A stretch of DNA of 64,000 nt from Massilia putida (GTDB taxonomy: Bacteria; Pseudomonadota; Gammaproteobacteria; Burkholderiales; Burkholderiaceae_D). Shown in pieces: positions 1 to 64,000 of this stretch. Under the pieces are notes generated by a model. That model saw only the letters and a program-made list of their open reading frames with translations, was not told the origin of the DNA and did no database searches. A program made the position numbers and the translations under genes. The stretch covers positions 6,200,001 through 6,264,000 of the forward strand of contig NZ_CP019038.1 of assembly GCF_001941825.1 (NCBI RefSeq). Reading direction: 5' to 3'. Within the stretch, counting starts at the first letter, position 1; each line of letters opens with the position of its first letter.

Positions 1-205
1 ATGGACGGCGTCCGCCTTCCTGCCGTTCGCCGGCTTCGAGGCCGACCGCTACCGCGATTACTCTGCACCGTGGTTCGGCACGCGCCAGACCCTGCGCGGC
101 GCGTCGTTCGCCACGCCGGCGCGGCTGCGCTCGCCGCACTTCCGCAATTTCTATACGCCCGAGCGGGACGACATCTTCGCGGGGTTCCGCAGTTGCGCGT
201 TATAA
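1..205 (+). CDS. EgtB/SenA-type enzyme, C-terminal fragment
   Basis: Only the last 67 codons are present; the reading frame starts at base 2 and ends with TAA at 203-205. The residues PWFGTRQTLRGASFA, FRNFY and the end DIFAGFRSCAL match the C-terminal formylglycine-generating-enzyme (sulfatase-modifying factor) fold of EgtB-type non-haem iron sulfoxide synthases. These join histidine betaine to a thiol in ergothioneine synthesis. The related selenoneine synthase SenA has almost the same C-terminus, so this piece cannot separate the two. The N-terminal DinB-like part and the iron ligands lie outside the window. The gene is followed by a terminator shared with the convergent helicase gene. Confidence 0.75.
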   Translation, partial: WTASAFLPFAGFEADRYRDYSAPWFGTRQTLRGASFATPARLRSPHFRNFYTPERDDIFAGFRSCAL

Positions 206-210
206 AAGAA

Positions 211-243
211 AAACCCCCGGCGCCTCGCGGCACCGGGGGTTTT
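211..243. terminator. Bidirectional intrinsic terminator
   Basis: An inverted repeat AAACCCCCGG ... CCGGGGGTTT with a short GC-rich centre lies between the stop of the EgtB-like gene and the stop of the convergent helicase gene. It is flanked by A-rich and T-rich tracts on the two sides, so it can serve as a rho-independent terminator for both genes. Confidence 0.8.
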
Positions 244-261
244 ATTCATGCAGGCTGACGA

Positions 262-1842
<1,581 letters not shown>

Positions 1843-2371
1843 TATTTATCTTTACTTTCGGTATGGATCAGTGAGCGTCCACGCTATTCGGAGCGGAACG
1901 CGAAATAGCAACGCGAGCCAACAATACGAAATGACTCTGAAACGAAAGAAATTTCGGCACAAAAGCTTTGCGCCGGGACGGTGCCTGTTTCGGCACGCAG
2001 GGCGGGAGGGCTTTATGAAAGGACATCCTTCGGACACGTCGAAAAAACCTACTGCGCGTTGCCGATTTCGTCTGCGATGCTCGCTGTACTCTTCGTACAG
2101 CTGCGCTTCTCAACGAAATCTGCTGCCGCTCGTGACGGTTTTTCGAAGCCCCACTTCTTGGATGCCTGGGCTTGCGTAGCTGGTTTTGTACTACTGTCGG
2201 TGAACTGCCGCCGCGGTCAATGCAAACGCGTTTATTGCAGCGCACAACCAACACTATACCGTACTTTTGAAAAGCGTGCACGGCACGCGTCAAGATGTGC
2301 GCGGACGGACGGGTTATAAACCCGTCGCGTGGTCTGAATGATACGAGGCGCCGGAGCGCCGGACCGCGCAA
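1843..2371 (-). other. 529-nt intergenic region, long leader of the helicase gene
   Basis: No convincing protein gene is present. On the minus strand, just after the mltD stop, is a palindrome GACGGGTTATAAACCCGTC at 2308-2326. A possible -10 box TATAGT lies at 2258-2253, without a good -35. Next comes the structured RNA element at 2146-2039, then about 200 nt with smaller dyads such as GTGCC/GGCAC before the helicase start. If transcription starts near 2246, the helicase mRNA has a leader of about 400 nt. The leader length is inference. Confidence 0.5.
2039..2146 (-). ncRNA. Conserved structured RNA element, copy A
   Basis: Read on the minus strand, three nested stems can form. P1 pairs TCGAAAAACC with GGTTTTTTCGA, P2 pairs ATTTCGT with ACGAAAT, and P3 pairs GCTGTAC with GTACAGC around a GAAGA loop. 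The strands between the stems read CGAGCGGCAGCAG, GAGAAGCGCA, GCATCGCAG and GCAACGCGCA. The same strands and the same stem layout occur at 32716-32828 with different stem sequences (see copy B). It lies between mltD and the helicase gene, in the direction of transcription. It could be a cis-acting leader element or a separate small RNA. I do not recognise the family. Confidence 0.65.
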
Positions 2372-3733
2372 TCAACGGCGCTTGCGGCCGTTGGCGTTCA
2401 CGGCCGGCTTGGAACCGCGCGACACGCGGCTCTTGATCTCGGCCACGGCATGCGCGGCACTGGCCTTGATGCGCTGGGCGCCGGACAACTTGCGGCCGTT
2501 GCGGCGGGCGTCGCCACGGTCGGCTTCCAGCGCCATCGATGCGTTCTCGACGATGCTCTCGGCGATGTCGTTGCCGGCCGTGGCGCTCGTCTTCGGCACC
2601 AGGATGGTCGAGCCCGCCTTGAGGCGCATCTGCGGCGGGATATTGTTGGCCTGGCGGATCACTTCCGGCGTCGTGCCCAGCTTGGCCGCCAGCGAGGCGA
2701 TGCTTTCGCGGGCCGACGTGATCTTGTGCGTCGTCCACGACGACAGCGCGCGGCCCCATTGCGCGAGGTTCAGGTTGAACTTCTCGGCGTTTTCCTTGGG
2801 CAGCAGGATCTTGGTCGATTCGCCCGTGATCACGGGCTTCTTGAATTGCGGGTTCAGCGCCTTGAATTCGTCGACGGACATCTCGGCCAGTTGGGCGGCC
2901 ACGGCCAGGTCGATGTCGGACGTCTTGTCGACAGCCACGAAATACGGGCTGTTGTCGATCGTCGGCAGGACGACGCCATACTGGGCCGGATTGGCGATGA
3001 TGTTCTTGACGGCCTGCAGCTTCGGCACGTAGTTGCGGGTTTCCGCCGGCATCAGCTCGGACAGGCTTTCGAAGTCGGTCGGCTTGCCCAGCGCGCGGTT
3101 CTTCTGGATCGCCTTCTGCACATTGCCTTCGCCCCAGTTATAAGCGGCCAGGGCCAGCTGCCAGTCGCCGAACATCGTGTACAGGCGCTGCAGATAGGTG
3201 AGGGCGGCGTCGGTGGAGGCGAGCACGCCGCGGCGCTCGTCCTTGAACATGTTCTGCTGCAGGTTGAAGTCGCGTCCCGTGCCCGGCACGAATTGCCAGA
3301 TGCCGGCCGCGTCGGCGGTCGACAGGGCTTGCGGGTTGAAGGCGGATTCGATGACGGGCAGCAGGGCCAGTTCCGTCGGCATGCCGCGCTTTTCCAGTTC
3401 CTGCACGACGTGGTACAGGTACAGCGAGGCGCGGCTGGAGGTGCGGGTCAGGTAGTCGGGACGGCTGGCGTACCACTGGATGTGCTTGGCGACGAGGGCG
3501 TTGTCGACGTCGGGGATCGCATAGCCGCTGCGGATGCGGGCCCACAGGTCGGGGTCCTTGTAGTCGTCGGCCTTGGACGGGGTCAGGGCTTGCGGCAGGG
3601 TGGCCCTGGCCATGGCGGCCATGCTGCTGCTCTGGGCGATCGGGCTCGGGACGCTGTCGGCGGCGTGACCGATCGCGGGTCCCAGCAGGAGCGCGATCGT
3701 CAGGGCGTAAGTGGAGCGAGTCGTTTCGTTCAT
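2372..3733 (-). CDS. mltD: Membrane-bound lytic murein transglycosylase D
   Basis: This 453-residue enzyme cleaves the MurNAc-GlcNAc bond of peptidoglycan non-hydrolytically in the periplasm. A signal peptide (about 1-24, ending GHA) is followed by the SLT domain with catalytic Glu129 in LPVIESAFNP, then IWQFVPGTG and AAYNWGEGNV. Two LysM-like peptidoglycan-binding segments follow at about 275-315 and 340-382, the second ending in STILVPK. The C-terminus is basic and lacks further recognisable domains. No lipobox Cys is seen, unlike E. coli MltD, so it may be periplasmic or anchored by its uncleaved signal. A good sigma-70 promoter lies just upstream. Confidence 0.9.
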   Translation of the reverse strand: MNETTRSTYALTIALLLGPAIGHAADSVPSPIAQSSSMAAMARATLPQALTPSKADDYKDPDLWARIRSGYAIPDVDNALVAKHIQWYASRPDYLTRTSSRASLYLYHVVQELEKRGMPTELALLPVIESAFNPQALSTADAAGIWQFVPGTGRDFNLQQNMFKDERRGVLASTDAALTYLQRLYTMFGDWQLALAAYNWGEGNVQKAIQKNRALGKPTDFESLSELMPAETRNYVPKLQAVKNIIANPAQYGVVLPTIDNSPYFVAVDKTSDIDLAVAAQLAEMSVDEFKALNPQFKKPVITGESTKILLPKENAEKFNLNLAQWGRALSSWTTHKITSARESIASLAAKLGTTPEVIRQANNIPPQMRLKAGSTILVPKTSATAGNDIAESIVENASMALEADRGDARRNGRKLSGAQRIKASAAHAVAEIKSRVSRGSKPAVNANGRKRR

Positions 3734-3783
3734 AGCTTTCCAGTGTTGCGTCCAGGAACGGCAGGACTGACGAATGAAGGCGA

Positions 3784-3813
3784 AGTGTACGGACCAGTTA
3801 CCGAGGCAGTCAA
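3784..3813 (-). promoter_or_regulatory. Sigma-70 promoter of mltD
   Basis: On the minus strand TTGACT (3813-3808) is separated by 18 nt from TACACT (3789-3784). A start near 3777 would leave a leader of about 44 nt before the mltD ATG. Confidence 0.65.
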
Positions 3814-4183
3814 GAAATATGTCGGCGCGGTTACAAAAAATCTTGTCTACTCTTTTTGCTAACGTCGGCGTTTGTTAAGACGCGTATCGTGGGGGTATGG
3901 TTCCTTTCGATCCATCTTTGGCTGATGCGTATCAATAGTTTTGCGGCATACCCCGGGGAGTACCGGCGATTTCCGGGGCCGGAACCCGCGCTTGTGGCAA
4001 GCCCGTATTGTCAAATTTGTACCTGGACTAAATAGACTGGCGGGTAATACCGCCTGCCTGTCAAGGTAACCCGGCTTGCCGGACGTTCTATGGAGGGGAC
4101 GCAAAAACGCGTACAATGGCCGTCTCCGCGCCAGCGGTTTAGGTTTTTCCGCGCCAGCGGATCGCATATATTGAAAGCATTAC
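3814..4183. other. Intergenic region between mltD and the DUF1415 gene
   Basis: About 370 nt with no convincing gene. A 102-codon minus-strand frame here (3859-4167) has no recognisable motif. A TACAAT hexamer at 4112-4117 could be the -10 box of the DUF1415 gene, but no good -35 is present. A 13-bp direct repeat TCCGCGCCAGCGG occurs at 4125-4137 and 4148-4160, directly upstream of the start codon, and could be an operator. Confidence 0.4.
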
Positions 4184-4753
4184 ATGAGCACTGCCAACGA
4201 GAACGTGGACGATGACGCCATCGTCGCCGCCACCCGGCGCTGGGTCGACCGCGCCGTCATCGGCCTGAACCTTTGCCCGTTCGCCAAGGCGGTGCAGGTC
4301 AAGGACCAGGTCCGCTACGTCGTCTCGCATGCGCGCTCGCCCGAGTCGCTGCTCGACACCCTGATGGACGAACTGCAGCTGCTGGCCGACACCGATCCCG
4401 AGCAGATCGACACCACTCTGCTGATCCACCCGTATGTGCTCCAGGATTTCCTGGATTTCAATGAATTCCTCGACGTGGCCGACGCCGCCTTGGAAGACAT
4501 GAGCCTGGACGGCGAGCTGCAGATCGCCAGCTTCCACCCGGACTACCAGTTTGCGGACACCGACCCGAACGATATCGAGAACTATACGAACCGTTCGCCT
4601 TACCCGGTCCTGCAACTGCTGCGCGAAGACAGCATCGACCGCGCCGTGGAAGCGATCCCGGATGCGGCCGAGATCTTCGAGAAGAATATCGACACCATGG
4701 AAAAGCTCGGCCATGAAGGCTGGGACAAGCTCGATGTCGGCCCCGCACGCTGA
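4184..4753 (+). CDS. DUF1415 family protein
   Basis: A 189-residue protein of the DUF1415 family, whose biochemical role is unknown. Family features visible are RWVDRAVIGLNLCPFAK near the N-terminus, a central acidic segment IHPYVLQDFLDFNEFL, FHPDYQFAD, and NRSPYPVLQLLRE. Two conserved-looking Cys/His positions (LCPF, FHPDY) could bind a metal, but this is speculation. It is soluble with no signal peptide. The gene overlaps the next one (DUF1289) by 20 nt, and the two are probably translationally coupled. Confidence 0.85.
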   Translation: MSTANENVDDDAIVAATRRWVDRAVIGLNLCPFAKAVQVKDQVRYVVSHARSPESLLDTLMDELQLLADTDPEQIDTTLLIHPYVLQDFLDFNEFLDVADAALEDMSLDGELQIASFHPDYQFADTDPNDIENYTNRSPYPVLQLLREDSIDRAVEAIPDAAEIFEKNIDTMEKLGHEGWDKLDVGPAR

Positions 4754-4949
4754 TGCACGGAGCGTCCCTCTGCCCGAGCGTCCGGACACGCCCTGCGTCG
4801 CCGTCTGCTCGACGACGTTCGACGACATCTGCCGCGGCTGCGGCCGGACCGTCGTCGAGGTGGCCCATTGGGTCTCGATGACGGCCGAGCAGAAGGAAGT
4901 CGTGTGGCAGCGCATCCTCGCGCAGGGCTACCCGCGCCGCAACACTTGA
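4734..4949 (+). CDS. DUF1289 domain protein
   Basis: A 71-residue protein beginning at the ATG inside the end of the DUF1415 gene. The segment DTPCVAVCSTTFDDICRGCGR carries the four Cys (CxxxC ... CxxC) of DUF1289, a small probable zinc or iron-sulfur binding module. It is followed by EVAHWVSM and a helical tail. The function is unknown. The start was chosen because upstream codons in this frame belong to the overlapping DUF1415 gene. Confidence 0.8.
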   Translation: MSAPHADARSVPLPERPDTPCVAVCSTTFDDICRGCGRTVVEVAHWVSMTAEQKEVVWQRILAQGYPRRNT

Positions 4950-4959
4950 ACCGTCTTGA

Positions 4960-5466
4960 TCAGAAGGTCCCGACGAAATCCCGTTTCCCGATCTCCAGCC
5001 CGTTATGGCGCAGGATGTCGTATGCCGTCGCGGCGTGGAAATAGAAGTTGGGCAGCGCGTAGTGCAGTAAATAGACCTGGCCCTTGAACTGGCGCTGGTT
5101 GGCGCCCGTGCCGATCGTCACGTCGCGGTCGCCGCCGGCATCCACCGCCTCGCGCGCCACCGTGTCCAGGAAGGCCAGCGTCTTTTCCAGCCGTGCCTGC
5201 AGGCCGGCGAAATCCGTCTCGGTATCTTCATAGCGCGGCACCTCGGCGCCCGCCAGGCGCGCGGCCGCGCCCTTGGCGAAATCCGTCGCCAGCTGCACCT
5301 GGCGCACCAGCGGGAACATGTCCGGGAACAGGCGGGCCTGCAGCAGGGCGTTCGGGTCCAACTTTTTCGCGTCCACATGCGCTTCGGCCTTCGTCAGGAT
5401 GGACGCCAGGCTACCCAGGATCTGGCGGAATACGGGCACCGAGGCCGTGTACAGGGAAAGGGTCAT
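4960..5466 (-). CDS. DUF1993 family protein
   Basis: A 168-residue DUF1993 protein, a four-helix DinB-like fold of unknown function. It begins MTLSLYTASVPVFRQILG and ends HYALPNFYFHAATAYDILR ... VGTF. In DinB-like proteins His residues can bind a divalent metal; here HYALPNFYFH is a candidate site. The start at 5466 is preferred over an in-frame ATG 45 nt upstream, because a clear GGAGGA ribosome-binding site (5472-5477) precedes it. It converges with the DUF1289 gene. Confidence 0.85.
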   Translation of the reverse strand: MTLSLYTASVPVFRQILGSLASILTKAEAHVDAKKLDPNALLQARLFPDMFPLVRQVQLATDFAKGAAARLAGAEVPRYEDTETDFAGLQARLEKTLAFLDTVAREAVDAGGDRDVTIGTGANQRQFKGQVYLLHYALPNFYFHAATAYDILRHNGLEIGKRDFVGTF

Positions 5467-5710
5467 CGTCGTCTCCTCCATGAAAAGAATTCGATGATAG
5501 CAAGCTTGCATCCGCGCCGCTTGGCGCCGTTCAAACCCCCCGGCGTGGCGGCCCGGTCACGGTTATCGCTACCAAGCCGGGCGTAACGGAAAAACTTGTG
5601 ACGTGCGGCAATTGTTGCGTGCATAATCCAGAAAAACTCTAACTTATTGATTCGTCACAATAGTTGTCGTACCAGCCACAAGCCGGACGCGGCACCGAGT
5701 CCCCACCACC

Positions 5711-8700
5711 ATGGCCTTCTTATCTCGAGTCGCCTTGACCGCGCTGCCGGCGCGCCTCGCCAGGCTGTACGGTCGCTCGCTGTACGCCGCGCTGCTGGTG
5801 ATGGTGTTCGGCGGCCTCGCGGTGCCGGCCGTCGTGGGCGGTTACCTCCTGATCGGCGTGCAGGAACGGCAGGCGGCCCGCCGCGAGCTTGACGAGACCC
5901 TGCAGCGCAACGCCGACATCCTCGCGCTGGGCATGCAGGAATCGCTGTGGAACATGAACATCGATGCGGCCCGCTCGCTGGTCGATTCGCTGATGCGCGA
6001 CCCGGCCGTCGTGCGCGTGCACGTGAGCGCCCAGGCCGAGGGGGATTTCATCGACCGCCGCGCCGCCGTCGCGCCCGGCGGCCAGATGCTGCGGGCCGAG
6101 CGCGAGGTCGTCGTGCACGGCCAGCCGATCGGCCACGTGGCTGTCGAGATGGACGACAGCCACAGCCAGCAATCGCTGCGCGCCAAGCAGGTGCGCTATG
6201 CGCTCGTGCTGGCCGTCCAGCTGGCCGTGTCGCTGTTATTGATCCTGATGCTGCTGCGCCGGCGCCTGCTCGCGCCGCTGGGCACCCTGATGTGTTTTTC
6301 CGACCGCCTGTCGCGCGGCGCGTTCGACACGCCGCTCGCGCTGCCCACGAACGACGAACTGGGACAGCTCGGCGGCCAGCTGGAGCGCATGCGCATCGCG
6401 ATCGGCGACCTATTCCAGGACATCGGCCGGCGCGAGGAACGCTTCCGCACCATCGTCACGCAGGTGCCGGGCGCCGTGTTCCGCGCCCGCCCGGGCGGGT
6501 CGATCGACTTCGTCAGCGATGCCATCGAAGACATCTCCGGCTATCCGGCGAGCCGGTTCATCGGCGCGCACACCGACCTCTGGGCCGACGTGATCTGTCC
6601 CGAAGACCGCAAGCTGCAACGGCATTTCGTCAAGGAGGCCGTGCTGGCCGTGCGGCCGTACGAGATCGAGTACCGCATCGTCGACGCCGCCGGCATCGAG
6701 CGCTGGGTGCTGGAGAGCGGCCAGCCGGCCGGATTCGACGGCAACGCCGCATTCTGGATCGACGGCATCATCTCCGACATCAGCGAGCGCAAATACAACG
6801 AGATGCGCATCGAGGCGCTGCTGGCCGAGCAGGGCGCCGTGCTGGACAACGTCATGTTCGGCATCCTGTACGTGCGCGAGCGGCGCGTCGTGTCGACCAA
6901 CCGCCGCTTCGACGAATTGTTCGGCTACGCCGAGGGCGAGCTGGTGGACGATCCGGTCGGCGTGCTGTTCCCGACCGTCGAGGATTGCGTGCAGGGCATC
7001 GAGGCGTCCGCGCCGGTGCTGGCGCGCGGCGACGACTACAGCGAGGAGCGCCAGTTCCGGCGCCGCGACGGGCGCCTGTTCTGGTGCGCCGTGAGCGGCC
7101 GCGCGCTCGACCCCGAACGGATCGACGACGGCGCCATCTGGGTGTTCGCCGACGTCACGGAGCGGCGCCAGGCCGAGGAAAAGCTGCGCCTGTCGGCCAC
7201 CGTGCTGGAACACATTGCCGACGGCGTGATGGTGATCGACGTGCACGGCAAGATCGTCGCCACCAATCCCGCCTTCACGCAGATCACGGGCTATACGGAG
7301 AGCGAGGCCGTCGGCACGCACTCGAACCTGACGCGCATGACGGGCGCCGATGCCGGCTTCTACGAAGCGCTGTGGGCCGACCTGGCGGAGGCGGGGTTCT
7401 GGCGCGGCGAGATCCGCAACCTGCGCAAGAACGGGGAAGCCTATCTCGAGTGGCTGACCGTGTCGGCCGTGCGCGACGACCACGACGCCGTCACGCATTA
7501 CGTCTGCGTGTTTTCCGACATCACCAAGGTCAAGGAATCGCAGGACAAGCTGGACCACCTCGCGCACCACGACCCGCTCACGGGCCTGCCGAACCGGCTG
7601 TTGTTCCACGACCGCCTGCAGCACGCGATGGTGCGCGCCGCGCGCGGCCGCCGCCAGCTCGCCGTGATGTTCATCGACCTCGATCGCTTCAAGACCGTCA
7701 ACGACACGCTGGGCCACCACGTCGGCGACGAACTCCTGAAACAGGTGGCGGACCAGCTGTCCGCCTGCCTGCGCGACGGGGACACGCTGGCGCGCCTGGG
7801 CGGTGACGAATTCATCGTGCTGCTCGAAGACGTCGACGGCGCGCAGGGCGCGCGCGAGGTGGCGGAAAAACTGATGCGGCTGTTCGAACTGCCCGTGCTC
7901 GTGTCGGACTACGAACTGTTCGTCACGGGCAGCGTGGGCATCAGCCTGTTCCCGCAGGACGCGGTCGACATGAACGTGTTGATCCGGAACGCCGACGTGG
8001 CCATGTACCAGGCCAAGGCGCGCGGGCGCAACGGCTACCAGTTGTATGCGCCGTCGATGGATGGCGACAACGCCGAGCGCCTGCGCATGGAAGGCCTGCT
8101 GCGCCGTGCGATCGAACGGGGCGAGATCCGCCTGCACTATCAGCCGCAGGTGGAGATCGAGACGGGCCGCCTGACCGGGGTCGAAGCCCTCGTGCGCTGG
8201 CACAGCGCGGAGCTGGGCCACGTGCCGCCGGTGCGCTTCATCCCGCTCGCGGAGGACATCGGCTTCATCGGCCAGCTGGGCGCCTGGGTGCTGGAAGAGG
8301 CCTGCCGCCAAGCGGTGGCGTGGGACGCGGCCGGGCTGCATGTGCCGAAGATCGCCGTGAACCTGTCGGGACGCCAGTTCGACCGCGGCAGCCTGGCGCC
8401 GCAGGTCGCGCGCGTGCTGCTTGAGGCCGGCCTGGCGCCGCAGCGCCTGCAGCTCGAGGTGACGGAGTCCGTGATCATGAACACGGGCGACGCCCTCCAG
8501 TACATCAACGACCTGCATGCGCTCGGCGTGGAACTCGCGATCGACGATTTCGGCACGGGTTATTCGTCGCTCGCCTACCTCAAGCAGCTGCCGGTGCAGA
8601 CCTTGAAGATCGACCGCAGCTTCATCAAGGACATCGCCACCGACAAGGAAGACGAAGCGATCGCGATCGCCATCGTCCAGCTGGGCAAGAGCATGGACCT

Positions 8701-8869
8701 GGCCGTGATCGCGGAAGGCGTCGAGACCGTCGAGCAGGCCGCGTTCCTGCTGCGCCACGGCTGCCGGCGCGCGCAAGGTTATTTGTACGGCCGGCCGATG
8801 GAGCCGGGCGAACTGCTGGACACATGGAGGGAGGACGATGCGGGACACGGGCGCACCAAGTTCGGATAA
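5711..8869 (+). CDS. Membrane PAS-GGDEF-EAL protein (cyclic di-GMP turnover)
   Basis: A 1052-residue inner-membrane signalling protein. Two membrane segments (about 22-48 and 165-182) enclose a periplasmic sensor of about 115 residues and are followed by a HAMP-like segment. Three PAS-type repeats come next (about 245-355, 375-485 and 495-610). The GGDEF motif is intact (697-701, LGGDEF), as is EAL (825-827, GVEALVRW), with later EAL-domain motifs such as DDFGTGYSS and KIDRSFI. Either or both catalytic activities could operate. The PAS modules suggest redox or ligand input. The next gene starts inside its last codons. The start ATG has no strong ribosome-binding site. Confidence 0.9.
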   Translation: MAFLSRVALTALPARLARLYGRSLYAALLVMVFGGLAVPAVVGGYLLIGVQERQAARRELDETLQRNADILALGMQESLWNMNIDAARSLVDSLMRDPAVVRVHVSAQAEGDFIDRRAAVAPGGQMLRAEREVVVHGQPIGHVAVEMDDSHSQQSLRAKQVRYALVLAVQLAVSLLLILMLLRRRLLAPLGTLMCFSDRLSRGAFDTPLALPTNDELGQLGGQLERMRIAIGDLFQDIGRREERFRTIVTQVPGAVFRARPGGSIDFVSDAIEDISGYPASRFIGAHTDLWADVICPEDRKLQRHFVKEAVLAVRPYEIEYRIVDAAGIERWVLESGQPAGFDGNAAFWIDGIISDISERKYNEMRIEALLAEQGAVLDNVMFGILYVRERRVVSTNRRFDELFGYAEGELVDDPVGVLFPTVEDCVQGIEASAPVLARGDDYSEERQFRRRDGRLFWCAVSGRALDPERIDDGAIWVFADVTERRQAEEKLRLSATVLEHIADGVMVIDVHGKIVATNPAFTQITGYTESEAVGTHSNLTRMTGADAGFYEALWADLAEAGFWRGEIRNLRKNGEAYLEWLTVSAVRDDHDAVTHYVCVFSDITKVKESQDKLDHLAHHDPLTGLPNRLLFHDRLQHAMVRAARGRRQLAVMFIDLDRFKTVNDTLGHHVGDELLKQVADQLSACLRDGDTLARLGGDEFIVLLEDVDGAQGAREVAEKLMRLFELPVLVSDYELFVTGSVGISLFPQDAVDMNVLIRNADVAMYQAKARGRNGYQLYAPSMDGDNAERLRMEGLLRRAIERGEIRLHYQPQVEIETGRLTGVEALVRWHSAELGHVPPVRFIPLAEDIGFIGQLGAWVLEEACRQAVAWDAAGLHVPKIAVNLSGRQFDRGSLAPQVARVLLEAGLAPQRLQLEVTESVIMNTGDALQYINDLHALGVELAIDDFGTGYSSLAYLKQLPVQTLKIDRSFIKDIATDKEDEAIAIAIVQLGKSMDLAVIAEGVETVEQAAFLLRHGCRRAQGYLYGRPMEPGELLDTWREDDAGHGRTKFG

Positions 8870-11174
8870 GGAAGACGACGACAGCATTCGCGGCGTACGC
8901 AAGGTGCAGAAACCGCGGCGCCGGCGCTTCCTGCTGGGCGGCCTGGCCGCCGGGACCGCGCTCGTCGTGGGCTGGGGCGTCGCGCCGCCGCGCCAGCGGC
9001 TGCGCGCGACGGTGGCAGGCAGGCTCGATGCCGGCACCGTCGCCCTGAACGGCTGGGTGGCGATCGCGCCCGACGGCACCATCGACGTCGTCGTGCCGCG
9101 CAGCGAGATGGGGCAGGGCGTGCACACGGCCCTGCCCGTGCTGCTGGCCGAGGAACTGGACGCGCCGCTCGAAGCCGTGCGCGTCGTGCAGGCGCCCATC
9201 GACAAGATCTTCGCCAACCTCACCGTGCTGCGCGATACCTTGCCGTTCCATCCGGACGCTGCGGGCAGCGTGCCCGCGGGCGCCCGCTGGGTCGCGGGCA
9301 AGGTCGCGCGCGAGCTGGGCATCATGTTCACGGGCGGCTCGACGAGCGTGAAGGATGCGTGGCCGACGATGCGCGAAGCGGGCGCCGTCGCGCGCGCGAT
9401 GCTGCTGCGCGCCGCCGCGGAACAATGGGGTGCCAAGGTCGATGCGCTGACCACGCGCGACGGCATGGTGCTCCATCCGGATGGACGCCGCGCGCCGTAC
9501 GGCCTGCTGGCCAGGCGCGCGGCCGCGCTGGGCGCCGGCATCGGTCCCGGCGACGTGCGCCTCAAGACGCCGGCGGAGTACCGCCTGATCGGCAAGCCGC
9601 TGCCGCGCCGCGACTCGCCGTCGAAAGTGAACGGACAGGCCGTCTTCGGCATCGACGTGCGGCCGGAAGGCCTGCTGTACGCGGCGCTGCGCATGGCGCC
9701 CGTGCTGGGGGCGGGTGTCGCCGGCTTCGACGCGACCAAGGTCGCGGCCATGCCGGGCGTGGTCAAGGTCGTGGACGTGTCGTCCGCGCTGGCGCCGTTC
9801 TCCGGCGCGGGCGCCGGGGTCGCGGTCGTGGCCAAGGGCTGGTGGCAGGCGAAGCAGGCGGCGCAGGCGCTGTCCGTGCGATGGTCCGACAGTCCGCACG
9901 ATGCGCTGTCGAGCGAATCCGTGTTCGCCGGCTTCGCCAAGGCGCTCGAAGAGGAGCCGGGCTATGCCTATTTCGAATCCGGCAGCCAGGACGCGGCAGA
10001 GCTCGCGGGTGCGCGCATCGTGCGCGCCGAATACCGCGCGCCGTTCCTCGCGCATGCGACGATGGAGCCGCAGAACTGCACGGCGCAAGTCCTGAACGGC
10101 AAAGTCAGGTTGTGGGCGCCGACGCAGGTACCGAGCATCGCGGTGGACGTGGCGGCGAAGGTCGCCGGCGTGTCGCGCGACGATGTGTCCATCGCCGTGA
10201 CGATGCTGGGCGGCGGCTTCGGCCGGCGCCTGGAGACGGATATGGTGGCGCAGGCCGTGGCTGTCGCGCTGCAGACGCGCGGCCGGCCGGTGCAGCTGAT
10301 CTGGACACGCGAGGACGACATCGGCCACGACGTCTACCGCCCGGCCGCGCTGGCGCGCTACACGGCGCGCGTGGGCGCGGACGGCAACGTGCTCGCATGG
10401 GACAGCAAATTGGCGAGCGGCGCCATCGGCCACCAATACTTCCCGCGCAACCTGGGCCTGCCCGGCGTCGGCCCGGACAAGACGACCGCAGAGGGCGAGT
10501 TCGACCTGCAGTATGCGATCGCCAACCGGCGCAGCCGCCACGTGGCCGTCGACAGCTTTGTGCCGATCGGTTACTGGCGCTCGGTGGGGCACTCGCACAA
10601 CGCGTTCTTCAAGGAGAGCTTCGCGGACGAACTGGCGCACGCGGCCGGCCAGGACCCGGCGGCGTGGCGGCGCGCGCTGCTGAAGGACCATCCGCGCCAT
10701 CTGGCCGTGCTGGACGCCGCGCTCGCGCGCGCCGGCACGGCACCTGGCGGCCGCGCGCACGGCCTCGCGGTGCACCAGGCGTTCGGCACGGTCGTCGCGC
10801 AGGTGGCGGAAGTGTCGGTGGACGGCAAGGACATCCGCGTGCACCGCGTCGTGTGCGCCGTCGATTGCGGCCTCGTCGTCAATCCGAACATCGTCGCGCA
10901 GCAGGTCGAGTCGAGCGTCGTGTTCGGGCTGTCGGCCGCGCTGGCGGGCGAGATCACGTTCGCCGGCGGACAGCCGCGGCAATCGAATTTCGGCGATTAT
11001 CCCGTGCTGCGGATGGGGCAGGTGCCGGAGGTCGAGACGATCATCATGCCGAGCGCGGCGCCGCCGGAAGGCATGGGCGAGCCGGCCGTGCCGCCCGTCG
11101 CCCCGGCCGTGGCGAACGCGGTGTTCAAGTTGACGGGGCAGCGCTTGCGCAGCCTGCCGCTGCGCCTCGCGTGA
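8838..11174 (+). CDS. Tat-exported molybdenum hydroxylase large subunit (IorB / xanthine dehydrogenase family)
   Basis: A 778-residue molybdopterin-binding subunit of the isoquinoline 1-oxidoreductase / aldehyde oxidase family. An N-terminal twin-arginine segment RRRRFLLGG before a hydrophobic stretch suggests export to the periplasm folded. Cofactor-site features are SEMGQGVHTALPVL, TGGSTSV, EPQNCTAQV and GGGFGRRLETD. The catalytic Glu lies near the C-terminus in GMGEPAVPPVAPA. It starts within the GGDEF-EAL gene (32-nt overlap) behind a strong GGAGGGAGG ribosome-binding site, so the two are co-expressed. The usual [2Fe-2S] subunit and cytochrome partner genes are not adjacent. The substrate is unknown. 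Confidence 0.85.
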   Translation: MRDTGAPSSDKEDDDSIRGVRKVQKPRRRRFLLGGLAAGTALVVGWGVAPPRQRLRATVAGRLDAGTVALNGWVAIAPDGTIDVVVPRSEMGQGVHTALPVLLAEELDAPLEAVRVVQAPIDKIFANLTVLRDTLPFHPDAAGSVPAGARWVAGKVARELGIMFTGGSTSVKDAWPTMREAGAVARAMLLRAAAEQWGAKVDALTTRDGMVLHPDGRRAPYGLLARRAAALGAGIGPGDVRLKTPAEYRLIGKPLPRRDSPSKVNGQAVFGIDVRPEGLLYAALRMAPVLGAGVAGFDATKVAAMPGVVKVVDVSSALAPFSGAGAGVAVVAKGWWQAKQAAQALSVRWSDSPHDALSSESVFAGFAKALEEEPGYAYFESGSQDAAELAGARIVRAEYRAPFLAHATMEPQNCTAQVLNGKVRLWAPTQVPSIAVDVAAKVAGVSRDDVSIAVTMLGGGFGRRLETDMVAQAVAVALQTRGRPVQLIWTREDDIGHDVYRPAALARYTARVGADGNVLAWDSKLASGAIGHQYFPRNLGLPGVGPDKTTAEGEFDLQYAIANRRSRHVAVDSFVPIGYWRSVGHSHNAFFKESFADELAHAAGQDPAAWRRALLKDHPRHLAVLDAALARAGTAPGGRAHGLAVHQAFGTVVAQVAEVSVDGKDIRVHRVVCAVDCGLVVNPNIVAQQVESSVVFGLSAALAGEITFAGGQPRQSNFGDYPVLRMGQVPEVETIIMPSAAPPEGMGEPAVPPVAPAVANAVFKLTGQRLRSLPLRLA

Positions 11175-11603
11175 TCACTCGTCCGCGCCCGCCAGCAGGG
11201 TGCGCAGATTGCACTCGCGCTGCCACGCCTGGCGTTCCGGCGTCGATGCTCCCTGGCGCGCCAGCTCATCGGCGCTGAGTTCGGCCTGCGCGTGGATCAG
11301 CCGGTCGGCCACGCCCGCATCCGGCAGCATCGTGCCGAAGAACGCGACGGCGTCGCCGCGCTGCATGAGCAGGGTCGGGAAGTTCTCGACGTCGAGGTCG
11401 CCGACGACGTCGGCCTGGTCTTCCACGTCGATCCAGACGAAGGTCTTGTCCGGATGGCGCGCGGCCAGGCCGTCGAACGCGGCGCGGTAAGACGCGCAGG
11501 TGCCGCACCAGGCGGCGCACAGGCAGGCGACGATCCAGCCGTCGCCGTGGAGGGCGGCGGCGACCTGGTCGCGGGTATCGGGCTCGAGGGTGAGACTGGA
11601 CAT
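11175..11603 (-). CDS. Thioredoxin family protein
   Basis: A 142-residue soluble thioredoxin-fold protein. The redox motif WCGTC appears in CAAWCGTCASY (about 31-37), followed by FVWIDVEDQADVVGDLDVENFPTLL, which contains the cis-Pro loop (NFPTLL). It lacks a signal peptide, so it probably acts in the cytoplasm as a thiol-disulfide reductase or a scaffold. WCGTC differs from the WCGPC of housekeeping thioredoxin. Its stop codon abuts that of the convergent molybdoenzyme gene, the two stops forming the palindrome TGATCA. Confidence 0.85.
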   Translation of the reverse strand: MSSLTLEPDTRDQVAAALHGDGWIVACLCAAWCGTCASYRAAFDGLAARHPDKTFVWIDVEDQADVVGDLDVENFPTLLMQRGDAVAFFGTMLPDAGVADRLIHAQAELSADELARQGASTPERQAWQRECNLRTLLAGADE

Positions 11604-11665
11604 GGGCGGGATTTTACAACGGTTCCGCGCTTTTGGCCGGCCCGGCCGCCGGGTTACAATACGCC

Positions 11666-12403
11666 ATGCCTATCATCCTCGCAATCGAAACCTCGTCCGA
11701 GCTGGCGTCCTGCGCGTTGTTGAATAGCGCGGCCGGCGCGGATGCCCCCGTATTGACCCGTGAATCGTCCGGCGTGCGCACGCATTCCCAATCCGTCCTG
11801 CCGATGGTGCAGGCGTTGCTGCGTGACGCGGGCATCGCGCTGGCCGACTGCGACGCGATCGCGTTCGGCGCCGGTCCCGGCTCGTTCACGGGCGTGCGCA
11901 CGGCATGCGGCGTGGCGCAGGGTCTGGCGTTCGGCGCGAAGAAGCCCGTGCTGGCGCTCGTGACCTTGGAAGCGATGGCCGAGGCCTGCCGCGCACGCAC
12001 GGGCGCGACCGAGGTGCTCGCCGTGCTGGATGCGCGCATGGGCGAAGTCTATTGGGCGCAGTACCGTTTCGACGGCGCGTGGGAGAGCGTGCGCGAGCCC
12101 GTGCTGTGCGCGCCCGGCGCCGTCGCGCCGGAACCCGTGGCCGGCCTGGTCGCCTGCGGCAACGGCTTCGCCGCGTATCCGGAAGCGTTCGCGGGGCAGG
12201 CTTTCGCCGCAGGTGCCCACGCCGACATCCTGCCGCACGCGCGCGAATTCGCCGTGCTGGGCGTGGCCGCGCTGGCCGCCGGCCAGGCCGTGCCGGCCGA
12301 CGCGGCGCAACCGCTCTACCTGCGCAACAAGGTCGCGTACACGAGCGCCGAACGCCAGGCCATCAACGCGGCGAAGGCCGGCGCGGAGCAGGGCAAGCAA
12401 TGA
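11666..12403 (+). CDS. tsaB: tRNA threonylcarbamoyladenosine biosynthesis protein TsaB
   Basis: A 245-residue ASKHA-fold protein. TsaB pairs with TsaD (and TsaE) to transfer threonylcarbamoyl to A37 of ANN-decoding tRNAs. It starts MPIILAIETSSELASCALL and contains HSQSVLPMVQALL and GAGPGSFTGVR, the family signatures. The ATG at 11666 is chosen over an in-frame upstream start because the family begins there. Its stop overlaps the rimI start by 4 nt (ATGA), so the genes are coupled. The tsaB-rimI pairing is common in proteobacteria. Confidence 0.93.
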   Translation: MPIILAIETSSELASCALLNSAAGADAPVLTRESSGVRTHSQSVLPMVQALLRDAGIALADCDAIAFGAGPGSFTGVRTACGVAQGLAFGAKKPVLALVTLEAMAEACRARTGATEVLAVLDARMGEVYWAQYRFDGAWESVREPVLCAPGAVAPEPVAGLVACGNGFAAYPEAFAGQAFAAGAHADILPHAREFAVLGVAALAAGQAVPADAAQPLYLRNKVAYTSAERQAINAAKAGAEQGKQ

Positions 12404-12861
12404 GCGGGCACGCGCACCTGGCACTGCGTCCGATGGTCGTGGGCGACGTCGACGAGGTGCATGCCCTCGAATGCAGCGTCTTTCCGCATCCGTGGACCCG
12501 CACGAACTTCATGGACTCGCTCGCGAGCGGCTACGACGCGTGGGTGCTGCGCGAACCCGAAGGCGCTCTGGCAGGCTACTTCCTGCTGATGTATGCGCTC
12601 GACGAGGCCCATCTGCTGGACGTCGCCGTCGCGGCGCCGCTGCATGGCCGCGGCGTCGGGCGCTATCTGCTGGACCGCATCGCGGCCCGCGCGCGCGCGC
12701 AGCGCATGGAGTCGATCCTGCTGGAAGTGCGGCCGTCGAACACGCGCGCGCTGCAGGTGTACCAGCGCTACGGCTATGCGGAGATCGGCCGCCGCAAAGG
12801 TTATTACCCCGCGCACGAAGGCCGGCGCGAGGATGCGATCGTGATGAGGTATGTGTTATGA
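12400..12861 (+). CDS. rimI: Ribosomal protein S18-alanine N-acetyltransferase
   Basis: A 153-residue GNAT enzyme that acetylates the N-terminal alanine of ribosomal protein S18. The acetyl-CoA loop is LHGRGVGRYLLDRI (about 84-97), preceded by the beta-4 strand AHLLDVAVA and followed by ILLEVRPSNTRALQVYQRYGY, the usual RimI C-terminal signature. It overlaps tsaB and the next gene by 4 nt each, which is typical of a coupled operon. Confidence 0.92.
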   Translation: MSGHAHLALRPMVVGDVDEVHALECSVFPHPWTRTNFMDSLASGYDAWVLREPEGALAGYFLLMYALDEAHLLDVAVAAPLHGRGVGRYLLDRIAARARAQRMESILLEVRPSNTRALQVYQRYGYAEIGRRKGYYPAHEGRREDAIVMRYVL

Positions 12862-13811
12862 ACGGTGTCAGTGAACGCGACGCCATCTTCCTGAGCGAGA
12901 TGGGCCTCGCCCCGCTGTGGCAGCTGCGATCGGCGCCGGCACGCGCGGACGTCGCCGTCGAAGAAGCCCCAGCGCGGGCCCCGTCGCCGCTGCAGCCTGT
13001 GGCGCAGTCGGCGTCCGCGCTGGCGCCGGTCGTGCCGCCGCCGGCCCCCGTCGCGCCGCCGCCGGCACCGCGGCCTGCCCCGGCGGCACCGCAGCCGCGG
13101 CCGCCCGGACCGTCGCCGCTGCAGCCGGTCGCGCAATCCGTGTCCGCGCTGGCACCCGTCGACGTCGATTCGGCCTGGGACGACGCCGCGCTGCCGAGCG
13201 ACGCGACGCCGGAAGAAATCGCGGCCATGGACTGGGACCAGCTCACCATCGCCATCGCCGCCTGCCGCCGCTGCAGCGCCTGCCGCGAAGGTCGCGCGCC
13301 GGTGCCGGGCACGGGCGCGAAACGGGCGCGCTGGGTCGTCGCGGCCGGCGCCACGACGGCCGCCGATGAAAAGGCGCGCGTGCCGCTGGCGGGCGATCCG
13401 GGCAAGCTGCTGGACAATATGCTGGCCGCCGTCGGCATGGGCCGCGAGCGCGACGTCTACGTCACGAACCTGATCAAGTGCCGTCCGACGACGGCCAGCG
13501 GCGGCGAGCGCGCGCCGACGCCGCAGGAGGCGGCCGCGTGCCGTCCCTACCTCGAACGCGAAGTGGCGCTGACGGGGGCGGACACCGTGCTCACGCTCGG
13601 GCAGATCGCCGCCAACACGCTGCTGGCACGGCCGCTGCCGGAACCGCTGGCGGGTGCCCGCGGCGATATCCACACGCTGGACGCGGGCGGGCGCGCCGTG
13701 CACCTTGTCGCGACGCTGCATCCGGGCGAACTGCTGCGGCGCGGCGCCGACAAGGCCCTGGCCTGGGCCGACCTGTGCAGGGCGAGGAATGCCCGTGCGC
13801 GATCCGGCTGA
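12858..13811 (+). CDS. Family 4-like uracil-DNA glycosylase with altered catalytic motif
   Basis: A 317-residue protein with a family 4 (iron-sulfur) uracil-DNA glycosylase C-terminal half. Cys136, Cys139 and Cys142 (CRRCSAC), then IKCRPTT and AAACRPYL supply the cluster ligands, and LHPGELLRRGADKALAWADL is the second catalytic motif. The first motif, GEGPGAEED-like in active enzymes, reads AGATTAADE here, so activity is doubtful or changed. Residues about 35-115 are a Pro/Ala-rich linker in which SPLQPVAQS(A/V)SALAPV occurs twice. It overlaps rimI by 4 nt and the DUF1853 gene by 23 nt. Confidence 0.8.
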   Translation: MNGVSERDAIFLSEMGLAPLWQLRSAPARADVAVEEAPARAPSPLQPVAQSASALAPVVPPPAPVAPPPAPRPAPAAPQPRPPGPSPLQPVAQSVSALAPVDVDSAWDDAALPSDATPEEIAAMDWDQLTIAIAACRRCSACREGRAPVPGTGAKRARWVVAAGATTAADEKARVPLAGDPGKLLDNMLAAVGMGRERDVYVTNLIKCRPTTASGGERAPTPQEAAACRPYLEREVALTGADTVLTLGQIAANTLLARPLPEPLAGARGDIHTLDAGGRAVHLVATLHPGELLRRGADKALAWADLCRARNARARSG

Positions 13812-14757
13812 CACGTACCAGGCTTATTTCGAGCGCCGCTGGAGTCATCTGCGGCGCGCGCGGGTGCGGGCGCTGGCCTGGCTGCTGGACGCCCCGGACC
13901 TGCTCGACATCCACGATCCGCACTGGGCAGGCCGCATCGCCACGCTGGGCCCGATGCTGCCTGCGACCGAGCTCTGGCTGAGCGAGCTCGACGCCGATCC
14001 CACGCCGCTCGACGCGGCGCTCGGCGCGAAAATGTATACGCGCCTCGGCCTGTACGCGGAAAAGCTGATGGCGTTTTATTTCGCCCACCAGGGCCGCCTC
14101 GTCGCACACGGCCTGCAGGTGCGCGCGAGCCGCAACGACACGGTCGGCGAGTTCGACTTTTTATTGGATGCGGAGGAGGGCGCAGGCGTCGAACACATCG
14201 AGTTCGCGACCAAGTTCTATCTGCTGCAGGACGGTTCGGCGGCGGGCTTCGACACGTTCGTCGGCCCCAACCTGGCAGATAGTCTCGGCCGCAAGATGCG
14301 CAAGGTGTTCGACCGCCAGCTCGCGCTGGGCAGCCACCCGGCCGCGCAGGACGTGCTGCCGCGGCCCGTCGTCGCGGCGCGCGCGCTCGTGAAGGGCTGG
14401 CTGTTCTACCCGCGGGGAACCTATCGAGCCATGCAGGGGATCACGGCAGGCCACTGCCGCGGCTTCTGGTGCGCATTGGAAGAACTCGACGCCTTGCCCG
14501 GCGACCGCTTCCTGATTCTGCCGCGCCTGCAATGGCTGCCGCCGTTCCGCGCGCAATCGGCCACGTGGATGCTGGACAAGGCCCAGCTGGCCGCGGAACT
14601 GGAAGATCATTTCCTGGCGTCCGACGCACCCGTGCTGGTGGCGCTCGTGCGCGAAGAGCCCGGCGTGATCGTCGAATTCGAACGGGGCTTCATCGTCCCG
14701 GACGACTGGCGCGAACGGGCCTCAAACCGGGGTCAGACCCCGGTTTTTGGAAATTGA
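13789..14757 (+). CDS. DUF1853 family protein
   Basis: A 322-residue DUF1853 protein of unknown function; the family has a restriction-endonuclease-like appearance in GEFDFLLD ... EHIEFATKFYL, a possible D-(E)xK nuclease core. Other features are GPNLADSLGRKMRKVFDRQL and KGWLFYPRG. The start at 13789 has GGCGAGG just upstream and lies within the end of the UDG gene. Unusually, the last ten or so codons (SNRGQTPVFGN) and the stop are encoded by an intergenic-type palindromic repeat, so the native C-terminus has probably been replaced. Confidence 0.85.
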   Translation: MPVRDPADTYQAYFERRWSHLRRARVRALAWLLDAPDLLDIHDPHWAGRIATLGPMLPATELWLSELDADPTPLDAALGAKMYTRLGLYAEKLMAFYFAHQGRLVAHGLQVRASRNDTVGEFDFLLDAEEGAGVEHIEFATKFYLLQDGSAAGFDTFVGPNLADSLGRKMRKVFDRQLALGSHPAAQDVLPRPVVAARALVKGWLFYPRGTYRAMQGITAGHCRGFWCALEELDALPGDRFLILPRLQWLPPFRAQSATWMLDKAQLAAELEDHFLASDAPVLVALVREEPGVIVEFERGFIVPDDWRERASNRGQTPVFGN

Positions 14758-14828
14758 TTCAGGGACAGATTTAGCGGGCCCGCCATGGTTGCTTCGAAGA
14801 CGTTGCCCAAATTTGGGGTCTGACCCTT
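14724..14828. repeat. REP-like palindrome pair (GGGGTCAGACCCC type)
   Basis: A 23-bp palindrome AAACCGGGGTCAGACCCCGG (then TTT) at 14724-14746 lies inside the end of the DUF1853 gene. A second partial copy, GGGGTCTGACCCT, lies at 14815-14827, just past the end of lplT. The spacing sequence includes GATTCAGGGACAGATTTAG. Such paired short palindromes resemble REP/BIME elements. The first copy followed by a T-tract could also terminate transcription. Confidence 0.6.
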
Positions 14829-14830
14829 GT

Positions 14831-16093
14831 TTAGTGTTTGTGCTCGCCGATGAGGGCAAGGGAATCATGCTCGCGCTGGTTGGCCGCGTGGCGGCGGCCG
14901 ATCAGCCACATGATGCTGGCCAGCGACATGCCGAACAGGACGATGATGACGTTCAGGTCGAGGTTCAGCGTGATCATGATGGCGTACAGCGCCAGCATGG
15001 TGAGGATGGACAGGTTCTCGTTGAAGTTCTGCACGGCGATCGAGTGGCCGGCGCTCATCAGGACGTGGCCGCGGTGCTGCAGCAGGGCGTTCATCGGCAC
15101 GACGAAGAAGCCGGACAGCAGGCCGATCAGCAGCAGCAGCGGCACGGCGATCGTCAGCGAATACACGAGGGTCATGCCCATCACAACGAGGCCCATGAGG
15201 ATGCCCAGCGGGATGACGGTCAGCGATTTCTTCAGCGGGATCATTTTGGCGGCGAGCGCCGCGCCGACGGCGACACCGATCGCGACGACGCCGATCAGGC
15301 TCGTGGCTTTGTCGAGCGGCATGTGCAGCGAGCGCTCGGCCCATTTCAGCACGATGAATTGCAGGGTGGCGCCGGCGCCCCAGAACAGCGTCGTGACGGC
15401 CAGCGAGATCTGCCCCAGCTTGTCCTTCCACAGCGTGGACGAACAGTCGGCGAAGTCGGCGATCAGCCTGGCCGGGTTGCGTTCCTGGTGCTCGTAGCGG
15501 GCGCCCGTGTCCGGAATGCGCAGGTTGAAGCCGGCCGCCAGTGCGTACACGCCGATCAGCACGGCGAGCTGGGCCTTGGTCGGGGTGTCGATGCCGGTGT
15601 CGATATAGGGCACGTCCAGGGACATCAGCCAGGCGTTGCCGTGCACGCTGACGAGGGCGCCACCCATGACGGTGCCGAGGATGATGGACATGACGGTGAG
15701 CCCTTCGATCCAGCCGTTGGCCGCGACGAGTTTTTCCGGCGGCAGCAGCTCGGTCAGGATGCCGTATTTGGCGGGCGAATAGACGGCCGCGCCGAAGCCG
15801 ACGACGGCGCAGGCGATGAGGGGATGCACGCCGAAGAAGATCAGGCAGCAGCCGAAAACTTTGATTAAATTGGCGATGAACATCACCCGTCCCTTGGGCA
15901 TGGAATCGGCGAACGCACCGACGAAAGCAGCCAGCAGGACGTAGAACAGGACGAACGACAGCTTCAGCAGCGGAGTGAGGGAAGCCGGGGCTTTCATCGC
16001 CGTTAGCAGACCGATCGCGACAAATATCAGCGCGTTGTCTGCCAGCGACGAGAAGAACTGCGCCGCCATGATGGTATAAAAACCACGATTCAT
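14831..16093 (-). CDS. lplT: Lysophospholipid transporter LplT
   Basis: A 420-residue major-facilitator inner-membrane protein with about 12 membrane segments. LplT moves lysophospholipids to the inner leaflet for re-acylation. It begins MNRGFYTIMAAQFFSSLADNAL, a family hallmark, and contains FSPAKYGILTELLP-like YSPAKYGILTELLPPEKLVAANGW. The partner acyltransferase Aas is not adjacent here. The gene is divergent from alr, with 138 nt between them. Confidence 0.92.
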   Translation of the reverse strand: MNRGFYTIMAAQFFSSLADNALIFVAIGLLTAMKAPASLTPLLKLSFVLFYVLLAAFVGAFADSMPKGRVMFIANLIKVFGCCLIFFGVHPLIACAVVGFGAAVYSPAKYGILTELLPPEKLVAANGWIEGLTVMSIILGTVMGGALVSVHGNAWLMSLDVPYIDTGIDTPTKAQLAVLIGVYALAAGFNLRIPDTGARYEHQERNPARLIADFADCSSTLWKDKLGQISLAVTTLFWGAGATLQFIVLKWAERSLHMPLDKATSLIGVVAIGVAVGAALAAKMIPLKKSLTVIPLGILMGLVVMGMTLVYSLTIAVPLLLLIGLLSGFFVVPMNALLQHRGHVLMSAGHSIAVQNFNENLSILTMLALYAIMITLNLDLNVIIVLFGMSLASIMWLIGRRHAANQREHDSLALIGEHKH

Positions 16094-16231
16094 TCGAGAG
16101 GTTCAAAAAACTGGATGGGTTGCTTTATACCATGAAAGATCGGTTCGCCCAAGGAATCGACAATACGGCATTTCACTGCCGCAGGTAAAATATGCCTTTC
16201 GTTCGCAGCTAACCGCCCCCATCTGCAAGCC

Positions 16232-17344
16232 ATGCCACGTCCCCTGCACGCCACCATCCACCTCGATTCCATGCAGCACAATCTGGCCCGTGCGCGCGCC
16301 TGTGCGCCGCAGGCGAACGTCTGGGCGGTGGTGAAGGCGAACGCCTACGGGCATGGCCTGGAACGGGGTATGCGCGGCTTCGCGTCGGCGGACGGGCTGG
16401 CGCTGATCGAGACGGAAAATGCGCTGCGCCTGCGCGAGCTGGGCTGGGTGAAACCGATTCTCTTATTGGAGGGAATCTTCGACACGTCGGACATCCCGTT
16501 GCTGGCCGAGCACAATATCAACAGCACGGTGCACTGCATCGAGCAGGTCAGGATGCTCGAATACACCCAGCTGTACCGTCCCATCGATGTGCACCTCAAG
16601 ATGAATACCGGGATGAACCGGCTCGGCTTCCGGCCGGACGAGTTCGCGGCGGCCTACCAACGCCTGCGCGCCATTCCCGGCATTCGCAACATCACGCTGA
16701 TGACGCATTTCGCCAATGCGGACGAGCTGGAGCATCCGCGCCTGTCGATCGGCGAGCAGGTCCGGCGCTTCCGCCTGGGCGCGGACGGCCTCGCCGGCGA
16801 GCGCAGCCTGTCGAATTCCGGCGGCGTGCTGCACACGGCGGAGCTGGTCCAGGAGCTGCAAAGCGACTGGGTGCGTCCGGGCATCATGCTGTACGGCGGC
16901 ACGCCGGGCGGCCGGTCGGCGCAAGACTACGGCCTGCTGCCGACGATGACCCTGAAGTCGGAGATCATCGGCGTCCAGCATCTGGAACCGGGCGACAGCG
17001 TGGGCTATGGCAGTCGCTTCCAGGCCGACCGGGCGATGACGGTCGGCGTCGTCGCCTGCGGCTATGCGGACGGCTACCCGCGCCACGCCGAGCACGGCAC
17101 GCCCGTGCTCGTGGACGGCATCCGCACGACGCTCGTCGGCCGGGTGTCGATGGACATGATGGGCGTCGACCTGTCGCCGATCCCGAACGCGCGCGTGGGC
17201 AGCAAGGTCACGTTGTGGGGCGACGGCCTGCCGATCGACGAGGTGGCCCACGCCGCCGGCACGATCGGTTATGAATTGATGTGCGCGCTGGCATCCCGCG
17301 TGCGTGTGGCCGAGGCCCCGCTCGGCTGCGATCCCATTTTATAA
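16232..17344 (+). CDS. alr: Alanine racemase
   Basis: A 370-residue PLP enzyme that interconverts L- and D-alanine for peptidoglycan. PLP-binding Lys35 lies in AVVKANAYGHG. The second catalytic Tyr lies in VGYGSRF, and VSMDMMGVDLS is the usual C-terminal-domain motif. The length is normal for the Alr/DadX family. It is 10 nt upstream of radA, and the two are probably cotranscribed. Confidence 0.95.
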   Translation: MPRPLHATIHLDSMQHNLARARACAPQANVWAVVKANAYGHGLERGMRGFASADGLALIETENALRLRELGWVKPILLLEGIFDTSDIPLLAEHNINSTVHCIEQVRMLEYTQLYRPIDVHLKMNTGMNRLGFRPDEFAAAYQRLRAIPGIRNITLMTHFANADELEHPRLSIGEQVRRFRLGADGLAGERSLSNSGGVLHTAELVQELQSDWVRPGIMLYGGTPGGRSAQDYGLLPTMTLKSEIIGVQHLEPGDSVGYGSRFQADRAMTVGVVACGYADGYPRHAEHGTPVLVDGIRTTLVGRVSMDMMGVDLSPIPNARVGSKVTLWGDGLPIDEVAHAAGTIGYELMCALASRVRVAEAPLGCDPIL

Positions 17345-17354
17345 GTAAGGAACC

Positions 17355-18734
17355 ATGGCTAAATCCCGTACCAGTTTCGTCTGCAGCGATTGCGGCAGCG
17401 TCGCCAGCCGCTGGACCGGCCAATGCGTCGATTGCAAGGCCTGGAACACGATGACCGAACAGGTCGAGACCGCCGGCCTGAACCGCATGTCGCAGACGCC
17501 GCATATGCACAAGAGCCTGGCGCAGACGGCGCCCGTGCTGTCGCTGAAGGATATCGAAGCGATCGACGTGCCGCGCTTCGGCACCGGTATCGATGAATTC
17601 GACCGCGTGCTGGGCGGCGGCCTCGTCGCGGGCGGCGTCGTGCTGATCGGCGGCGACCCCGGCATCGGCAAGTCGACCCTGCTGCTGCAGGCGCTGGCCA
17701 ACCTGGCCGGGAACCGCAGCACGCTGTACGTGTCCGGCGAGGAATCGGGCGCCCAGATCGCGCTGCGTGCGCGCCGCCTGCAGGTCGAGGCGAAAGACTT
17801 GAAATTGCAGGCCGAGATCCAGCTGGAAAAAATCCTTGGCACCATTGCCGACCTCAAGCCGGACGTCGCGGTCATTGACTCGATCCAGACGCTGTATTCG
17901 GACGCGCTGACATCGGCGCCCGGTTCGGTCTCGCAGGTGCGCGAATGCGCGGCCCAGCTCACGCGCGTGGCCAAGCAGACGGGCGTCACCATCATCCTCG
18001 TCGGTCACGTGACGAAGGAGGGCGCGCTGGCGGGGCCGCGCGTGCTGGAACATATCGTCGACACGGTGCTGTATTTCGAGGGCGACACGCAGTCCAGCTT
18101 CCGCCTCGTGCGTGCCATCAAGAACCGTTTCGGCGCCGTCAACGAGCTCGGCGTGTTCGCGATGACGGAAAAAGGATTGAAGGGCGTGTCGAACCCGTCC
18201 GCCTTGTTTCTTTCGCAACATGACAATCAGGTGCCCGGTTCCTGCGTGATGGTGACGCAGGAAGGCACGCGGCCGCTGCTCGTCGAGGTGCAGGCCCTTG
18301 TCGACGCGAGTCACCTGCCGAACGCGCGCCGGCTGTCCGTCGGCCTGGAGCAGAACCGTCTCGCGATGCTGCTGGCCGTGCTGCACCGTCACGCCGGCAT
18401 CGCCGCGTTCGACCAGGACGTGTTCATCAACGCGGTGGGCGGCGTCAAGATAACGGAGCCGGCGGCCGACCTTGCCGTCCTGCTTGCCATTAATTCATCG
18501 ATGCGCAACAAGCCGTTGCCGCGCGGCCTCGTCGTGTTCGGCGAAGTGGGACTGGCCGGCGAGATCCGCCCGGCACCGCGCGGCCAGGAGCGCCTGCGCG
18601 AGGCGGCGAAGCTCGGCTTCTCGATCGCCGTGATTCCGAAAGCCAATGTCCCTAAGCAAAAGATCGAGGGCATGAATATCGTGGCCGTCGAGCGCATCGA
18701 CGAAGCGTTCAGCAAGCTGCGCGAGCTGGACTGA
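17355..18734 (+). CDS. radA: DNA repair protein RadA
   Basis: A 459-residue RecA-like ATPase that helps process recombination intermediates by driving branch migration. A four-Cys zinc finger is at the N-terminus (CSDCG ... CVDCKAWNT). Walker A is GGDPGIGKSTLL. The RadA-specific KNRFG motif is in KNRFGAVNELGVF. The Lon-like C-terminal domain contains GGVKITEPAADLAVLLA. The length equals the family norm. Confidence 0.95.
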   Translation: MAKSRTSFVCSDCGSVASRWTGQCVDCKAWNTMTEQVETAGLNRMSQTPHMHKSLAQTAPVLSLKDIEAIDVPRFGTGIDEFDRVLGGGLVAGGVVLIGGDPGIGKSTLLLQALANLAGNRSTLYVSGEESGAQIALRARRLQVEAKDLKLQAEIQLEKILGTIADLKPDVAVIDSIQTLYSDALTSAPGSVSQVRECAAQLTRVAKQTGVTIILVGHVTKEGALAGPRVLEHIVDTVLYFEGDTQSSFRLVRAIKNRFGAVNELGVFAMTEKGLKGVSNPSALFLSQHDNQVPGSCVMVTQEGTRPLLVEVQALVDASHLPNARRLSVGLEQNRLAMLLAVLHRHAGIAAFDQDVFINAVGGVKITEPAADLAVLLAINSSMRNKPLPRGLVVFGEVGLAGEIRPAPRGQERLREAAKLGFSIAVIPKANVPKQKIEGMNIVAVERIDEAFSKLRELD

Positions 18735-18818
18735 TCTGAGGGTTGGGCTGCGGCAACACGCGGGTTGCCATTTCCGCCTATAATCCCACCTCGTTTTCAA
18801 AAGCATCACTGGATAAAC

Positions 18819-19139
18819 GTGGTTACAGATCAAAGAACTTCCGCACGCAAGATCCTGAAGGCGAGGGCGGTATTGGCGTTGGAAGGGCAGGCGCCTGTCC
18901 AGGGCCGCACTTCCGATATCGGCACCAACGGCGTCAGCATCACGGTGCCGCATCCGTTGCAGACGGGGCAGACGGGCCAGGTCGGCGTGGACCTGCTGGT
19001 CGACGGTCACCCCTTCGCGCTGCGTGCCCGCGTCAAAGTCATGTATTGTATTTTCAGCAATGGCGAGTTCAAGGCCGGGTTTCAGTTCGTGAACCTGGAT
19101 TTGAACTCGATGAGCCAGCTGTCGCGCTTTCTGCGCTGA
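18819..19139 (+). CDS. PilZ domain protein
   Basis: A 106-residue protein that is essentially one PilZ domain, a cyclic di-GMP receptor fold. The RxxxR motif is QRTSARK near the N-terminus. The second motif, normally (D/N)xSxxG, reads DIGTNG with Gly in place of Ser, so binding may be altered. I chose GTG at 18819. An in-frame ATG at 18765 would place a TATAAT-like hexamer (18779-18784) inside the gene and add an unrelated Pro-rich N-terminus. It ends in SQLSRFLR. Confidence 0.8.
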   Translation: MVTDQRTSARKILKARAVLALEGQAPVQGRTSDIGTNGVSITVPHPLQTGQTGQVGVDLLVDGHPFALRARVKVMYCIFSNGEFKAGFQFVNLDLNSMSQLSRFLR

Positions 19140-19160
19140 CGCCGGTTTTGTCGGCAAGAA

Positions 19161-19196
19161 AAGCGGCGGGTGCCTGTGGCCCCGCCGCTTTTTCTT
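19161..19196 (+). terminator. Intrinsic terminator after the PilZ gene
   Basis: The stem AAGCGGCGGG / CCCGCCGCTT is followed by TTTTTCTTT. It lies about 20 nt after the PilZ stop. Confidence 0.8.
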
Positions 19197-19222
19197 TGAT
19201 GAGGCCTCGTCGGTCTCCAATG

Positions 19223-19333
19223 CTATTCGTGATAGCGGTCGTGCAATTTTTGCGCGCTGCCGATGCCTTCCGAGATCACCTCGTACAGGACGAGGACCAC
19301 GATACCGGCCAACATTCCAGATATAAATAACAT
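19223..19333 (-). CDS. Predicted 36-residue single-pass membrane protein
   Basis: A short frame ATG...TAG encodes 36 residues. It starts MLFISGMLAGIVVLVLYEV, a clean membrane helix, and ends in a charged tail (QKLHDRYHE). It lies in the 505-nt region between the PilZ gene and pstS, opposite to both. An AAAGG sequence sits just before the ATG. A small hairpin AGCGCC-GTTG-GGCGCT (19341-19356) lies just upstream, and GGAGGG farther upstream. I do not recognise a family; the hydropathy and charged tail argue against chance, but no conservation test was possible. Confidence 0.45.
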   Translation of the reverse strand: MLFISGMLAGIVVLVLYEVISEGIGSAQKLHDRYHE

Positions 19334-19548
19334 AACCTTTAGCGCCGTTGGGCGCTCCCTCCGATCCTTCTCACCGTGCCGTTTTTAAGTTGTAGGACAC
19401 ATCCTCCATACCACTGTAAACGCTTTCAAAGTAGCATAAGGCGAGGTATTTACAAGGGGCTTTTGCTCTGCCGCGTGCCCGGCAATATGACACGGGCGGG
19501 CAACCGTGTGACAAGGTTTTTTAGCGTGTCACATCATGCGGGCTGGAT

Positions 19549-19602
19549 GTCATATGGTCGAATCGACCATGTCATAAAGCCGTCATATTTGCTCTCTACA
19601 CT
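19549..19602 (+). promoter_or_regulatory. Pho box and promoter of the pst operon
   Basis: ATGTCATAAAGCCGTCATAT at 19569-19588 matches the PhoB box: two TGTCATA/CGTCATA half-sites 11 bp apart. A further half-site TGTCATA at 19549-19555 lies 21 bp upstream, on the same helix face. A TACACT -10 box at 19597-19602 is at the spacing expected for a PhoB-activated promoter that lacks a -35. PhoB and PhoR are encoded in the same operon, so the loop is probably autoregulated under phosphate limitation. Confidence 0.85.
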
Positions 19603-19644
19603 TCGCAGCATCAACCGTGTGACTACCTCAACAAAGGACTTGAT

Positions 19645-20688
19645 ATGCGCATGAAGCAACTGCTGGCAACCATCATCATCGGCACCACCGCCGCGTTCGC
19701 GAGCACCGCGACCCTGGCCGCCGATATCACCGGTGCTGGTTCCACCTTCGCCTACCCGATCTATTCGAAGTGGGCGGAGATGTACAAGAAGACCAGCGGC
19801 AACGGCCTGAACTACCAATCGATCGGCTCGGGTGCCGGTATCAAGCAAATCAAGGCCAAGACCGTCGATTTCGGCGCGTCGGACATGCCGCTGCCGGCCG
19901 AGGAGCTGAACGAAGCGGGTCTGATGCAGTTCCCGACGATCATGGGCGGCGTCGTCGCCATCGTCAATCTGGAAGGCGTCGCCCCGGGCCAGCTGAAGCT
20001 GACCGGTCCGGTTCTCGCCGATATCTACCTGGGTAAGGTCACCAAGTGGAACGACAAGGAAATCGCCGCCCTGAACCCGGGCGTCAAGCTGCCGGCCGAA
20101 GACATCACGGTCGTGCACCGTGCCGACGGTTCGGGCACCTCGTTCCTGTTCACCAACTACCTGTCGCAGACCAACCCCGAGTTCAAGCAGAAGATCGGCG
20201 CCGGCACGGCCGTGAAATGGGTCGTGGGCGTGGGCGGCAAGGGCAATGACGGCGTCGCCGCCAACGTCCAGCGCATCAAGGGCTCGATCGGCTACGTCGA
20301 GTGGGCGTATTCGAAGAAGAACAAGCTGGCGCACACCCAGCTGAAGAACCACGACGGCAACTTCCTGCAGCCGGACGACGACAACTTCAAGGCCGCCGCC
20401 GCCAACGCGGACTGGGCCCGTGCACCGGGCTTCGACGTCGTCCTGACCGACCAGGCCGGCAAGAACGCCTGGCCGATCACCGGCGTGACCTACGCCCTGG
20501 TGCACAAGCAGCAGGCCGACGCCGCCAAGGGCAAGGAAGTGCTGAGCTTCTTCAACTACGCGTTCAAGAACGGCGCTGCCGCCGCCACCGAACTGGACTA
20601 CGTGCCGATGCCGGAGTCGGTCATCAAGCTGGTGGAAACCGCCTGGAAAAACAACCTGAAAGACAGCTCGGGCAAGGCGATCTGGTAA
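19645..20688 (+). CDS. pstS: Phosphate ABC transporter, periplasmic binding protein
   Basis: A 347-residue high-affinity phosphate-binding protein. The signal peptide (about 1-25, ending TLAA) precedes ITGAGSTFAYPIYSKWAE, the usual mature start. Phosphate-site motifs include GSGAGIKQIKAKTVDFGASD and RADGSGTSFLFTNYL. AAGGA-like AAAGGA lies 8 nt before the ATG. It is the first gene of pstSCAB-phoU-phoB-phoR, behind a Pho box. Confidence 0.96.
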   Translation: MRMKQLLATIIIGTTAAFASTATLAADITGAGSTFAYPIYSKWAEMYKKTSGNGLNYQSIGSGAGIKQIKAKTVDFGASDMPLPAEELNEAGLMQFPTIMGGVVAIVNLEGVAPGQLKLTGPVLADIYLGKVTKWNDKEIAALNPGVKLPAEDITVVHRADGSGTSFLFTNYLSQTNPEFKQKIGAGTAVKWVVGVGGKGNDGVAANVQRIKGSIGYVEWAYSKKNKLAHTQLKNHDGNFLQPDDDNFKAAAANADWARAPGFDVVLTDQAGKNAWPITGVTYALVHKQQADAAKGKEVLSFFNYAFKNGAAAATELDYVPMPESVIKLVETAWKNNLKDSSGKAIW

Positions 20689-20713
20689 TTGGGCAAAACC
20701 CGTAACGTGGGTA

Positions 20714-20762
20714 GCGTCGCTCCCACCCTCCCGGCGAGCGGTCGGTAGGGTGGGAGCGACGC
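20714..20762 (+). repeat. Perfect 16-bp hairpin between pstS and pstC
   Basis: GCGTCGCTCCCACCCT (20714-20729) and its exact reverse complement (20747-20762) flank a 17-nt loop. No T-tract follows. It could act as an mRNA-stabilising or partially terminating element that keeps pstS expression above pstCAB, as is usual for binding-protein genes, or it may be a REP-type repeat. Confidence 0.7.
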
Positions 20763-20780
20763 ATTGCTTTAGGTAATAAA

Positions 20781-21812
20781 TTGGACAAGAACATGAACGC
20801 ACACTCCGCGCTCGCCGCCGACGAGGCCGGCCAGGCCGCGTTGCAGGACGAGGCCCGCAACGCGGCACTGCGCAATACCATGCGCGTGCAGCGCATCCAG
20901 GACTTCATCTTCCACAAGGTGACCTTGCTGTTCGCCGCGAGCGTACTGGTGGTCCTGGTCGGCATCATCGTATCCCTGGCGATCGGCGCGGCGCCCGCGT
21001 TCCGCGAATTCGGCGCATCGTTCCTCACGACCAACGAGTGGGATCCCGTCAACGATAAATTCGGCGCCCTGATCGCCATCACGGGCACGCTGGTGACCTC
21101 GATCATCGCGCTCCTCGTCGCGTTCCCGATCAGCTTCGGCATCGCCCTGTTCCTGACGGAGATCTGCCCGGCCTGGCTGCGCCGCCCGATGGGCATGGCT
21201 GTCGAACTGCTGGCCGGCGTGCCGTCGATCATCTACGGCATGTGGGGCCTGTTCGTGTTCGCGCCGCTGTTCGGCGATTATGTGCAGCCGTTCCTGAAAA
21301 AGACGCTCGGCGTGCTGCCGTTCATCGGCCCGTTCTTCCAGGGCCCGACGATGGGCCTGGGCCTCCTGACCGCCGGCCTGATCCTGGCCGTGATGATCAT
21401 CCCGTTCATCGCCTCCGTCATGCGCGACGTGTTCGAGATCGTCCCCGCCGTGCTGAAAGAATCCGCATACGGCCTCGGCTGCACCAAGTGGGAAGTCGTG
21501 CGCAAGATCGTGTTGCCGTACACCCGCGCCGGCGTCGTCGGCGGCGTGATGCTGGGCCTGGGCCGCGCACTCGGCGAGACGATGGCCGTCACGTTCGTGA
21601 TCGGTAACGCCAACGATATCGCCCTGTCGCTGTTCGCGCCGGGCAACTCGATTTCTTCCACGCTGGCCAACGAATTCGCCGAAGCCAGCTCGCCGCTGCA
21701 CGTGTCCTCGCTGTTCGCGCTGGGCCTGATCCTGTTCGCCATCACGTTCATCGTGCTGTCGGCCGCAAAACTGATGCTCGTGGGTATGGCCCGCAAGGAA
21801 GGGGTGAAGTAA
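20781..21812 (+). CDS. pstC: Phosphate ABC transporter permease PstC
   Basis: A 343-residue inner-membrane permease with about six membrane helices. The cytoplasmic coupling loop is [20 protein letters not shown], with [25 protein letters not shown], the EAA-type signature. The start is probably TTG at 20781, with AGGT at good spacing; an ATG 12 nt downstream is the alternative. Its TAA overlaps the pstA ATG by 1 nt. Confidence 0.95.
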
Positions 21813-22666
21813 TGGATGCTGTCGTGAATGCTGTCTATCGCCGCCGCCTGCTCGGGCACCGCGTCGGCATCGCGCTGTCCGTGCTGGCGATGGCCATCGG
21901 CCTCGGCTTCCTGCTGTGGATCCTGACCACGTTGCTGATCAATGGTTTTGGCGCACTGTCGCACACGCTGTTCATGATGGACACGCCGGCCCCGGGCAGC
22001 CCGGGCGGCGTGCGCAATGCCATCGTCGGCAGCCTCATGATGGTGGGTCTGTCCACGGCGATCTCGACCCCGGTCGGCATCCTCGCGGGCATCTACCTGG
22101 CCGAATACGGTCAGAACAACAAGTTCGCCGCCGTCACGCGTTTCGTCACGGACATCATGCTGTCGGCGCCGTCGATCGTGATCGGCCTGTTCGTGTATGC
22201 CCTGTGCGTGGCCCGCTTCCAGCATTTCTCGGGCTATGCCGGCACGGTCGCGCTGTCGCTGATCGCGATTCCCGTCGTCGTGCGCACGACCGACAACATG
22301 CTGCACCTCGTGCCGAACAGCCTGCTGGAAGCCGCGTTCGCGCTGGGCGCGCCGCGCTGGAAGGTGTCGATGACGGTGCGCCTGCGCGCCGTGAAGGCGG
22401 GCGTCGTGACGGGCGTGCTGCTGGCCGTCGCCCGCATCGCCGGCGAGACGGCGCCGCTGCTGTTCACCGCGCTGAACAACCAGTTCTTCAGCCTCGACAT
22501 GAAGCAGCCGATGGCCAACCTGCCGGTGGCGATCTATCTGTTCGCGATGAGCTCGTACGAAGACTGGCGCAGCCTGGCCTGGGGCGCCGCCCTGCTGGTG
22601 ACCTTCAGCGTGCTGCTCCTGAATATCCTCTCGCGGACCGCGTTCCGCCAAAAGACCCCGCAATGA
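21812..22666 (+). CDS. pstA: Phosphate ABC transporter permease PstA
   Basis: A 284-residue partner permease of PstC with six predicted helices. Family features are [20 protein letters not shown] and the coupling loop [18 protein letters not shown], followed by [20 protein letters not shown]. It begins on the last base of pstC and overlaps pstB by 4 nt (ATGA). Confidence 0.95.
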
Positions 22667-23481
22667 TGAATTCCATGATGACCCAGACCCTGTCTACTCC
22701 GACGACGACGAACATGTCCAAGCCCAAGACCAAGACGATCGAGATCTCCGGCCTGGACTTTTATTACGGTAAGACGAAGAGCCTGAAAAACGTCAGCCTG
22801 GACGTCCACGACAAGCAGGTCACCGCATTCATCGGTCCGTCCGGCTGCGGCAAGTCGACGCTGTTGCGCACGCTGAACCGCATGTACGACCTGTACCCGG
22901 GCCAGCGCGCGGAAGGCTCGATTCTTTACCGCGGCCGCAATATCCTGGAGCCGGGCGTCGACGTGAACATGCTGCGTGCCAAGATCGGCATGGTGTTCCA
23001 GAAGCCGACGCCGTTCCCGATGTCGATCTACGACAACATCGCGTTTGGCGTGCGCCTGTACGAAAACCTGTCCAAGGGCGAGATGGACGAGCGCGTGGAA
23101 TGGGCCCTGAAGAAGGCCGCGCTGTGGACCGAAGTGAAGGACAAGTTGAACAAGAGCGGCCTGTCGCTGTCCGGCGGGCAGCAGCAGCGCCTGTGCATCG
23201 CGCGCGGTGTCGCGGTGAAACCGGACGTGCTGCTGCTCGATGAGCCGACGTCGGCGCTGGACCCGATCTCGACGTCGAAGATCGAAGAACTGATCAGCGA
23301 GCTGAAGGGCGACTATACGATCGCCATCGTCACGCACAATATGCAGCAGGCCGCACGCTGCTCGGACTACACGGCCTATATGTACCTGGGTGAACTGGTG
23401 GAATTCGGCGAGACCGACCAGCTGTTCCTGAATCCGGTACGCAAGGAAACCCAAGACTACATCACCGGTCGCTTCGGCTGA
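22663..23481 (+). CDS. pstB: Phosphate ABC transporter ATP-binding protein
   Basis: A 272-residue ABC ATPase that powers phosphate import. Walker A is [17 protein letters not shown], the signature is [14 protein letters not shown], and Walker B is [15 protein letters not shown]; the switch His is in [15 protein letters not shown]. The N-terminus has 20 or so extra residues rich in Thr/Lys before [12 protein letters not shown], so a start further in (ATG 22666 or 22711) is possible. Confidence 0.95.
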
Positions 23482-23516
23482 TACGGTAAGATAACTATAT
23501 TGAACAGGATGGACAC

Positions 23517-24242
23517 ATGGTAGGCGAACACTCTTCCAAGCAGTACGACCAGGAGTTGGAGGCGATTCGTTCCAAGGTGCTGCTGATGGGCGGCATGGTG
23601 GAAACGCAGTTCGACGAAGCGCTGAACTGCTTCCGCGTCGGGAACACCGAGCAGGCCGACAAGGTCATGGCGGACGACCACGCCGTCAACCAGCTCGAAG
23701 TGCAGCTGGACGACGCCTGCAGCCACCTGATCGTGCGCCGCCAGCCGGCCGCCAACGATTTGCGCACGGTGATGGCGACGATCAAGGTCATCACGGACCT
23801 CGAGCGCATCGGCGACGAAGCCACCAAGATCGCGCGCACGGCCAAGAGCCTGCACGAGCGCGGCATGGTCAGCTTCAACCACTACGAGACGGTGCGCACG
23901 ATCTCGCGCGCCACGGCCGACATGCTGCACGACGCGCTGGACGCGTTCGCGCGCCTGGACGGCAAGGCCGCCGTGCAGATCATCGCCCAGGACGACGTGA
24001 TCGACCACGAGTTCCGCACGATCCTGCGCAGCACCATCACGTTCATGATGGAAGACCCGCGCACGATCTCGTCGGCGCTGGACGTGCTCTGGGTGGCGAA
24101 GGCCATCGAGCGCATCGGCGACCACGCGAAGAACATCGCCGAATACGTGATCTACGTGGTCGAGGGGCGCGACATCCGCCACAGCAAGCTGCCCGCGGGG
24201 CAGCTTGCACCACAGGCCCTCTCGGCCAACAACGAAGGGTGA
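23517..24242 (+). CDS. phoU: Phosphate transport system regulator PhoU
   Basis: A 241-residue all-helical PhoU protein. It links PstSCAB to PhoR and keeps the regulon off when phosphate is plentiful. Two tandem PhoU repeats each carry the metal-binding E/DxxxD-type motif: DLERIGDEATKIA near residue 85 and KAIERIGDHAKNIAEY near 200. It lies 35 nt after pstB and 3 nt before phoB. Confidence 0.95.
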   Translation: MVGEHSSKQYDQELEAIRSKVLLMGGMVETQFDEALNCFRVGNTEQADKVMADDHAVNQLEVQLDDACSHLIVRRQPAANDLRTVMATIKVITDLERIGDEATKIARTAKSLHERGMVSFNHYETVRTISRATADMLHDALDAFARLDGKAAVQIIAQDDVIDHEFRTILRSTITFMMEDPRTISSALDVLWVAKAIERIGDHAKNIAEYVIYVVEGRDIRHSKLPAGQLAPQALSANNEG

Positions 24243-24245
24243 CCG

Positions 24246-24938
24246 ATGGCGGCCAACACGAGCGTCCTGATTGTCGAAGATGAACCGGCGATCGTCGAAC
24301 TGGTGAGCTATTCCCTGCGCGAGACGGGCTGGGAGATCCGCACGGCCGCCAACGTGGCGTCGGCCTGGGATTCGATCGTGCACGGCAGGCCCGACCTGCT
24401 GCTGCTGGACTGGATGCTGCCGGACCAGAGCGGTCTGCGGCTGTTGTCGCGCCTGCGCGGCGACCGCGATTTCCAGGACATCCCCGTCATCATGCTGACG
24501 GCGAAGAGCATGGAAGAGGACAAGATCGCGGGCCTGAACACGGGCGCGGACGACTACGTGACGAAGCCGTTCTCGCCGCGTGAACTGGTGGCCCGCTCGA
24601 AAGCCCTGCTGCGCCGCAAGAGCCCGCACCTGGCCGAGGCGCCGCTGCAGGCCGGCCCCGTCACGCTCGATCCGGCCAGCTGCACCGTCACGCTGGACGG
24701 CCGCCAGCTCGACATGGGGAATGCCGAATACCGTTTGCTGAAATTCCTGATGGCGCACCGCGAGCGCGTGTTCTCGCGCAGCCAGCTGCTCGACAAGGTG
24801 TGGGGCGATGCCGCCGCCGTCGAGGAGCGCACGGTCGACGTCCATGTCCTCCGGCTGCGCAAGGCGTTGAAGGAAGCGGAAAAACTGATCAAGACCGTGC
24901 GCAGTGTCGGCTACATGCTGACCGAGAAAGAAAAATAG
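24246..24938 (+). CDS. phoB: Phosphate regulon response regulator PhoB
   Basis: A 230-residue OmpR-family regulator. The receiver domain has the acidic pair in VEDEPAIVELV, phospho-acceptor Asp in LLLDWMLPDQSG (near 54), and Lys in DDYVTKPFSPREL. The winged-helix DNA-binding domain includes SRSQLLDKVWGDAAAVEERT and VDVHVLRLRKAL. Its binding sites are probably the Pho box before pstS. Confidence 0.95.
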   Translation: MAANTSVLIVEDEPAIVELVSYSLRETGWEIRTAANVASAWDSIVHGRPDLLLLDWMLPDQSGLRLLSRLRGDRDFQDIPVIMLTAKSMEEDKIAGLNTGADDYVTKPFSPRELVARSKALLRRKSPHLAEAPLQAGPVTLDPASCTVTLDGRQLDMGNAEYRLLKFLMAHRERVFSRSQLLDKVWGDAAAVEERTVDVHVLRLRKALKEAEKLIKTVRSVGYMLTEKEK

Positions 24939-24951
24939 AAAGGTCGTCCGC

Positions 24952-26244
24952 TTGAATCCTCGAGTCATGTTCTGGGTCCCGGCGTTGCTGCGCCTGGGCC
25001 TGACGCTCGCGGTCGCCGGCATCGCCTGGTGGCTGCTGGGCGCGGTGTCCGGGCTGGCGCTCGCGCTGCTCCTCACGCTGGCTTTGCTCATCTCCCAGCT
25101 GGCCTATTTGCACAAGCTCGGCGAGTGGCTGAACGACCCGCAAAGCACCAAGCTGCCGGACGGGTGGGGCGCCTGGACCGACGTCTTCGCCCGGCTGTAC
25201 CGCCTGCGGCGCGACGACGAACGCAATCGCGACGAGCTGACGGAGTGGCTGGCGCGCTTCCGCCAGGCCATGCACCTGCTGCCGGAAGGCGTGGCGATCA
25301 TGGACGACGTCCTGCTCCTCGAATGGTGCAACCCGGCGGCCGAGCGCCACCTGGGCCTGACGCTGGAGCGCGACAAGGGCCGGCGCGTGACGAACCTCAT
25401 TCGCCATCCGGAATTCATCGACTACCTGATCCTCGGCCGCTACGAACAGCCGCTCACGCTGTCGCTCCGCGGTCGCAAGCTGATCGTGCAGATCATCCCG
25501 TTCGAGAACCGCCGGCAAATCCTCGTCACCCACGACGCCACCGAGACGGAGCGCATCGAAGCCATGCGCCGCGACTTCATCGCCAACGCGTCGCACGAGC
25601 TGCGCACGCCGCTGACGGTGATCGTCGGCTTCCTCGAGATCGCGATGGCCGATCCGGGACTGGACGAAAAGACGCGCACGGCGCACCTGATGCTGATGAC
25701 GGAACAGGCCGGACGCATGCAGCGCCTCATCGAGGACATGCTGACCCTGTCGCGCCTGGAGTCCGACGAGTATCCCCTGAGGCGAGAACGGGTGGACATC
25801 AGGGCGCTCGTCGAGCAGGTGGCGACCGATGCGCGGGCGCTGTCGAACGGCCGTCACGAGATCGACTTCACCGTCGACGGCCCGGACGTGATGGGCAGCG
25901 GCGAAGAATTGCGCAGCGCGTTCGGCAACCTGGCCAGCAACGCCGTGCGCTACACGCCGGAAGGCGGCAAGATCGAACTGCGCTGGTCGCACGGCCCGAA
26001 CGACCTGCGCTTCGAAGTGATCGACAACGGCATCGGCATCGACGAGCAGCACATCTCGCGCCTGACCGAGCGCTTCTACCGCGTCGACAAGAGCCGCTCG
26101 CGCGAGACGCAGGGCACGGGCCTCGGTCTCGCCATCGTCAAGCACGTGCTGCTGCGCCACGGCGGCAAGCTCGCGATCCGGTCGGTGCCGGGCAAGGGCA
26201 GCGTGTTCACGGCGTCGCTGCCGAATACCTCGCTGCCGGGGTAA
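24952..26244 (+). CDS. phoR: Phosphate regulon sensor histidine kinase PhoR
   Basis: A 430-residue inner-membrane kinase. Two closely spaced membrane helices (about 3-50) and a short charged linker precede a PAS domain (about 100-190). The H-box is FIANASHELRTPLTVIVGFL, the N-box FGNLASNAVRYTPEGG, then DNGIGID and GTGLGLAIVKHVLLRHGG. The start is TTG at 24952, with AAAGG upstream; the ATG at 24967 lacks a ribosome-binding site. The lack of a large periplasmic domain fits PhoR, which senses through PstSCAB-PhoU. Confidence 0.93.
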   Translation: MNPRVMFWVPALLRLGLTLAVAGIAWWLLGAVSGLALALLLTLALLISQLAYLHKLGEWLNDPQSTKLPDGWGAWTDVFARLYRLRRDDERNRDELTEWLARFRQAMHLLPEGVAIMDDVLLLEWCNPAAERHLGLTLERDKGRRVTNLIRHPEFIDYLILGRYEQPLTLSLRGRKLIVQIIPFENRRQILVTHDATETERIEAMRRDFIANASHELRTPLTVIVGFLEIAMADPGLDEKTRTAHLMLMTEQAGRMQRLIEDMLTLSRLESDEYPLRRERVDIRALVEQVATDARALSNGRHEIDFTVDGPDVMGSGEELRSAFGNLASNAVRYTPEGGKIELRWSHGPNDLRFEVIDNGIGIDEQHISRLTERFYRVDKSRSRETQGTGLGLAIVKHVLLRHGGKLAIRSVPGKGSVFTASLPNTSLPG

Positions 26245-26293
26245 GCTGGAGGGCCCGATTCCCGGCATGGGTGCGCGCGTCCGCGGGAAGCCG

Positions 26294-26380
26294 TTCCGGC
26301 AATGCCGGGAAGTCGTTTCCGGCATTGCCGGGAGCGACGGGTTCGAGGATGGCCGTCATGCCCGCGAAAGCGGGGACCCA
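26294..26380. repeat. Palindromic repeats downstream of phoR
   Basis: Two near-identical palindromes, TTCCGGCAATGCCGGGAA (26294-26311) and TTCCGGCATTGCCGGGA (26317-26333), are followed by CCGTCATGCCCGCGAAAGCG (from 26353). The latter resembles a repeat family common between proteobacterial genes. They may end the pst-pho transcript or protect its 3' end. Confidence 0.65.
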
Positions 26381-26473
26381 TGCTGAGCATGCGTCGACGC
26401 GGCTTCCGCGGGATCCCACGATGAACGCCAGGATCGGGTTACAATCCCGTCTTTGTCCGTTTCCCGTCCCAGG

Positions 26474-27409
26474 ATGACCCTCTCCAGACGTTCCATTCTT
26501 GCCACGCTCGGCGCCGCGGCGGTGCTGGCCGGCTGCGGCTCCGCGCCCACCCAGCCGGCCGCGCCGGTCGCCGCCGCACCCGCGCCCGTCCCGCTGCGTC
26601 ACGTAAAGATCGCGCTCGCCCTGGGCGGCGGCGCCGCGCGCGGTTTCGCCCACATCGGCGTGATCAAGGCGCTGGAAGCCCAGGGCATCGTGCCCGACAT
26701 CGTCGTCGGCACGAGCGCCGGCTCCGTCGTCGGCGCGCTGTACGCGTCCGGCTACAACGGCTTCGAACTGCAGAAGATCGCGCTCGACATGGACGAGACG
26801 ACGATCTCCGACTGGGCCATCCCGTTCTTCAGCAAGGCCCCGGGCGTGCTGAAAGGCGAGGCGCTGCAGGCCTATGTCAACAAGGCCGTGTACAACCGGC
26901 CGATCGAAAAACTGAAAATCCCGTTCGGCGCCGTCGCCACGGACCTCAAGACGGGCCAGCCCATCCTGTTCCGCCGCGGGAATACCGGCATGGCCGTGCG
27001 CGCGTCGTCGTCCGTGCCCGGCGTGTTCCAGCCGGTCGTGATCGGCGGCCGGAGTTATGTCGACGGCGGCCTCGTCGCGCCGGTGCCCGTGCGCTTCGCG
27101 AAGGAGATGGGCGCCGAGTTCATCATCGCCGTCAATATCTCCAGCGCGACGGAAGCGCAGGCCACGGCCAGTTCCGTGGACGTGCTGATGCAGACGTTCA
27201 CGATCATGGGCCAGCGCCTGAACCAGCTCGAACTCAAAAATGCCGACGTCGTCATCACGCCCGCCCTGGGTGCGATGGGCAGCGCCGACTTTACCGGCCG
27301 CAACCTCGCCGTGCTGGCGGGCGAGCAGGCCGCGGCCGGCGTCATGGCCGATCTCAAGGCCAGACTCAAGGCCAAGCAAAGCACGCCCGCCCCGGTGGCG
27401 GCGCGCTGA
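26474..27409 (+). CDS. Patatin-like phospholipase lipoprotein
   Basis: A 311-residue predicted lipoprotein with a patatin (Ser-Asp dyad) hydrolase domain. The N-terminus MTLSRRSILATLGAAAVLAGC ends in a lipobox LAGC. The oxyanion-hole glycines are in LGGGAARGFAHIGV. The nucleophile Ser is in GTSAG and the catalytic Asp in DGGLVAPVPV. It probably acts on phospholipids in the periplasm or outer membrane. The ATG at 26474 is preferred to a TTG 21 nt upstream because it gives a normal lipoprotein signal; a TACAAT hexamer lies upstream. Confidence 0.88.
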   Translation: MTLSRRSILATLGAAAVLAGCGSAPTQPAAPVAAAPAPVPLRHVKIALALGGGAARGFAHIGVIKALEAQGIVPDIVVGTSAGSVVGALYASGYNGFELQKIALDMDETTISDWAIPFFSKAPGVLKGEALQAYVNKAVYNRPIEKLKIPFGAVATDLKTGQPILFRRGNTGMAVRASSSVPGVFQPVVIGGRSYVDGGLVAPVPVRFAKEMGAEFIIAVNISSATEAQATASSVDVLMQTFTIMGQRLNQLELKNADVVITPALGAMGSADFTGRNLAVLAGEQAAAGVMADLKARLKAKQSTPAPVAAR

Positions 27410-27460
27410 GCAGCAGCACCGCAGTACTTTTCTGTCACGTTTTACGAAAGAAGACCCAAG

Positions 27461-27868
27461 ATGCAAACCAAGCCCGTCCTTACCCTCGAAGACATCAAGA
27501 AGATCGCCGCAGGCGCCGAAGCCGAAGCGGTCGCGAACGGCTGGAAAGTCGTCATCGCGATCTGCGACGACGGCGGCCACCCGCTGTGGCTGCAGCGCCT
27601 GGACGGCGCCGCGCCGGTGTCGGCCCACATCGCCCCGGAAAAGGCCAAGACGGCCGCGCTGGGCCGCCGCGAGTCGAAGATCTACGAGGACATGATCAAC
27701 AACGGCCGCGTGTCGTTCGCCCGCGCACCGGAACTGGACGGCATGCTGGAAGGCGGCGTGCCCATCGTCGTGGACGGCCAGGTGGTCGGCGCCGTCGGCG
27801 TGTCCGGTGTGAAGTCGGCGGAAGATGCGCAGATCGCCAGGGCCGGCATCGCCGCGCTGGGCCTGTAA
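27461..27868 (+). CDS. GlcG/HbpS-family haem-binding-like protein
   Basis: A 135-residue single-domain GlcG/HbpS (DUF336) protein, starting with a basic-acidic helix and then VVIAICDDGGHPLWLQRLDGA, a family signature. Later come EKAKTAALGR, MLEGGVPIVVDGQVVGAVGVSG and SAEDAQIARAG. Members bind haem or corrinoids, or occur beside glycolate and propanediol genes. Neither context is present here, so the role is unknown. It follows the patatin gene by about 50 nt. Confidence 0.88.
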   Translation: MQTKPVLTLEDIKKIAAGAEAEAVANGWKVVIAICDDGGHPLWLQRLDGAAPVSAHIAPEKAKTAALGRRESKIYEDMINNGRVSFARAPELDGMLEGGVPIVVDGQVVGAVGVSGVKSAEDAQIARAGIAALGL

Positions 27869-27898
27869 TTTCGTTTCTGCCGATTTTTGTGGTGTGTA

Positions 27899-27923
27899 GC
27901 GTGGGCGGCATTGCCGCCCACGC
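27899..27923. repeat. REP-like palindrome
   Basis: GCGTGGGCGGCATTGCCGCC plus CACGC is a near-perfect 25-bp palindrome 30 nt after the haem-binding-like gene. No T-tract follows. It is probably a REP element or transcript-end hairpin. Confidence 0.65.
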
Positions 27924-28222
27924 GCTCAACCCGCGCTCGATTCGTCGCATGGCCCGCATGCGCTGGCTGGACGCGTGGATGGCCGAGCCGTCCACCCGAC
28001 CCAGGCTTTTCCCGAGGGTATTTAGACGAAAAGTGGATGCGAGGCGATTGCCGGCCGATATAAATCGCGCTATAATTCAGAGGTTTAGCCATCACTTATC
28101 TGCCGTAGCGACTACCCCACCCATACCTCTATCTGGCGACCTGTAACACTGGGCGAAATGCATGCCCACACCCTGTTCAGGCCGGTCTGACGTGGCGCAG
28201 CCTACGGCGACTTTATCGGGAG
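27924..28222 (+). other. Upstream region and leader of carAB
   Basis: No clear gene fills this stretch. It contains the carA promoter (separate entry) and a transcribed leader of about 140 nt. Within the leader a 10-codon frame, [10 protein letters not shown] then TGA, lies at 28158-28190, with no strong ribosome-binding site. Long leaders before carA are used for pyrimidine or arginine control in other proteobacteria; no such mechanism is evident from the sequence alone. Confidence 0.4.
28048..28076 (+). promoter_or_regulatory. Sigma-70 promoter of carAB
   Basis: TTGCCG (28048-28053) and a perfect TATAAT (28071-28076) are separated by 17 nt. Transcription would start near 28083, about 140 nt before carA. 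Confidence 0.75.
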
Positions 28223-29398
28223 TTGCCCTTGCCGCCATTTTTTTCTGGCCCAGCCGTTCCAGCCATCCTAGCCCTGGCAGACGGAACCATTTTCAAAGGA
28301 TATTCGATCGGCGCCGCCGGTCACACGACGGGTGAGGTGGTGTTCAATACCGCCATCACCGGTTATCAGGAAATCCTGACCGACCCCAGCTACTCGCGTC
28401 AGATCGTGACGCTGACCTACCCGCATATCGGCAACTACGGCATCAATCCGGAAGACGTCGAGGCGACCAAGGTGCATGCCGCCGGCCTGATCATCCGTGA
28501 TCTGCCGCTGCTCGCATCGAACTTCCGTTCCACCCAGTCGCTGGCCGACTACCTGAAGGCCGAGAACGTCGTGGCCATCGCCGGCATCGACACCCGCAAG
28601 CTGACCCGCATCCTGCGCGAAAAAGGCGCCCAGAACGGTGCCATCCTCACCGGCACGCAAGGTAACGAACCGTCGGAAGCGCAGGCGCTCGAACTGGCAC
28701 GCTCGTTCCCGGGTCTGAACGGCATGGACCTGGCGAAGGTCGTGTCCGTCAAGGAGCCATATACCTTCGACCAGACCGAATGGAAGCTGGGCCAAGGCTA
28801 CGGCAAGCAGGAGAACCCGCAGTTCCACGTCGTCGCCTTCGACTACGGCGTCAAGCGCAACATCCTGCGCATGCTGGCCGAGCGCGGCTGCAAGATCACC
28901 GTGCTGCCGGCGCAAGCCACCGCCGAAGAGGCCCTCGCGCTGAACCCGGACGGCATCTTCCTGGCCAACGGCCCGGGCGACCCGGCCGCGTGCGATTACG
29001 CGATCGCCGCGACGAAGAAAGTGATCGAGTCGGGTGTGCCGACGTTCGGTATCTGTCTCGGCCACCAGATCATGGCGCTGGCGTCGGGCGCGAAGACCGT
29101 CAAGATGAAGTTCGGCCACCACGGCGCCAACCACCCCGTGCAGGACCTGGATTCGAAACAGGTCCTGATCACGTCGCAGAACCACGGCTTCGCAGTCGAT
29201 GCGGCCACGTTGCCGGCCAACTGCCGCGTGACCCACGTGTCGTTGTTTGACGGCTCCTTGCAGGGTTTCGAGCGCACCGACAAGCCGGCGTTCTGCTTCC
29301 AGGGCCACCCGGAAGCGTCGCCCGGCCCGACCGACGTCGCCTACCTGTTCGACCGTTTCATCAGCAAGATGCAAGCCCACGCAAGCGAGAAGAAATAA
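28223..29398 (+). CDS. carA: Carbamoyl-phosphate synthase small subunit
   Basis: A 391-residue glutaminase subunit that releases ammonia from glutamine for carbamoyl phosphate (arginine and pyrimidine synthesis). The N-terminal CPSase domain has [25 protein letters not shown]. The class I amidotransferase triad has Cys in GICLGHQ, and His and Glu in GHPEASPGP. The start is probably TTG at 28223 or 28229; GGGAG lies just upstream, and no ATG suits the family. Its stop is contiguous with carB. Confidence 0.94.
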
Positions 29399-32629
<3,231 letters not shown>

Positions 32630-32648
32630 GAGCAGGAGCAGTACCGAT

Positions 32649-32704
32649 AACCACAGAGTTCGCGCGGCAAGCGCTGTGCGACTCTGTGGTTTTCACTTTT
32701 TTTT
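32649..32704 (+). terminator. Intrinsic terminator after carB
   Basis: The 11-bp stem AACCACAGAGT (32649-32659) / ACTCTGTGGTT (32681-32691) is followed by TTCAC and then an eight-T run. It ends carAB about 20 nt after carB. The structured RNA and greA must therefore be transcribed from a new start or by read-through. Confidence 0.85.
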
Positions 32705-32715
32705 CGTACGCCAAA

Positions 32716-32828
32716 GGCCTCGTGCAACCGTAGCGAGCGGCAGCAGGGGTGGTCGAGAAGCGCAGCCGTACCGGCGTACGGCGCGCATCCAGGCCGCCCC
32801 TGCAACGCGCAACAGGTTGCGCGAGGCC
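32716..32828 (+). ncRNA. Conserved structured RNA element, copy B (greA leader)
   Basis: Three nested stems can form. P1 pairs GGCCTCGTGCAACC (32716-32729) with GGTTGCGCGAGGCC (32815-32828). P2 pairs GGGTGGT (32747-32753) with GCCGCCC. P3 is GCCGTAC-CGGC-GTACGGC. The joining strands CGAGCGGCAGCAG, GAGAAGCGCA, GCATC and GCAACGCGCA equal those of copy A at 2146-2039. The P1, P2 and P3 sequences differ between copies yet still pair. It lies between the carB terminator and the greA start, 18 nt from the ATG, so it is a leader element or a small RNA. I do not recognise the family. Confidence 0.7.
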
Positions 32829-32846
32829 TCACCACTACAGATAACC

Positions 32847-33320
32847 ATGAACACTCCATTGACCAAATTCGGCGCCGAGAAGTTGAAGGAAGAGCTGCAC
32901 CAGCTCAAGACCAAGGAGCGCCGCAACGTGATCGATGCGATCGCCGAGGCGCGTTCGCATGGTGACCTGTCCGAAAACGCCGAATACGACGCCGCCAAGG
33001 AACGCCAGGCCTTCGTCGAAGGCCGCATCGCCGAGCTGGAACAGAAGCTGTCGACCGCGCAGATCATCGACCCGTCCACGCTGGATGCCGAGGGCCGCGT
33101 CGTGTTCGCGTCCACCGTCGACCTGGAAGATCTCGAGAACGGCCAGAAAGTCACTTACCAGATCGTCGGCATCGATGAAGCCGATCTCAAGGAGAACAAG
33201 GTCTCCGTCACCTCGCCGATCGCGCGCGCGCTGATCGGCAAATATGCGGGCGACGTGGTCGAAGTGCAGGCCCCGTCCGGTCCGCGCGAATACGAAATCC
33301 TGGAAGTCCGTTACGTTTGA
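32847..33320 (+). CDS. greA: Transcription elongation factor GreA
   Basis: A 157-residue factor that rescues backtracked RNA polymerase by stimulating transcript cleavage. It starts [20 protein letters not shown]. The coiled-coil tip carries the acidic pair in [18 protein letters not shown]. The C-terminal FKBP-like domain has [18 protein letters not shown]. The ATG at 32847 matches the family; an open upstream frame runs through the structured RNA and is not coding. Confidence 0.96.
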
Positions 33321-33340
33321 GTCCGCGCTTCACGAGTTCA

Positions 33341-33781
33341 ATGCTCGCCAACGCGCGCCTGCTGCTGGCCGCCCTGTGGGCCGGCAGCGTGTGGGCCGTC
33401 AGCTATCTGGCGGCGCCGAGCGCGTTTGCCGTCCTCGACAGCACGCAGGCCGGCAACGTCGTCGGCATCATGCTGACGCGCTCGGCCTGGCTCGCGATCG
33501 TGCTGGCCGTGCTGCTGGCGCCGCTGATCGCACGCTCGACCGACCTGGATGCACGGCGCCGGCGCTGGTTGTATGGCCTCGTGGCCGGGATGCTGGCGTG
33601 CAGCCTGATCGTCTACCTGGGCCTGCAGCCGATGATGGCGGCGATCCGCGAAGCGGCCGGGCCGGCGGGTGTGCGGGCCTCGAAGCAGTGGGGGACATTC
33701 GCCGCGCTGCATGGGGTGTCGCAGGTGTTGTACCTGGCCGAGAGCATCCTGGGCGCCGTATTGGTCGTGAAGGCGCGGTAA
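33341..33781 (+). CDS. DUF4149 membrane protein
   Basis: A 146-residue inner-membrane protein with four predicted helices, family DUF4149, unknown function. It has ARLLLAALWAGSVWAVSYLAAPSAFAVL at the start and AALHGVSQVLYLAESILGAVLVV at the end. The position between greA and yhbY is conserved in related bacteria. The ATG at 33341 is preferred; a TTG at 33317 overlapping the greA stop is an alternative. Confidence 0.85.
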   Translation: MLANARLLLAALWAGSVWAVSYLAAPSAFAVLDSTQAGNVVGIMLTRSAWLAIVLAVLLAPLIARSTDLDARRRRWLYGLVAGMLACSLIVYLGLQPMMAAIREAAGPAGVRASKQWGTFAALHGVSQVLYLAESILGAVLVVKAR

Positions 33782-33785
33782 GCAT

Positions 33786-33820
33786 AAAAAAACCGGGCAG
33801 CGGCCCCGGTTAATTTTTTT
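33786..33820. terminator. Bidirectional terminator between DUF4149 gene and yhbY
   Basis: The stem AACCGGG / CCCGGTT is flanked by A7 on the left and a T7 run on the right. It can serve both convergent genes. Confidence 0.8.
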
Positions 33821-33830
33821 AGAACACGGC

Positions 33831-34298
33831 TTATTTCAAGGCCGTCTTCTTGGTGCTGGCCTGGCGCGGCTTGACCCGCTTGATGTTGCCGCCTTGCGTG
33901 ACGCGCTCATTCCCTTTCAGCAAGACCTTGGTCACGGTCGGCTTCTTGGTGCCGCTCGGGCTCGGCTTGACGATGGTGACTTCGCGCAGGCCCTTGCCCG
34001 TCTTCGTCGAACGTTCCTTGACGGCGTCCTTCTTCGGACGGTACAGGACGAGCAGCTTGCCGATGTGCTGGACCGGGGCGGCGTCGAGTTCTTCGCAGAT
34101 CCGTTCGTAGATCGCGACGCGCTCTTCGCGGTCGTCGCCGAAGACGCGCACCTTGATCAGGCCGTGCGCATCCAGGCTGGACGAGATTTCCTTCAGGACG
34201 GCCTCGGTCAGACCGGCTTCGCCGATCATGACGACGGGATTGAGTCCGTGGGCTTCCGCACGCAGCGCCGCACGCTCGACCGGTGTAAGTTTGATCAT
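33831..34298 (-). CDS. yhbY: YhbY/CRM-domain RNA-binding protein
   Basis: A 155-residue protein. The first 95 residues form a CRS1-YhbY (CRM) domain: LTPVERAALRAEAHGLNPVVMIGEAG and a GxxG loop region, then KLLVLYRP. YhbY binds the pre-50S ribosome and 23S rRNA. Residues from about 95 on are a basic Lys/Thr/Ser/Pro tail absent from E. coli YhbY (97 residues), which probably adds non-specific RNA binding. It is divergent from rlmE, 43 nt apart, so both ribosome-assembly genes share a promoter region. Confidence 0.9.
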   Translation of the reverse strand: MIKLTPVERAALRAEAHGLNPVVMIGEAGLTEAVLKEISSSLDAHGLIKVRVFGDDREERVAIYERICEELDAAPVQHIGKLLVLYRPKKDAVKERSTKTGKGLREVTIVKPSPSGTKKPTVTKVLLKGNERVTQGGNIKRVKPRQASTKKTALK

Positions 34299-34341
34299 GA
34301 TGTTATTTTGAGATACCTATTAAAAGCAGTATTTTACGCGA

Positions 34342-34989
34342 ATGGCCAAGAACAAATTCAATAAAAACTGGATCCACGATCACATCAACGATCCTTATGT
34401 CAAATTGGCACAGAAAGAGGGCTACCGGGCCCGTGCGGCCTACAAGCTGAAAGAAATCGACGAAAGCGAAAAGCTCATCAAGCCGGGCCAGGTGATCGTC
34501 GACCTCGGCTGCACCCCCGGCAGCTGGGGCCAATACACGCGGCGCAAGCTCGCCGGCGGCGAGGAGGGCGGCATCAAGGGCACGATGATCGGCCTCGATA
34601 TCCTGCCGATGGAGCCGATTGCCGATATGCACTTTATCCAGGGCGATTTCCGCGAGCAGGAGGTGCTCGACGAGCTGGCTGGCGTCCTCGAGGGCCGGAT
34701 GGCCGACCTCGTGCTGTCCGATATGGCGCCGAATCTGTCCGGTATTCCGTCTGCGGATGCGGCGCGCATGGAGGATTTGATCGATCTCGCTATTGAGTTC
34801 TCTCAAATGCACCTCAAACCATCCGGCGCATTGTTAGTGAAATGCTTCAAGGACATGGGTTTTACCCAGGTCTTGGAGAAGTTCCGTACCGAATTCAAGG
34901 TCGTCAAGCAGATCAAACCCAAGGCCAGCCGCGACAAATCTTCGGAAATCTTCCTGCTCGGACGCGGTCTCAAGAATCCGGCGGGCTGA
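34342..34989 (+). CDS. rlmE: 23S rRNA (uridine-2'-O) methyltransferase RlmE
   Basis: A 215-residue SAM-dependent enzyme (FtsJ/RrmJ) that methylates U2552 in the 23S A-loop. The K-D-K-E tetrad is visible: Lys35 in [10 protein letters not shown], Asp in [12 protein letters not shown], Lys in [10 protein letters not shown] and Glu in [10 protein letters not shown]. The SAM site is [13 protein letters not shown]. It lies upstream of ftsH, the classical rrmJ-ftsH heat-shock arrangement. Confidence 0.95.
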
Positions 34990-35231
34990 AACTGCGAAAA
35001 TCGACGGGACCGCCCTTGATTTTCAAGAGCGCAACCGCACATCATCACAGGACAGGCATATCCGCGTCCAGCGTGCATGGAATGTTCGTGATGCCTGCGC
35101 AACGGAAATAAAAACCGTTTATAGTGGTGTCCAGGCACCTTGGGCGGGCGTGCGTGGCACCGTCTGCTTAATGCGGTAAAATCTGCCTTTGAAAAAATGG
35201 GAAAAGATGCGTTCGCATCAGAGGAGTCTTC

Positions 35232-37112
<1,881 letters not shown>

Positions 37113-37143
37113 TCGCCGTTCTGCCGTAGCCCAGTCACTCCAC

Positions 37144-37175
37144 GAAAAGGCACCCCGAGCGGGTGCCTTTTTATT
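37144..37175 (+). terminator. Intrinsic terminator after ftsH
   Basis: AAAAGGCACCC-CGAGC-GGGTGCCTTTTT is a strong GC hairpin followed by a T-run, 32 nt after ftsH and just before folP. Confidence 0.9.
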
Positions 37176-37198
37176 GTTTAATCCGTTGGTATTTCGTC

Positions 37199-38041
37199 AT
37201 GCGTCAATATCTGCAGTGCGGCCGTTTCGGCTATAACCTCGCCCAGCGTCCTCTGGTTATGGGCATCCTCAACGTCACCCCCGATTCCTTTTCCGACGGC
37301 GGCCGCTTCCAGGCCCTGGAATTCGCCGTGGAGCGGGCCGAACAGATGATCAAGGACGGCGTCGACATCATCGACATCGGCGGCGAATCCACGCGGCCCG
37401 GCTCGCCCAGCGTGCCCGCCGACGAAGAGCTGCGCCGGGTCATGCCGGCGATTTATGCGCTGCGCGAACTGGGTTATCCGCTGTCGATCGACACGTGCAA
37501 GACCGAGGTCATGCGCGAGGCGATCATCGCGGGCGCCGACATGATCAACGATATCAACGGCTTTCGCGCGCCGGGCGCCATCGACGCCGTGAAGGACAGC
37601 GACTGCGGCCTGTGCGTGATGCACATGCAGGGCACGCCCCAGGACATGCAGGCGCTGCCGGCCTACGAGGACGTGGTGGCCGACGTGATCGCCTTCCTGC
37701 GCGAGCGCGTCGATGCGCTGCTGGCGGCCGGCGTGGCGCGCGAGCGCATCACGATCGATCCCGGATTTGGTTTTGGGAAGAGTGTCGAGCATAATTATGC
37801 TTTACTCCGGAGCATAAGCCGCATGGAAAGCGAATTGGGCCTGCCCGTATTGGCGGGGCTGTCGCGCAAATCGATGATCGGCGCCGTGACGGGGCGCAGC
37901 GTGGAACAGCGCCTGGCCGGAAGCCTGGGTGGCGCGCTCGCTGCGGTAGCGCAGGGCGCCCGGATCGTACGGGTCCATGATGTGGCAGAGACGGTGGATG
38001 CGCTGAAGGTCTGGCAAGCGGCCACTACGAATAATCAATAG
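37199..38041 (+). CDS. folP: Dihydropteroate synthase
   Basis: A 280-residue TIM-barrel enzyme that joins 4-aminobenzoate to 6-hydroxymethyl-dihydropterin diphosphate in folate synthesis; it is the sulfonamide target. Signatures are GILNVTPDSFSDGG, DIIDIGGESTRPG, and AGLSRKSMIG near the C-terminus. The ATG at 37199 is chosen; upstream codons lie in the ftsH terminator. It is followed 18 nt later by glmM, the usual folP-glmM pair. Confidence 0.95.
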   Translation: MRQYLQCGRFGYNLAQRPLVMGILNVTPDSFSDGGRFQALEFAVERAEQMIKDGVDIIDIGGESTRPGSPSVPADEELRRVMPAIYALRELGYPLSIDTCKTEVMREAIIAGADMINDINGFRAPGAIDAVKDSDCGLCVMHMQGTPQDMQALPAYEDVVADVIAFLRERVDALLAAGVARERITIDPGFGFGKSVEHNYALLRSISRMESELGLPVLAGLSRKSMIGAVTGRSVEQRLAGSLGGALAAVAQGARIVRVHDVAETVDALKVWQAATTNNQ

Positions 38042-38059
38042 ATGAAGAGAATTTAATTA

Positions 38060-39400
38060 ATGGCACGCAAATATTTCGGTACCGATGGCGTACGCGGCCT
38101 GGTGGGCAAGTCGCCCATCACCCCTGACTTCGTGATGCGGCTGGGCTATGCGGCAGGCAAGGTGCTGGCCAAGGACAAAGCCGGCACGAGCGAGCGCCCC
38201 ACGGTCCTGATCGGCAAGGACACGCGCATTTCCGGCTACATGCTGGAAGCGGCGCTGGAAGCCGGTTTCTCGGCGGCAGGCGTCGACGTGATGCTGGCCG
38301 GCCCGATGCCGACGCCGGCCATCGCCTACCTGACCCGCGCACTGCGCCTGCAGGCCGGCGTCGTGATTTCGGCTTCGCACAATCCGTTCCAGGACAACGG
38401 CATCAAGTTCTTTTCCGGCCACGGCACCAAGCTGCCGGACGCCGTCGAGCTCGAAATCGAGGACATGATCGACCAGCCGATGGGCTGCGTGTCGTCGGAA
38501 AAACTGGGCCGTGCCACGCGCCTGCGCGATGCGCAAGGCCGTTACATCGAATTTTGCAAAAGCACGTTCCCGAACGAACTCGACCTGCGCGGCCTGAAAA
38601 TCGTCGTGGACTGCGCCCACGGCGCCGCCTACAACATCGCCCCGCACGTGTTCCATGAACTGGGCGCGGAAGTCGTCGAACTGGGCACCAAGCCGGACGG
38701 CTTCAACATCAACGACGGCGTCGGCGCCACGGCACCGAAGGCGATGGCCGCCGCTGTCGTCGAGCACAAGGCCGACCTCGGCATCGCGCTGGACGGCGAC
38801 GCCGACCGCCTGATCATGTGCGACGCCAAAGGCCGCCTGTACAACGGCGACGAGCTGCTGTACGTGATGGTGCGGGCCCGCATGGCGGCCGGGCCCGTGG
38901 CCGGCGCCGTGGGCACCCTGATGACCAATATGGCGCTCGAAGTCGCGTTCAAGGACATGGGCATCGGCTTCGCGCGCGCGAAAGTCGGCGACCGCTACGT
39001 CCTGGAAATGATGCAGGAGCGCGGCTGGCTGCTGGGCGGCGAGGGCTCCGGTCACCTGCTGGCGCTGGACAAGCACACGACCGGCGACGGCATCGTCTCG
39101 GCCCTGCAGGTCTTGACTGCGCTCAAGCGTTCCGGCAAGGGCCTGGCCGACTGCTGCAGCGACCTGACACTGTATCCTCAGACCTTGATCAATGTCCGCG
39201 TGCAGCCGGGCACGGACTGGACGAAGAATGCCGCCGTCGTGGCCGAGAAGGACCACGTCGAACGCGAGCTGGGCGACAACGGCCGCGTGCTGATCCGCCC
39301 GTCCGGAACGGAGCCGCTCGTGCGCGTCATGGTCGAAGCGAAGAGCGCGGAACTGGCCGAAACGATGGCCAAGCGCATTGCCGCGCGCTTCGAAGTCTGA
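38060..39400 (+). CDS. glmM: Phosphoglucosamine mutase
   Basis: A 446-residue enzyme converting glucosamine-6-phosphate to glucosamine-1-phosphate for UDP-GlcNAc, which feeds peptidoglycan, LPS and the nearby polysaccharide locus. The phosphoserine loop is [13 protein letters not shown], the metal site LDGDADRLI, the sugar site GEGSGHLL and the phosphate-binding loop [12 protein letters not shown]. The length is normal. Confidence 0.96.
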
Positions 39401-39425
39401 CCGTCCGCCGGCGCGGGAGGCTTCA

Positions 39426-39454
39426 TTGACGCTTCCCGCCCGGCGGGGTATGAT
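39426..39454 (+). promoter_or_regulatory. Promoter of tRNA-Pro
   Basis: TTGACG (39426-39431), 17 nt, then TATGAT (39449-39454). The tRNA begins 10 nt further on. The promoter lies just beyond the glmM stop. Confidence 0.75.
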
Positions 39455-39463
39455 CGTCTCAAT

Positions 39464-39540
39464 CGGAGTGTAGCGCAGCCCGGTAGCGCACCTGCTTTGG
39501 GAGCAGGGGGTCCAAGGTTCGAATCCTTGTACTCCGACCA
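39464..39540 (+). tRNA. tRNA-Pro (TGG)
   Basis: A 77-nt cloverleaf with encoded CCA. The acceptor CGGAGTG pairs with the 3' strand ending in TACTCCG. The D arm is GCGC-AGCCCGGTA-GCGC, the anticodon stem CCTGC/GCAGG with loop TTTGGGA (anticodon TGG), and the T arm CAAGG-TTCGAAT-CCTTG. Confidence 0.96.
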
Positions 39541-39550
39541 CCGTTTGATA

Positions 39551-39577
39551 AACGGGCTGTCGCCGACGGCCCGTTTT
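39551..39577 (+). terminator. Terminator after tRNA-Pro
   Basis: AACGGGC (39551-39557) pairs with GCCCGTT (39569-39575), followed by TTCATTTG. It lies between the two tRNA genes, so tRNA-Arg probably has its own start or is reached by read-through. Confidence 0.6.
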
Positions 39578-39619
39578 CATTTGTGAAGACCTATCCCTGC
39601 CGTACGGTCCTTTCTTGCA

Positions 39620-39696
39620 CTGCCCATAGCTCAGTTGGATAGAGCAGCAGCCTTCTAAGCTGCGGGTCACAGGTTCGATTCCTGTTGGGCAGGCCA
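39620..39696 (+). tRNA. tRNA-Arg (TCT)
   Basis: A 77-nt cloverleaf with encoded CCA. The acceptor CTGCCCA pairs with TGGGCAG. The D arm is GCTC...GAGC, the anticodon stem GCAGC/GCTGC with loop CTTCTAA (anticodon TCT), and the T arm ACAGG-TTCGATT-CCTGT. Its 3' end lies 12 nt from the end of the convergent glycosidase gene. Confidence 0.95.
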
Positions 39697-39708
39697 TTCC
39701 ATCCGGCG

Positions 39709-41010
39709 TCATTCGCGCTCCTCGGTGCGGGGTGCCATCGTGGCGTCCTCGTCGAACGGCCAGCCGCTGGGCGGCGGCACATGGCGCTGGAATTCATGCG
39801 GCATCACGATCGGCACCTGCAGGCAGACGCTCTGCGTCGGCAGCACTTCCATCCAGGCCCGGACGAGCTCCTTGTACGCGATGCCGACGGGCCGGATCTT
39901 GCGGTCGAGGTCGAACAAACCCAATGCGTTGACGTTGCCGTTGTTCTCGCGCAGGGCCGTGTCCCAGTCGACCTGGTCCGTCAGCGAATACCACGTGAAG
40001 CCGACGAGCGGCACGCCATTGTTGCGCACGCGCAGGACATTGGCCCATTCCTTGCGCAGCCAGTTCACGGCTTCGTCGCCCCGCGGTCCCTCGGACAGAT
40101 TCGTTTCCGTGTGCATCACGGGCAGCCGGTAACGGTTGTAATACTGGTGCGTGATGACGGCATAGCCGAAGATTTCGCCCGCCGCGCGTGTGAGTCCGTC
40201 CGCGGACACGTAATGCTCGTTGGTCTGGTAATAATCGTTGCCCATGATGCAGTGGTGCTTCAGATTATTATTCAGGAAGAAGTGGTACTCCTCGCGCGTC
40301 ATCCCATTGTCCATCAGGTATTCGTACATTTCCGAATCCACGCGGCGGCCGTAATTCAAATCGAGCGAGAGGAAGCGCCGTGAGTTGTACAACTCGGCGG
40401 GGCCGATGGCGGACGGACTTTCGGCGTGGAAGTATTCCGTCGATTCGCTCTGGATGAATAACGCGTCCGGGCGGACTTGCAGGATGGCGCGCATGGCGAG
40501 GATGTTCGCCTTGACGAGATTTTTCGTCGCGGTGACGAAGCCGCGATCGGTCGTCATCTGCTCGTTCCACCAGCCGTACAGGGCGGAAAAGAGGGCGCAG
40601 ATCGACATCTCGTTGATCGGCGTATACAACTGCAGCCACGGATAGCGGCGCGCGAACGTGCCGGCATAGTCGGCGAACAACTCGGGGAAATCAGGGTTCT
40701 GGAAATTGCCGATCCAGTCGGGCACGCCGAAGTGGCACAGGTCGATGATGGATGCGATGTTGCGCTGGCGCAGATCGTTGAGCGTCAGATCCGCGAATTC
40801 CCAGTCGTAGCGCTTGGGACCAAGCCAGGTCTTGTGCAGCGGCGGTCCGTAGCGCAGGACCTTCAGGCCGAGTTCCTGCACTAGATCGAAGTCCGTGCGC
40901 CAATGCGTGTAATGGCCGCACTTCTCCATCTCGTCCATCCGCACCCGACCGTTCTCGATCGTCGGAATGCTGTTTTCGATACCCGTAGCGAAAATAAATC
41001 CTGGCGACAT
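39709..41010 (-). CDS. Glycoside hydrolase family 1 protein
   Basis: A 433-residue family 1 (beta-glucosidase-like) retaining glycosidase without a signal peptide. The acid/base Glu is in LYTPINEMSICALF and the nucleophile Glu in MHTETNLSEG. Aromatic sugar-site residues are in WYSLTDQVDWDTAL. The family's usual NEP and ENG motifs appear as NEM and TETN, so it is a divergent branch and the substrate cannot be told. It may be cytoplasmic. It ends 12 nt from tRNA-Arg. Confidence 0.8.
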   Translation of the reverse strand: MSPGFIFATGIENSIPTIENGRVRMDEMEKCGHYTHWRTDFDLVQELGLKVLRYGPPLHKTWLGPKRYDWEFADLTLNDLRQRNIASIIDLCHFGVPDWIGNFQNPDFPELFADYAGTFARRYPWLQLYTPINEMSICALFSALYGWWNEQMTTDRGFVTATKNLVKANILAMRAILQVRPDALFIQSESTEYFHAESPSAIGPAELYNSRRFLSLDLNYGRRVDSEMYEYLMDNGMTREEYHFFLNNNLKHHCIMGNDYYQTNEHYVSADGLTRAAGEIFGYAVITHQYYNRYRLPVMHTETNLSEGPRGDEAVNWLRKEWANVLRVRNNGVPLVGFTWYSLTDQVDWDTALRENNGNVNALGLFDLDRKIRPVGIAYKELVRAWMEVLPTQSVCLQVPIVMPHEFQRHVPPPSGWPFDEDATMAPRTEERE

Positions 41011-41146
41011 GCGAACCTCTGGTTGCTGATCGGTCCAATTTATTGTAGCCGGGATTGCAAATAGCGTTCCGAACCGTGCGCGCCCCCTTTACTGTCGCGT
41101 GTAAGCTGTGCTATCAATCAGGCAACATTTCAGATTTTTATCCCTG

Positions 41147-43180
41147 ATGGTCACGACCAGCATGCCCAACCCCGCCGCGGCACGACCCGCCTCGTCCCTG
41201 GACACATCCGAGCGCCGGCTGGCAACGGGCGTGCTCGTGTCCTTGCTGCTGCACGGCCTCGTGCTGTCCTTGCAGTTCGGCATCCCAGGTTTGCGTCCCG
41301 GGCCAGGCGGGCCCATCGCGGTTCGGCTGACGCCCGCGCCTGCCGCCGTTCCGGTGCCTCCGCCGTCGCCGCTTCCGCAGGTACCTGTGCCTGTACCGGC
41401 GCCGCCACTGGTCGCGGCCGTGCCGGCACCTCAGGTGGCGCCGCCGTTGCCATTACCGGAAGCGCCGCGCCAAGGCTTCAAACTCGTCGATCCTGTCGCG
41501 CCTGCGCCACCGCCAGCGGCACCGGCGCCCACGTCCGCGCCCCCGCCGCGGCGGGTTGCCAAACGCCGCCGCAAAACACCGGCGACGCGCCTGGCGGATG
41601 GCCTGCACACGCGTGTGATCGCACAGGAAACGCACCGGGACAACACGTTCGATGTGCCGCTGCCGGCGCTGGAGCCCGATCCCGCGCCCGACCCGCTGGC
41701 CCGTACGGAGCCGCCGGCCGAGGCCGACAACAAACCTGTCGAGGACGCCGCCGCGGCCGAGGCTGAGGCAAGGGCCGAGCGCACCCGCCTGGCCGATGAA
41801 CGCGAGCGCGAACGGGAGCGGAGGCGGGAGGCGGACGAGGCCCGTCTGCGGCTCGACGCCGAGGACAAGCTGCGCGCCGAGGTCGCGCGGCAGCGCCAGC
41901 GGCTTGCCGATCAGTCCGCCCAATACGAGGCGGCACTGGCTGACGAGGCGCAGGCGCGCGCACGGCAGGAAGAGGCACAGCGACTGGCGGAACGGCAACG
42001 TGCGGCGCAATTGGCCGAACAGCGGCGTAGCGAGGAGGCCGAGCGGGAACGCGTGCAGCAGCTGGCCGAGCAGCGACGTGTTCGGCAGGTCGAACAGGAA
42101 CGTGCGCAGCAGCTGGCGGAACAGGAGCGCATCCGGCAGGCCGAACAGGAGCGTGCGCAGCAGCTGGCCGAGCAGCGACATGCTCGGCAGTCCGAACAGG
42201 AACGTGCGCAACAACTGGCGGAACAGGAGCGCATTCAGCTGGTCGAGCAGGAGCGCGCGCAGCAACTGGCGGACCAGCGACGTGTTCGGCAGGCCGAACA
42301 GGAACGTGCGCAACAGCTGGCGGAACAGCAGCGCATTCAGCTGGCCGAGCAGGAACGCGCGCAGCAACTGGCCGAGCAGCAGCGCCTCCGGCAGGAACAG
42401 GAACGTGCGCAGCAGCTGGCCGAGCAGCGCCGCGCGGAAGAGGCCGTCCGCCAGCAATTGGCGGAACAGGAGCGTGCCCGCCAGCTGACGGACGAACGGC
42501 TGCGTCAGGAGCGCGCTCAGCAGGTCGAACAGGCGGCACGCCGGCAGGCCGAGGAGAGCGCCCGGCTCGCGCAGGAGCAGGCGCGCCGCGAACGGGAGCG
42601 GGCGGGTGCCGGCGGCCCGGCCGCGACGCCGGCGCCGGGCCCGGTGCGCGCAAGCGCGGACGGCGGCGCCGGCGACGGCGCGGGGCGGGGCAACGGTACG
42701 CTGCCGCGCGGCGCGCTGGGCAGCGATCTGGCCTCGCGGGCGCGCGAGATGATGCGCGGCATCGACATCCTGAAACCCGTGCCGCAGGCCGTGCGTCCGG
42801 CCGAGGACGCCGCACGCGCGTTGCGGCGCGCGCTCGCGGAGGCTGCGCGCCACGACATTCCGCTGCGCATGTACATCGACAGCGTGCGCCAGAAGATCGA
42901 GCGCAACGCGGTCCTGAGCGACGCCCAGCTGTCGGCCGACGTGGTCCGCACCGATCCCATCGTCAGCGTGGCGATCCGCAGCGACGGCAGCGTCGACGAC
43001 GTGGTGATCCTGCGCTCCAGCGGTCGCGCGGACATCGACGAATTCGTGCGCCGCATCGTGCGCTTGAACGCGCGCTACTCGGCGTTTCCGCCGAACGTCG
43101 CCGCGAATTACGACGTGATCGAATTGCGGCGCGTGTGGCGCTTCGCCGGCGCCCTGCGGCTCTTGGAAGAGATGCGCTGA
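41147..43180 (+). CDS. TonB/TolA-like envelope protein with tandem repeats
   Basis: About 677 residues. A short N-terminus is followed by one membrane helix containing SLLLHGLVLSL, with the His-bearing helix typical of TonB/TolA. A Pro/Ala-rich segment (about 50-150) precedes a long charged Glu/Gln/Arg/Ala helical region (about 200-510), including seven near-identical 17-residue units. The last 120 residues resemble a TonB C-terminal domain: VSVAIRSDGSVDDVVILRSSG. It probably spans the periplasm and contacts outer-membrane or export proteins; the partner is unknown. The start could be ATG 41147 or 41162; a GTG at 41108 is less likely. Confidence 0.75.
   Translation: MVTTSMPNPAAARPASSLDTSERRLATGVLVSLLLHGLVLSLQFGIPGLRPGPGGPIAVRLTPAPAAVPVPPPSPLPQVPVPVPAPPLVAAVPAPQVAPPLPLPEAPRQGFKLVDPVAPAPPPAAPAPTSAPPPRRVAKRRRKTPATRLADGLHTRVIAQETHRDNTFDVPLPALEPDPAPDPLARTEPPAEADNKPVEDAAAAEAEARAERTRLADERERERERRREADEARLRLDAEDKLRAEVARQRQRLADQSAQYEAALADEAQARARQEEAQRLAERQRAAQLAEQRRSEEAERERVQQLAEQRRVRQVEQERAQQLAEQERIRQAEQERAQQLAEQRHARQSEQERAQQLAEQERIQLVEQERAQQLADQRRVRQAEQERAQQLAEQQRIQLAEQERAQQLAEQQRLRQEQERAQQLAEQRRAEEAVRQQLAEQERARQLTDERLRQERAQQVEQAARRQAEESARLAQEQARRERERAGAGGPAATPAPGPVRASADGGAGDGAGRGNGTLPRGALGSDLASRAREMMRGIDILKPVPQAVRPAEDAARALRRALAEAARHDIPLRMYIDSVRQKIERNAVLSDAQLSADVVRTDPIVSVAIRSDGSVDDVVILRSSGRADIDEFVRRIVRLNARYSAFPPNVAANYDVIELRRVWRFAGALRLLEEMR
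42056..42409 (+). repeat. Seven 51-bp tandem coding repeats
   Basis: Within the TonB/TolA-like gene, the unit QQLAEQ-RR-VRQ-VEQERA (17 residues, 51 bp) occurs seven times in a row, the last one codon shorter. Variation is concentrated at residues 7-12. The units keep high nucleotide identity, so copy number may vary between strains. Confidence 0.85.
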
Positions 43181-43210
43181 CGACCATCCGCGCGCCCGGA
43201 TGACCTATGC

Positions 43211-43227
43211 CTGGCACTTGACGTGCG
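43211..43227 (+). promoter_or_regulatory. Candidate sigma-54 promoter before the export genes
   Basis: CTGGCACTTGACGTGCG contains TGGCAC and GTGC with GG and GC separated by exactly 10 nt, close to the sigma-54 consensus TGGCAC-N5-TTGC. It lies 77 nt before the Wza-like gene. In other betaproteobacteria, exopolysaccharide genes are under sigma-54 activators, but no such activator gene is in this window. Confidence 0.4.
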
Positions 43228-43303
43228 CCAAAGTCCTGACGGTTGAGCGGCTTACCCTGACTCTGTTTGCCAGAGGTTGGCAGCACATTTCGACAGGCAA
43301 CAC

Positions 43304-44431
43304 ATGAATACTTCCCCTACGCAATTTCTAAGACTGGCCCTGCCATGGCTGCTCGCCGGCCTGCTCGCAGGCTGCGCGCCGACCATCCACTTCCGCTCGC
43401 AGGATCATGCGGAGTCGGACGAGCCCGCGCCGCCCACGGAGATGATCACCGAACACCTGATCGCCGCGGAACGCCAGCAGCACCAGGTGCGGGCCAACGA
43501 AGACCTCGACCGTCTGCTGGTGCCGAATCCGCCGCCGTATGCGATCGGCAGCGGCGACATCCTGGCCATCGTCGTGTGGGATCATCCCGAGCTGACCGGC
43601 GGCCTCGTCACGGCGGCCAATGCCGATCCCGCCGTCACCGCCGCCGCGGCCGCGAACGCGAATGCCGCGCCTCAGGGCTTCGTCGTCGACCACCAGGGCC
43701 GCATCCAGTTTCCGCTGGCGGGCATGCTGACCGTCGAAGGCCTCACCGAGGAACAGGCGCGCGCCCTGCTGACGACGCGCCTCGCGAAATACCTCGCCAA
43801 TCCGAACGTGACCTTGCGCGTGCAGGCCTACCGCAGCAAGCGCGTGTATATCGACGGCGAGGTCAAGTCGCCCGGCCTGCAAGCCATCAACGACATTCCG
43901 ATGACGCTGGTCGAAGCCATCAACCGCGCCGGCGGGCTGCTCCCCACGGCGGACCAGAGCCGCATCGAGCTGGAACGCGGCAAGACGCATTACGCGATCA
44001 ACCTGCGCGACCTGGTCCAGAAGAACATCAACCCTGGACTGGTGATGCTCGCGCCGGGCGACGTGGTGCGCGTCCACTCGCGCGACGAAAGCAAGGTGTT
44101 CGTCTCGGGCGAGGTCGTCACGCCCAAGGCGCTGACCATGCACGACGGCCGGCTGACCCTCAACGAAGCGCTGGGGGAAAGCGGCGGCATCAGCCCCCTG
44201 AGCGGCGACGCGCGCCAGGTCTACGTGGTACGCAAGACGCCGCAGCGTACGCGCGTGTTCCAGCTCGACGCGCGCGTGGCCGGTTCCCTCGCGATGGCCG
44301 AAGCCTTCGAACTTCAGCCCAAGGACATCGTGTACGTGGCCGCGACGCCGCTCGCGAACTGGAACCGCAACCTGAGCCTCCTGTTCCCGGGCGCGCTGAC
44401 GTCGGCGGTGAGCGCCGCCAACCGGCCTTGA
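43304..44431 (+). CDS. Wza-like polysaccharide export lipoprotein
   Basis: A 375-residue outer-membrane polysaccharide export protein. The signal ends in the lipobox LLAGC. The Poly_export domain is at about 75-190 (YAIGSGDILAIVVWDHPEL and GRIQFPLAGMLTVEGLTEEQA), followed by two SLBB-type domains (VYIDGEVKSPGLQAI and VFVSGEVVTPKALTM). The C-terminus is WNRNLSLLFPGAL. It should form the export channel with the Wzc-like kinase encoded 57 nt downstream. The ATG at 43304 gives a normal lipoprotein signal. Confidence 0.93.
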   Translation: MNTSPTQFLRLALPWLLAGLLAGCAPTIHFRSQDHAESDEPAPPTEMITEHLIAAERQQHQVRANEDLDRLLVPNPPPYAIGSGDILAIVVWDHPELTGGLVTAANADPAVTAAAAANANAAPQGFVVDHQGRIQFPLAGMLTVEGLTEEQARALLTTRLAKYLANPNVTLRVQAYRSKRVYIDGEVKSPGLQAINDIPMTLVEAINRAGGLLPTADQSRIELERGKTHYAINLRDLVQKNINPGLVMLAPGDVVRVHSRDESKVFVSGEVVTPKALTMHDGRLTLNEALGESGGISPLSGDARQVYVVRKTPQRTRVFQLDARVAGSLAMAEAFELQPKDIVYVAATPLANWNRNLSLLFPGALTSAVSAANRP

Positions 44432-44488
44432 ACCGCATCGTCCGCGCCCTCCCGCAACGCCCGTCCAAGCCGATCTACGGAGCACCCC

Positions 44489-46777
44489 ATGAGCACCACT
44501 GGTGAGTCGCACGCCCTGTCGCACGTCATGTCCCGCCCACCCATCATCGGCGTGCCGTTCGATCCACGCGCTGTCGACGGGCCGCGCGAGGAGCCCACAT
44601 TCGATCTCAAGGGCTACCTGAACACGCTGTACGACAGCCGCTGGCTGATCGGCGGCATCACGGCCTTCATCACCCTCGTGGCGGTGCTGTATGCGCTCGT
44701 CGCCAAGCCCGTGTTCGAGGCCAACCTGATGATCCACGTCGAGGAGGAGAGCCCGAACGCATCGAAGAACATCCTCTCCGAAGCGTCGTCGCTGTTCGAA
44801 ACCAAGAAGGCGGCCATCGCCGAGATGGAGCTGCTGAGGTCGCGCATGGTGGTGTCGCGTGCGGTCGACAACCTGCAGCTGTATATCGACGTGCAACCCA
44901 GATACTTCCCCATCGCCGGCTTCTGGTTCGCCAACCAGAACGGCAACGCGCTGTCGACGCCGGGCCTGTTCGGCTATGGCGGCTATGTGTGGGGCAGCGA
45001 ACGGGCCGAGGTGTCGCTGTTCGAAGTGCCGGAAGCCTGGCTGGGGCGCGAGTTCACGCTGACGGCGCTCGGCCAGGACCGTTACCGCTTCTCCGGCGGC
45101 GGCCAGCGCATCGTGTTCGAAGGCGAAGTGGGGCTGCGCTACCGCGTGCCGACGCCGGAAGGACTGATCGAGCTGAAGGTCGACCGTCTGTCCGCGAATC
45201 CGGGTGGCCGCTTCCGCCTGCGCCGCATGTCGCGCTTCGCCATGATCGAGGCGATTCAGAACGCGCTCGTCATCACCGAGCAGGGCAAGCAGTCGGGCAT
45301 CATCGAAGTCAAGCTGCAGGGCGAGAACGCGCGCCGCACCTATGCCGTGCTGAGCGAGATCGGGCGCGAATACATGCGGCAGAACCTTGCACGCAAGACC
45401 GAGGAAGCGGAAAAGTCGCTGGCTTTCCTTAATCAGCAATTGCCGATCCTGAAGCGCCAGCTGGAGCAGGCGGAAGACCGCTACAACCAGTTCCGCAACG
45501 CGCACAGCACGGTCGACCTGCAGGAGGAAGCGCGCATGAGCCTGGGCCAGGCGGCGGCGGCGCGGGCGCGGCGCATGGACCTCATCCAGAAGAAGACGGA
45601 GCTGCTGGCCCGCTTCACGGAAGACCACCCGATCGTCGCCGCGATCAATCGCCAGCTCAAGGAAGTCGACACGGAGATCGAGCAGGTCAACACCCGCATC
45701 AAGGACCTGCCCGTGCTCGAACAAGATGAAACGCGCCTGACGCGCGACATCAAGGTCAACACCGATCTCTATACGGCCCTGTCGAACACGGCGCAGCAGC
45801 TGCGACTGATCTCCGTCGGACGGGTCAGCAACGTGCGCATGGTCGACGCGCCGATCGCGCCGGAAAAGCCGATCAAGCCGAACCGGCCGCTGATCGTGGC
45901 GCTGGCCGTCGTCACGGGCCTGTTCCTCGGCACCTTGATCGCGTTTACGCGCAAAGCCATGATGGGCGGAATCGACGATCCGCAAGCCATCGAGCGGCTG
46001 CTGCGCGCGCGGGTCGTTTATGCGACGATCCCGCACAGCAATAATCAGGACAAGCTGATGCGCAAGGCGAGAAGCGACGGCGGCATGTTGCCGCTGCTGG
46101 CTCAGATCATCCCCGAGGATGCCGCCATCGAAAGCCTGCGCAGCTTCCGCGCCGCGCTGTTGTTTTCCATGCCTCACTTCCGCAACAATATCGTGATGTT
46201 CGCCGGACCTACGCGCGCCCTCGGCAAGTCGTTCGTGTCCGTGAATTTCGCGGCCGTGATGGCGGCCAGCGGCAAGCGCGTACTGCTGATCGACTCGGAC
46301 CTGCGCAATGGCCAGCTCCACCGCTATTTCGGCATCAGCCGCGAGCGGGGCCTGTCGCGCGCCATCCTGGGCCAGTCGTCGATCGACGAGGTCATCCACC
46401 ACGACGTCGTCGAAAACCTCGACTTCATCCCGACGGGGGAACTGCCGCCGAATCGCTCCGAATTCCTGCTTCACCTGAACGTCGGCGGCCTGCTGCAACA
46501 GGTCGCGGCCCGCTACGATCTGGTGCTGCTCGATCCGCCGCCGCTGCTCGACGTGGCCGATGCGCTGATCATCGGCGCCCATGCGGGTGCCGTCTTCATC
46601 CTTGCCCGCTCGGGACGCACGAACGAATCCGAGATCAACGAATCGATCAAGCGCCTGAACCACGCTGGGATCTCGCCCCAGGGCGTGCTGTTCAACGATA
46701 TGGCGCCCCGCCTTGGCGCTTACGGGGCCTATACCAAATTTACGGCCGCAGGGCAGATTGGTTTCTCTGCCGGATGA
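44489..46777 (+). CDS. Wzc-like polysaccharide co-polymerase / tyrosine kinase
   Basis: A 762-residue inner-membrane protein. Two membrane helices (about 54-72 and 470-490) enclose a Wzz domain and a long periplasmic coiled-coil (ARKTEEAEKSLAFLNQQL to DLPVLEQDE), with the PxxP motif in APIAPEKPIKPN. The cytoplasmic BY-kinase domain has Walker A GPTRALGKSF, Walker A' VLLIDSDLRNG and Walker B YDLVLLDPPPLLD. The C-terminal tyrosine cluster, the usual autophosphorylation target, is reduced to two Tyr in LGAYGAYTKF. It sets chain length and couples polymerisation to export. Confidence 0.9.
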   Translation: MSTTGESHALSHVMSRPPIIGVPFDPRAVDGPREEPTFDLKGYLNTLYDSRWLIGGITAFITLVAVLYALVAKPVFEANLMIHVEEESPNASKNILSEASSLFETKKAAIAEMELLRSRMVVSRAVDNLQLYIDVQPRYFPIAGFWFANQNGNALSTPGLFGYGGYVWGSERAEVSLFEVPEAWLGREFTLTALGQDRYRFSGGGQRIVFEGEVGLRYRVPTPEGLIELKVDRLSANPGGRFRLRRMSRFAMIEAIQNALVITEQGKQSGIIEVKLQGENARRTYAVLSEIGREYMRQNLARKTEEAEKSLAFLNQQLPILKRQLEQAEDRYNQFRNAHSTVDLQEEARMSLGQAAAARARRMDLIQKKTELLARFTEDHPIVAAINRQLKEVDTEIEQVNTRIKDLPVLEQDETRLTRDIKVNTDLYTALSNTAQQLRLISVGRVSNVRMVDAPIAPEKPIKPNRPLIVALAVVTGLFLGTLIAFTRKAMMGGIDDPQAIERLLRARVVYATIPHSNNQDKLMRKARSDGGMLPLLAQIIPEDAAIESLRSFRAALLFSMPHFRNNIVMFAGPTRALGKSFVSVNFAAVMAASGKRVLLIDSDLRNGQLHRYFGISRERGLSRAILGQSSIDEVIHHDVVENLDFIPTGELPPNRSEFLLHLNVGGLLQQVAARYDLVLLDPPPLLDVADALIIGAHAGAVFILARSGRTNESEINESIKRLNHAGISPQGVLFNDMAPRLGAYGAYTKFTAAGQIGFSAG

Positions 46778-46802
46778 GTGGAAACGCTGCGGCCGTCGGT
46801 CG

Positions 46803-47945
46803 TCATTTCATCGAAGACGATGCCATCGATGCACGCCGTGGGCGGGGCTGCAAGGCATTCTTGACTGCACGCCGCACGCGAAACGTATGCGATTCGAACA
46901 GCAGGTATGACAGCCATGCCGCAGCCAGCACGACCACCAGCATGCCCGCATACACGGCGTAATCCAGCGGCGCATGGGGCGAGAGGCGATCGCGCCCGAA
47001 CGTTTGCAGGCCGATATACCGTAGCAGCTTGATGATGGGAATGTGCGTCACGTACAGCGTGAACGAAAACTCGGACAGTGTGTGCGCGATCCGAGCGACG
47101 ATACGCATCCGGGATGACCGCATGGCGAGCGGCGCCTGCATCGACGCCAGGACGGCCAGCAAGGGCAGGCTGTACATGAGATCTTGCACGAACGATTCGA
47201 CGTTGAGGTCGTTATTGCTGCCGCGCAGGCGGAAGTAGATCGAACAGGTGGCTGCCAAGGCGATCAGCACCACGCGTGCGCCGCCGCCGCAATCGATACG
47301 GATGCGCGAAAACGCCGCGCCGAGCAACCAGAGTGCGCAATACAGTGTGATCGACCACGGCAGCGAAGCACCCAGCACCAGGAGCAGAGCTGCGGCACCG
47401 GCCTGGCACACCCGGTTCCGGCTCGTGAACATGATCAGCAGCAGCGGAAACTGGATGTAGTACCAGGTCTCGTTGGCCAGGCTCCACAACGCGTAATTGC
47501 CTCCAAAGTTTTCCACGACAACGGTTTGCAGACCGACCAGATTGCCGATGAACGCGGTGGTCGAGTATTCGTTGACGGTCGACACATCGGCGCGGGCGGG
47601 ATCGATGGCCTCCGTCACGACGCCGACGAGCAGCATCAGGCACAAGGCGGGGACAAGGACCGTCCACAAGCGGGTGAGGCGGTCGATCGCATAGGCCAGC
47701 CATGGCGAGGCGTCGTCCGCTGTGGCGCAGGTCGATGCGCTCGCGCGATCCAGCTTGTTCAGCAGGCTGCCGCCGACGAGCCACCCGCTGATCAGGAAAA
47801 AGACGACGACCGCCTGGTGCGCGAAGCCGGTGGTGAAGGCCAGCGCCTGGTAGTAGATCGGGGGACTGGCGATGTCGCGCAGGCCCGGGAACATTTCGGC
47901 GCGCAAGTGCGCCGCCACGACCTGCAGCGCCGCCAGGCCCCGCAT
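46803..47945 (-). CDS. Acyltransferase 3 family membrane protein
   Basis: About 380 residues with ten or so membrane helices, family acyltransferase 3 (OafA/YrhL). It opens MRGLAALQVVAAHL with the catalytic His, and contains VVVFFLISGWLVGGSLL, DRLTRLW and SLANETWYYIQFPLLL. It probably O-acylates the polysaccharide or its lipid-linked unit. The start is uncertain. ATG at 47945 shares one base with the stop of a small upstream frame; GTG at 47960 is an alternative. The codons upstream of both look like a lost or frameshifted N-terminus. Confidence 0.82.
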   Translation of the reverse strand: MRGLAALQVVAAHLRAEMFPGLRDIASPPIYYQALAFTTGFAHQAVVVFFLISGWLVGGSLLNKLDRASASTCATADDASPWLAYAIDRLTRLWTVLVPALCLMLLVGVVTEAIDPARADVSTVNEYSTTAFIGNLVGLQTVVVENFGGNYALWSLANETWYYIQFPLLLIMFTSRNRVCQAGAAALLLVLGASLPWSITLYCALWLLGAAFSRIRIDCGGGARVVLIALAATCSIYFRLRGSNNDLNVESFVQDLMYSLPLLAVLASMQAPLAMRSSRMRIVARIAHTLSEFSFTLYVTHIPIIKLLRYIGLQTFGRDRLSPHAPLDYAVYAGMLVVVLAAAWLSYLLFESHTFRVRRAVKNALQPRPRRASMASSSMK

Positions 47946-48031
47946 CAGTGAAATGAGCACGGAGCAGCCGCTGGTACTGTCGAGCTGACTCTGTCGCTGC
48001 CATTGGATTGAAGGAAAAATGTGCCTGACAT
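47945..48031 (-). CDS. Short upstream frame coupled to the acyltransferase gene
   Basis: A 28-codon frame starts at an ATG with a good AGGAG ribosome-binding site (AACAGGAGATATCCATG) and stops in TGATG, overlapping the acyltransferase ATG. The peptide (MSGTFFLQSNGSDRV..., ending PCSFH) is not recognised. It may be a coupling leader, or the real N-terminus of the acyltransferase separated by a frameshift. Confidence 0.35.
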   Translation of the reverse strand: MSGTFFLQSNGSDRVSSTVPAAAPCSFH

Positions 48032-48059
48032 GGATATCTCCTGTTTAAAGTTCCGGGCA

Positions 48060-48662
48060 CTAGCTACAGATGTCCCAGGGGTAGGGGTAGGGATTGCCGG
48101 ACAGGGCCAGCGCGAGCCGGATCATCCAGTAGCCGACGGACACGGCGTGGAGCGCCCAGGCCGTCGTACCAAAGGCGAGGACGGCGCAGGCGATGGCGCG
48201 GCCCGTCGGGGGCGCGGGTGCGTCGCCCGTCAGGTGGGCCGAGCACAGGAAGGCGGCCATTCCGATGATCCAGCCGGCGATCGCTTCGGCCGGCGTGTGT
48301 TCGCCGGCGCGGACGAGGGCCGCGGCGACCGCCACGCCGAGGCCCAGCGCCAGCAGCGCCGCACCGAGGCGCGCCTGCGGCGCGCAGCGTTGCGACAGCA
48401 GCCAGCACAGCGTCGGAAAGGCGGCCGTGAACCCGGCGGCGTGCCCGCTGATGGCCTTGTAGCCCAGGGCCGGCAAGCCTGTCGCCCAGCCGAGGAAAGC
48501 GACCTTGGTCGCGGCGACGAGGGCCAGCGCGAGGCCGAACACGAGCGTCCAGCCGAGGGCGGCGCGCCAGGCCCGCGCCGCCAGCAGCCAGGCGGCAATC
48601 GCGCTGCCGGCGGGAAGCGTGAGGGACAAGTCGCCCAGGTGGAACAGCTTGGTCCAGAGCAT
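48060..48662 (-). CDS. PAP2-like membrane phosphatase
   Basis: A 200-residue protein with about six membrane helices and a PAP2-type core. Lys is in KVAFLGWATG, SGH in KAISGHAAGF and His in RAGEHTPAEAIAGW. The last motif departs from the classical SR-x5-H-x3-D: Arg is nearer the His and Glu replaces Asp. It may recycle undecaprenyl diphosphate or dephosphorylate a lipid-linked intermediate. The ATG at 48662 is chosen because the codons upstream are read from the sugar transferase gene. Confidence 0.72.
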   Translation of the reverse strand: MLWTKLFHLGDLSLTLPAGSAIAAWLLAARAWRAALGWTLVFGLALALVAATKVAFLGWATGLPALGYKAISGHAAGFTAAFPTLCWLLSQRCAPQARLGAALLALGLGVAVAAALVRAGEHTPAEAIAGWIIGMAAFLCSAHLTGDAPAPPTGRAIACAVLAFGTTAWALHAVSVGYWMIRLALALSGNPYPYPWDICS

Positions 48663-48678
48663 GGCGGCACCGGGCTCG

Positions 48679-49269
48679 TTACTTGAGGATCGCGGCGAGC
48701 GTCCGGAAGATGATGCGCAGGTCGAGCCAGAACGAGCGCTCGCGCACATAGCGCTGGTAATACTCGAGCTTGACGGGCAGGATCGTCTCGACATAGGCCC
48801 GCTCGGGATCCTGGGCGCGTCCGAGGATGTCGTTCTCGTCCTTGTACAGAATCGCCGCCAGGTCGGTGATGCCCGGCGCCACCGACAGGACGGTCTGGCG
48901 CACCGTGGGCGGATAGCGGTCGACGTAGCGCGGCACTTCCGGACGCGGTCCGACGAGGCTCATCGTGCCCTCCAGGACGTTCAGCAGCTGGGGCAGTTCG
49001 TCCAGCTTCGTCCGGCGCAGGAAGCGGCCGGCGCGGGTGATGCGCGGGTCCCGGCCGACCGTCAGCTGGCGGCCGTCGTCGGGACGGTCGGCCATGGTGC
49101 GGAATTTATAGATGTCGAAGTGGCGGCCGAAGCGTCCGACGCGGCGCTGGCGGAACAACGCCGGCCCGGGCGAGTCGAGCCGGATCCACAGCGCGATCGC
49201 GAGCAGCGCCGGCGCCAGAAGGATCAGGCCGCTCGCGGCCGCCACCACGTCGAACACGCGCTTGCTCAT
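48679..49269 (-). CDS. Priming undecaprenyl-phosphate sugar phosphotransferase
   Basis: A 196-residue PglC-type short bacterial sugar transferase. One membrane-associated helix ([24 protein letters not shown]) precedes [52 protein letters not shown] segments, and DENDILG. It would start the repeat unit by moving a sugar phosphate onto the lipid carrier. It overlaps the upstream aminotransferase gene by 4 nt, which suggests that gene makes its substrate. The start at 49269 fits the family. Confidence 0.9.
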
Positions 49270-50444
49270 GCCAGCAGCTCTGCCAGGCACCCGATGACGC
49301 GGTCCTGGTCGGCGTCGCTCATCTTCGTGTACAGCGGGAGCGTGAGCATGTCCCGATAGCATGCTTCGGCCACCGGAAAGCGGGCGGGCGACAGGTCGTA
49401 CGTGTCGCGCCAGAACGGCTGGCGATGCAGCGGAATGAAGTGCACGCTGGTGCCGATGCCGCGCCGGGCGAGCTCGACGATCAGCTCATCGCGCCCGAAC
49501 CGCGCTTCCGGCGCCAAGCGGATCACGTACAAATGCCAGGCGTGCGTGCTGTCGCCGTCCGGGAGGGCGGGCAGCCGCAGCGGCAGGCCGGCGAGACCGT
49601 CGTGGTAGCGCTGTGCCAGATGCGCCCGGCGCACGGCGAAGCGGTCGATCTTGCGCAGTTGCTGGATGCCGATGGCCGAGGCGATGTCCGTCAGGTTGTA
49701 CTTGAAGCCGGCGGCCACGACTTCGTAATACCAGGCCGGCTTGTGCGACACGTAACGGTCGAACGCGTCCTGGCTGATACCGTGCAGGCGCATGACGCGC
49801 ACACGCTGCGCGAGGTCGGGGTCGCGCGTGACGACCATGCCGCCTTCGCCCGTCGTCATCGTCTTGTTGGCATAAAAGCTGAACACGGTGATGTCGCTGT
49901 CCAGCGTGCCGATCAGCCGGCCCCGGTAGCGGGTCGGGAACGCGTGGGCGGCGTCTTCCACGACGCGCAGCCCGTGGCGCCGGGCCAGGGCCAGCAGGGC
50001 GTCCATGTCGCAGGCCAGGCCGGCATAGTGGACGGGGACGATGGCGCGCGTGCGCGGCGTGAGCGCCGCTTCGACGGCGTCCACGGACAGCGTCATCCGG
50101 TCCGGCTCGACGTCGACAAACACCGGCCGCGCCCCCAGGTAGCGCACGACCTCCGCCGTGGCGGTGAACGTGAGCGTGGGCACGATGACGTCGTCGCCGG
50201 GGCCGACGCCCAGGCTTTCGAGCGCGAGGTGCAGGCCCGCGGTGGCGGAGTTCACGGCGATCGCTTGCAGGCCGCCGCCCAGGTAGGCAGTGAAATCGTG
50301 TTCGAACTGGCGCGTGGTTGGACCGGTCGTGACCCAGCCGGAACGCAGGCAGGCGACGACGGCCTCGATCTCCGCCTCGTCGATGTCGGGCAGGGCGAAC
50401 GGCAGAAACGGTGCGGCAGTGGCTTGGGTCAGGTCTTCAGGCAT
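49266..50444 (-). CDS. DegT/DnrJ/EryC1-family sugar aminotransferase (first)
   Basis: A 392-residue PLP enzyme. [17 protein letters not shown] opens the domain. The PLP-ring segment is [15 protein letters not shown] and the Schiff-base Lys is in [30 protein letters not shown] lies near the end. It resembles PglE/ArnB-like C4 aminotransferases acting on UDP-4-keto sugars. With the WbpM-like 4,6-dehydratase at the start of the operon and the adjacent PglC-like transferase, it could make a UDP-4-amino-6-deoxy-GlcNAc primer; this is inference. Confidence 0.88.
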
Positions 50445-51684
50445 GGCGATTGTCTCCAGCGAGTGCGGTCAGGAAGCGTTGTCCGAGGACGGGATACGTG
50501 TGGTTCGCCAGCGCATGGGCGCGCCCGCGCCGGCCGAGCGCGTCGCGCGTGGGCGCGTCCAGCGCCTGCATGGCGAGCACGGCGTCGGCGATGGCCTGGG
50601 GATCGTCGGGGGCGACCGTTAGGCCGCAGCCGGCTTCCATGACTGGATCGTTGCCGGCCTCGACGGCATGGACGATGGGGCGGCCGGCCATCATGTAGTC
50701 GATCAGCTTGTTCGGCGAGATGCCGAAGCGGTACAACGCCTGACGACGCCAGCCGATGTACGCGACGTCGAAGCGTTGCAGCAGGGCCGGCACCTGGGAT
50801 TTCGCGACCGGGTCGAAGAAATGCACATTGTCCAGGTCCAGCTCGGCGGCGCGCCGTTCCAGCGCGGGCTTGTCGGGACCGGACCCGACCAGCACGAAGT
50901 CGACAGGGTGGCCGCGCAGGCGGCGCGCCGCGTCGAGCAGCGTGCCGAGCGCATTCGCTATGCCGTGCGTGCCGGCATAGCCGACGACGAACCGGCCCTG
51001 CTGGCGCAAGCCGTCGAGGACGACGTCGAGCCGGCCGGGCAGCGCCGCCGCATGACCTTGCCATTCGTCCGGATCGACGCCGTTCGGCACGAGGTGCAGC
51101 TTGTGCGGCGCCATGCCGTGCGCTTCCAGGTGGGGCCGCACCTTGGGAAGGATCGAGACGATGGCGTCGGCGCGGCGGCAGGCGAAGTCCTCCGCGGCCT
51201 GCAGCAGCATGATGAACGGATGGCGGGGCGAATAGCCGCCCAGTTCCATCGGCGACAGCGGCCACAGGTCGTGCACTTCGTACAGCAGGCGGGCGCCGGC
51301 GCGGCGCGCGATCCGGGCGGCTGGCCAGATGTCGAGCGGATAGGTGCTGGACGCGATCACCGCGTCCGGCCTGACCGTCCGCGCCAGCTGCTCGCCCACC
51401 GCGTGCAGGCGCCACAGGAACACCGCCATATTGCGCACCCGCGCCGCGCCGTTGCCGCGATACGGCGGTGCCGCCAGCCATACGTAGTCGATGCCGTCGA
51501 TGGTCTCTTCCATCCGCGCGCGCCGGCCCATCTGCGGCGCTTGCGTGCGTACGTGCGAGGCCGAGGCGGCGACGATGGTCACCTTGTGCCCCGCGCGCAC
51601 CCATTCCCGCGCGAGGTAGTAGGGACGGTATTCCATCCCGTGGCGCACCGATCCGGCGTAATGGTTGATCAGGAGGATATTCAT
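50437..51684 (-). CDS. Glycosyltransferase family 4 (WbuB-like)
   Basis: A 415-residue GT-B enzyme. It starts [21 protein letters not shown] with GGAGG-like spacing upstream. Donor-site motifs are [29 protein letters not shown] and the EX7E-like segment near [34 protein letters not shown] is typical of the WbuB subgroup that adds amino sugars in O-antigen and capsule synthesis. It overlaps its neighbours by 8 and 4 nt. Confidence 0.9.
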
Positions 51685-52466
51685 GTGTGCCACACCACTT
51701 CCTCGGCCAGGCGCACCATGTTGCAGCGGGTGCTCTCGAGCCAGTTGGTTTCCCATTGCACGGGATGGGTGAGAAAACAGACGCGCTCGTAGCGGCCGAG
51801 CGCGTCGAACGGCGACAGCGGGTAGTAATAGACCGGGTACGGGCGGTCGCTGATGTAGACGTCGAAATGGCGCAGCAGGTCGGCGTCGTAGGACTCGCAT
51901 TCGATGCCGCAGCGCCGGCGCAGTTCGGCATCGCTCAGCAGCTCGTGGTTGATCACTTTCAGGCGGCGGTTGGCGAAGTCGCCGTGGCTGGCGACCGTCG
52001 TCATCGGCGTGCCCAGATGCTCGGCGATACGCGTGAAATTGCGCACGAACAGTTCGCGGATTTCGGGGAAGCGGGCCCGTACCTCGTCGCCGCGGCGCAG
52101 GCGGTGGCGCTTGGCATACGTCGCGACTTCCTCGTAGTGGTAGCTTGCCTCGCTGCCGGCCGCCTCGATGTCGCGCATGAAGCCGTAGTCCAGCGTACTG
52201 AGGCGAAAATAATAGCTGGCCTTGACGCCATGCTTCGTTTCGAGGGCGAACATCTTGCGCGCCGTGCGCAGGTCGCTGTCGATGTCGTGGCGGTGCACGA
52301 GGACTTTTGTCGGCGGTGCCGTTTCCTCGCGAACCGCACGGTGGAAATCGCGCACGGACAGCTGCCGGTAGCCGCATTGACGGGCCTGGACCAGGATCGC
52401 TTCGTACTCGGGCAGGCGCGATGGCATCAGGTAGTCCGAGTAGACACGGTTGAGGAGCGTCTTCAT
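51681..52466 (-). CDS. Polysaccharide deacetylase-like protein
   Basis: A 261-residue protein related to the NodB/polysaccharide deacetylase fold. VLVHRHDIDSDLRTARKMF carries a HxDxD-type metal motif, SEASYHYEEVATY and VASHGDFANR carry further His. The family's usual HSxxH motif is not obvious: YHYEE may stand in its place. No signal peptide is seen, so it may act on a cytoplasmic intermediate. It overlaps the genes on both sides by 4 nt. Confidence 0.65.
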   Translation of the reverse strand: MKTLLNRVYSDYLMPSRLPEYEAILVQARQCGYRQLSVRDFHRAVREETAPPTKVLVHRHDIDSDLRTARKMFALETKHGVKASYYFRLSTLDYGFMRDIEAAGSEASYHYEEVATYAKRHRLRRGDEVRARFPEIRELFVRNFTRIAEHLGTPMTTVASHGDFANRRLKVINHELLSDAELRRRCGIECESYDADLLRHFDVYISDRPYPVYYYPLSPFDALGRYERVCFLTHPVQWETNWLESTRCNMVRLAEEVVWHT

Positions 52467-53155
52467 TGCAGCTTGTACTTCACGCGATAGGGTTCGAAGC
52501 CGAGGATGCGCTTGAAGTGCTGCAGCCCGGACTGCGCGCCGAAGAAGGTGTCGTACATGACGTAACGCACGCGCTGCCGTTCGATGAGACGCGCGATGAT
52601 GTCGACGATAAGCAGGTGCATGATGCCGTCGTTGTTGCGCAGGCCGATCAGTTGCGAGAACGCGCTGAAATTGCCGTAACACCCGACGTTCGCGTAGGCG
52701 ACCAGCCGACCTTCGTCGTTCAGGACGCCGTAATAGTCGAAATGGGGCTGGCGCTCGTAGCGCATGACCTTGTCGAGGTACTTGGCGTCCATCGGCCGTC
52801 CCTGGCGCATGTCGAGCGACGTGTTGATCGCGTGGATGGCGTCGATGTGATCGTTGCGGTCGATCTCCTTGCAGACATAACCGCGCGCCCTGGCCCGCTT
52901 CGCATGCCAGGCGCCCTTGTTCCTGCCCTGGATGGCGTCGAAGTAGGCCGCGGCGGCGGGGTAGCGGGCGAGGTCGATCAGCGCGGCGCCGATCGTCTTG
53001 TTGCCGATGAGCTTGTAGCGCGGATGCGGTTTCGTGTAATAGCGATAGGTGGCCGGGACGTCGTCCGGTTCGATCCGGGCGTCGAAGCACAGATCCGCTC
53101 GCGGGAGGGCGAGGATCTGGCGCAGCGTGTCGAAATGATGCAGCAGGGTCGTCAT
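52463..53155 (-). CDS. GNAT-like / FemAB-like acyltransferase protein
   Basis: A 230-residue soluble protein with a weak GNAT-type fold. RYYTKPHPRYKLIGNKTIG is followed by DAIHAINTSLDMRQGR, YYGVLNDEGRLVAYANVGCYG, GIMHLLIVDII and VRYVMYDTFFGAQSGLQHFKRILGF. The last segments resemble the C-terminal strands of GNAT enzymes. It probably acylates an amino sugar or uses an aminoacyl donor, but no family can be named with certainty. It overlaps the deacetylase-like gene by 4 nt. Confidence 0.6.
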   Translation of the reverse strand: MTTLLHHFDTLRQILALPRADLCFDARIEPDDVPATYRYYTKPHPRYKLIGNKTIGAALIDLARYPAAAAYFDAIQGRNKGAWHAKRARARGYVCKEIDRNDHIDAIHAINTSLDMRQGRPMDAKYLDKVMRYERQPHFDYYGVLNDEGRLVAYANVGCYGNFSAFSQLIGLRNNDGIMHLLIVDIIARLIERQRVRYVMYDTFFGAQSGLQHFKRILGFEPYRVKYKLQ

Positions 53156-53219
53156 GGTACGTGGGCTCGGCGTTCTCGGTCGTTGGTAAGTGGGCGGTTG
53201 CAGTGGCGGTCACCGGCGC

Positions 53220-54383
53220 CTATGGAATGCCGGCATGCAGGCCGTCTCCGTGGCGCACGTGGCAACTGGTTGCGCCGCCCGGCAGGACGGCGTCGTAGAA
53301 TGCGGCGAGCTTGTCGGCCTCGCTGCCCCAGTTGTAGCGGGTATGGATGGCGCGGCGTCCGTTCTCGCCCATGCGCCGCGCGATGTGCGGATGGCGGCAG
53401 AAGTGGTCGATCGCGGCGGCGATCGCGGCGGGATTGCCCGGATCGACGCAGACGCCGCACTGGTTGCCTTCGACGATGTCTTGCCACAGCGGAAAGCGCG
53501 AGGCGATCACGGGCAGGCCCGCAGCCATGTACTCGAACATCTTGACGGGCAGAGCGTCGAGGTAGTTGACGACCGGGTGCAACGTCACGAGCCCGGCCAT
53601 CGCGCGCCGCATGACCTGCTGCACGCCGGTGCGGTCGAGATGGCCGTGCGCCTGCACCCGGGCCCAGCCCGGAAAGCGTGCGACTTCGCACGCCAGCGCC
53701 GGCTCGGAAAACGTGCCGACGAGGGCGAGGCGCGCCGGCGAGTGCAGCAGCTCGCACGCGCGCACCAGTTCGCGGATGCCGCGGATCGCCGAGATGCTGC
53801 CGACGTAGCAGACTTCCTGCGCCTTGCGGTCCCAGTCGGCCGCGCCGGCGAACTCCTGCAGCAGCGGATAGTTGTTGATGTCGACCGTGTGCGGATGCAG
53901 CCGCCCCAGCCGCTCCCGGATGAACGGCGTGGCCGCGATCAGGCCGTCGAACCGGCGGCACGCGTAGTCTTCGTAGAGGCGGAAGGCGCGGGACAGCGTC
54001 TGCCGCGACACCTTGCCGAGATAGGGCTTGGCGAGCAGCTGCGTCGGCACGTCTTCGTGGGAATCGAAGATCACCCGTTTGCCGTTGCGCTTGAGGCGCA
54101 GGCCGGCCGGCAGCAGCTCGGGATCGTGCAGCTGGTAGACATCCGCGTCGAGCCGCAGCGCCGCGCGCAGTACGCGCCGCGTGGTCCGCAGGATCCGGTC
54201 GATGCGGCCAGTGGGCCGGCCGACGTCGACGATGCGGATGCCGTCGATGTTTTCGTCGCCCCGGCCGTCGGCCACCACCAGCGTGACGTCATGCCCCCGT
54301 TCGTTCAGGCTGCGGCACTGCTTGATGAAGATCCGGGTATCGTAGCGCGGATGGGCTGAGGTCAGGTGGACGATATTTGCCAT
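53220..54383 (-). CDS. Glycosyltransferase family 4
   Basis: A 387-residue GT-B enzyme. It starts MANIVHLTSAHPRYDTRIFIKQ, has VYQLHDPELLPAGLRLKRNGK and VIFDSHEDVP in the acceptor domain, then VCYVGSISAIRGIRELV and EYMAAGLPVIASRFPLW in the donor domain. The C-terminus ends with an uncommon tail HVRHGDGLHAGIP. Its start lies 95 nt inside the polymerase gene. The linkage formed is unknown. Confidence 0.9.
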   Translation of the reverse strand: MANIVHLTSAHPRYDTRIFIKQCRSLNERGHDVTLVVADGRGDENIDGIRIVDVGRPTGRIDRILRTTRRVLRAALRLDADVYQLHDPELLPAGLRLKRNGKRVIFDSHEDVPTQLLAKPYLGKVSRQTLSRAFRLYEDYACRRFDGLIAATPFIRERLGRLHPHTVDINNYPLLQEFAGAADWDRKAQEVCYVGSISAIRGIRELVRACELLHSPARLALVGTFSEPALACEVARFPGWARVQAHGHLDRTGVQQVMRRAMAGLVTLHPVVNYLDALPVKMFEYMAAGLPVIASRFPLWQDIVEGNQCGVCVDPGNPAAIAAAIDHFCRHPHIARRMGENGRRAIHTRYNWGSEADKLAAFYDAVLPGGATSCHVRHGDGLHAGIP

Positions 54384-55566
54384 GTTTTCTCTCGTACCGG
54401 TATTGCACGTAAGCGCCGAGCGTGGCTCCGATCAGCATGTCGGTGAAGTAGTGGGAAGAAATCAGAAGCAGGACGGTGACGCAGGCCAGTGCGAACCCGT
54501 GGATGAATTCCGGGCGGCGCCGGCCGGCAAAATACTCCTTGAAGAACATGGGCACGGCCGGCAGCGCCGTGATCGCCAGGAGATAGACGAAACCGAACAG
54601 GCCCAGGTCGACCCAGGCCGAGAGCACGTTGTGCGAGTAATAGCCGAGGGTATAACTGGCGTAGTCGCCCAGCAGCGGGTGTGCGGCGATGGTGTGCTTG
54701 GCGTACACCGTCAGGTGGTGCCGCTTGTTGGCCGACGTCGATTGCGACAGGTCGAGCAGTTCGAGGATGCGGTTGTCGGGCAGCGCGGCGATGATCTCGT
54801 CCATGTGCGCGGAGACCAGCAATGTGGCGAGCACGGCCACGCCCAGGAACACGAGCTTGTGGCGCGAGAAATAAAATTCGATGATTGGGATCGCGAACAG
54901 CAGCGCGGCGAATTCGCTGCGTGCCGTGTTGACGAACAGCGTGGCGGCGCCGCTCGCGTACAGAACGAGGCGCAGCGGCAGCGAGCGCGTGTAAGCCAGG
55001 ACGGGCAAAATCGTCATCAGATAGGAACGCGAGAAGCCCTGGTAGGTGGCGAGCGAGTCGGCGTCCTTGGCGATGCCGAGCGCGCCCAGGAAGAACACGC
55101 CATTGACGGAGAACGTGAATACGATCGCGCTCATGGCCGCGAGGCTGGCCAGACCCATCAGGCGGAACTGCCAGTGGTCGAAGTCGATGAGCGCGAACAG
55201 GAAGAACGTGTTCACCATGAACAGGATCCCCGCCAGGTGGTGGGCGACGACGGCCGTGTTGGCGCCGGCGGCCGCGTTCACGATGACGACCGCGATGAAG
55301 TAGGCGTTGAACAGGCCGTAGTGCATGTCGATCGGCGACAGGCGGCATGGATCGCGGCGCAGTCGTCTGAAATAGACCACGGCCAGCGGTACCATATAGA
55401 CCAGCGACACGGGCGAGAAATAGCCGCCCAGGAAAGCCCCCGTCGTGCCCGTGCCCAACAGGGTGTGGTAATAGAAAAAGCCTGGGAACAACAGGAAGAA
55501 CGCGGAATTCAGCAGCAGCTGTTCGCGTGCGGAAGTGGCGGCGCTGTAGGTCGTCTTCATGGTCAC
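54289..55566 (-). CDS. O-antigen/EPS polymerase (Wzy-like)
   Basis: A 425-residue membrane protein with about eleven helices, low sequence conservation and the general Wzy pattern. A periplasmic loop carries RHHLTVYAKHTIAAHPLLGDYASYTLGYYSHNVLSAW, where the HN-x-x-L motif of Wzy_C/O-antigen ligases appears as SHNVLSAW. It would join lipid-linked repeat units in the periplasm. The last 32 codons overlap the next glycosyltransferase gene. Confidence 0.8.
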   Translation of the reverse strand: MTMKTTYSAATSAREQLLLNSAFFLLFPGFFYYHTLLGTGTTGAFLGGYFSPVSLVYMVPLAVVYFRRLRRDPCRLSPIDMHYGLFNAYFIAVVIVNAAAGANTAVVAHHLAGILFMVNTFFLFALIDFDHWQFRLMGLASLAAMSAIVFTFSVNGVFFLGALGIAKDADSLATYQGFSRSYLMTILPVLAYTRSLPLRLVLYASGAATLFVNTARSEFAALLFAIPIIEFYFSRHKLVFLGVAVLATLLVSAHMDEIIAALPDNRILELLDLSQSTSANKRHHLTVYAKHTIAAHPLLGDYASYTLGYYSHNVLSAWVDLGLFGFVYLLAITALPAVPMFFKEYFAGRRRPEFIHGFALACVTVLLLISSHYFTDMLIGATLGAYVQYRYERKHGKYRPPDLSPSALRYPDLHQAVPQPERTGA

Positions 55567-55570
55567 GTCT

Positions 55571-56815
55571 TCATGCCGCGGCCAGGCCGTTCTGCGAGAT
55601 CTGCCACGACATGTGCAGGTACACGAGATAGAGGACCGAATAGCCGATCGCGTACCACAACACGTTGTCGTGCAGCGACCCGGGGATCAGGAAGGCGCCC
55701 AAGGTCGTGAAGAACAGCGCGATCTGCCAGATCAGGTCGACCTGTTGCTTGCCCGTGACGAAAAACACGTAGCTGAGCGGGCTCGCGATGAAATTCAGGA
55801 AGCACAGCGGCGCGAGGATCTGCGCCAGCTCGCCGGCGGCACGCCAGGATGGCCCGAACACGTGGTCGAACAGCTCGGGCGAGAACAGCAGCAGCACGAG
55901 TGCCGGTCCCGCGCCGAGCATCGACAGGGCCTTGAACGTGTAACGGTAGGCGTGGCTGCAATGGCCGAGCGTTTGGAACTCGTGCACGGATTCGCGCTTG
56001 AACACTTCAAGCACGGAGGCGGCCAGCAGCGACACCGGCGCGGCCAGCACGCGCTGGGTAAGGGCGTACAGGCCCGCCGCCACGGCGCCGTGACGCATGC
56101 CGATCAGGAACAGGGGCATCTGACCGACGAGCGCATTGAGCAGGTTGGACGGCAGCGAAAACCGCCAGAATTTCTGATGCCGGTGCAGGTAGGCGTGCGC
56201 GGCACGGTCCAGGTGCAGCGCCAGGTGCGGGCGCGGCGGATGCAGCAACAGCGTCGCAGCAAGCAGGCCGGCCGCGAGGCCGATCAACTGGCCCATCAAC
56301 AGACCGGCTTCGCCGGCGCCCGCGGCCAGCAGGAGCAGCTGCGTGAGCGCGATGGTGCCGGCCCCCCAGACCTTGGCGCGCGCGGCTTTACCAAAGGCTT
56401 TGTGCGATGTCGCGTAGGCCAGCGTCGTCTGGGTGTAGGCCGTGAGCCAGGTACCGGCGCCGACGAGCAGCAGCGCCAACCACGACTGGTCGCTCAGCGC
56501 GGGCAGTCCGAGCGCATGGGCCAGCAGCGCGCACAGCGAAACGAGAAGGGCCGTTGTGCTGGCGGAATAGAACACGACGGAAAAGCAGACTCGCTGCTGT
56601 TCCGGCTCGTGGTCGAGGATCATGGCGGTCTCGAGACGCAGGGTAGCGGCAATGGCGGACACGGCGACGACGCCGAGCCACACCGAAAACGCCCCCATCT
56701 CGCTGGGCGTGCACATGCGCGTGATCAGCGGCGCGGCCAGCAAGGGCAGGGCCTGGGCGCCGAGTGCGCCGCCCAGGACCGTTGCCACATGTCTCCAAAA
56801 GCCGGGCAGACTCAT
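55571..56815 (-). CDS. Polysaccharide flippase (Wzx-like)
   Basis: A 414-residue protein with about twelve membrane helices, family MOP/polysaccharide transporter. It starts MSLPGFWRHVATVLGGALGAQ, then PLITRMCTPSEMGAFSVW, a typical Wzx opening, and ends with SWQISQNGLAAA. It moves lipid-linked repeat units across the inner membrane. It begins inside the end of the wbpE gene (4-nt overlap) and sits next to the polymerase gene. Confidence 0.88.
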   Translation of the reverse strand: MSLPGFWRHVATVLGGALGAQALPLLAAPLITRMCTPSEMGAFSVWLGVVAVSAIAATLRLETAMILDHEPEQQRVCFSVVFYSASTTALLVSLCALLAHALGLPALSDQSWLALLLVGAGTWLTAYTQTTLAYATSHKAFGKAARAKVWGAGTIALTQLLLLAAGAGEAGLLMGQLIGLAAGLLAATLLLHPPRPHLALHLDRAAHAYLHRHQKFWRFSLPSNLLNALVGQMPLFLIGMRHGAVAAGLYALTQRVLAAPVSLLAASVLEVFKRESVHEFQTLGHCSHAYRYTFKALSMLGAGPALVLLLFSPELFDHVFGPSWRAAGELAQILAPLCFLNFIASPLSYVFFVTGKQQVDLIWQIALFFTTLGAFLIPGSLHDNVLWYAIGYSVLYLVYLHMSWQISQNGLAAA

Positions 56816-57942
56816 ACGGGCACGGCTACCGTTGCGGAAGGCGAAGCCATCGGCGTACCGACGGCTTCCAGCAGCGCCGCGCACACCCGCCGGATGTCTT
56901 CGTCCGGCAGGTAAGGTCCCATCGGCAGACTCATGACCCGATCCGCGAGGGCGCGCGCCACGGGGCAGGTCGCGCCACCGCTCAGGTGCGCATACGCCGG
57001 CTGCATGTGGATCGGCACCGGATAGTGCACCGCCGTCGGGATGCCGGCGTCCTGCAGGGCGCGCTGGACATCGTTGCGCCGGTCGACCAGAACCGTGTAC
57101 TGGGCGAATGCGCTGGACCGGTCGGTGCCGCGGGCGACGAGGTCGACCTTGCCTGCCAACAGCGCGTCGTACGTGGCCGCCGCGCGCCGGCGCTGTGCGA
57201 GTTCCCAGTCGAACAGGCCGAGCTTGGCCAGCACGACGGCGCATTGCAGCGTGTCCATACGGCCGCCGACGCCGACGCGGGTGTGGACGTAGCGCCGGCT
57301 CTGGCCGTGCACGCGGATTTCACGCATGGCGCGCGCCAGGTCGTCGTCGTTCGTGAACAGCGCGCCGCCGTCGCCATAGCAGCCGAGCGGCTTGCTGGGG
57401 AAGAAGCTCGTGCAGCCTATCGTCGACAGGTTGCAGCTCTTGCGGCCGCGGTAGTCGGCGCCGAAGCTCTGGGCCGCATCCTCGATCACGGCCAGGCCGT
57501 GGCGCGCCGCGATCGCATTGATCTCGTCCATGTCGGCCGGCTGGCCGTACAGCGAGACGGGCATGATGGCGCGCGTGCGTGCACTGATGCTTGCCTCGAC
57601 GAGGGCCGGATCGAGGTTGCCGGTGCGGGCATCCACGTCCACGAACACGGGGACGGCACCGAGCAGCACGATCGTTTCGGCCGTGGCGATGAACGTGAAC
57701 GGCGTCGTGACGATTTCGTCGCCCGGCCGGATACCGAGCGCCATCATGGCGATCAGCAACGCCTCGGTGCCCGAGGCCACCGTGACGCAGTGGCGCGCGC
57801 CGGTGTAGGCGGCCAGGCGTTCCTCGAGCTCGGCGACTTCCGGACCCATGATGTATTGGCCGTGGTCGAGCACGGCCTGGATGCGCCGGTTGATCAGGTC
57901 GCGCGACGCCTGGTACTGGGATTTGAGATCGATGAATTCCAT
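56812..57942 (-). CDS. wbpE: UDP-2-acetamido-3-keto-glucuronate aminotransferase
   Basis: A 376-residue DegT-family PLP enzyme. MEFIDLKSQYQASRD opens it, as in WbpE/WlbC proteins. The PLP site has VIEDAAQSFGADYRG and Schiff-base Lys in SFFPSKPLGCYGDGG. VHYPVPIHMQPAY is near the C-terminus. In the WbpA-B-E-D pathway it aminates C3 of UDP-2-acetamido-3-keto-glucuronic acid, and its 2-oxoglutarate is recycled through WbpB. All four partners are contiguous here. Confidence 0.9.
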   Translation of the reverse strand: MEFIDLKSQYQASRDLINRRIQAVLDHGQYIMGPEVAELEERLAAYTGARHCVTVASGTEALLIAMMALGIRPGDEIVTTPFTFIATAETIVLLGAVPVFVDVDARTGNLDPALVEASISARTRAIMPVSLYGQPADMDEINAIAARHGLAVIEDAAQSFGADYRGRKSCNLSTIGCTSFFPSKPLGCYGDGGALFTNDDDLARAMREIRVHGQSRRYVHTRVGVGGRMDTLQCAVVLAKLGLFDWELAQRRRAAATYDALLAGKVDLVARGTDRSSAFAQYTVLVDRRNDVQRALQDAGIPTAVHYPVPIHMQPAYAHLSGGATCPVARALADRVMSLPMGPYLPDEDIRRVCAALLEAVGTPMASPSATVAVPV

Positions 57943-57958
57943 GGTGGTCTGCGAAGAA

Positions 57959-58564
57959 TCACGGTTGTTGGGACGCCGGGCGCAGGGTGCAGGTCCCGTC
58001 GCGCAGCAGGTAGACGTCGCCGGTGTGGGGACAGGCCGCCTCGCCGGTGCCGGACAGCGGCAGCGGCAGGCGTTCGCCGAAGCGGCTGATCCAGCCGATC
58101 TGGCGCGCCGGCACGCCGGCCATGAGGGCGAAGTCGGGCACGTCGCGCTTGACGACGGCGCCCGCGCCCACGAAGGCGTAGCGGCCGACCGTCACGCCGC
58201 AGACGATGGTGGCGTTGGCGCCGATGCTCGCGCCGCGCCTCACCACGGTGCGACGGTACTGGTCCTTGCGAACGATGCCGGCGCGCGGGTTGTAGACGTT
58301 CGTGAACACCATGCTGGGGCCGCAGAACACCTCGTCCTCGAGCGTGACGGCGTCGTACACGGACACGTTGTTCTGGATCTTGACCCCGTTTCCGATCACG
58401 ACGTCGTTGCCGACGAAGACGTTCTGTCCGAGCGAGCAGTCGTCCCCGATGCGGGCTCCGCCGCAGACGTGGCTGAAGTGCCACACGCGCGTGCCCGGCC
58501 CGAGCACGGCGCCCGGGTCGACGATGGCGCTGGGGTGGACGGCCTGAGATTCGGTCAATCGCAT
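57959..58564 (-). CDS. wbpD: UDP-2-acetamido-3-amino-glucuronate N-acetyltransferase
   Basis: A 201-residue left-handed beta-helix (hexapeptide repeat) acetyltransferase. [22 protein letters not shown] starts the helix. The acceptor-binding region includes [18 protein letters not shown], as in WbpD/WlbB, followed by [23 protein letters not shown]. It acetylates the 3-amino group. The ATG at 58564 has GGAGT at good spacing and lies 1 nt after the wbpB stop. Confidence 0.9.
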
Positions 58565-58565
58565 G

Positions 58566-59627
58566 TCAGTACTCCAAAGGCAAGGCGACACGCTTGCCGT
58601 CGCGCGCCGACATATACGCCGCCACGAGCACTTCCAGCGACTTGAGGCCCTCGCGGCCGTCCGTTTCGGGCTCGGCCTCGCCGCGCAGCACGCGGAGCAC
58701 GTTGTCGTAATACAGCGGATGGCCGAAGCCGTATACGGACGTCGTCTGGTAGCTGGCGTCCGCCACTTGCGCGTCGTCTGGGTCGGGCGTGGCGAATTCC
58801 CATTGCTGGATCTCGTTGACGGCGACGCCGCCGATGCGCACCGTGCCGTGCTCGCCCAGCACGGTGATCGAGCCTTCCAGGTTGCGCGGGTAGGTGAGCA
58901 TCGTGACGTTCATCGAGCCCAGCGCGCCGTTCCGCCAGCGCAGGCTCAGCACACCGGTGTCCTCCACTTCGATGTCGCGCGCCAGCGTGGCCGTGTAGGC
59001 CTGCAGGCTCTCGACGGGGCCGACGATCCAGTCGATCAGGTCGACGTAGTGGCTGGCCTGGTTCATGAAGGCCCCGCCGTCGAATTCCCACGTGCCGCGC
59101 CAGCTGGCGCTCCGGTAGTACTCGGGCGGCCGTGTCCAGAACACGTTCAGGTTCACCATATAGATCCGGCCGAAGCGCTTCTTGTCGACGGCACGCTTGA
59201 GCAGTTGCAGCGTGGCGTTGCGGCGGTTCTGCTTGACGACGAACAGGCGCACGCCGGCCGCATCGGCCGCCGCCACCATGCGTTTGCCGTCTTCCCAGCG
59301 CGTGGCCATCGGCTTTTCCGTGATCACGTGGCGGCCGGCGTGGGCGATGCGGATCGCTTGCTCGGGATGCAGGCCGGACGGCGTCGTGACGATGAACGCA
59401 TCGGCCGGGCAGTCACGCAGCATCGCCTCCAGGCTCGTGTAAGCGGCCGCGCCGGTGGCCCCGACGGCGCGGTCGAGGGCGCGCGGGTCGACGTCGCATA
59501 CGCCAATCAGTTCGGCACGGTCGTGATGCTGGCGCAACGCTTCGAAGTGATTGGCGGCGATGCGGCCGCAGCCGACCAGCGCGAAGCGGATCTTGCGGTC
59601 GGTGATGGGAGCGGGATACTGGCGCAT
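58566..59627 (-). CDS. wbpB: UDP-GlcNAcA 3-dehydrogenase
   Basis: A 353-residue Gfo/Idh/MocA-family oxidoreductase. The NAD site is [35 protein letters not shown] and [15 protein letters not shown] are family-specific, with [21 protein letters not shown], where His is the likely catalytic residue. In the pathway it oxidises C3 of UDP-GlcNAcA; its tightly bound NADH is re-oxidised by 2-oxoglutarate made by WbpE. Confidence 0.9.
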
Positions 59628-59637
59628 GGTCGGCTCC

Positions 59638-60966
59638 TCACGCTTTGACGAGGTTTGGCAACGGTGTCGGGTAGACGCCGCGCGTATCGACGATCAGCCC
59701 GGCATACTGGCGCACCAGTTCGTAATCGAAGGCGCTGTGGGCCGTGGCCAGCAGCACCACGTCGTAGGACGCGATCCGCTGCGGCGTGAGTTCGACGCTC
59801 CTGAGGTCGAAGCGGTGTTCGCGCATGCGCGGGAACACGGGCACGTGCGGGTCGGAGTACTCGACGACGGCGCCTTTTTCGCGCAGGATTTCCATCAGTT
59901 CGACGGAAGGCGATTCGCGCATGTCTTCGACGTCTTTCTTGTAGGCGATGCCCAGCACCAGCACACGGCTGCCCATCACGGCCTTGCCGCGACGGTTCAG
60001 CGCGTCCGTGAGCTTGCCCACGACCCAGTGCGGCATGTCGCTGTTGATTTCGCCGGCGAGTTCGATGAAGCGCGTGTGCAGTCCGTACTCGCGCGCTTTC
60101 CAGGTGAGATAGAACGGGTCGATCGGGATGCAGTGGCCACCCAGGCCGGGGCCGGGATAGTAGGGCGTGAAGCCGAACGGCTTCGTGGCGGCCGCGCGGA
60201 TCACCTCGTGGATGTCGATCTGCATGCGGTCGGCGATGATCTTCATCTCGTTCACGAGGCCGATGTTGACCGCGCGGTGGATGTTTTCCAGCAGCTTGGT
60301 CAGTTCGGCGGCGCGGGTCGAGCTGACCGGCACGACGCGGTCGATCGCCTGGCTGTACAGCGCGACGCCGGCTTCCAGGCAGGCCGGCGTGACGCCGCCG
60401 CACACCTTGGGGATCGTACGGGTGTGGAAATCGGGGTTGCCCGGATCTTCGCGTTCGGGTGAGAACACGAGGAAGACGTCCTGCCCGACCGTGAAACCCC
60501 GCGATTCCAGCCGCGGCTTGAGTTCTTCGTCGGTCGTGCCCGGATAGGTGGTGCTTTCCAGCGACAGCAGCTGGCCCGGCCGCATGAAGGGCAGCAGGGC
60601 GTCCGTCGTGTCGAGCACGAACGACAGGTCCGGTTCGCGGTAGGCGTTGAGCGGCGTCGGCACGCAGATGATCAGGGCGTCCGGCTCGCCGGCGCGGGTG
60701 AAATCGGTGGTGGCCTCGAAGCCGCGTTCGCGGGCGCGGGCGATGTCGGCGGCGGCGATATGGTTGATGTAGCTGTCCCCGCGGTTCAGGCGTTCGACCT
60801 TCCCGCCGTCGATGTCGATGCCGAGCACGCGGAAACCGGCTTCGGCATAGCGCAGCGTCAGCGGCAGGCCGACGTAGCCCAGGCCGATGATGCCGATGAC
60901 GGCGGTGCGCTCACTCAGCCGGGCGGTGAGCTGTTCGAGATAGGCCGGTTTGCTTTCGTCACGCAT
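59638..60966 (-). CDS. wbpA: UDP-N-acetyl-D-glucosamine 6-dehydrogenase
   Basis: A 442-residue UDP-sugar dehydrogenase that oxidises UDP-GlcNAc to UDP-GlcNAcA in two NAD-dependent steps. The NAD site is [20 protein letters not shown]. The lid has [12 protein letters not shown] and [10 protein letters not shown], the central helix [18 protein letters not shown], and the catalytic Cys is in [16 protein letters not shown]. The ATG at 60966 follows AGGA at good spacing; a TTG 15 nt upstream is less likely. It heads the four-gene diacetamido-glucuronate set. Confidence 0.92.
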
Positions 60967-61011
60967 GTGTGTCCTCGCCAAACGGGTGGTGGAAGGGTGG
61001 GTGTGCCGCCG

Positions 61012-63048
<2,037 letters not shown>

Positions 63049-63439
63049 GATTCTGAAACGCGGCGTGAGTTGGCGAAGATGAATATCCGTCAGTAAAAAA
63101 CAAACGGGTTATCGGGTATGCGTAATTGTTTCTAAGGTCATCTGTTGATGGATGAAATGTGCCGCTTGTTAGATTAAATATTGCTGAGTAAGTTTATTAT
63201 CTCGGCGTATATGAAATTCGGGTTTGACCATGCTCAACCGCCTAAACGGAATTCGTCGAAAATGACACGAACACGAAATAGGAAATTGAATTATGGAATA
63301 TGTTTGAGAGTAATTTTTCCAATTAAGGAAATAGATTTCATTTTCGGAAATGAATTCCGAGAATGGATCAAGCGGAGGGGGACGCGGCGGATCACCGCCG
63401 GGAAGAGTGCGGTCCGGCGGCGGCGCGCCGGACGGAGGT
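63049..63439 (-). other. AT-rich region upstream of the polysaccharide operon
   Basis: About 390 nt without a gene. Most of it, from about 63050 to 63370, is far richer in A and T than the surrounding sequence. A 25-bp imperfect palindrome ATTTTCGGAAATGAATTCCG (then AGAAT) lies at 63340-63364, and TTCC-AATTAA-GGAA at 63317-63330. No consensus promoter stands out, though several AT-rich -10-like boxes exist. It is the probable control region of the operon that starts at 63048. Confidence 0.5.
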
Positions 63440-64000
63440 TCAGGTGCCGGCCGGATGGCCCGGGCGGGGCTGCGGTGCCATCGGCGGCACCACGATGTCG
63501 TCGTTCAGGCGCAGGAATTTGAACCCGGCCAGGACCTGGCCGTTCTTGCCGGCCTGGCGGTTGCGCTCCTCGCGGGCGGCGGCGCGGGCGATATAGGATT
63601 CGAATGTTTCCTCGCGCACCTGCGGCTCGGACGAATGGAGGAAGTGACGCCGGCCGTCGGGGCCCAGCACGACGAGGCCCACGTGCGACGCCCAGTACTG
63701 GCCGTCGCGCGTCGAGATCACGTCGACGAGATCGCCTTCACGCAGCCGGCTCGCGATGGCGGCCACGCGGTCTTTCGGCACATACGCCTGGCGGCTCGTC
63801 TCGACCGGGATGCTGGCGTCCGTGTGGTGGCGCGTCTTGAGGAAGCGGGCGCGGTCGATCGTCATCGTGTAGGCGGGGCCGTCGGGGCCCGCCAGCTCGG
63901 CGCTGATGTCCGTGACGAGCCAGCGGTTCGCGACGTTCCAGTCCATCTCGGTGTAGTGGTTGCGCGTGGCCACGCCGACAATGCCGTCGCGATAGCGGAT
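63440..64000 (-). CDS. DUF1460 (NlpC/P60-like amidase) protein, 5' part missing
   Basis: At least 186 residues, open to the right edge, so the N-terminus is outside. The residues RYRDGIVGVATRNHYTEMDW, then REGDLVDVISTRDGQYWASHVGLVV and LHSSEPQVREETFESYI, match DUF1460, a papain-like N-acetylmuramoyl-L-alanine amidase-type fold. The His is probably SHVGLV, and the nucleophile Cys must lie upstream. It ends in LAGFKFLRLNDDIV and a Pro-rich tail. An in-frame GTG at 63973 is unlikely to be the true start because the frame remains conserved-looking upstream. Confidence 0.8.
   Translation of the reverse strand: MRYRDGIVGVATRNHYTEMDWNVANRWLVTDISAELAGPDGPAYTMTIDRARFLKTRHHTDASIPVETSRQAYVPKDRVAAIASRLREGDLVDVISTRDGQYWASHVGLVVLGPDGRRHFLHSSEPQVREETFESYIARAAAREERNRQAGKNGQVLAGFKFLRLNDDIVVPPMAPQPRPGHPAGT

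Follow-up and report, generated by a model that had tools for sequence, protein, structure and literature searches.

A covarying hairpin dispersed through Massilia and other Gammaproteobacteria is very probably a MITE-like mobile element

The Bordetella repeat BRE is 75–91 bp long, occurs in up to 29 copies, mostly intergenic and sometimes in tandem, and is found in several betaproteobacterial families (available portion of PMC3110155). MITEs such as ERIC and Correia are short, non-coding, intergenic and hairpin-forming, and carry direct repeats when young (as described in part of PMC10969869). REP and REPIN repeats, with their GTAG/CGTC palindromes and associated RAYT, are scattered intergenic palindromes that show stem variation (excerpts of PMC3733652). 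Among RNA families, Rfam sX9 (RF02228) ranks third among bacterial small RNAs by prevalence when all instances are counted (table seen in an extract of PMC9029176), and several sX9 genes lie within one Xanthomonas strain (portion of PMC10924375).

The locus described here belongs to a window, meaning the whole stretch of 64,000 nucleotides of the Massilia putida genome that was analysed, which holds two copies of a hairpin with three nested stems. The element resembles BRE in size class, dispersal, tandem copies and range, the comparison being with the description in the available portion of that source. It shares with MITEs the properties listed above, but its terminal inverted repeats vary between copies while their pairing is kept. 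It resembles REP and REPIN as a scattered intergenic palindrome with variable stems; it differs from them in being much larger, in having no tie to a RAYT and in its 4-bp duplication. Longer forms of the element carry the conserved core of the Massilia form and overlap sX9, although the sX9 model spans only half of the hairpin, on the opposite strand, and its Rfam structure differs from the fold of the element. Taken together, the element is very probably a non-autonomous, MITE-like mobile hairpin of about 122–124 bp (about 137 bp in the long form) with a shape-conserved core. In the open-licence literature, outside which most subscription papers fall, no published account was found of this family in Massilia or of the family as a covarying mobile hairpin.

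Structure of the two copies in the window

One copy sits between carB and greA (gene calls in the window). The second is flanked by genes resembling a DEAD-box helicase and murein transglycosylase D, labels that rest on scores under the curated cut-offs. The parts of the two copies are as follows.

32715..32829, plus strand: whole hairpin, greA copy (match of covariance model R1, 32717–32829)
32715..32729, plus strand: P1 5' arm, greA copy (partner 32815–32829)
32730..32742, plus strand: J1 joining strand GTAGCGAGCGGCA, greA copy, part of the conserved core
32743..32754, plus strand: P2 5' arm, greA copy (partner 32792–32803), in the most variable stem of the family
32755..32764, plus strand: J2 joining strand GAGAAGCGCA, greA copy, conserved core
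32765..32782, plus strand: P3 hairpin GCCGTAC-cggc-GTACGGC, greA copy
32783..32791, plus strand: J3 joining strand GCGCATCCA, greA copy (family form GAGCATCGCAG)
32792..32803, plus strand: P2 3' arm, greA copy
32804..32814, plus strand: J4 joining strand AACGCGCAACA, greA copy (family form CGCGCAGTAG), conserved core
32815..32829, plus strand: P1 3' arm, greA copy
2032..2153, minus strand: second copy, whole element, with ends fixed by the duplication (R1 match 2034–2149)
2028..2031, no strand: target-site duplication CTTC, one side (GAAG on the element strand)
2154..2157, no strand: target-site duplication CTTC, other side

Both elements, with the joining strands and stems quoted for them in the first-pass annotation, lie at the places given there. 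The stems themselves extend beyond the limits it had drawn, P1 to 32715–32729/32815–32829 and P2 to 12 bp in the greA copy. The second element, which it had placed at 2146–2039, is real and is better bounded as 2032–2153 (minus strand), where CTTC flanks it at either end. It had assigned no known family, in agreement with the Rfam scan, in which two tRNAs are the sole gathering-level matches in the window. The ORF lists of the window contain no frame of 80 or more amino acids wholly within the element, which was judged non-coding from its size as well.

Folding energies are −85.1 kcal/mol (z −8.75) for the greA copy and −44.7 kcal/mol (z −5.72) for the span 2146–2039 of the second copy; in each case 0 of 200 shuffles is as good. 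The strand assigned to each copy is somewhat more stable than its complement (−85.1 versus −78.1 for the greA copy, with ends one base apart, and −51.2 versus −46.5 for the second copy).

Copy number and distribution

Two instances of the paired blocks GAGCGGCAGCAG-N8-GAGAAGCGCAG are present in the window, and 100 dinucleotide shuffles contain none. The element had been described as a two-copy structure; by this motif there are exactly two in the window, but the 7.5-Mb genome has six exact copies. Covariance model R1, built from these six, gave 91 matches at E ≤ 1, of which 13 are opposite-strand duplicates, leaving 78 distinct places in the genome. This number may be a lower bound, as 150 of 5,657 first-look candidates were scored, and the weakest few of the 78 may be chance matches. 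Seventy places were taken for study and eight weak ones omitted.

The exact motif is present in 63 stretches of named genomes, including Massilia, Duganella, Pseudoduganella, Telluria and Roseomonas; R1 confirmed five of seven motif stretches tested, and did not confirm the Azonexus and Rhodocyclaceae bins. Scans of more than 40 genomes used strict filters and scored few candidates per genome, so that the counts are lower bounds. With this genome counted throughout, R1 matches at least 31 of 41 genomes of the genus and at least 56 of 116 of the family, and model R2, built from a cross-genus set, matches at least 77 of 300 genomes of the order and at least 32 of 369 of the class. Ten of the 41 Massilia genomes have no R1 match at E ≤ 1e-6. 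The family thus ranges over Burkholderiales and other Gammaproteobacteria, and the search by covariance model that had been proposed recovered many homologues. Beyond the order, most of the matches listed are longer forms of about 137 nt that contain an additional P3 module.

Inserted segments also occur within Massilia. Some copies share an extra module, CGGTCCGCCG...GCGG, between the 3' arm of P3 and J3, and others have inserts located 3' of J3, so that the family has modular subtypes (noted at L022, L023, L031, L033, L101, L112, L113 and L118).

Covariation and the conserved core

The Massilia alignment comprises 67 of the 70 copies, without L137–L139 and with opposite-strand duplicates removed. 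Paired cells make up 91.1%, compared with 81.8% after shuffling, and pairing drops to 30.2–37.8% when partners are slid by one to three columns. Both sides vary in 29 of 40 pairs, and on each of five covariation measures all 500 shuffles fall short of the alignment. P2 has 57 distinct 5' arms among the 67 copies. Mean pairwise identity is 0.59 for P2 and 0.71 for P1; for the unpaired columns, counted with the hairpin loop, it is 0.73, so that the joining strands of the Massilia copies are barely more alike than P1.

The cross-genus alignment has 40 copies: 31 from 23 genera, nearly all the best match of their genome (L330 and L331 were omitted), and nine from this genome, Massilia and named neighbours. 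Its stems differ widely, yet 93.8% of cells are paired and the covariation score is 0.634 versus 0.194 shuffled. Near-fixed across genera are CGTaGCGAGCGg, GAGaAGCGcA, the GTAC/GTAC core of P3, GAGCAtCGcAG and cGCGCAGtAG, and here the contrast in conservation between joining strands and stems is sharp. Both alignments were fitted to a structure-bearing model, which somewhat inflates pairing, and the shuffles leave relatedness in place; the pairing in the two sets nevertheless bears out the description of a structured, covarying element. One copy that also occurs in a relative (L017 and L249) has undergone an in-place double change in P2, from T-A to C-G.

Mismatch pairs were also counted without a model, in inner-stem arms located by conserved anchors, with the register picked by the number of Watson–Crick pairs. 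Among 69 distinct copies these arms have 40 G-T and one A-C. The cross-genus set has 70 G-T and 19 A-C, excluding one column in which G-U is the rule, and the Massilia set has 120 and 65. Counted by column the Massilia split is 15 to 13, which indicates no consistent G-T bias over all its stems. As the copies are related, none of these counts represents independent events.

Insertion sites and target-site duplication

Copies lie in both orientations amid unrelated genes. A crude codon-model gene caller gave two neighbours and no called overlap for 53 of the 70 copies, of which 22 are co-directional with both neighbours, 16 are opposite to both, nine lie between convergent genes and six between divergent genes. 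Replication-strand bias is absent, with 36 copies on the plus and 34 on the minus strand and no split by GC-skew half (skew computed from the fetched loci only). Tandem arrays of two or three copies, separated by roughly 6–18 bp, occur at G300:C9:133832-134192, G336:C1:551412-551655 and G040:C12:447396-447631.

Orthologous sites are mostly empty. Of 41 genomes searched for carB–greA, 30 loci were read: a full copy is present in three (this genome, G122 and G135) and a decayed piece in one (L199), the other 26 have nothing of it, and the element-free loci include relatives with 93–98% flank identity. For 16 other copies in five relatives, 69 of 80 combinations are an uninterrupted empty site, in which the joined flanks give a single alignment no longer than 159 bp, compared with the roughly 250 bp required of an occupied site. 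The remaining 11 comprise three split by about 100–110 bp, two split by 55 bp, and six that are half present, missing or on two contigs. In 30 empty-site alignments the insert measures 117–131 bp in 17; eight with no clear gap and five with a gap of 65–107 bp count against a mobile element. Three of 40 copies from seven relatives occupy a site in common with the 70 loci of this genome.

The exact ends come from another genus, g102, in which near-identical copies begin and end with GGGAACTTC...GAAGTTCCC and so define both the element ends and the offset of the duplication, which was picked after inspection of these copies. Copies near contig ends were skipped (20 of 22 used in g102, 17 of 18 in the order and class set, 47 in the YTAR set below). 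In g102, 15 of 20 copies have the same 4-mer on both flanks, against a mean of 1.8 and a maximum of 7 in 1,000 shuffles. At the g102-derived offset the two flanking 4-mers match in eight of 70 Massilia copies (shuffled mean 0.32, maximum 3), one being the second copy in the window, and in four of 40 in the cross-genus set (two from this genome) and two of 17 in the order and class set. No 5-mers are duplicated at this offset, in 0 of 20 and 0 of 70 copies, respectively. The 62 Massilia copies without a duplication at the set offset weigh against mobility, and comparison of the flanks finds none at the ends of the greA copy. With a free offset, duplications in g102 (16 of 20) exceed the shuffles (mean 7.6, maximum 13), and those in Massilia (26 of 70) lie within them (mean 19, maximum 33). 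An earlier reading of the Massilia empty sites, that target sites are not duplicated, was overturned by the young g102 copies. Among 47 copies from other genera, YTAR stands at one end in 12 and at the other in 14, versus 1–4 and 0–5 in outer control windows. A 4-bp duplication at YTAR is typical of some DDE transposases, as in the IS5 and IS701 groups.

Three narrower comparisons concern vehicles of the element. One exact pattern found no viral contig with the element, and one copy, L303, had no plasmid match; both are narrow tests. In G048 two copies lie 1.1 kb apart (L148); the gene between them is ribBA-like by eye and no transposase is present there, and for that pair a composite or autonomous element was rejected. 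The analysis turned up neither a transposase nor an autonomous partner for the element, which counts against a mobile element, as does the lack of sequence conservation in the terminal stems, a departure from the usual MITE.

A probable mobile hairpin and its likely relatives

The dispersal, the empty sites in relatives, and the exact ends and 4-bp target duplications of young copies together point to a mobile element. Its features are those of MITEs: inverted ends, as GGGAACTTC/GAAGTTCCC in g102 and as a paired outer stem in Massilia; a target-site duplication of fixed length in both groups; and sites that are empty in relatives at carB–greA and elsewhere. Such an element would insert mostly between genes, in either orientation, duplicating 4 bp of target. 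The fixed length of the duplication is the footprint expected of a staggered-cut transposase; a trans-acting DDE-type enzyme would make the 4-bp staggered cut, and we infer its DDE class from the 4-bp footprint alone. The transposase would accept the element largely by its fold, contacting the conserved joining strands and leaving the stems free to drift while pairing holds, and any influence on greA or another neighbour would be incidental to the landing site. A search for the mobilising enzyme could start from the near-identical copies of g102 and from the empty sites in Massilia. An exact match to a trivial mobile repeat, scattered at random and untranscribed, had been named in advance as one finding that would undo the first-pass annotation; the element is indeed scattered and very probably mobile, but its copies are not exact matches.

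The chances are even that the element is the BRE of Bordetella under another name, which is compatible with a mobile element and was judged from the description of BRE. The conserved inner part measures about 83 nt by our count, within the 75–91 bp given for BRE, and the tandem copies in G300, G336 and G040 have their counterpart in the tandem BREs (available portion of PMC3110155). Massilia and its family are, however, absent from Table 2 of that source. The lexA-side BRE locus was searched in 34 genomes, none identified as Bordetella, and the 30 lexA loci read yielded two element matches, a weak one of 32.9 bits (L352) and another of 16.3 bits.

The gathering score of sX9 is exceeded by three of seven long forms (L369, L370 and L371), with one more below threshold; the Massilia window, three Massilia loci and the other short forms scanned have no match. 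The long-form hairpin of about 137 nt that overlaps sX9 is recurrent within genomes, and the many sX9 instances and several genes per strain fit a repeat nature. These matches suggest that sX9, a highly prevalent small-RNA family, may be one half of a related transposable hairpin.

Proposed recognition by fold and alternative explanations

Palindromes are prone to template-switch repair. It is rather unlikely, though conceivable as a partial alternative, that the element is a mobile repeat whose pairing is kept by such repair and by the youth of its copies, and not by selection on the fold. Most copies are young by site comparison, and the outer stem of the Massilia set has no G-T excess (the 15 columns versus 13 over all stems). 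Against this, the joining strands are unpaired and yet conserved across genera, and the G-T to A-C ratios of 40 to 1 in inner stems and 70 to 19 across genera are not expected from strand-neutral repair.

Returning to a hairpin accepted by a transposase, variable self-complementary ends with conserved inner loops would point to recognition of a folded strand. In its fullest and less likely form, which we regard as doubtful, this would be SINE-like recognition by the shape of a folded, strand-specific intermediate (RNA or single-stranded DNA), with an enzyme that reads the conserved internal loops and makes a fixed 4-bp staggered cut. The reasons for considering it are the inner-stem G-T excess over A-C, the independence of the element from host-gene orientation and the lack of conservation of its terminal sequence. 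The family allows recognition by fold to be tested against recognition by sequence.

A host functional RNA (leader switch, thermosensor or small RNA), whose copies would act in trans or each on the adjacent gene, is improbable. Covariation is strong both in Massilia and across genera, the G-T excess over A-C in the inner stem is that of one folded strand, and longer relatives match sX9. The copies nevertheless have no tie to particular genes, are mostly missing at orthologous sites and lack an R1 match in ten Massilia genomes. The leader switch or thermosensor put forward earlier is contradicted by unrelated neighbours, both orientations, absence in relatives and target-site duplications. With a full copy in three of 30 carB–greA loci and 69 of 80 absences elsewhere, the element is not a control element of greA, and greA leader, thermosensor and riboswitch were rejected for want of a conserved association with greA. 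The accompanying idea of a small RNA draws on the sX9 matches and on a BRE-type Bordetella repeat that is transcribed and visible on Northern blots (available portion of PMC3110155), neither of which shows a function. Strong RNA-like covariation can thus mark a mobile repeat and not a gene-control RNA, a trap for covariation-based RNA discovery.

A REP/REPIN-type repeat moved by a RAYT (Y1 transposase) is extremely improbable: the copies are intergenic palindromes and this genome has two Y1_Tnp genes, but Y1_Tnp occurs in 41 of 41 genomes of the genus, including the ten without the element, 26 RAYT loci gave a best element match of 20.7 bits (E 0.015) and no flanking copies, the RAYT genes of this genome are bordered by different inverted repeats, and a fixed 4-bp duplication is atypical of the REP/RAYT class. 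On the Y1_Tnp distribution, the 26 loci and the RAYT flanks, RAYT was set aside as the mobiliser. At L140 the Y1-transposase gene has its own 31-nt inverted repeat (1320–1350 and 2113–2143), which contains GGGGTCAGAGCCCG and is unrelated to the element.

A conserved hairpin between carB and greA

A separate strong hairpin, AACCACAGAG...CTCTGTGGTT, with a T-rich stretch after it, lies at 32649–32691 of the window, between carB and greA; the region 32630–32712 folds at z −4.9. If a carB terminator or a greA leader is conserved here, this hairpin is a better candidate for it than the mobile element. It is present by eye in all 30 Massilia carB–greA loci, with or without the mobile element.
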